Below are positions 1-22,711 of a stretch of 22,711 nucleotides of DNA, one piece after another. The notes beneath the pieces are model-generated. The model was not told the origin of the DNA, searched no databases, and saw only the letters and a list, made by a program, of their open reading frames with translations. The first letter of the stretch is position 1, and each line of letters starts with the position of its first letter. A program made the position numbers and the translations under genes. This DNA is from a virus: the IMG/VR virus record IMGVR_UViG_3300027972_000056, positions 1-22,711 of that record; one strand, written 5' to 3'.

Positions 1-387
1 CGCAATGCTAGACTTAATGCAATCGAAACGGACACTGGCGTAAGTGCTGTTTTGAAGATATATGACTTAACTGCTGGAGCTCCAGCAAACTGCGCGGCGG
101 CTATTACTGGCACAATTCTCGCAACAATAAACTTGCCATCCGATTATTTTAATGCCGCTTCGGGTGGTTCGATTACAAAGCTTGGTACGTGGAGCGATTC
201 TTCGGCTGATGCCGCTGGCACAGCAGATTTCTTCAGATTATTTAAGACTGATGGAACCACTTGCCAAATGCAGGGTACGGTTACGGCAACTTCTGGTGGT
301 GGCGATATGGAATTGGATAACACTTCTATTGCCGCAGGTCAGACCGTCACCGTTACAACCTTTACGTTAACCGACAACAATGCCTAG
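1..387 (+). CDS. Phage structural protein, C-terminal part (gene starts before the window)
   Basis: The reading frame is open from base 1 with no stop, so this is the 3' end of a longer gene cut by the window edge. A TTG at 52 could be mistaken for the start, but the upstream residues (RNARLNAIETDTGVSAVLKI) are coherent protein. The visible 128 residues are rich in Gly, Ala, Thr and Ser. They include a DGTTCQMQGTVTATSGGGDM segment and end in beta-strand-like TVTVTTFTLTDNNA. This style is familiar from distal tail, fibre or baseplate-associated proteins in phages and metagenomic contigs. It lies just upstream of the large repeat adhesin and probably belongs to the same host-contact module. I do not know a precise function. 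The class (phage structural) is fairly safe; the role in the virion is inference. Confidence 0.75.
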   Translation, partial: RNARLNAIETDTGVSAVLKIYDLTAGAPANCAAAITGTILATINLPSDYFNAASGGSITKLGTWSDSSADAAGTADFFRLFKTDGTTCQMQGTVTATSGGGDMELDNTSIAAGQTVTVTTFTLTDNNA

Positions 388-432
388 AATATAAAACTAT
401 AATTTTATTTAGTTGTAGGGGAGGAGGTAGTC

Positions 433-3400
433 ATGGCAGTTGCATATCGCTCTGTTGCTTCAACTATACTTTCCACTAGAACTAACATCACGGTTACAAA
501 ACCTGCTGGCGTAGTAGACGATGATATTTTAATTGCATCTATCGCAATTGATACTGACACGGCAATTACTCCTCCTGCCGGATGGACAGAAATAACCGTA
601 GTGGACGAGTCAACAGTAGACCTTGATTTATATGTCTACTGGAAACGTGCCAGCAGTGAAGGTGCAAACTATACTTGGACACACTCTTCTGCATGGTCGG
701 CGGGGGCGATTGTCGCAGTGAGTGGTGCGATTACATCGGGTGACCCCCAAGATGCCACAGTTGGTATAGACAATAACGATGGGCTTACTTCTACCGTAAA
801 CATACCGAGTATCACCACTGCTACCGATGGCTCGTTAGTCATCGCAGTAACTTCTGAATATAATACGGCTATTACATCTTCCACTCCGTCAGGATGGGAC
901 GAAAGACTAGACACGGAAGGAATGCACGTTTGGACAAAAACCCAAACTACTAGTGGTGCAACTGGTGCAACCACAGCTACACTGTCGACTGCAAGTAATC
1001 ATGTTACAGCAGTTGTAGCAATAAAAGAAGGTGTTGCTACAACCGTAGAGCAAGAAGGTTTTCGTTTTGGAGTAGATGATGGAAGTGAATCTGCACATGG
1101 TTGGGAAGCTAGTCAAGATACGAACATCTCAACGGTTTCACCATCTACAAAGCTGATACGTTTTCTATTGAATTCTACAGGGGATTATGCTTCAACGGCA
1201 TTCAAATTAAAATATCAGAAGAACGGTGCTGGAGGGTATGCTACAGTTCCTCTAACGGCAACGAGTGGTGGTACAACCCCTCTTATTGAGGCGGCAGATT
1301 CTACCAGTTCTGGAGACAACGTTGGTAGTGCTTCATGGGCGGTTTCAACTCCTACGGCATCAACTGGAGACCTGTTGATATTCAACATTTCTTGGGACGA
1401 TAGCGTTACGGTTTCAAACGTAACTGCGCCAGCAGGTAAAAACAGTGAAACACTAACTGCAATCAACGCGACTCCTGCTGTAAGTAATGGCACTGAAGTA
1501 CGTTGTAAATCTTGGTACTGTATTACAACTGGAGCATGGACAGCAGGTACAATAACTTTTACTCCATCGGCTTCAGAGCAATGGACAGCGAAAGTCATTC
1601 GTGTTCCTGCTGGTGAGTTTGATGGCACTACACCTATTGGTGCAAGTGTTACCAGTGCTTCAGCGGGAGTAGCAGAAACAAACGTACAACACGGGGCTTT
1701 TACCGCAGGAGCAAGTGACGGTGGTGGTAAACTATGTGTGTGGACTGCTGTAGATGTAGACCCTCAAACGGTTGCGACTGGGTTTACTCAAGTAGCCAAT
1801 ACAGATGTGGGCGTACTCTCAGGTGGTTTCTTTCATCGCAACACGGTGGTAAGTAATAGTGAAAGCTTTACAGCTACAACCGTTTCAACCATTGCTGGCG
1901 ATTCTTGGTGTGCAGTAGCCTTTGTGGTTCGTGCGCCTGTTATAACAAATGATTTATATATCAGTACATCCACCAACATTACTGCTGGTGGTGAAGCAAC
2001 TACTGCAAGACTTACTGCTCCCAGTGGTAAGACAACATCCGATTTCGTTACTGGTCGAAGATGGGACGATGAAAACGGTACTGATTCTATAGATATAACT
2101 ACGGATGATTATACCGAAGTTGAATTCCCCATCACACTTAGAACGGGATTGACTGATACTACATATTTCGATTTTAGAATGTACAATGTAGATACGGCTA
2201 TTGATACTTATACCGTAACTCCTCGTTGGACTGTAGCATCTGTTGCCACAGCTACAGGTACATTAAATAAAACTCTTGGGGGTTTGACTGGAAGCGTTGC
2301 TGGAACGGTATTGGTTTCTGGCACTACATCTAAAACGTTAGGTTCTCTAACAAAAAGTATTACAGGAAGTGTTTTAAATAACGGTTCTTTGTCTAAAACA
2401 CTTGGAGCATTGACTTCGGTTTCTGCCGTAGATGTTATAGTGCAAGGAACATTGGATAAAACTCTAGGTTCTTCAACACTATCTTCTGGTGGAACTGTAG
2501 CCGACAACGTATCTACTGGAACTTTGAATAAGACTTTAGGTTCTTTAGTTTTAAGTTCTTCTACTAACAACATTGTTTCTGCAACCCTCAATAAAGCGTT
2601 GGGTTCTTTAACTGAAACGTTGGATGGAGACGTTTTAGTACAAGGTACTACGAGTAAAACTTTAGGGTCTCTAACTCTAACAAGTTCCGTAAAAGCTCAG
2701 GTATCAGGCACTTTAAATAAAACGCTAGGCTCTTTAACTCGGTCTATATCTGGAACAGTTTTAGTTAGCGGAACTACAAGTAAAACTCTCGGGGCTACAA
2801 CCTTAGTATCGGCAGGAGATGTCTTTGTTGCCGGAAGTCTCAATAAGACTCTCGGTAGCTTGAGTTTATCTTCTTCCGGAAGTGTTGCTATAGTTCTTTC
2901 AACGGGAACTTTAAATAAGACTTTAGGTGTGTTGTCTCTAGTTTCTTCCGGAGATACCATAGTCTCAGGGTCTACTGTAAAAACTTTAGGCTCTCTATCT
3001 GCATCTTCAAGTGGAGATGTGATAGTAACAGGTTCTACTAGTAAGACTTTGGGGTCTTTGACTCTCTCGTCTGTTGTAGACAATATAGTTTCTGGTTCTT
3101 TGAACAAGAGTCTTGGTTCTATTGCAAAAACAATTGATGGTGACGTATTAGTTGTAGGTACTTTAAATAAAACATTAGGTTCGTTATCTTTATCCAGTGC
3201 GGGTTCGATAGGCACAGTTGTAGTAGAAGGGTCTCTCAATAAAACTCTCGGAACGCTAACTTCCACGTCTAGCGGAAACCTTGTTGTACAAGCTACTTTA
3301 AATAGTAATTTGGGTTCTCTGTCGTCGTCGGCAGAAATTCTAATAACAAAAGCTATACCTCTGACACCAGATGGACTTATAACCACAGTATGGAACAACA

Positions 3401-4524
3401 TATTCACTTGGTATGGCACATCTTTGTCAACATGGTATCTTATACAATTTGCAGACGAAAACGAAATAGAAATATTTAGCCAATGGTATACCGTTTCTGA
3501 AACGGGTGGTGCTGGACAATTAAACTGTTTTGTTAGTCCTACTCAAACCCAGTCTCTTGTAAACGGAAACTATAAATGGAGACTGTTAGACTATCATAGT
3601 GACTACGGAAACTGGAGTGACTATAAAGCCTTCACGCTGAGTGTCATATCTCAAGGTACTCTCTCTGAAAATCTATCTCCATTAAGTGGTTCAAGCGCAG
3701 GAACAGTAGAGACTCACGGAACAACCAGTAAGACTCTTGGTTCGCTAAGTTCTTCTTCTTCTGGTACTGTGAGTGTATCAGGAAGTCTATCTAAAACACT
3801 AGGCTCATTATCTAAAACTATATCTGGTAAGGTTGATGTAAAGGGAACTACGAGCAAAACTCTAGGGTCTCTAACATTGTCCGCAACAGGTGGAGCTACT
3901 AGTCCGACAATAGGAACTTTAAACAAAACACTTGGAGCGTTGTCTGAAAACATTACAGGAACTGTTTCTATAACAGGTACTACTGTAAAGACTCTGGGTG
4001 CTATAAGTAAGAGTGTAACTGGTACAGTACTGGTAAAAGCTAGTGTTAGCAAAACACTATCTTCCATGACATCAGTATCCAGTGGTAAAGTTATTATCGG
4101 AGCAAATACTTCCGAAAATCTAGGTACGATGCTGTCTACTTCATCTGGTACAGTTCTAGTATTAGCAACCGCAGACGAAGCTCTTGATGGCATCATGGTA
4201 TCTAGTTCAGGAGAAGTTGTGGTTTCTGGTATCCTAAGTAAAACTTTAGGAGAAGCAACACTCGTGGCAAATGGCATAGTAAGCAACGCCAGAGAAGGTA
4301 TATTAAATGCCACTCTGGGAGCAATTGTATTTGACGCCACAGGAACAGTGTTTGATGCACAAAAGAGATACTACGATAGATTTATAACAACATCTCTGGA
4401 AAAAAGTACAGACATGGTAAACAAAAGTGAATTAGAACTTTTTGTCACAAAACAATTCGAAGATACAACCGTGGCAAGTTTTATAAAAAACAGAAACTTG
4501 ACCATAAAAAAAATACAAAATTAA
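433..4524 (+). CDS. Giant repeat-containing tail fibre / adhesin-like protein (1363 aa)
   Basis: Starts at ATG 433 behind GGGGAGGAGG. Residues 1-198 form a beta-rich domain ending AVVAIKEG. Residues about 203-275 (EGFRFGVDDGSESAHGW onward) resemble a domain common in phage structural proteins. Residues about 285-505 look like a second copy of the first domain's fold, ending in AVAFVVRAP. From residue 609 come 17 degenerate units of about 20-24 residues with core G(T/S)LNKTLGSL or GTTSKTLGSL. An aromatic-rich Ig/FN3-like insert follows (about residues 967-1072), then 11 more units and a charged C-terminus. There is no signal peptide or membrane span. The length, repeats and place beside other tail genes suggest an extended fibre or tail-surface protein that contacts the host. 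No chaperone or autocleavage domain is visible. An alternative is a capsid-surface fibre. Confidence 0.75.
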   Translation: MAVAYRSVASTILSTRTNITVTKPAGVVDDDILIASIAIDTDTAITPPAGWTEITVVDESTVDLDLYVYWKRASSEGANYTWTHSSAWSAGAIVAVSGAITSGDPQDATVGIDNNDGLTSTVNIPSITTATDGSLVIAVTSEYNTAITSSTPSGWDERLDTEGMHVWTKTQTTSGATGATTATLSTASNHVTAVVAIKEGVATTVEQEGFRFGVDDGSESAHGWEASQDTNISTVSPSTKLIRFLLNSTGDYASTAFKLKYQKNGAGGYATVPLTATSGGTTPLIEAADSTSSGDNVGSASWAVSTPTASTGDLLIFNISWDDSVTVSNVTAPAGKNSETLTAINATPAVSNGTEVRCKSWYCITTGAWTAGTITFTPSASEQWTAKVIRVPAGEFDGTTPIGASVTSASAGVAETNVQHGAFTAGASDGGGKLCVWTAVDVDPQTVATGFTQVANTDVGVLSGGFFHRNTVVSNSESFTATTVSTIAGDSWCAVAFVVRAPVITNDLYISTSTNITAGGEATTARLTAPSGKTTSDFVTGRRWDDENGTDSIDITTDDYTEVEFPITLRTGLTDTTYFDFRMYNVDTAIDTYTVTPRWTVASVATATGTLNKTLGGLTGSVAGTVLVSGTTSKTLGSLTKSITGSVLNNGSLSKTLGALTSVSAVDVIVQGTLDKTLGSSTLSSGGTVADNVSTGTLNKTLGSLVLSSSTNNIVSATLNKALGSLTETLDGDVLVQGTTSKTLGSLTLTSSVKAQVSGTLNKTLGSLTRSISGTVLVSGTTSKTLGATTLVSAGDVFVAGSLNKTLGSLSLSSSGSVAIVLSTGTLNKTLGVLSLVSSGDTIVSGSTVKTLGSLSASSSGDVIVTGSTSKTLGSLTLSSVVDNIVSGSLNKSLGSIAKTIDGDVLVVGTLNKTLGSLSLSSAGSIGTVVVEGSLNKTLGTLTSTSSGNLVVQATLNSNLGSLSSSAEILITKAIPLTPDGLITTVWNNIFTWYGTSLSTWYLIQFADENEIEIFSQWYTVSETGGAGQLNCFVSPTQTQSLVNGNYKWRLLDYHSDYGNWSDYKAFTLSVISQGTLSENLSPLSGSSAGTVETHGTTSKTLGSLSSSSSGTVSVSGSLSKTLGSLSKTISGKVDVKGTTSKTLGSLTLSATGGATSPTIGTLNKTLGALSENITGTVSITGTTVKTLGAISKSVTGTVLVKASVSKTLSSMTSVSSGKVIIGANTSENLGTMLSTSSGTVLVLATADEALDGIMVSSSGEVVVSGILSKTLGEATLVANGIVSNAREGILNATLGAIVFDATGTVFDAQKRYYDRFITTSLEKSTDMVNKSELELFVTKQFEDTTVASFIKNRNLTIKKIQN
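2257..3330 (+). repeat. Degenerate coding repeat array, block 1 (17 units)
   Basis: Seventeen consecutive protein repeats inside the large adhesin gene. Each is a turn-like G(T/S)(L/T)(N/S)KTLG(S/A)L core followed by a short Ser/Thr/Gly-rich strand and a Val/Ile-rich strand. The L-N-K and T-S-K versions are intermixed. At DNA level the units use different synonymous codons (for example ttaaataaaact, ctcaataagact, ttgaataagact), so the conservation is in protein and not in nucleotide sequence. This points to an old array under protein-level selection, not a fresh tandem duplication. Confidence 0.9.
3655..4350 (+). repeat. Degenerate coding repeat array, block 2 (11 units)
   Basis: Eleven further units of the same family, resuming after an Ig/FN3-like insert at about 3331-3648. 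The first (GTLSENLSPL) and several of the last units (ANTSENLGTM, ATADEALDGI, GILNATLGAI) are more divergent than the middle ones, as expected for array edges. Unit length stays near 20-24 residues. Confidence 0.85.
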
Positions 4525-4551
4525 AAACACTGAATAGAAGGAGGTGTTTAT

Positions 4552-4908
4552 ATGCCTTTAATGATTGTGAGTCCAGACCAGACATCTCCTGAAATTCATG
4601 TTGGAGACGTTGGCACTCAAATAATTGTAACGGTTTATAATCAGCTTGGAGAAGTTCAAAATTTATCTACTGTAACCGAAGTGTTATATAGATTATTCTC
4701 ACCCCTCCAAGTATCCAAAGAATTTGTGGGAGCTTTGCTCACAGATGGATTAGATGGCAAGGTGGTTTACACTTTGTCATCTGGAGATATAGACAAAGCT
4801 GGCTATTGGAAGTTTCAATGTGTATTGATATTTCCAGATGGCACTTGGAGCACAAACGTGGAAGATATGATTGTTTATGAAAATATACCCGCGCCTGTGG
4901 TTCCGTAA
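4552..4908 (+). CDS. Small Ig-like phage structural protein (118 aa)
   Basis: Starts at ATG 4552 behind a strong GAAGGAGGTG. The protein is a single beta-sandwich-like unit. It has an N-terminal IHVGDVGTQIIVTVYNQLGE strand pair, a central VSKEFVGALLTDGLDGKVVYTL hairpin, and a GYWKFQCVLIFPDGTWSTN strand with paired Trp/Phe, ending in a proline-rich tail. This resembles the N-terminal domains of BppU-type upper baseplate or fibre-attachment proteins, where a short Ig-like module docks a receptor-binding part to the baseplate. Here it stands alone with no receptor-binding extension. It follows the repeat adhesin directly, so a role as an adaptor for that protein is reasonable but unproven. There is no signal peptide or membrane segment. 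Confidence 0.6.
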   Translation: MPLMIVSPDQTSPEIHVGDVGTQIIVTVYNQLGEVQNLSTVTEVLYRLFSPLQVSKEFVGALLTDGLDGKVVYTLSSGDIDKAGYWKFQCVLIFPDGTWSTNVEDMIVYENIPAPVVP

Positions 4909-4912
4909 TTTG

Positions 4913-4985
4913 ATTTGAACATCTTCGTTATCGGTTGAGAAGATGTTATGTCGTTATCGTTTGAATAAATTTATAATGTTCAAAT
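4913..4985 (+). promoter_or_regulatory. Two mutually exclusive RNA stems between structural genes
   Basis: Two perfect inverted repeats share bases. AACATCTTC (4918-4926) can pair with GAAGATGTT (4939-4947). ATTTGAACAT (4913-4922) can pair with ATGTTCAAAT (4976-4985). Bases 4918-4922 belong to both, so only one stem can form at a time. A near-copy pair, TCGTTATCGGTTGA at 4925-4938 and TCGTTATCGTTTGA at 4951-4964, lies inside. The next gene's ribosome site (AAGGAG) follows about 20 bases downstream. No U-tract follows either stem, so simple termination is not supported. Confidence 0.5.
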
Positions 4986-5018
4986 AAAATAACAACCGAC
5001 AAACAAGGAGAATATACA

Positions 5019-5504
5019 ATGACTTTAACAACTTTACAAAAAACACAACTAAATAATTCTAACAAGGCTATGCAAAGTGCTCAAATCGGAACACTCTTGG
5101 GAGATATGGAAGCTGGCGCAGTAGGAGCTATTCGTAAGATAGAAGAGACGGTCTTGTTCTCTCAATTTACTGATGGTGGTGCGGCTAGTGGCACATACAC
5201 TCTAACTGCCGGAACAATTCCCGTTGGAGCAACAGTGCTGTCCTCAGCTATCAAGGCGATTACAGGATTTACTGGAAACGTGTCCGCTACAATCATCATT
5301 GGCGATGGTAGCGATACTGACAGATACAACACAGGTACACCTTCCGTATTCACAACTGCCGCTGGTGGCATTAGTGCGGGCGCTGTAAGTGGAGTAGCTT
5401 ATCACACCGCTGAAAAAAGCGTAGTTCTTACTGTCGCTGGTTCTTCAGACTTCACAGCCATTAGCGCTGGTTCTGTTACCGTAGCTGTTTATTACTTATT
5501 GTAA
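5019..5504 (+). CDS. Phage structural protein, beta-rich (161 aa)
   Basis: Starts at ATG 5019 behind ACAAGGAGAATATACA. A short helical N-terminus (TTLQKTQLNNSNKAMQSAQI) leads into Gly/Ala/Thr/Val-rich beta sequence containing GDGSDTDRYNTGTPSVF and SAGAVSGVAYHTAEKSV. It ends in VAVYYLL. This pattern recurs in phage genomes as a small structural, decoration or tail-surface protein. The gene is richer in G+C than its neighbours, like the major capsid gene, and is followed by a strong hairpin; both are typical of an abundant product. I cannot tell whether it is a head decoration or a tail-fibre component. Its position after the adhesin favours the tail. Confidence 0.65.
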   Translation: MTLTTLQKTQLNNSNKAMQSAQIGTLLGDMEAGAVGAIRKIEETVLFSQFTDGGAASGTYTLTAGTIPVGATVLSSAIKAITGFTGNVSATIIIGDGSDTDRYNTGTPSVFTTAAGGISAGAVSGVAYHTAEKSVVLTVAGSSDFTAISAGSVTVAVYYLL

Positions 5505-5525
5505 AACTTGATTATTTGACATTCG

Positions 5526-5553
5526 ATGGGGACTTAGATTTCTAAGTCCCCAT
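5526..5553 (+). terminator. Strong hairpin downstream of the structural gene
   Basis: ATGGGGACTTAG (5526-5537) and CTAAGTCCCCAT (5542-5553) are a perfect 12-bp stem with loop ATTT. It lies 22 bases after the stop codon at 5504. No run of U follows (GATGACATTC), so it is not a textbook intrinsic terminator. It may stabilise the 3' end of the abundant upstream message or need a factor to terminate. Compare the hairpin behind the major capsid gene at 18444-18475. Confidence 0.6.
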
Positions 5554-5610
5554 GATGACATTCTTGGTTGACGATTCAGCCATAAAAAAACACGTGGAGG
5601 CACACATATT

Positions 5611-6342
5611 ATGGACTTTAATTATCAAGGCATCAATGGCTATGATGTGAGCTTCTGGCAAGATGACAATGAAACACCGCAACAAATAAATTTTAATAAA
5701 ATGAAGTCTTCAGGGGCTACGTTTTGTGGAGTAAAGGTCGGACAGGGCACTTGGTCTGACCCAGACTTTTTATACAACTGGAGAGAATCAAAAAAGGCGG
5801 GATTGGTTAGGTTTGGGTATTTCTTCTGTGATGATAGTTATCATCCAAAGACTCAAGCCAGAAAATATTGGGAACTGCTCCAGTATGATTTCGATGAAAA
5901 CGAAATGCAGTTTGCCGACTATGAAGTTGGTTCGTGGACAGAGTGGTATCAGCTTTATATATTCCTAACAGAGTTTCAGATGTTATCCGGTTTGCCGGAT
6001 GAGAAAGCTGGCATATATACAGGGTATCCTTATTGGATTGCCCATAGTCCAACTACTCCGTTCTATAGGGATTTTTTCGGAAGACATCCTTTATTCCTTG
6101 CTTGGTATATAGATGACCCGTTCTATGTTAGAGTACCTTCGACTTGGAAGGAAGCCTTGCTTTGGCAATGTGGCACACCGCGCATAGACGTTGGGCAGGA
6201 GAGTCCTACCATAGACTTCGACAAGTTCAATGGCGACCAAATTAAATTTAAAAAATATTTCGGTAGTAGTCCTGATTTACAACCTACTCCGATTTTTCCA
6301 GATTCTCTTTTTATAGAAGAGAAAAAATATAAAGGAGTGTAA
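5611..6342 (+). CDS. GH25-family muramidase (endolysin)
   Basis: A 243-residue enzyme predicted to cleave the beta-1,4 bond between N-acetylmuramic acid and N-acetylglucosamine in peptidoglycan. It begins with NGYDVSFWQ (D12), has FGYFF at the end of a barrel strand, FADYEV (D103 and E105, the expected catalytic DxE pair), GIYTGYPYW, LAWY and WQCG (185-186), and ends with a TIDFDKFNGD strand. Together these mark the GH25 lysozyme barrel. The start is ATG 5611 behind GTGGAGG. There is no signal peptide, so release would need a holin or another route. The C-terminus ends about 35 residues after the barrel, leaving no room for a cell-wall-binding domain. The SH3-like gene immediately downstream could supply binding in trans (inference). 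A tail-associated lysozyme is the alternative. Confidence 0.88.
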   Translation: MDFNYQGINGYDVSFWQDDNETPQQINFNKMKSSGATFCGVKVGQGTWSDPDFLYNWRESKKAGLVRFGYFFCDDSYHPKTQARKYWELLQYDFDENEMQFADYEVGSWTEWYQLYIFLTEFQMLSGLPDEKAGIYTGYPYWIAHSPTTPFYRDFFGRHPLFLAWYIDDPFYVRVPSTWKEALLWQCGTPRIDVGQESPTIDFDKFNGDQIKFKKYFGSSPDLQPTPIFPDSLFIEEKKYKGV

Positions 6343-6343
6343 T

Positions 6344-6703
6344 ATGATTTATGTTCTAACAGTAATGGCATCCGTATTGAACGGTAGAAGTTCTGCTGGA
6401 GTTACAAGCACTAATTTAATCTTTCCAAACGGCTTCTTGAAAAATGATGTTTTAAAGGCTAATCTGGTGAGCGTCGTTGACGGTGCAAGCTGGTACGCCA
6501 TTTACGAATGTATCCGCAATGGCAACCGTGTCACTCTTCCTGCGTCCGTTGTTTGGGCTTCAGCAGGTAGCACTGGTGGTTATTTAAGATTAGATGCAAC
6601 TACTCCAGACCCAGTTGAGCCTCCCGTTGAAACTTTCCCTCTAGAAGTGTGGTTGAGCATGAGTGCTGATGGCATTCGAAAGAAATATGTCTTGGTGGTG
6701 TAA
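6344..6703 (+). CDS. Small SH3-like protein next to the endolysin (119 aa)
   Basis: ATG 6344 follows the muramidase stop by one base, with AAGGAG inside the end of the upstream gene, so the two are probably translationally coupled. The N-terminal 70 residues follow a bacterial-SH3-like pattern: VLNGRSSAGVTS, then FLKNDVLKANLVSVVDGASWYAIYE, then NRVTLPASVVWAS. This matches the usual Arg-Ser-Ser, turn, strand and Trp-Tyr order, although conservation is loose. A proline-rich linker (DPVEPPVETF) leads to a short C-terminal LEVWLSMSADGIRKKYVLVV segment. Such domains often bind peptidoglycan. A role as a separate wall-binding partner of the endolysin is inference. It may instead be a small structural protein. 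There is no membrane span. Confidence 0.55.
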   Translation: MIYVLTVMASVLNGRSSAGVTSTNLIFPNGFLKNDVLKANLVSVVDGASWYAIYECIRNGNRVTLPASVVWASAGSTGGYLRLDATTPDPVEPPVETFPLEVWLSMSADGIRKKYVLVV

Positions 6704-6708
6704 CCATT

Positions 6709-7470
6709 ATGACATTCCCTCAATCCATATACATAGGCGATAATACATACACGGAAAAAGTTGAAGACGTTGTTGAAGAAATTGATGTGGGCAGTGTTAT
6801 AAGAACGGCTAGGAAAGTAGGCGACCCCGTAATGATAGAGTTGATGGAATTAGACACTAACATCATGGGTACATCTAATTTTCAAAATGTTACGTTAGCT
6901 ACTCCCAACGGAGGTTTCAATGCCGTAAGTCAATTTCAGAAATTGGACTACGACGCGCTAAACTATCTGGTGGGAATCCAACCGTCAGATAAAGCTACTC
7001 TGAATCAAAAGATGCAATTTCTGGTGGGTGTAAAAGTAACTCAAACGGTGAGACCTTATTGGACTGACATCGAATGGCGCAAGATACTCTACGAGAAGGT
7101 TACCCCTTTTTCCTTTAAGTTTGGAACAATAGTTTTTGGTGGGCAGAAGTTGAGAGTCAAATCTGTAAAGGGAATTCCTGTTGAGACTAAATTCATGTGT
7201 AAATATCATGGTCGAGATAAAGCTGAAATGATTACCTTCTATGAAGTAGTAGGTCTTAGGAAAAAAGATTGGAATAGACCGATAGCCGAACTTCGAGCAG
7301 AAGGTTATATACAGGTTGCGACGTGGGCAGGAATGGGAAGTAACACCTATCACGAGACATGGTACTCAGGTACAACTCTCCATCCTATCTGGTCTCACTT
7401 GGATTATCCGGCTAATACGGGGGCTAGTCCTTTGTACATAGACAAGAAGTTTTTAGAACCAGTGGTATAA
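6709..7470 (+). CDS. Hypothetical phage protein (253 aa)
   Basis: I do not recognise this family. The start is ATG 6709, six bases after the previous stop, with only a weak GGTGGTG before it, so coupling to the upstream gene is likely. The protein is soluble and mixed alpha/beta with many aromatic residues. Segments rich in Trp and Tyr include PYWTDIEWRKILYEKVTPFSFKFG in two strands, KFMCKYHGRDKAEMITFYEV, and a C-terminal YHETWYSGTTLHPIWSHLDYP. The two Cys/His-bearing segments do not make a clear metal site. The SVIRTARKVGDPVMI stretch near residue 30 is faintly SH3-like. It is the third gene of the endolysin cluster and could be an accessory lysis or wall-binding factor, but nothing seen proves that. 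Confidence 0.6.
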   Translation: MTFPQSIYIGDNTYTEKVEDVVEEIDVGSVIRTARKVGDPVMIELMELDTNIMGTSNFQNVTLATPNGGFNAVSQFQKLDYDALNYLVGIQPSDKATLNQKMQFLVGVKVTQTVRPYWTDIEWRKILYEKVTPFSFKFGTIVFGGQKLRVKSVKGIPVETKFMCKYHGRDKAEMITFYEVVGLRKKDWNRPIAELRAEGYIQVATWAGMGSNTYHETWYSGTTLHPIWSHLDYPANTGASPLYIDKKFLEPVV

Positions 7471-7489
7471 TAATCATGGGAGGAGATAT

Positions 7490-7666
7490 ATGCAACCGAA
7501 ATTTTGTAGCTGTAGAAGTTGTAGAAGTGGATTGCATAATTCAAAATATTCTAAGTCAATATATAAAAGAGCCAAAAGAAAAGCTCGTCAAATGACAAGA
7601 ATAATGTTAAAAAAAGGAAGGTGGGACGATTTGCCCACTTCGATATCAGTACCATACACAGATTAA
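7490..7666 (+). CDS. Very small Cys-containing basic protein (58 aa)
   Basis: ATG 7490 follows GGGAGGAGATAT, a strong ribosome site, and the frame runs to TAA 7664-7666. The protein opens with MQPKFCSCRSCRSG, a Cys-x-Cys-x-x-Cys cluster. A long Lys/Arg-rich helix follows (KYSKSIYKRAKRKARQMTRI), and it ends WDDLPTSISVPYTD. Small, strongly basic proteins with a similar ending recur in many phage genomes; I know of no assigned role. Nucleic-acid binding through the basic helix is plausible from composition alone. The cluster of three Cys could hold a metal together with H17 or as a dimer, which is speculation. Confidence 0.75.
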   Translation: MQPKFCSCRSCRSGLHNSKYSKSIYKRAKRKARQMTRIMLKKGRWDDLPTSISVPYTD

Positions 7667-7683
7667 TATAAAGGAATATAATC

Positions 7684-7785
7684 ATGGAAAAAAGAAGACC
7701 TATAGTTACGGCTATGATGACAATGGTATCTATCGCATCGTGTTTGTGGTTATTATTTCTATGGAGTATATCCATTGGTTTTTAA
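7684..7785 (+). CDS. 33-residue single-span membrane peptide
   Basis: ATG 7684 has AAGGA at 7671-7675 with good spacing and runs to TAA 7783-7785. The peptide has a charged start (MEKRRP), then a continuous hydrophobic stretch with Trp and Cys (VSIASCLWLLFLWSISIGF) that would span a membrane once. Size and topology fit a tiny membrane peptide such as a minimal holin-like or lysis-accessory peptide, and the neighbouring genes include the endolysin. No larger holin is seen in the window. The assignment as a lysis factor is inference from position; a short ORF like this could also be fortuitous, although the ribosome site argues for translation. Confidence 0.55.
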   Translation: MEKRRPIVTAMMTMVSIASCLWLLFLWSISIGF

Positions 7786-7827
7786 ACAATAAAAAGCCTT
7801 ATGTACCATGTGTACAAAAAGTTCTGA

Positions 7828-7855
7828 GTTAGTCGAATTGAAAAATTTGACTAAC
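7828..7855 (+). promoter_or_regulatory. 12-bp hairpin with GAAA tetraloop just upstream of the tRNA
   Basis: GTTAGTCGAATT (7828-7839) pairs with AATTTGACTAAC (7844-7855) with one G-U pair, closed by the stable GAAA tetraloop. It ends five bases before the first base of the tRNA. No U-tract follows. It could insulate the tRNA from upstream transcripts, guide 5' processing, or act as a terminator. A smaller TGTAC...GTACA inverted repeat lies at 7802-7816. Confidence 0.6.
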
Positions 7856-7860
7856 AATGT

Positions 7861-7933
7861 GCCCTCGTAGCTCAACGGTAGAGCGCCCGCTTTGTAAGCG
7901 GGATGTTATGAGTTCGAATCTCATCGCGGGGCT
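7861..7933 (+). tRNA. tRNA-Thr (anticodon UGU) with a bulged acceptor stem
   Basis: All arms are visible: D stem GCTC/GAGC, anticodon stem CCCGC/GCGGG around loop TTTGTAA (anticodon TGT, Thr), variable loop ATGTT, and T stem ATGAG/CTCAT around TTCGAAT. The 5' acceptor strand is GCCCTCG (7861-7867). The 3' strand is CGCGGGGC (7925-7932), eight bases instead of seven. Skipping C7927 gives seven pairs (one G-U); forcing a seven-base strand gives two mismatches. The last base, T7933, would be the discriminator. CCA is not encoded. The gene would read ACA codons, common in an AT-rich phage. The bulge may reduce function or be a sequencing error. Confidence 0.88.
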
Positions 7934-7938
7934 TATAA

Positions 7939-7974
7939 AAAGTTTACAATATAAATGACGAAAGTTTACAATAT
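7939..7974 (+). repeat. Exact 14-bp direct repeat upstream of the terminase genes
   Basis: AAAGTTTACAATAT occurs at 7939-7952 and again at 7961-7974, 22 bases start to start, about two turns of B-DNA. The pair sits between the tRNA and the probable small-terminase gene (ATG 8019). No good sigma-70-type promoter is properly spaced within it, so the copies look more like binding sites for a dimeric regulator or a terminase recognition site than promoter elements. This is inference from spacing and location. Confidence 0.6.
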
Positions 7975-8018
7975 GAGATGTCTTATAGGGGCAAGATAAT
8001 ACATCAAGGAAGGAAGAC

Positions 8019-8987
8019 ATGCCAAGAAAATCTAGAAAATTAAAAGTTGATGTCCAATATATTTATTGCAGAAAATGTCAAGAAACCAAAGCAGAAAGCT
8101 ATTTTTATTCTGCCATGGATTCACTACTGGACACCAACGGAAAAATGAGTATATGCAAAGAATGTTGCTCAAATATATATAACGGAATTTTGAACACCGA
8201 GATGGATTTTAGAAAAGCCGTATATCAAACATGCAAGATATTGAATATAGCTTATATCGATGATGCCATAGATTCAGCCAAGGTTCATCTTGAAACAACA
8301 GGTGAATCGGGAATCATAGATTTTCAAAGTGGTTTCGGGGTATATAAAGCAAAGCTTGGAAATTATTTTAGGGTCGTAAAAGACACGCCACAAACATTTG
8401 AAGTGCATGTTGGAACCGTGTTCAATGATGTTGATTCAAAAATAATTAAAGAAAGCGAAGGCGAAGAATATTCGGAATATCTCCAAACAACTTGGGGAAA
8501 AGGTTTGACTATAGACGACTATAATTTTCTTGAATCTCAATTGAATGAATGGAAGAGCAAACACAAATGCGACACAACTTCCGAATTGGTTTTGATGCAG
8601 GAAATTTGTCAATTTCAACTCTCTCTAAGAAAAGCAAGAGAACAGGGCTTGGATACAAAAACCTTGGTGAAGGGATTGCAGGACATTATCAAGACAGCCA
8701 ACCTATCTCCGGCTCAAGCCAATATGCTCGGAGCCAACAAGGGTAGCGAAGCTTTTGGTAACTGGATAAAAGATATAGAACAATTAGAACCCGCTGAATG
8801 GTGGGATAAAAACAGGGAACTATTTGTCGATATTGATAATATCGCGCAATATTTCGAAGACTTCATTGTAAGACCAATTAGAAATTTTCTTACTCGCTCA
8901 AAAGATTTTATTATCACATCAGGTTCAAATGATAGCGTCATGAATATTGAACTACGCGATATGGAAGATGATAACGATGGTGAGTAA
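8019..8987 (+). CDS. Probable terminase small subunit with N-terminal zinc ribbon
   Basis: ATG 8019 follows AAGGAAGGAAG. Near the N-terminus, C17-x-x-C20 and C46-x-x-C49 (YIYCRKCQETKAES and GKMSICKECC) form a zinc-ribbon-like pair. The rest is mostly helical. It includes LTIDDYNFLESQLNEWKSKHKCDT and ELVLMQEICQFQLSLRKAREQG, then KGLQDIIKTANLSPAQAN and a C-terminal FVRPIRNFLTRSKDFI. The gene lies two bases before the large terminase gene, whose weak ribosome site implies coupling. Position, DNA-binding-type zinc ribbon and helical core fit a packaging-site recognition subunit, and I recall similar proteins upstream of TerL in Firmicutes phages. The role is inferred from context; at 322 residues it is longer than typical small terminases. 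Confidence 0.68.
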   Translation: MPRKSRKLKVDVQYIYCRKCQETKAESYFYSAMDSLLDTNGKMSICKECCSNIYNGILNTEMDFRKAVYQTCKILNIAYIDDAIDSAKVHLETTGESGIIDFQSGFGVYKAKLGNYFRVVKDTPQTFEVHVGTVFNDVDSKIIKESEGEEYSEYLQTTWGKGLTIDDYNFLESQLNEWKSKHKCDTTSELVLMQEICQFQLSLRKAREQGLDTKTLVKGLQDIIKTANLSPAQANMLGANKGSEAFGNWIKDIEQLEPAEWWDKNRELFVDIDNIAQYFEDFIVRPIRNFLTRSKDFIITSGSNDSVMNIELRDMEDDNDGE

Positions 8988-8989
8988 TA

Positions 8990-9511
8990 ATGAAAAAAAC
9001 AACGACGAATAAACCAGAACAAGGAAGACGTTCTAGTAGTCAAAATGCGTTTCTTCAGCCTAAAAACATGGTAAAAGAAAAAACACTTTCGGGCGAAAGA
9101 CGCAATAGAATGATTTCTTGGATTACTTTTTACAGGTTGAATGTACACAGATTTATTCAACATTATTTTGGAATAAAACTTTTTCCATATCAAATATTGT
9201 GGATATGGGCAATGGGAGTAAAGGATTCGTTTTTTACTGTCGCATCCAGAAGTGTTGCAAAATCTTGGCTGATTGGAGTTTATGCTGTTGCGAGATGTGT
9301 TCTATATCCCAACAGTAGTGTTATCATTGTATCTTCAACCATGGCACAGGCGGCTGTCATTATCAATGAAAAAATTAAGGGCTTATACAATGATTATCCA
9401 AATGTTCAGCGTGAAATATCAAATATAACAAGTGGTTTGAATAAACACGAAGTATTATTTCACAATGGTAGTACAATAAAAGTAGCGGCAAGCAGAGATA
9501 GCGCGAGAGGT
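8990..9511 (+). CDS. terL: Terminase large subunit, exon 1 (ATPase N-terminal part)
   Basis: Codons 1-174 of the DNA-packaging motor. The Walker A-like loop is ASRSVAKSW (residues 85-93), followed by the strand SSVIIVSSTM and a conserved NGSTIKVAASRDSARG before the break. The ORF continues to TAG 9560-9562 with non-terminase residues (KLQISKNKNFTLLNPI); I read that extension as intron. Joining 9511 to 10653 restores SARG-KRATFIIVEESR in frame, with the split exactly between codons 174 and 175. The full spliced protein would be 601 residues, a normal length for TerL. Start ATG 8990 lies two bases after the upstream stop, with only a weak GGTGAG before it. Confidence 0.93.
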
Positions 9512-9576
9512 AAATTGCAGATTAGCAAAAATAAAAATTTTACATTATTAAATCCAATTTAGGAGGAAACTGTAAA

Positions 9577-10419
9577 ATGAATAAAGCTGGAGAATGGTCT
9601 CAAGAAGATATAAATTATGCAATAAACAATAGAAATAAAATGTCTTATATAGAAATTGGAAAACTTCTAGGACGAACAAGAAATGCGGTAATGATAAAAT
9701 TAAATAAAATGGGATATAAGTTAGAACCAATAAATACGTTTGAATCTAGTTTCTTTAGAAATATAGACACAGAGGCAAAAGCATATTGGCTTGGATTTAT
9801 TTATGCTGACGGATATGTTTCATATACTAATCATAAAAAACAAACTTCTTACACCGTCGGAATTGAATTGAACAGCGTAGATTATCCCCACTTAGAATTA
9901 TTTAATTATTGTATTTCTGGAAATTTAAAGATAAAAAATAGGATGAAAAAGTTTTCCAAGCTATCCACCCAAGAGAGCGAAATGTCTTCCATCAGAGTTT
10001 ATTCTAAAGAAATGGTGGAAGATTTAATATCACATGGGATTGTTTATAAAAAATCCAACGTGATAGAATTTCCAAAAATCAGAAAAGATTTAATTTCACA
10101 TTTTATTCGCGGATTTTTTGATGGGGATGGTTCTATTTCTATAGAAAAAGAAAAACAACAACTTAGATGTAATTTTACATGTGGTTCAAAGGTTTTTCTC
10201 GACAGATTAAAATCAATATTTGACAAGTTAGGAATGAGTATATATATAAGCAAAGAAAAAAATCACTTTAGGCTTGGTATTAACGGAAAAAAGTCTAATA
10301 GAATATTTCTTGAATATATATATAATGATTCCACAATTTTTTTAGAAAGAAAACATAATTTTTATTTTGCTAATGCCTACTTATTAGACTACATCTATGA
10401 TGGATGGAACAACAAGTAG
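9577..10419 (+). CDS. LAGLIDADG homing endonuclease inside the terL intron (280 aa)
   Basis: Predicted site-specific DNA endonuclease that cuts intron-lacking terL alleles and so spreads the intron. Two LAGLIDADG-type motifs are present: YWLGFIYADGY (residues 70-80, acidic D78) and HFIRGFFDGDGS (residues 175-186, D184). It is therefore a monomer with both active-site helices. The N-terminal 50 residues (WSQEDINYAINNRNKMSYIEIGKLLGRT) look like a helix-turn-helix or SANT-like domain, an addition to the usual core that may aid DNA binding. The start is ATG 9577 with AGGAGGA nine bases upstream. The gene is very AT-rich compared with the terminase exons, as is common for homing genes. Stop TAG 10417-10419 is followed one base later by the intron's P1 guide. 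Confidence 0.93.
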   Translation: MNKAGEWSQEDINYAINNRNKMSYIEIGKLLGRTRNAVMIKLNKMGYKLEPINTFESSFFRNIDTEAKAYWLGFIYADGYVSYTNHKKQTSYTVGIELNSVDYPHLELFNYCISGNLKIKNRMKKFSKLSTQESEMSSIRVYSKEMVEDLISHGIVYKKSNVIEFPKIRKDLISHFIRGFFDGDGSISIEKEKQQLRCNFTCGSKVFLDRLKSIFDKLGMSIYISKEKNHFRLGINGKKSNRIFLEYIYNDSTIFLERKHNFYFANAYLLDYIYDGWNNK

Positions 10420-10420
10420 T

Positions 10421-10652
10421 GCCTCATTATGTGGTAACACATATATATAAATTGCGGAAAAAATCTGGAAGGCTGAGACGCCAATCAGAGTGGAAGGCTA
10501 ATATAAATTAGTCACACGCAGAGCATAGGTCTTGAAATAATAGACCCAAGAGTCCGCAACGCCTCTAAGAAGAGGATGAAAAGATATGCCGAACTGATAA
10601 GAAACAAATTATCAGAATGCAAAGATAAAAAACTTTGCAGATAACAAAATTG
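10421..10652 (+). ncRNA. Group I intron ribozyme core (subgroup IA-like)
   Basis: The core helices can be traced by hand. P2: 10428-10433 with 10438-10443, GTAA tetraloop. P3: TTGCGG 10452-10457 with CCGCAA 10554-10559. P4: TCTG 10464-10467 with CAGA 10486-10489. P5: GGC 10471-10473 with GCC 10480-10482. P6: GTG 10490-10492 with CAC 10515-10517. P6a: 10496-10502 with 10507-10513. P7: GCATA 10523-10527 with TATGC 10585-10589. P7.1: GGTCT 10528-10532 with AGACC 10542-10546. P8: CCTCT 10562-10566 with AGAGG 10571-10575. P9: 10594-10600 with 10609-10615. P9.1: 10618-10624 with 10633-10639. A P7.1 helix between P7 and P3 suggests a class IA intron. Pairings are hand-drawn; P4-P6 are the least certain. 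Confidence 0.88.
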
Positions 10653-11936
10653 AAACGCGCAACGTTTATCATCGTAGAAGAAAGCAGATTGGTTGACAAA
10701 GCTATTCTTGATGATGTAATTCGTCCGTTCAGCTATGTTAGACCAGTCCCCTACAATAAAGACCCTAAATATCAACATATTCCACTTGAAGAAGCAAAAG
10801 AGATGCACATCACGTCTGCACACTATACTAGCGGATGGTGGTATAAAGAAACCTTGATTGCAATCAAGAATATGTTATTAGGAAAAAACGTGGGATTTCT
10901 AGCTACCGATTATCTTACTGCTGTTTTTCATAGAATCAAGACACCAGCACAAATAGAGAAAGACCAAGAAGTTATGAACGAGTTAAGTTTTCAGTTGGAA
11001 TACTTGAACATACCCATTGGTGAATCTGGTGATTCATATTTTAAATTAAAAATGCTACAAAAAAACAGGGTGCTGAAAAAAGCTTTTTACCCATGTAAAA
11101 AAGAAGACTATGTAAACAAGAAAAACATATCAACGTTGCCAAAAACAGAAAATGAAATGAGAATTTTATCAATTGATATGGCTACTCGCGCCGGAAAGTC
11201 AAACGACTTAACGATTATATCCTGTGTGAGATTGATACCGACGCATAAAGGATATGAGAGAGAAGTTGTATACATGGAGAGTTTTAGTGGCAAAAATACT
11301 TTGCTACAAGCACTTCGTATAAAGCAACTCTGGTTTGAATTTGAAGCAGACAATCTCGTATTGGACATATTAAATGCTGGCATAAGTTTATATGATACGT
11401 TGGGTGCTATAACAAAGGATGACGAAAAAGGAATTGAATATCCTGCGATGACCGTCATGCCCCACAAATCATTGGATGATAAATTGTACTTAGAATTACG
11501 TGAAAGAACGACTGGCGTAAATGCTCTGGAAATTATATATCCAATCGTGGGCACATCGGCTCTTAACAGCAGGGTGGCTGTAGAGTTTAGAGATAAACTT
11601 CAAAAGAAAATGATTTCATTCTTGGTGGATGAAAATATAGCCGATGAATTCCTATCAAAAAACATGAAGGGATATCTGAGTGCAGAAGACAGCATCACAA
11701 AAGCAGATGCTTTAGCTCCATATGTTCAAACAAGTCTGCTGGTTTCAGAGTGTATCAATTTGTCTATGACGTTGGTATCTGGAAACATCAAGCTAACAGA
11801 ACCCGATGGAGCTAGAAAAGACAGATATTCAAGTGCAAGTTATGCAAATTATTTTGCGTCTTTGTTAGACAATGATTTGCTCAAGGAAAGTGAAGACTCC
11901 TTGAGTGACTTCTTGGATGTCACCATGTTCATGTAA
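10653..11936 (+). CDS. terL: Terminase large subunit, exon 2 (Walker B and nuclease)
   Basis: Codons 175-601 after splicing. It opens with KRATFIIVEESR: a Walker B strand (about residues 179-184) ending in EE where many terminases have DE. The nuclease domain starts near residue 345. Candidate metal-binding acids are D349 in RILSIDMATRAG, D412 in NLVLDILNAG and D526 in ITKADALAPY, in the order expected of an RNase H-like terminase nuclease. The frame can be extended upstream to an ATG at 10635, but those six residues (MQITKL) are intron and lack a ribosome site. Stop is at 11936; the portal follows after 18 bases with AAAGGAGG between. The enzyme cuts concatemeric DNA and pumps it through the portal. 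Confidence 0.93.
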   Translation, partial: KRATFIIVEESRLVDKAILDDVIRPFSYVRPVPYNKDPKYQHIPLEEAKEMHITSAHYTSGWWYKETLIAIKNMLLGKNVGFLATDYLTAVFHRIKTPAQIEKDQEVMNELSFQLEYLNIPIGESGDSYFKLKMLQKNRVLKKAFYPCKKEDYVNKKNISTLPKTENEMRILSIDMATRAGKSNDLTIISCVRLIPTHKGYEREVVYMESFSGKNTLLQALRIKQLWFEFEADNLVLDILNAGISLYDTLGAITKDDEKGIEYPAMTVMPHKSLDDKLYLELRERTTGVNALEIIYPIVGTSALNSRVAVEFRDKLQKKMISFLVDENIADEFLSKNMKGYLSAEDSITKADALAPYVQTSLLVSECINLSMTLVSGNIKLTEPDGARKDRYSSASYANYFASLLDNDLLKESEDSLSDFLDVTMFM

Positions 11937-11954
11937 AGGAGGTATAAATATATT

Positions 11955-13598
11955 ATGGCAAGACCAAAAAAAATTACGGCTTCTGTGAAAACAAAAGCTA
12001 AAACAAAAACGTCCAGTGATATACCATTGGTATCTCAAGCCGAAGTGTTTGATATGTTGAAGTTCGCATCAGATTATTACAACACTTATGTTGGAAACCC
12101 TCTTCTAATCAACAGCAGGATGAAGGACGTAACTCTAAGTCCTATTATAGCTACAGCGGAGGGGATAGATAAAGCGCTGGAGAATCCAAAGGATAGTGAA
12201 ACACAGTTGGTTGGATACGGCGAATTCATGGAATTAACATCCATGCTATATAAAAGAATTTTACTATACTTATCTGGAATGCTATCCTTTGATTTGACTT
12301 ATAGTTGTGCAAACGCAACCAAAGAAGCGGATTACAATTCAAAGCCATATAAAGATGATTTGTCTAAAGTTACAGATTTCTTGGATTCATTTGACATAAA
12401 AAAAGAATTCAAGATAGCCATTAGACAAGTCCTCAGAAATGAAGTTTTTTATGGCGTTCTTAGAGATGATGGAGATAGATATAGCATTCAAGAACTCCCG
12501 AAGGATTATTGTATCATTACTGGCAGATGGGACTATGGTTTGCTTTTTGATTTTGATATGAACTGGTTTGTTCAGGGTGGTGTGGATATTAACATGTATC
12601 CCCCAGTTTTCAAAAAAATGTATGAGAAAGCTTTCAATAAGACAATCGCTGAAAAATATAAACCAGCAATTGCTGTAGCTGAAAGAGATGGCTCTTGGAC
12701 AAAGTGGGTTCAAACATCACCAAAAGATAATTTCTGGGCTTTTAAATTTAATCCGGAAATTGCTACGAAGATTCCCTTCTTGGCTCCAATGTTTCCCGAT
12801 ATTGTCATTCAGCCGTTGATTAGAAAACTACAGACAAACTCATATATCGCAAGCGCCAGCAAACTACTTGTGGGTAAAGTACCCATGCTTGATAAATCCG
12901 TGAAAGGTGCTAGTGTAAAAGATTCTGTTGCAATCACTCCTGATATGCTAGGAAAATTTTTGGCATTACTAAAATCCGGATTGAGCGAAGCAGTAAAAGT
13001 AGGTGCGGCTCCCTTGGAAGATATGCAGGGCGTATCCTTCCCTCTCGACACTCCCTTTTATCAAGACTATCTAAAAACCACAACTTCGTCCAGTGGCGTT
13101 AATTCAAGATTGATTTATACACTGGATAAAAACAACGCCGTAGAATCACAGCTATCAATCAATGTAGATGAATTTCTGATGATGTATGTTTATCCACAAT
13201 TTCAAGATTTTCTTGAATATCATATAAATAAACTAACAAAGAAATTCAAATTCAAGTTCTATCTGGAAGGAACAGAGTTCTTTACAAATAGAAAAGAAAG
13301 ATTGGATACTCAAATAACTCTTGCTGACCGTGGAATGGTTCTTCCCCAAAAAATTGCGGCGGCTATTGGTATGCTACCCCACGTGTTTGAAAGACAACTC
13401 ATGGAAGGTAGAGCTTCCGGATTTGTAAAAAATCTAACACCGCTGATGAACGCCATGATGGTAACTGGTGGAAAAGAACAGAGTCCAACTGGTAAAAAAG
13501 GCAGACCAAAATCTGAAGACAATAATTTGAGCGATAGCGCGGCTCAAACAAGAGACGATGGGGGAAATGAGGAAAAAAAATTAACGGGAGAAGACTAA
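11955..13598 (+). CDS. Portal protein (547 aa)
   Basis: The dodecameric ring through which DNA enters and leaves the head. ATG 11955 follows AAAGGAGGTATAAATATATT. Residues 1-25 are Lys/Thr-rich and probably flexible. A helical stem and wing follow (FDMLKFASDYYNTYVGNPLL; IKKEFKIAIRQVLRNEVFYGVLRDDGDRYSIQELP), then a long crown-like segment (IRKLQTNSYIASASKLLVGK, VDEFLMMYVYPQFQDFLEYHINK) ending in a disordered, charged tail (GKKGRPKSEDNN onward). The order terminase, portal, protease, capsid makes the assignment safe even though portal sequences diverge widely. Length is in the normal range. The last codons contain GGGAG, which probably acts as the ribosome site for the GIY-YIG gene that follows after three bases. 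Confidence 0.88.
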   Translation: MARPKKITASVKTKAKTKTSSDIPLVSQAEVFDMLKFASDYYNTYVGNPLLINSRMKDVTLSPIIATAEGIDKALENPKDSETQLVGYGEFMELTSMLYKRILLYLSGMLSFDLTYSCANATKEADYNSKPYKDDLSKVTDFLDSFDIKKEFKIAIRQVLRNEVFYGVLRDDGDRYSIQELPKDYCIITGRWDYGLLFDFDMNWFVQGGVDINMYPPVFKKMYEKAFNKTIAEKYKPAIAVAERDGSWTKWVQTSPKDNFWAFKFNPEIATKIPFLAPMFPDIVIQPLIRKLQTNSYIASASKLLVGKVPMLDKSVKGASVKDSVAITPDMLGKFLALLKSGLSEAVKVGAAPLEDMQGVSFPLDTPFYQDYLKTTTSSSGVNSRLIYTLDKNNAVESQLSINVDEFLMMYVYPQFQDFLEYHINKLTKKFKFKFYLEGTEFFTNRKERLDTQITLADRGMVLPQKIAAAIGMLPHVFERQLMEGRASGFVKNLTPLMNAMMVTGGKEQSPTGKKGRPKSEDNNLSDSAAQTRDDGGNEEKKLTGED

Positions 13599-13601
13599 TT
13601 C

Positions 13602-14294
13602 ATGTCGGGTGTGTATGTAATAATCAACAGAACAAATGGAAAAATGTATGTTGGTCAAACCCAAAGAAAATTTTCTCACAGATGGAATCAACACAAAGCT
13701 TCCCTCAATTTGGGAAAACACCACAACAAGCATTTACAGAATGCTTGGAATAAATATGGAGAACCATCTTTTGAATTTGTGGCTGTTGAAACTTGTCCTA
13801 GAAATAAACTACAAGAAATGGAACAATTTTATATAGATAAGTACGGAACGAAGAATCCCGTATTTGGATATAATAAAGTAGATTCAAAAGAAGTAAAAAA
13901 ATCCTCCATCAAAAAATTATCAATAAGAAACACGGGAAGTGGAAATCCAATGTTCGGAAGAAAACATTCTGAGAAAACAAAAAAGAAAATTGGTGAAAAA
14001 AGCAGTATAAAAAAACACAAAAAAGAAACAAAAAAAAGAATTTCAGAAGCCTTGAAGAAACGCTCTTTTAATACTGGCGGAATGGTCGTAAAAGGGTCTC
14101 TCTCAAATTTTGTGGGGGTTAGCTGGAATTCAAGAGAAAATAAATGGAAGGTTGGTTTTCATATGAATCATAAAGACTATCATATCGGATATTCAAAAGA
14201 TGAAAGAACTGCGGCAATCTTATATAATGAATATATAATAAAAAATAAAATCAATCGACCTTTGAACAATATAGAGAAGGGTGGAGATGAATAA
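13602..14294 (+). CDS. Free-standing GIY-YIG homing endonuclease with NUMOD3 and AP2-like domains
   Basis: A 230-residue nuclease. The catalytic domain (residues 1-92) has GVYVI (3-7), MYVGQT (15-20), HRWNQH (R27) and LQEMEQFYI (E74), the GIY-YIG set. Two NUMOD3-like DNA-contact motifs follow: GNPMFGRKHSEKTKKKIGEK (114-133) and HKKETKKRISEALKK (139-153). The C-terminus (about 168-212) begins FVGVSWNSRENKWKV and ends ERTAAILYNEY, the signature of a small AP2-type DNA-binding domain. It is not within an intron: portal ends intact three bases before it. Its stop TAA (14292-14294) shares a base with an ATG. Such genes cleave related phages lacking them, favouring inheritance of the surrounding segment. 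The gene is very AT- and Lys-rich, a sign of recent transfer. Confidence 0.93.
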   Translation: MSGVYVIINRTNGKMYVGQTQRKFSHRWNQHKASLNLGKHHNKHLQNAWNKYGEPSFEFVAVETCPRNKLQEMEQFYIDKYGTKNPVFGYNKVDSKEVKKSSIKKLSIRNTGSGNPMFGRKHSEKTKKKIGEKSSIKKHKKETKKRISEALKKRSFNTGGMVVKGSLSNFVGVSWNSRENKWKVGFHMNHKDYHIGYSKDERTAAILYNEYIIKNKINRPLNNIEKGGDE

Positions 14295-14327
14295 TGGTTG
14301 AACTAATGAAGAAAGGAGGTTTTTATT

Positions 14328-14831
14328 ATGACCACGAACTTGATTAGTGAAACTTTGATTGAAGCTTTACAAAACCAAATGGTTCACGAAATAAAAAACG
14401 CGCACATTTATTTGTTCGTTTCCGGATATTTGAATTCCAAAGGAATGAATAAGATTGCGTCTTTTTTCTCAAATCAATACAACGAAGAACTTGAACATTT
14501 CAAATTGATTTTTGATTTTTTAGTTGACATGGATGTGGTTCCTAGTATTATTGAAATCGATGAAACCAATGCTTCTACGTTATCACTACAAGATAACATA
14601 ATTTCAATTGCTTCTAAGTTTATAGATAGAGAAACAATAACGACGAGCAATTTGGGTGAGATATTGGGCTTATGTATTGACGAATCTAATTTTATCGCAG
14701 AACAATTTATACGCGGAATGATTGGTCGTCAACAGGCTGAATACGCGGAGGCAACAGAGTTTATGGATAAAGCCAATCTCTGCGGAAGCAATTGGATGAA
14801 TGTTTTGATTTGGAATAATTCTTTCGAGTAA
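14328..14831 (+). CDS. Ferritin (FtnA-like iron-storage protein) in the head gene cluster
   Basis: A 167-residue four-helix protein. ATG 14328 follows a strong AAAGGAGG. Compared from memory with E. coli FtnA, the ferroxidase residues are all present at constant spacing: E21 (FtnA E17), Y28 (Y24), E54 (E50), H57 (H53), E102 (E94), Q135 (Q127) and E138 (E130). Of the third-site residues, E53 fits but R134 and A137 replace acids. The 51-residue stretch from F98 aligns to FtnA without gaps. Helix E is replaced by an odd tail, CGSNWMNVLIWNNSFE. The protein should oxidise Fe(II) and may form a 24-subunit cage. It sits between the GIY-YIG gene and the protease, where no known head function calls for it. 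Encapsidated cargo, host iron control or oxidative defence are possible; none is shown. Confidence 0.87.
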   Translation: MTTNLISETLIEALQNQMVHEIKNAHIYLFVSGYLNSKGMNKIASFFSNQYNEELEHFKLIFDFLVDMDVVPSIIEIDETNASTLSLQDNIISIASKFIDRETITTSNLGEILGLCIDESNFIAEQFIRGMIGRQQAEYAEATEFMDKANLCGSNWMNVLIWNNSFE

Positions 14832-14835
14832 AATT

Positions 14836-15036
14836 ATGTATATAGAAAATATTTCAAAAATAAAAACAAAAATTTTTAGATGCACAAGGGCTCTTGGTAA
14901 ATATATAGTTTCCAAGAACGTGCCCTTATTGAATATAACATCTGGTGTTTATGCCTTTACTTACACCAATTCGTTAAAAGAAATATTTGATTCTCGTCCA
15001 GATAACCTAAGAGGGGAGGTGTTTTATGTCGAATAA
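14836..15036 (+). CDS. Small hypothetical protein overlapping the protease start (66 aa)
   Basis: ATG 14836 lies five bases after the ferritin stop, with only a weak GAG at 14826-14828 before it, so expression would depend on coupling. The sequence is basic at first (ISKIKTKIFRCTRALGKYI), then VPLLNITSGVYAFTYTNSLKEIF, and ends NLRGEVFYVE. The 3' end overlaps the protease start (15026) by 11 bases in another frame and contains the protease ribosome site (GGGGAGG). No function is recognised. The short overlap, the unbroken frame over most of the gap and the absence of another gene there favour a real gene, but the weak start leaves doubt. Confidence 0.5.
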   Translation: MYIENISKIKTKIFRCTRALGKYIVSKNVPLLNITSGVYAFTYTNSLKEIFDSRPDNLRGEVFYVE

Positions 15037-16714
15037 AAAGCTGAAATTTTCAGTTGATGATTTTTCTATTGAAGAAAATGAAACTTCGCATTTTGCAATT
15101 TTAGATATGAAAATCGTTTCTTCTGGTATGAATGCTCATCGCCTCCCTATCACTGAAGATGCTATAAAAAATGCGTCACCATCATTGTATGGAAAACCAG
15201 TTCTAACTCACTACATAGAAGAAGAAGATGCTCTTGGCGGACATGACCCAGAAGAAATACCAATCGGTGTTTTTCTGAATAATGAAACCGATATAACAAA
15301 AGAAGATGGTACTACATGGCTATCTGCAAAAGCATATGTGTGGAAAAAATATTTTCCCCATGTTCTAGAAGTGTTTAGAAAAAATGATGGAAAGACAAAT
15401 ATTTCAATGGAAATAGAAGTTTTAAACAGCAATTTTGAAAATGACGGATACGAATGGATAAAAGAATTTTCCTTCCTTGGTGTTACCGCCATTGGAGTTA
15501 CACCAGCTATCACTGGAAGTGGTGGTACGGTTCTACAGTTTTCAGATTTGATGAATAAAGCCACAAAAGAATTTTCATCTAGATATGCTTCTATGAATTT
15601 TGAAATTCCAAGTGCCGTAAAGAAAAATGCAAAAAAAGGCTTGGAACTTAGAGGTATCAAAAATCGTGGAGGCACAAGTGTTAGTCTCGCCTTGGCTAGA
15701 CACCTGATAAAAAACGAAAAAACAGACGAAAAAAGAATAAGGCAAATGGGCAAGTTTTTCAAACGTGATGCACCCATGAATCTCGAAGATAAAGAATCGG
15801 ATGATTGGATAAATTGGCAACTTTGGGGTGGAAGCTCCGGAAAAAAATGGTCTTTAGAAATGTGCAAGAATATGGAATTAGCAGATAATGATAGAAGCTC
15901 ATTCTTTTCAGCAGATGGCTTAGTTGCAGACACAGAAATAGAATTTGAAAGAACGGAGGAAACACTAAAGATGGCAAAAAATAAAACCAAAGAAGAAGAA
16001 AAACCAGTGGAAGATTCAGCCGAAGAGGAAAAGAAAGAATCTCCAGAGGCGGAAAAAGAAGAAGATGAAAAATCTGAAAAATTCCAAGTTGAAGAGCAAG
16101 AGCCCAAAAAAGAGGAAATGAGCGAAGCCCCAGAGGAAGAAAAACCTGAAGGGGAAGAAAAACCTGAAGAGGAAGAAAAATCTGAAGGCGATGAAGAAGA
16201 AAAAACATCTATGTCTATGGATGCATATGCAGATGTTCCGGCGATGTTGGGCATGATAGCTCTTGAAACAGAACAAGTAAAAGAAATGTTTGCTGAAATG
16301 GGGAAGGCTGAAGAAAAAGATTTCTCGGTTATTTCAAATGGTCTTTATTTCATGTTGAAAGAGTTCGCAAAACGCTACGCGGAAATTAAAGCTAAAGAAG
16401 AGGAAAAAGAAAAAGAATTTGCTGAACTAAAGAAATTCAAATCTGATTCCGAAGAAAAATCTTTTCAAGATAAAGTTGAAATGACACTTTCCGAGGTGAA
16501 AGAATTTATTTCTGCTGACGAATACGGAAGATGGGCTGAAGAATCAAAGAAGTTCTCATTGGAAAACGTTTCAGAATGGGAAACAAAACTAAAAGCATCA
16601 TTGTTCACCGTCTTCAGTAAAAAGATTACTAAGGAAGAAGACAATAATCAGGTTAAGAGAATGTCTCTTCCTTTTAATGAAACAAAAAAACAAAATTCAA
16701 ACAACATTTGGTAA
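15026..16714 (+). CDS. Prohead maturation protease fused to scaffold protein (562 aa)
   Basis: ATG 15026 follows AGAGGGGAGGTG. Residues 1-175 resemble a phage prohead protease: YGKPVLTHY, then GGHDPEEIPIGVF with H73, then NISMEIEVL with S127 (a candidate His/Ser pair), closing FLGVTAIGVTPAI. Residues about 194-283 (AKKGLELRGIKNRGGTSVSL to DDWINWQLWGGSSG) form a separate domain I recall from other phage proteases. A Glu/Lys-rich, probably disordered linker spans about 317-402. It is followed by a helical, coiled-coil-like scaffold to the end (MLKEFAKRYAEIKAKEEE; SFQDKVEMTLSEVKEFISAD). The protease should cleave the scaffold and capsid arms during maturation. The fusion places protease and scaffold inside the prohead together. 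An internal start at 15971 probably gives scaffold alone. Confidence 0.85.
   Translation: MSNKKLKFSVDDFSIEENETSHFAILDMKIVSSGMNAHRLPITEDAIKNASPSLYGKPVLTHYIEEEDALGGHDPEEIPIGVFLNNETDITKEDGTTWLSAKAYVWKKYFPHVLEVFRKNDGKTNISMEIEVLNSNFENDGYEWIKEFSFLGVTAIGVTPAITGSGGTVLQFSDLMNKATKEFSSRYASMNFEIPSAVKKNAKKGLELRGIKNRGGTSVSLALARHLIKNEKTDEKRIRQMGKFFKRDAPMNLEDKESDDWINWQLWGGSSGKKWSLEMCKNMELADNDRSSFFSADGLVADTEIEFERTEETLKMAKNKTKEEEKPVEDSAEEEKKESPEAEKEEDEKSEKFQVEEQEPKKEEMSEAPEEEKPEGEEKPEEEEKSEGDEEEKTSMSMDAYADVPAMLGMIALETEQVKEMFAEMGKAEEKDFSVISNGLYFMLKEFAKRYAEIKAKEEEKEKEFAELKKFKSDSEEKSFQDKVEMTLSEVKEFISADEYGRWAEESKKFSLENVSEWETKLKASLFTVFSKKITKEEDNNQVKRMSLPFNETKKQNSNNIW
15955..15960 (+). promoter_or_regulatory. Internal ribosome site for a separate scaffold product
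   Basis: GGAGGA within the protease gene, ten bases before an in-frame ATG at 15971 (residue M316). Its strength equals that of genuine starts in this window. It lies exactly at the junction between the folded protease half and the Glu-rich scaffold half. Confidence 0.65.
15971..16714 (+). CDS. Nested scaffold protein, internal start of the protease gene (247 aa)
   Basis: Same frame and stop as the protease fusion, starting at ATG 15971 (MAKNKTKEEEKPVEDSAEEE). It would contain only the Glu/Lys-rich linker and the helical scaffold half, without the protease. Lambda makes scaffold Nu3 from within protease gene C in the same way, so that many scaffold chains accompany a few protease-bearing ones. 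A short imperfect tandem repeat of about 21 bases (EEKPEGEEKPEEEEKSEG) lies in the linker at about 16136-16195. Evidence is the strong Shine-Dalgarno site and the match of start to domain boundary; translation itself is inference. Confidence 0.6.
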   Translation: MAKNKTKEEEKPVEDSAEEEKKESPEAEKEEDEKSEKFQVEEQEPKKEEMSEAPEEEKPEGEEKPEEEEKSEGDEEEKTSMSMDAYADVPAMLGMIALETEQVKEMFAEMGKAEEKDFSVISNGLYFMLKEFAKRYAEIKAKEEEKEKEFAELKKFKSDSEEKSFQDKVEMTLSEVKEFISADEYGRWAEESKKFSLENVSEWETKLKASLFTVFSKKITKEEDNNQVKRMSLPFNETKKQNSNNIW

Positions 16715-16730
16715 TGGAGGATAATTAATT

Positions 16731-17270
16731 ATGGCACACAATATTTTAATTCAAAGAAAAGTGGCGGCTAAGAACATCGATTCGTTGAATCGTTCCGCCG
16801 TACATGCAACGGAAGCTTTTGACAATGGTAACTTGGTCTCACTGAGCGGACTTTCCAGCACAGATGGCGAAGGTGAAGTATTTAGCGCGGCTGTTCCTGC
16901 TACTGCTACTCTTGCGGCTCTCTGGATGGTTTATAGCCCCGAAGTCGTAGTGACGGTTGCTGGAGCCAAGAAATTCAAGGGCATTGATATTGACCCCCAA
17001 GATTTCGAAGTCCCCGCACTCTCGGTTATGGATGTTTTCAAACCCCAAATCGGTGACATCCTCACACTTACTGCTGATGGTTTGGCTGGCACAAAATCAA
17101 CCAACGCATATGTTGTTGCGGCTGATGGCGTGAAGAAACTGACTTGGGCGGCTTCACCCATTTCTGGCATGACGCTGAAATTGCTTGGCGATGATTATGT
17201 TTCTCTTCCCACCGGAGCTATTGCTGGTCAAAGAGTTACGGCGTATCGCTTCGAAGTTGTTGCTATCTAA
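16731..17270 (+). CDS. Probable head decoration or capsid-associated protein (179 aa)
   Basis: ATG 16731 follows ATGGAGGATAATTAATT. The protein is acidic, beta-rich and Ala/Val/Gly-rich. It has a basic start (MAHNILIQRKVAAKN), a FDNGNLVSLSGLSS turn, and repeated strand segments such as EVVVTVAGAKKFKGI, IGDILTLTADGL and GQRVTAYRFEVVAI. Composition and its place between scaffold and major capsid gene fit the lambda gpD position for a decoration or capsid-stabilising protein. Like the capsid gene, it uses more G+C-rich codons than the surrounding genes, implying high expression. No specific family is recognised. A minor capsid protein is the main alternative. Confidence 0.65.
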   Translation: MAHNILIQRKVAAKNIDSLNRSAVHATEAFDNGNLVSLSGLSSTDGEGEVFSAAVPATATLAALWMVYSPEVVVTVAGAKKFKGIDIDPQDFEVPALSVMDVFKPQIGDILTLTADGLAGTKSTNAYVVAADGVKKLTWAASPISGMTLKLLGDDYVSLPTGAIAGQRVTAYRFEVVAI

Positions 17271-17317
17271 GCAATAATAACAATAATAAATATTAAACTG
17301 GAGGAGATTATAATAAT

Positions 17318-18430
17318 ATGATTACTATACCGAACAATGCTGTAAAATTTGCAACAGGTGACGCCCTGTATTTGAAGTTTGCTGATTACTGGAATCATGC
17401 TCAAGCCCAAAGTGGCAAGAGTGGTTTAACGTATCAGACAACCCGCGCTGATGGTTCCCCCATCTCTTTTGCGGAAAAAGAACGCGATATGAATGAAGCT
17501 CTCAAGGCTGAAATCATGAAGTTCGCCGGAATCTCCAACATGGAAGGTTTCGCTGTTGAGACTTGGGCTTCGCACCCCACACTTAAGTGGGCGGCTTTCG
17601 CCATCGTTTCCGCTTTGATTGATATGGTCATTCCTGATGCCCTCATTCAATCCACTGGTCTTTACACTGACGTGAGAGCCATTGGTTGGGGCGATTCTGC
17701 GTCCTTCGAAGTGAAACCTCGTGACTTGTTCATGGTTTCGAAGCACGGCAAAGCACAGCGCACAGCGCAAGCTCAAAAGCAATTCAACGGTCAGGTAACA
17801 CTCGTACCTGAGATGCGCGAAATGACCGTGGAAGTTTCTCTCTACAAAGTTTTGGCTGGAAAAGAATCACTTGCCGATTTCACAGCTAAAGCTGTTCGTT
17901 CATTGGAAGTCGAAATGGCGAGAGATGTCTTCACCACATTCAATACCGCCATGGGCGCTTTGGATAATGCTGGTGACGACCTGCTTCGCATCGCTGGTTA
18001 TTCACAAACTAACCTGATTTCATTGGGTCAAAAAATTACCGCTTGGAATGGTGGCGCAAAAGCCATGATTGTTGGTACTCAGTTGGCTCTTCAGAACATT
18101 CTTCCTGCTGACGCGAACTATCGCTACACTCTTGAGAGTGACTATGTGAAGCTTGGCTTCATTCAAAACGCTTTTGGTTTTGATGTCATGGTGCTCCCTC
18201 AAGTTGCCGATTATCGCACCCAGTTCAAAATGCTGTTGGATGACACCAAGATTTATGTAGTGTCTCCTTCCGCAAACAAACTGGTGAAACTCGTGATGGA
18301 AGGTTCCACGATGGCAAACGTTGACCAAGTTTATGCTAATGCTAACTTGACTCAGGGCGCTACGTTCTGGAAATCATGGGGTTCCGCTATCGCCACTAAC
18401 AGTTTAGCTGGCGTTATCACCCTTTCGTAA
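17318..18430 (+). CDS. Major capsid protein (370 aa)
   Basis: Forms the icosahedral shell. ATG 17318 follows CTGGAGGAGA. Position after protease-scaffold and decoration-like genes, length and composition fit an HK97-fold capsid protein. A helical N-terminal arm (FADYWNHAQAQSGKSG; MNEALKAEIMKFAG) leads to IRAIGWGDSASFE-like beta strands: ALIQSTGLYTDVRAIGWGD, then QVTLVPEMREMTVEVSLYKVLAGK. A long spine helix follows (SLADFTAKAVRSLEVEMARDVF), then an A-domain with GAKAMIVGTQLALQNILP and GFDVMVLPQVADY, ending near TNSLAGVITLS. Codon choice is clearly different from neighbours, with many C-ending codons and higher G+C, typical of the most abundant protein. A 32-base palindrome follows the stop. 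The family call rests on context and fold-like pattern, not a database match. Confidence 0.88.
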   Translation: MITIPNNAVKFATGDALYLKFADYWNHAQAQSGKSGLTYQTTRADGSPISFAEKERDMNEALKAEIMKFAGISNMEGFAVETWASHPTLKWAAFAIVSALIDMVIPDALIQSTGLYTDVRAIGWGDSASFEVKPRDLFMVSKHGKAQRTAQAQKQFNGQVTLVPEMREMTVEVSLYKVLAGKESLADFTAKAVRSLEVEMARDVFTTFNTAMGALDNAGDDLLRIAGYSQTNLISLGQKITAWNGGAKAMIVGTQLALQNILPADANYRYTLESDYVKLGFIQNAFGFDVMVLPQVADYRTQFKMLLDDTKIYVVSPSANKLVKLVMEGSTMANVDQVYANANLTQGATFWKSWGSAIATNSLAGVITLS

Positions 18431-18443
18431 TTTATAACAAAGA

Positions 18444-18475
18444 TTTTGGGGAGTCACAATTGTGACTCCCCAAAA
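18444..18475 (+). terminator. 32-base perfect palindrome after the major capsid gene
   Basis: TTTTGGGGAGTCACAA (18444-18459) is followed directly by its exact reverse complement (18460-18475), giving 16-bp arms with no spacer. It lies 13 bases after the capsid stop. No U-run follows in the top-strand RNA (AAAAACATA comes next), so this is either a factor-dependent or attenuating terminator or a 3' stabilising stem. The next gene's ribosome site (AGAGGAG) is only about 8 bases downstream, so read-through is needed to express the neck genes. Confidence 0.65.
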
Positions 18476-18492
18476 ACATATTAGAGGAGAAA

Positions 18493-19029
18493 ATGGCTAC
18501 TAGAAAAAAAACTCAACCAAATGTTCAAAAAAGAGAAAAGATTCAAGAAATACTTGCAGATGAGTACATCGAAGTAATGAACATTTGTCCAATGCCTTTA
18601 ACGCTTTCGACTGAACCGCTTGGTAAGGGGAGAACTTATAACTTTATTAAATTTGGGGACGTAAAAAGAATTGTATATAACGACTTGGTTAGGATTATGG
18701 ATTCCGCATCTTCATTTTTGGAAAAAGGTTTCTTTTATATCATGGATGACAGAGTTATCAGAAAGCATGGTTTAAGCGGTGTTTATGACCAACTCCTAAC
18801 AAAAGAAAAAATGGATAAAATTTTTGACATGGGTGTAGATGCATACTCTTTGTATACTTCTGCTACCGAACATCAAAAAAACTTTATCAATACAATTCTA
18901 ATTAGAAGAGTTAGAGACGATGAGTATGTGGACTTTAATCTTCTGGCAAAAATCCAAAAAAACTTTGGGGTTGACATAGTAGAAAAAGGAAGAACCGCCA
19001 AAGAAATGACAGCACAAGCTGTTGAATAA
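18493..19029 (+). CDS. Hypothetical neck / head-completion region protein (178 aa)
   Basis: ATG 18493 follows TTAGAGGAGAAA. The protein is mixed alpha/beta and basic at its start (MATRKKTQPNVQKREK). It contains EYIEVMNICPMPLTLST, FIKFGDVKRIVYNDLVRIMDSA, a FLEKGFFYIMDDRVIRKHGL segment, and a helical C-terminal half ending with IQKNFGVDIVEKGRTAKEM. No family is recognised. It is the first gene after the capsid palindrome and opens the neck cluster, so a head-completion role is likely by position only. There is no membrane span or signal peptide. Expression after the palindrome would be lower than that of the capsid gene if the stem reduces transcription. Confidence 0.65.
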   Translation: MATRKKTQPNVQKREKIQEILADEYIEVMNICPMPLTLSTEPLGKGRTYNFIKFGDVKRIVYNDLVRIMDSASSFLEKGFFYIMDDRVIRKHGLSGVYDQLLTKEKMDKIFDMGVDAYSLYTSATEHQKNFINTILIRRVRDDEYVDFNLLAKIQKNFGVDIVEKGRTAKEMTAQAVE

Positions 19030-19050
19030 TAAAAAACTAGGAGGGTATAT

Positions 19051-19521
19051 ATGCCAATAACTGATACCCCATATGAAACCATCTTTGACTTGTTTATGCA
19101 ACAAGTCGAAGATTATCGCTTGATGGAACTATATGACGGTGGATTAGGTGCTGACAATCTAACGACATATCTAACCGGATTTATGGTTTTAGCCATACCA
19201 GAGTTTTCATCGTGCAACCAAGATTTATCAGATAGAGATGATGTCACCGAAAAGGTTTTCAATTTTGTTATGACAGATGATAATAAAAAAATATTATCAA
19301 AATTAATGGTAAAAGAATGGTTGGGAAAAGAATTGAAAGACATTCTTCAAATGCGATGGAATATCACTGACACCGACTTTAAGCATTATAGCGAAGCCCA
19401 AAACACAAAAAGTAAACAGGATGTTTTGAGTGAACTCAGAGAAGAGTGTTCTCAATTGTTGATTGATTATGATTTCAAGAACAATGACTGGCAAGCGTGG
19501 ATAAGTGGAAACTTTATGTAA
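19051..19521 (+). CDS. Probable head-tail connector (adaptor) protein (156 aa)
   Basis: ATG 19051 follows CTAGGAGGG. The protein is acidic and nearly all helical. It has TIFDLFMQQVEDYRLMELYDGG, then a GFMVLAIPEFSSCNQDLSDRDD segment, KKILSKLMVKEWLGKELKDILQ and a C-terminal SELREECSQLLIDYDFKNN helix, ending in WQAWISGNFM. Helical proteins of this size just after the capsid gene usually form the ring under the portal (gp6/gp15-type adaptors). The pattern of a first helix, a loop with a conserved aspartate run and a following helix agrees with that class. The assignment is from shape and position; sequence identity to a known adaptor cannot be tested here. Confidence 0.62.
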   Translation: MPITDTPYETIFDLFMQQVEDYRLMELYDGGLGADNLTTYLTGFMVLAIPEFSSCNQDLSDRDDVTEKVFNFVMTDDNKKILSKLMVKEWLGKELKDILQMRWNITDTDFKHYSEAQNTKSKQDVLSELREECSQLLIDYDFKNNDWQAWISGNFM

Positions 19522-19539
19522 AAGAAACGGGAGGGCATT

Positions 19540-20826
19540 GTGACATATAGATTTTTAAACTCTAGTCTTTCTGTTTCTGGAAAAAATCCAAAAGAAACCT
19601 TGTCGAGTGATTTTCAAGGTGCTCTAAATAAAGAATTCAAGACATCATCGGACTGGTTTGTTATTCAAAGGGAATTTCCATATGGCTCTTCGGAATACAT
19701 CGACGTTGAAGCTCGTGTAAATAGAGTGTTTGACGGAAAAACCACAGTCACTATCGCTGATGACTTCAAGCGCCTTCTTTTTAGAACACCAGAGGACGCT
19801 CCTCAGCTTGGCTCTCTTTATTATTTTGATGATAATTATTGGATGGTTACTAATACTGAAGCCATCAAAAGTCTTGCAACAACTTGCGTCGTAAGAAGAT
19901 GTAACAATGTTTTGAGATGGAGAGATTTCAACAACGGAGCAATATATTCGGTTCCGTGTGTAATCGATTATTTAATCAAGGAAACAAGAGATTATAGTAC
20001 GGGTGGAGGGTCGCTGGTTCAACCATCAGGTTTCGCAGAAATCATTGTCCAATTCAATCCTGACACTAATAAAATTAGACCAAGCAGAAGATTCTTATTT
20101 GGCAATCAAGATAACTGGATGGCTTATAAAGTAATGGGTGGTGGTATCAATAATTATGACAATAGAATTACAACAAATATGACCAGCGCTGGTCTTTTGA
20201 GAATTTCCACACTAGCAAATCAGGCTAATGAAGACACTGATGATTTAGTCAACGGTATTGCTGACGCAAAAGAATATAATTATTCTCTTAGCCTCAATCA
20301 AAATTCACAGACTATTACAATTGGCGATTCTTACACTCTGATAGCCACGGTGGAAATGAATGGAGACACCGTATCAAAACCCGTTGTCTGGGAATCTGGA
20401 AGTATTTCTATTGCAACAATTAGCCAAAGTGGTATCATTACTCCCGTTGGAGTAGGAACAACCACGATTAGGTGCTCAATGCAAGATAACTTATCGGTTT
20501 ATGATGAATGTGTTCTTGTGGTCTCAGGCGCACCATCTAGCAACTATATGATTGCGTTGTCTCCCAATATCGATGGTTTATTTGAAGGAACGGAACAAAC
20601 ATTCACGGTAACACTTTCGTTGAACGGAGTGCCTCAGCCAGATTCATTTACATTCAGTTTAAATTCGGGTAGTATTTCTATAGACAACTATAGATATAAC
20701 GTATTATCCGGAACCAGTTTTTGGATTAAGAATCTGAAGAGATATGATGGAGACCAACTGGTGGTCACAGCCACATCTGGAGTACATTCAATGCAGATAC
20801 CAATAAAACTACGTGGAGCTTGGTAA
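19540..20826 (+). CDS. Neck protein with C-terminal Ig-like domains (428 aa)
   Basis: Starts at GTG 19540 behind ACGGGAGGG; no ATG is better placed. Residues 1-245 look like a phage head-tail closure or minor structural protein: SSDWFVIQREFPYGSSEYIDV, LYYFDDNYWMVTNTEAI, VVRRCNNVLRWRDF and a basic NKIRPSRRFLFGNQ segment. Residues about 247-329 form a BIG2-type Ig domain (SQTITIGDSYTLIATVEM, KPVVWESGSISIATIS, GVGTTTIRCSM). Residues about 336-428 look like a second, more diverged Ig-like domain ending MQIPIKLRGAW. Phage virion proteins often carry such Ig modules, which can decorate the particle and hold it near host surfaces. The join to a neck-type core is less usual than to tail or capsid proteins. 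Confidence 0.7.
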   Translation: MTYRFLNSSLSVSGKNPKETLSSDFQGALNKEFKTSSDWFVIQREFPYGSSEYIDVEARVNRVFDGKTTVTIADDFKRLLFRTPEDAPQLGSLYYFDDNYWMVTNTEAIKSLATTCVVRRCNNVLRWRDFNNGAIYSVPCVIDYLIKETRDYSTGGGSLVQPSGFAEIIVQFNPDTNKIRPSRRFLFGNQDNWMAYKVMGGGINNYDNRITTNMTSAGLLRISTLANQANEDTDDLVNGIADAKEYNYSLSLNQNSQTITIGDSYTLIATVEMNGDTVSKPVVWESGSISIATISQSGIITPVGVGTTTIRCSMQDNLSVYDECVLVVSGAPSSNYMIALSPNIDGLFEGTEQTFTVTLSLNGVPQPDSFTFSLNSGSISIDNYRYNVLSGTSFWIKNLKRYDGDQLVVTATSGVHSMQIPIKLRGAW

Positions 20827-20868
20827 AATGAAAAAAATATCAGCGCCCACAAAAGAGAGAGGTGATTA

Positions 20869-21417
20869 ATGCTTCCTCAATATGATACTACCGCATATTC
20901 AAATATAACAGGATTCAAAAATCTGTCATATAATTGTATCAATTTTTTATTGAACTCCAATGAGGATGTTTGGAAACTATTATTTTACAACGAACCCGAT
21001 GCTCTAAATAAAACAAATCTTACTGCCGAGCAAAAAAGGTCGTTGATATTTGCTGGTCAACCGGACGAAACACTGTACAGGGTTTTTTCTTCAGAAAAAC
21101 AACCCAACGCATGGGTTCATGAAGCCTGTATTTTGAGGATATTTCCATCGGTTATATATCCAGACAACAGAACCGTAAACACAATTATGATGACTTTTGA
21201 TATCTATTCACATTATCGCATTGATACACTCTCGAATCACAACACAAGAGTCGATACGATAGTTGAAGAAATAGTTTCATTGTTTAGCGGTTCAAATGTT
21301 GGAGGTCTTGGAAGGCTTGCTTTCAATGTGGCATCATCAAGACAGGATGGCGGACGAGATTCTGGTCAAATACCATTCGGCGGCAAAAGAATAGTGATGT
21401 CCACTAAGATGAATTAA
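20869..21417 (+). CDS. Probable tail-completion or neck protein (182 aa)
   Basis: ATG 20869 follows AGAGAGAGGTG; its first base is the last base of the stop of a 13-codon frame that I do not call. The protein has NLSYNCINFLLNSNEDVWKLLFY near its N-terminus, then FPSVIYPDNRTVNTIMMTFDIYSHY, a helix DTIVEEIVSLFSGS, and a LGRLAF...GKRIVMSTKM strand pair at the end. The arrangement of a strand-rich middle around one amphipathic helix, with size and location before the tail-tube gene, resembles tail-terminator proteins such as lambda gpU or gp17-like completion proteins. This is a positional and pattern-based call only. Confidence 0.6.
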   Translation: MLPQYDTTAYSNITGFKNLSYNCINFLLNSNEDVWKLLFYNEPDALNKTNLTAEQKRSLIFAGQPDETLYRVFSSEKQPNAWVHEACILRIFPSVIYPDNRTVNTIMMTFDIYSHYRIDTLSNHNTRVDTIVEEIVSLFSGSNVGGLGRLAFNVASSRQDGGRDSGQIPFGGKRIVMSTKMN

Positions 21418-21422
21418 AAAAT

Positions 21423-22178
21423 ATGAAAAATATAAAGTACGCAAATAATTTTGCATTTGATGAACCCTGTAATTATAAAGGATTGCTAATATACCCAGTA
21501 AAAGTTAGACAGTATACAATTTTCAACTATATGGTTGATTGTTTACTGATAGATAAAAATAGCATCCCAGATGCTAAGGTTATCTCAATGAGCTATCTAG
21601 ATTTTTTGTTTTCAAGTGCTACTCCTGAAAACAAAAATATCGAAAGACTTCTGGGATTATTTTTCATATGTACCAAAACAGACGTAGAAAAAATTTGTCC
21701 AGAAATAGATGAGAAAAACAGGGTGGTTCTTTCTATAGATGGAATAAGAATTCAGAACGAAGACTTTGATGCAATAAAAGAAATCATACTGGAACAAAAC
21801 CTAATAGAAGTTCCCGACTACACTATACAAAAAGAGATAAGAGATAAGATAGATGAGGGAAAAAGAATTAGGGGTAGGCAAAGTAAAAATAAATTTGCTG
21901 GCTTAGAAGACCAGATGGTATCCCTATCTGTTTCTAGTGGTATGACATTAGAACAAATATATGAAATGACTTATAGAAAGTTTATGAAATCCATATCACG
22001 TATGGATTTACTTATTCACTATAAGATATATTCACAAGCATCCCTATCGGGGATGGTGGAATTTAAAGATAAATCATTTATCAAACATTGGTTGAATCAA
22101 ATTGAAGAAAACAACAGTGGCGACATGGTTTCCATGGAAGAAATGTCTGATAAGATGAACTTTAAAGATAAAAAATAG
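21423..22178 (+). CDS. Hypothetical protein before the tail-tube gene (251 aa)
   Basis: ATG 21423 follows the previous stop by five bases with no clear ribosome site, so coupling to the upstream gene is likely. The first 130 residues are mixed alpha/beta (FDEPCNYKGLLIYPVKVRQYTIFNYM; VISMSYLDFLFSS; ERLLGLFFICTKTDVEKI; VVLSIDGIRIQNEDFDAIKEII). The rest is helical and charged, with KEIRDKIDEGKRIRGRQSK and LSGMTLEQIYEM-like segments (SVSSGMTLEQIYEMTYRKFM), ending in a Lys-rich tail. The first part recalls proteins found next to tail genes in Clostridium and Bacillus phages. The function is unknown. A tail-assembly role is possible, but no slippery site or frameshift partner is visible. Confidence 0.62.
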   Translation: MKNIKYANNFAFDEPCNYKGLLIYPVKVRQYTIFNYMVDCLLIDKNSIPDAKVISMSYLDFLFSSATPENKNIERLLGLFFICTKTDVEKICPEIDEKNRVVLSIDGIRIQNEDFDAIKEIILEQNLIEVPDYTIQKEIRDKIDEGKRIRGRQSKNKFAGLEDQMVSLSVSSGMTLEQIYEMTYRKFMKSISRMDLLIHYKIYSQASLSGMVEFKDKSFIKHWLNQIEENNSGDMVSMEEMSDKMNFKDKK

Positions 22179-22201
22179 AAATTTTACGGAGGTCAAAAAA
22201 T

Positions 22202-22711
22202 ATGAAGAAATTTTTAGTTTCTACAGCCGATGTGTATGGATATGACGGTGATGGAAATCTGGTTATCCTTGGCAAAACCTTGCTGGATTCCTCAATCGAA
22301 ACCACACTCGGCAACACTGATGTTCGCGCTGGTCGCGGTAATCAGTTACAATATGTGTATTATCACACAGCAGAAATGAACATCAACATTAATGATGCTC
22401 AATGGAATTTGGACTTCCTTGCGAGTAACGTTGGCGCTTTGGTTGAAACTGGCGCAAACATTTACACGGAAGAAAGTGTCACCCTTAGCGGTGGTGGTGC
22501 TGGAACCATTTTGGGCACACCTCTTGCCGCTGTTGGAACAACCGTTTATGGTTGGGCGACTCGTTCCGATGGGACGGTTCAAAGAGTAACATTTACCGGA
22601 AGCAACTTTGCTGTTGCTGGTGGTACGGCAAGTGAAGTAGTGTGTGTGCGTTATTATGCCTTGGATTCTGCGGCTCGTAGCGTCACCATCCCCTCAAACT
22701 TCGTTCCTTCG
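22202..22711 (+). CDS. Probable major tail (tube) protein, N-terminal part (runs off the window)
   Basis: ATG 22202 follows ACGGAGGTC; 170 codons are visible and the frame is open at the window end. It begins MKKFLVSTADVYGYDGDGNL, then VILGKTLLDSSIETTLGNTDVRAG, NQLQYVYYHTAEMNINI, and later a Gly/Thr/Val-rich beta region with VTLSGGGAGTILGTPLAA. The codon use is richer in G+C and in C-ending codons than the three genes before it and matches the capsid gene, which suggests an abundant protein. Its place after terminator-like and unknown genes makes a tail-tube protein the best guess. The DVRAGRGNQLQYVYYH segment is familiar to me from phage structural proteins annotated only loosely. Confidence 0.65.
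   Translation, partial: MKKFLVSTADVYGYDGDGNLVILGKTLLDSSIETTLGNTDVRAGRGNQLQYVYYHTAEMNININDAQWNLDFLASNVGALVETGANIYTEESVTLSGGGAGTILGTPLAAVGTTVYGWATRSDGTVQRVTFTGSNFAVAGGTASEVVCVRYYALDSAARSVTIPSNFVPS

Follow-up and report, generated by a model that had tools for sequence, protein, structure and literature searches.

Endonuclease genes in group I introns

The gene for I-PpoI of Physarum, a homing endonuclease of the His-Cys box type, lies in an extension of P1 in a eukaryotic rDNA intron. A homing endonuclease gene (HEG) is similarly lodged in the S1506 intron of the nuclear rDNA of Porphyra, between the 5′ splice site and the guide sequence, that is, inside P1, and the loops of P1, P2, P6, P8 and P9 are all listed as HEG sites in group I introns (PMC2585584). 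In phage T4, the td, nrdB and nrdD introns (I-TevI, I-TevII and I-TevIII) are mobile introns of the IA subgroup, where a hairpin hides the ribosome-binding site (RBS) of the endonuclease gene and the 3′ end of the reading frame has crept into the ribozyme; removal of the hairpin over the I-TevI RBS lowered td splicing (PMC2988022, PMC3073962). In introns of the T4 type an internal late promoter gives transcripts on which the RBS is free. The locus considered here, in the terminase gene terL of a virus, recalls both situations.

An interrupted terminase gene

The window, which is the whole stretch of DNA analysed, is a virus fragment of 22,711 bases from IMG/VR, with terL sitting within a structural gene cluster; its top cultured relatives are the Thomasclavelia phages TR-TP1/TP2 and SPbeta-like phages. 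Sequence comparison confirms that terL is interrupted by a group IA intron, made of P1 to P9.1 together with P7.1, the main parts being as follows:

8990-9511, plus strand: terL exon 1, 174 codons, the ATPase part up to ...RDSARG (open reading frame list, PHROG terminase matches)
9507-9511, plus strand: GAGGT, the strand that exon 1 contributes to P1, its last base being the U of the 5′ splice site
9512-10652, plus strand: group IA intron with a LAGLIDADG HEG in its P1 loop (covariance model R1, exon comparison, covariation)
9577-10419, plus strand: LAGLIDADG homing endonuclease gene, 280 aa, with motifs AYWLGFIYADGY and FIRGFFDGDGS
10653-11936, plus strand: terL exon 2, starting KRATFIIVEE..., the rest of the ATPase and the nuclease part

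The intron is 1141 nt long and has TTG as its 3′ end, G10652 being the terminal G that is typical of group I introns. The joined exons make 601 codons, in frame, with the junction ...DSARG/KRATFIIVEE... in the conserved Walker-B region of terL. Intronless relatives, 62-80% identical to exon 2 of the window, read uninterrupted across this point (L012, SARGSRATFIIVEE; L013, SARGRRATFIIVEE; L015, SARGHRATFIIVEE; pattern SARG/xRATFIIVEE), and compared with them the join neither gains nor loses a residue. They agree with the preliminary description of this DNA, made from its letters only, both on the splice coordinates (exon 1 ending at 9511, intron at 9512-10652, exon 2 from 10653) and on the restored SARG-KRATFIIVEE.

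The HEG product matches Pfam PF14528 (E 1.5e-16), with PF00961 also over the cut-off, PHROG 4645 (E 4e-50) and, among PDB profiles, those of I-HjeMI and I-AniI. As expected of its class, it has two LAGLIDADG motifs with catalytic acidic residues, D78 and D184 according to the alignment. The ribozyme and the endonuclease of this intron are presumably both active, and the presence of intron-plus and intron-minus alleles at one site suggests that the endonuclease would drive homing.

Several other features of the window may be recorded here. A ferritin-like gene (14328-14831; Pfam PF00210, E 9e-16) adjoins the portal gene, a neighbour that is also annotated in Thomasclavelia phage TR-TP1, and a second homing endonuclease gene, of the GIY-YIG type with NUMOD3, lies between portal and ferritin-like gene (13602-14294), where TR-TP1 has none. 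The structural cluster contains a tRNA-Thr (TGT, 7861-7932); in Mammaliicoccus phage phi127, too, tRNAs are found a few genes upstream of terL. At 433-4524, a protein of 1363 aa with many diverged LNKTLGSLTLSSSG repeats and no Pfam match is probably a tail or fibre protein.

A ribozyme core of the IA subgroup

The preliminary description held that P2 to P9.1 could all be traced, and each of these helices (P2, P3, P4, P5, P6, P6a, P7 with its bulged base, P7.1, P8, P9 and P9.1) was located in the window, among them:

10428-10443, plus strand: P2 hairpin TATGTG/CACATA with a GTAA loop, read from the sequence; counterpart hairpins in L016, L017, L020, L047 and L162
10452-10559, plus strand: P3, 10452-10457 with 10554-10559, enclosing P4, P5, P6, P6a, the P7 5′ strand and P7.1
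10521-10527, plus strand: P7 5′ strand, G-(A bulge)-GCATA, pairing with TATGCC at 10585-10590; guanosine-binding site
10528-10546, plus strand: P7.1 hairpin GGTCT/AGACC, 100% of cells paired in 20 sequences, with four covarying pairs
10562-10575, plus strand: P8 hairpin CCTCT/AGAGG, covarying in the core alignment
10594-10638, plus strand: P9 (10594-10600/10609-10615) and P9.1 (10619-10624/10633-10638), the same hairpins having different sequences in homologs

Related cores, which are compact and align unambiguously, come from 120 stretches of viral contigs picked out by the P7 3′ motif AAAAGATATGCYGARCT. In an alignment of 20 core sequences covering P3, P4, P5, P6, P6a, P7, P7.1 and P8, 93.2% of the cells pair, a proportion that falls to 33-41% once the 3′ partners are slid. 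Two-sided changes affect 26 of the 37 core pairs, all eight helices covary, the P7 pseudoknot included, and none of 500 shuffles reached any of five measures. P7 crosses P3, and beside the bulged base its outer pair alternates between A-U and G-C across the 20 sequences.

A covariance model, R1, was built from 18 of these sequences, the window and its closest homolog, L016, being left out. It recovered the window core at 10445-10595 with 147.3 bits (E 2.1e-34), and the same search gave no match in the intronless loci L012, L013 and L015. The general Rfam model RF00028, searched at the level of the window, the region and the genome, gave no match at the terL intron, and a single weak place below the cut-off (4914-5176), which was disregarded. 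A family-specific model is therefore needed, and the miss of the general model, insensitive to this intron family, does not outweigh the match of the specific one. The conserved P3-P8 core, with a bulged guanosine-binding helix P7, is that of a group I intron, and the element between P7 5′ and P3 3′ (P7.1) places it in the IA subgroup. The group I identity first proposed for this region, along with a covariance search as a means of checking it, is thus borne out by an independent model and by covariation in eight core helices.

The guide sequence behind the endonuclease gene

The guide sequence was located by comparison with HEG-less introns rather than by a search for complementarity. Two loci, L017 and L020, have introns at the same terL codon that contain no endonuclease gene, and there the splice site is followed by 10-11 nt, GCCTC (L017) or GCCCA (L020), P2 and P3, everything within about 45 nt. 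The window keeps the order guide, P2, P3, shifted to 909 nt past the splice site and behind the HEG; a single T separates the HEG stop codon (TAG, 10417-10419) from the guide:

10421-10425, plus strand: GCCTC, internal guide sequence, the 3′ strand of P1 (homologous position in HEG-less L017 and L020; P1 covariation)

In the HEG-less introns the guide precedes P2 at a distance of 10-11 nt from the splice site, and this identifies the GCCTC of the window as its guide; the LAGLIDADG gene consequently lies in the P1 loop, which measures 909 nt. In the helix GAGGU/GCCUC the U of the 5′ splice site pairs with a G of the guide, as is characteristic of group I introns. P1 covaries over 19 distinct exon/guide pairs from this and other insertion sites (guide swapping, p = 5e-6; the sites outside terL were picked by eye, which makes that part less independent), including GAGGT/GCCTC, GGGGT/GCCCC (L047), GAAGT/GCTTC (L151), CACGGT/GCCGTG (L069), GGCGGT/GCCGC and GGTGGT/GCCACC. 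In L150, L151 and L152 the bases immediately 5′ of the guide form a predicted P10 of 5-6 bp, which confirms the position of the guide; the P10 of the window amounts to 1 bp, which is not significant and too weak as support. P1 itself has only 5 bp in the window, where GCCTC occurs 12 times against about 20 expected and is not significant by itself; its significance is to be drawn from homology and from the covariation of P1. Both agree with the arrangement originally proposed, where P1 pairs GAGGT with a GCCTC 909 nt away and encloses the whole HEG.

In L016, the closest same-site intron with a HEG, P1 has an A.C mismatch, and the second motif of the endonuclease (gene at 2324-3163) reads FDGNG where the others have FDGDG, with loss of the expected catalytic acid; on these two grounds this intron may be decaying. 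In L017 (HEG-less intron at 1493-1860), the P7.1 region, from P7 5′ to P3 3′, is longer by about 100 bases, which are a possible leftover of an insertion.

The same evidence bears on two other ways of understanding the locus. Phage genes split through invasion by a HEG are known, and a free-standing LAGLIDADG gene might have divided terL into two separately translated halves, leaving a decayed core and no splicing, all the more as TTG at 10635 could serve as a start for exon 2. Yet no Shine-Dalgarno sequence is evident upstream of 10653, and joining the exons neither adds nor removes anything compared with the intronless genes; this very improbable account was rejected because the core helices, which covary, the P7 bulge and the terminal G are intact, and the exon junction is frame-perfect. 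Slimmer still is the chance that P1 is local, its splice site and guide unseparated, with the HEG in the loop of P2 or another peripheral element. HEGs in P2 loops do exist (PMC2585584), and P2 would be a conceivable location for a gene 5′ of the core; however, 9512-9576 contains no stretch complementary to GAGGT, and this placement was rejected because guide, P2 and P3 all follow the HEG, in the order seen in HEG-less introns, while the P1 covariation and P10 both use the guide behind it. We retain a presumably spliced intron with its endonuclease gene in the P1 loop.

A recurrent arrangement in phage introns

Judging by the loci collected, a HEG in the P1 loop is a recurrent form among related phage introns, not a singular one. 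Twelve distinct terL introns with a HEG share the site (the window, L016, L034, L047, L099, L153, L162, L150, L151, L152, L119 and L160), exon 2 continuing into Walker-B DE or EE in each. Besides the 11 others at this site, about 30 further introns show the layout, those of crAss-like and Mammaliicoccus phages included; annotated examples are Mammaliicoccus phage phi127 (terL, at the Walker A site) and crAss-like phage cr6_1 (AAA ATPase). In the fetched loci, a LAGLIDADG gene lies directly 5′ of an IA core in 51 of 216 HEG placements (46 from viral and 5 from bacterial assemblies, some of them duplicates), and the same screen placed 7 HEGs in a P8 loop. Where recruitment relied on the core sequence alone, about 18 introns carry a LAGLIDADG gene 5′ of the core, which makes this position as frequent as P8-loop insertions. 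The rarity of a P1-loop reading frame implied by the preliminary description does not survive these roughly 50 fetched loci, nor the P1-loop HEGs documented in rDNA introns, even though a literature search limited to open-licence papers found no description of one in a phage. At L020 (MT835481.1, 2974-5126), one terL carries two introns: the first lacks a HEG and occupies the site of the window, the other interrupts the nuclease part and has a reading frame in its P8 loop.

A hairpin over the start of the endonuclease gene

The leader of the HEG folds at -10.1 kcal/mol (z -2.6) into an 8-bp hairpin that encloses a strong AGGAGG and extends into the start codon:

9537-9544, plus strand: ATTTTACA, 5′ arm of the hairpin that would sequester the HEG RBS (fold z = -2.6; covaries across homologs)
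9561-9566, plus strand: AGGAGG, Shine-Dalgarno sequence of the HEG, in the loop region (from sequence)
9571-9578, plus strand: TGTAAAAT, 3′ arm, which takes in the A and the T of the HEG start codon ATG (fold and covariation)

Counterpart hairpins made of different letters are found in L016, L047, L099, L153, L162, L119, L160 and L152, and weaker ones in L034 and L150. When the 5′ zone of the hairpin was paired with the start zone of its own or of a swapped intron, the own combination scored higher (permutation p = 5e-5, n = 10), and comparison with shuffles gave a combined Fisher p of 3e-4; these p values are optimistic, as the zones were set after inspection of the first members and the sequence is AT-rich. 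In this AT-rich region, the hairpins of L034, L047, L162, L150 and L151, taken singly, are no better than shuffles.

The Shine-Dalgarno sequence and the start codon would thereby be sequestered in the T4 manner, and this putative covarying hairpin, which is new in the present analysis, resembles those of the T4 introns. It supports the view that translation of the HEG is incompatible with splicing. The simplest reading would be that such translation harms splicing and is hence restrained, which points to a hairpin whose role may be to hold back translation of the HEG and let splicing proceed, rather than to ribosomes setting the level of terminase.

Presumed competition of translation with splicing

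Measured from the first base of the guide, the HEG stops of all 12 same-site introns range from 1 nt ahead of it to 40 nt beyond it; the guide lies within the HEG frame or is cut by its end in 10 of them, and abuts the frame or lies inside it in every one. Given the size of the ribosome footprint, a ribosome finishing the HEG would therefore cover the guide.

The frame of terL itself, continued into the unspliced intron, ends near the start of the HEG:

9560-9562, plus strand: TAG stop that the terL frame meets after 16 intron codons; it overlaps the Shine-Dalgarno sequence of the HEG

Comparable read-through is found in four other introns: the terL frame ends at ATGA in L016, overlaps the HEG start in L047 and L152 and, on the minus strand of L034 (also in L123), joins terL exon 1, intron leader and LAGLIDADG gene into a single open frame of about 480 codons that runs over the guide and P2. 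Seven of the 12 same-site introns stop the terL frame within 0-9 codons, an early stop being the usual arrangement in group I introns (PMC3073962), and for this reason coupling from terL to the HEG was dropped as a general rule; it would at most be limited to one subgroup.

The identity of the intron, its splice sites, P1, the position of the HEG and the covariation of the hairpin were all established from sequence; beyond them, we infer that HEG translation and splicing are mutually exclusive, and that the coupling operates. It is likely, in our estimation, that we are dealing with a mobile IA intron with its HEG in the P1 loop and under the restraint of a hairpin, in which translation and splicing exclude each other. 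GAGGU at the end of exon 1 would pair with the guide GCCUC (10421-10425) and the intron would splice itself out; a ribosome translating the HEG to its end would cover the guide, directly behind the stop, so that on one RNA molecule the two processes could not both take place. The hairpin over the Shine-Dalgarno sequence and the start codon would keep ribosomes off most transcripts, and splicing would proceed. In the window, a terL ribosome going past the unspliced junction would meet its stop codon within the hairpin, on the Shine-Dalgarno sequence, and could unfold the hairpin. The endonuclease would then come mainly from those RNAs that fail to splice in time.

Other views of the control may be entertained. 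The intron might be purely selfish and the placement of its HEG neutral, with hairpin and guide overlap having no effect on splicing or on the level of terminase. This is possible but the less probable course of events: the Porphyra intron self-splices in vitro in every one of its P1-loop size variants (PMC2585584), and T4 viability showed no endonuclease-mediated change when the control of I-TevI was deleted (PMC2988022), whereas the covariation of the hairpin implies selection on it, and loss of the hairpin in T4 td brings about a splicing defect (PMC2988022, PMC3073962). The preliminary description proposed that ribosome traffic could control splicing and so the terminase level; hairpin and terL read-through would then make up a regulatory switch. 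The guide would lie beneath the terminating HEG ribosome, and the terL frame does enter the hairpin in the window, L016, L047 and L152, while L034 has terL and HEG in one frame; against this stand the seven introns of 12 that halt terL ribosomes almost at once, and we look upon the proposal as doubtful. In its full form, the HEG frame, the hidden start and the guide would constitute the switch: terL ribosomes outrunning splicing would open the hairpin, HEG ribosomes would block the guide, and the RNA would be committed to endonuclease over terminase, a scheme that we find rather unlikely. Translational control as such is plausible; after the T4 td example, it would hold back translation of the HEG in favour of splicing.

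Comparison with known systems

Endonuclease genes in P1 loops, documented in eukaryotic rDNA introns, are thus common and recurrent in phage IA introns, at a conserved terminase site and in other essential genes. With the guide under or inside the HEG frame, translation and splicing would compete directly, and the question of how translation of an intron reading frame bears on splicing becomes testable, in a simple system whose natural variants have a hidden start, an early stop, terL and HEG fused in frame, or no HEG. The layout may also explain a finding reported in PMC11878797, namely that general screens pick up no ribozyme signature to one side of certain phage endonuclease loops.

Several described introns share part of these features. 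In Lactobacillus phage JCL1032, where terL is annotated as spliced (a joined CDS), the intron core matches R1, and the intron has no HEG inside. In crAss-like phage cr6_1 (ATPase) and Mammaliicoccus phage phi127 (terL), a LAGLIDADG gene stands 5′ of an R1-matching core, at other insertion sites (Walker A), and the reading frame of cr6_1 continues into P7. The terL group I intron of Bacillus phage SIOphi splices in vitro and in vivo, and the terL HEGs of the Bastillevirinae are of the HNH/VSR type, not LAGLIDADG (PMC11878797). The T4 td intron differs in having a GIY-YIG reading frame in its P6 loop, the overlap being with P6a/P7 in T4 and with the guide and P2 in the family of the window. Porphyra S1506, finally, is an intron of eukaryotic rDNA with a His-Cys box gene on the opposite strand; compared with such rDNA introns, the window has an IA intron in a phage protein gene, a LAGLIDADG gene on the sense strand and a guide that abuts or overlaps the end of the reading frame. 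The layout is in this sense a variant of the P1-loop kind already known from the rDNA introns of eukaryotes.
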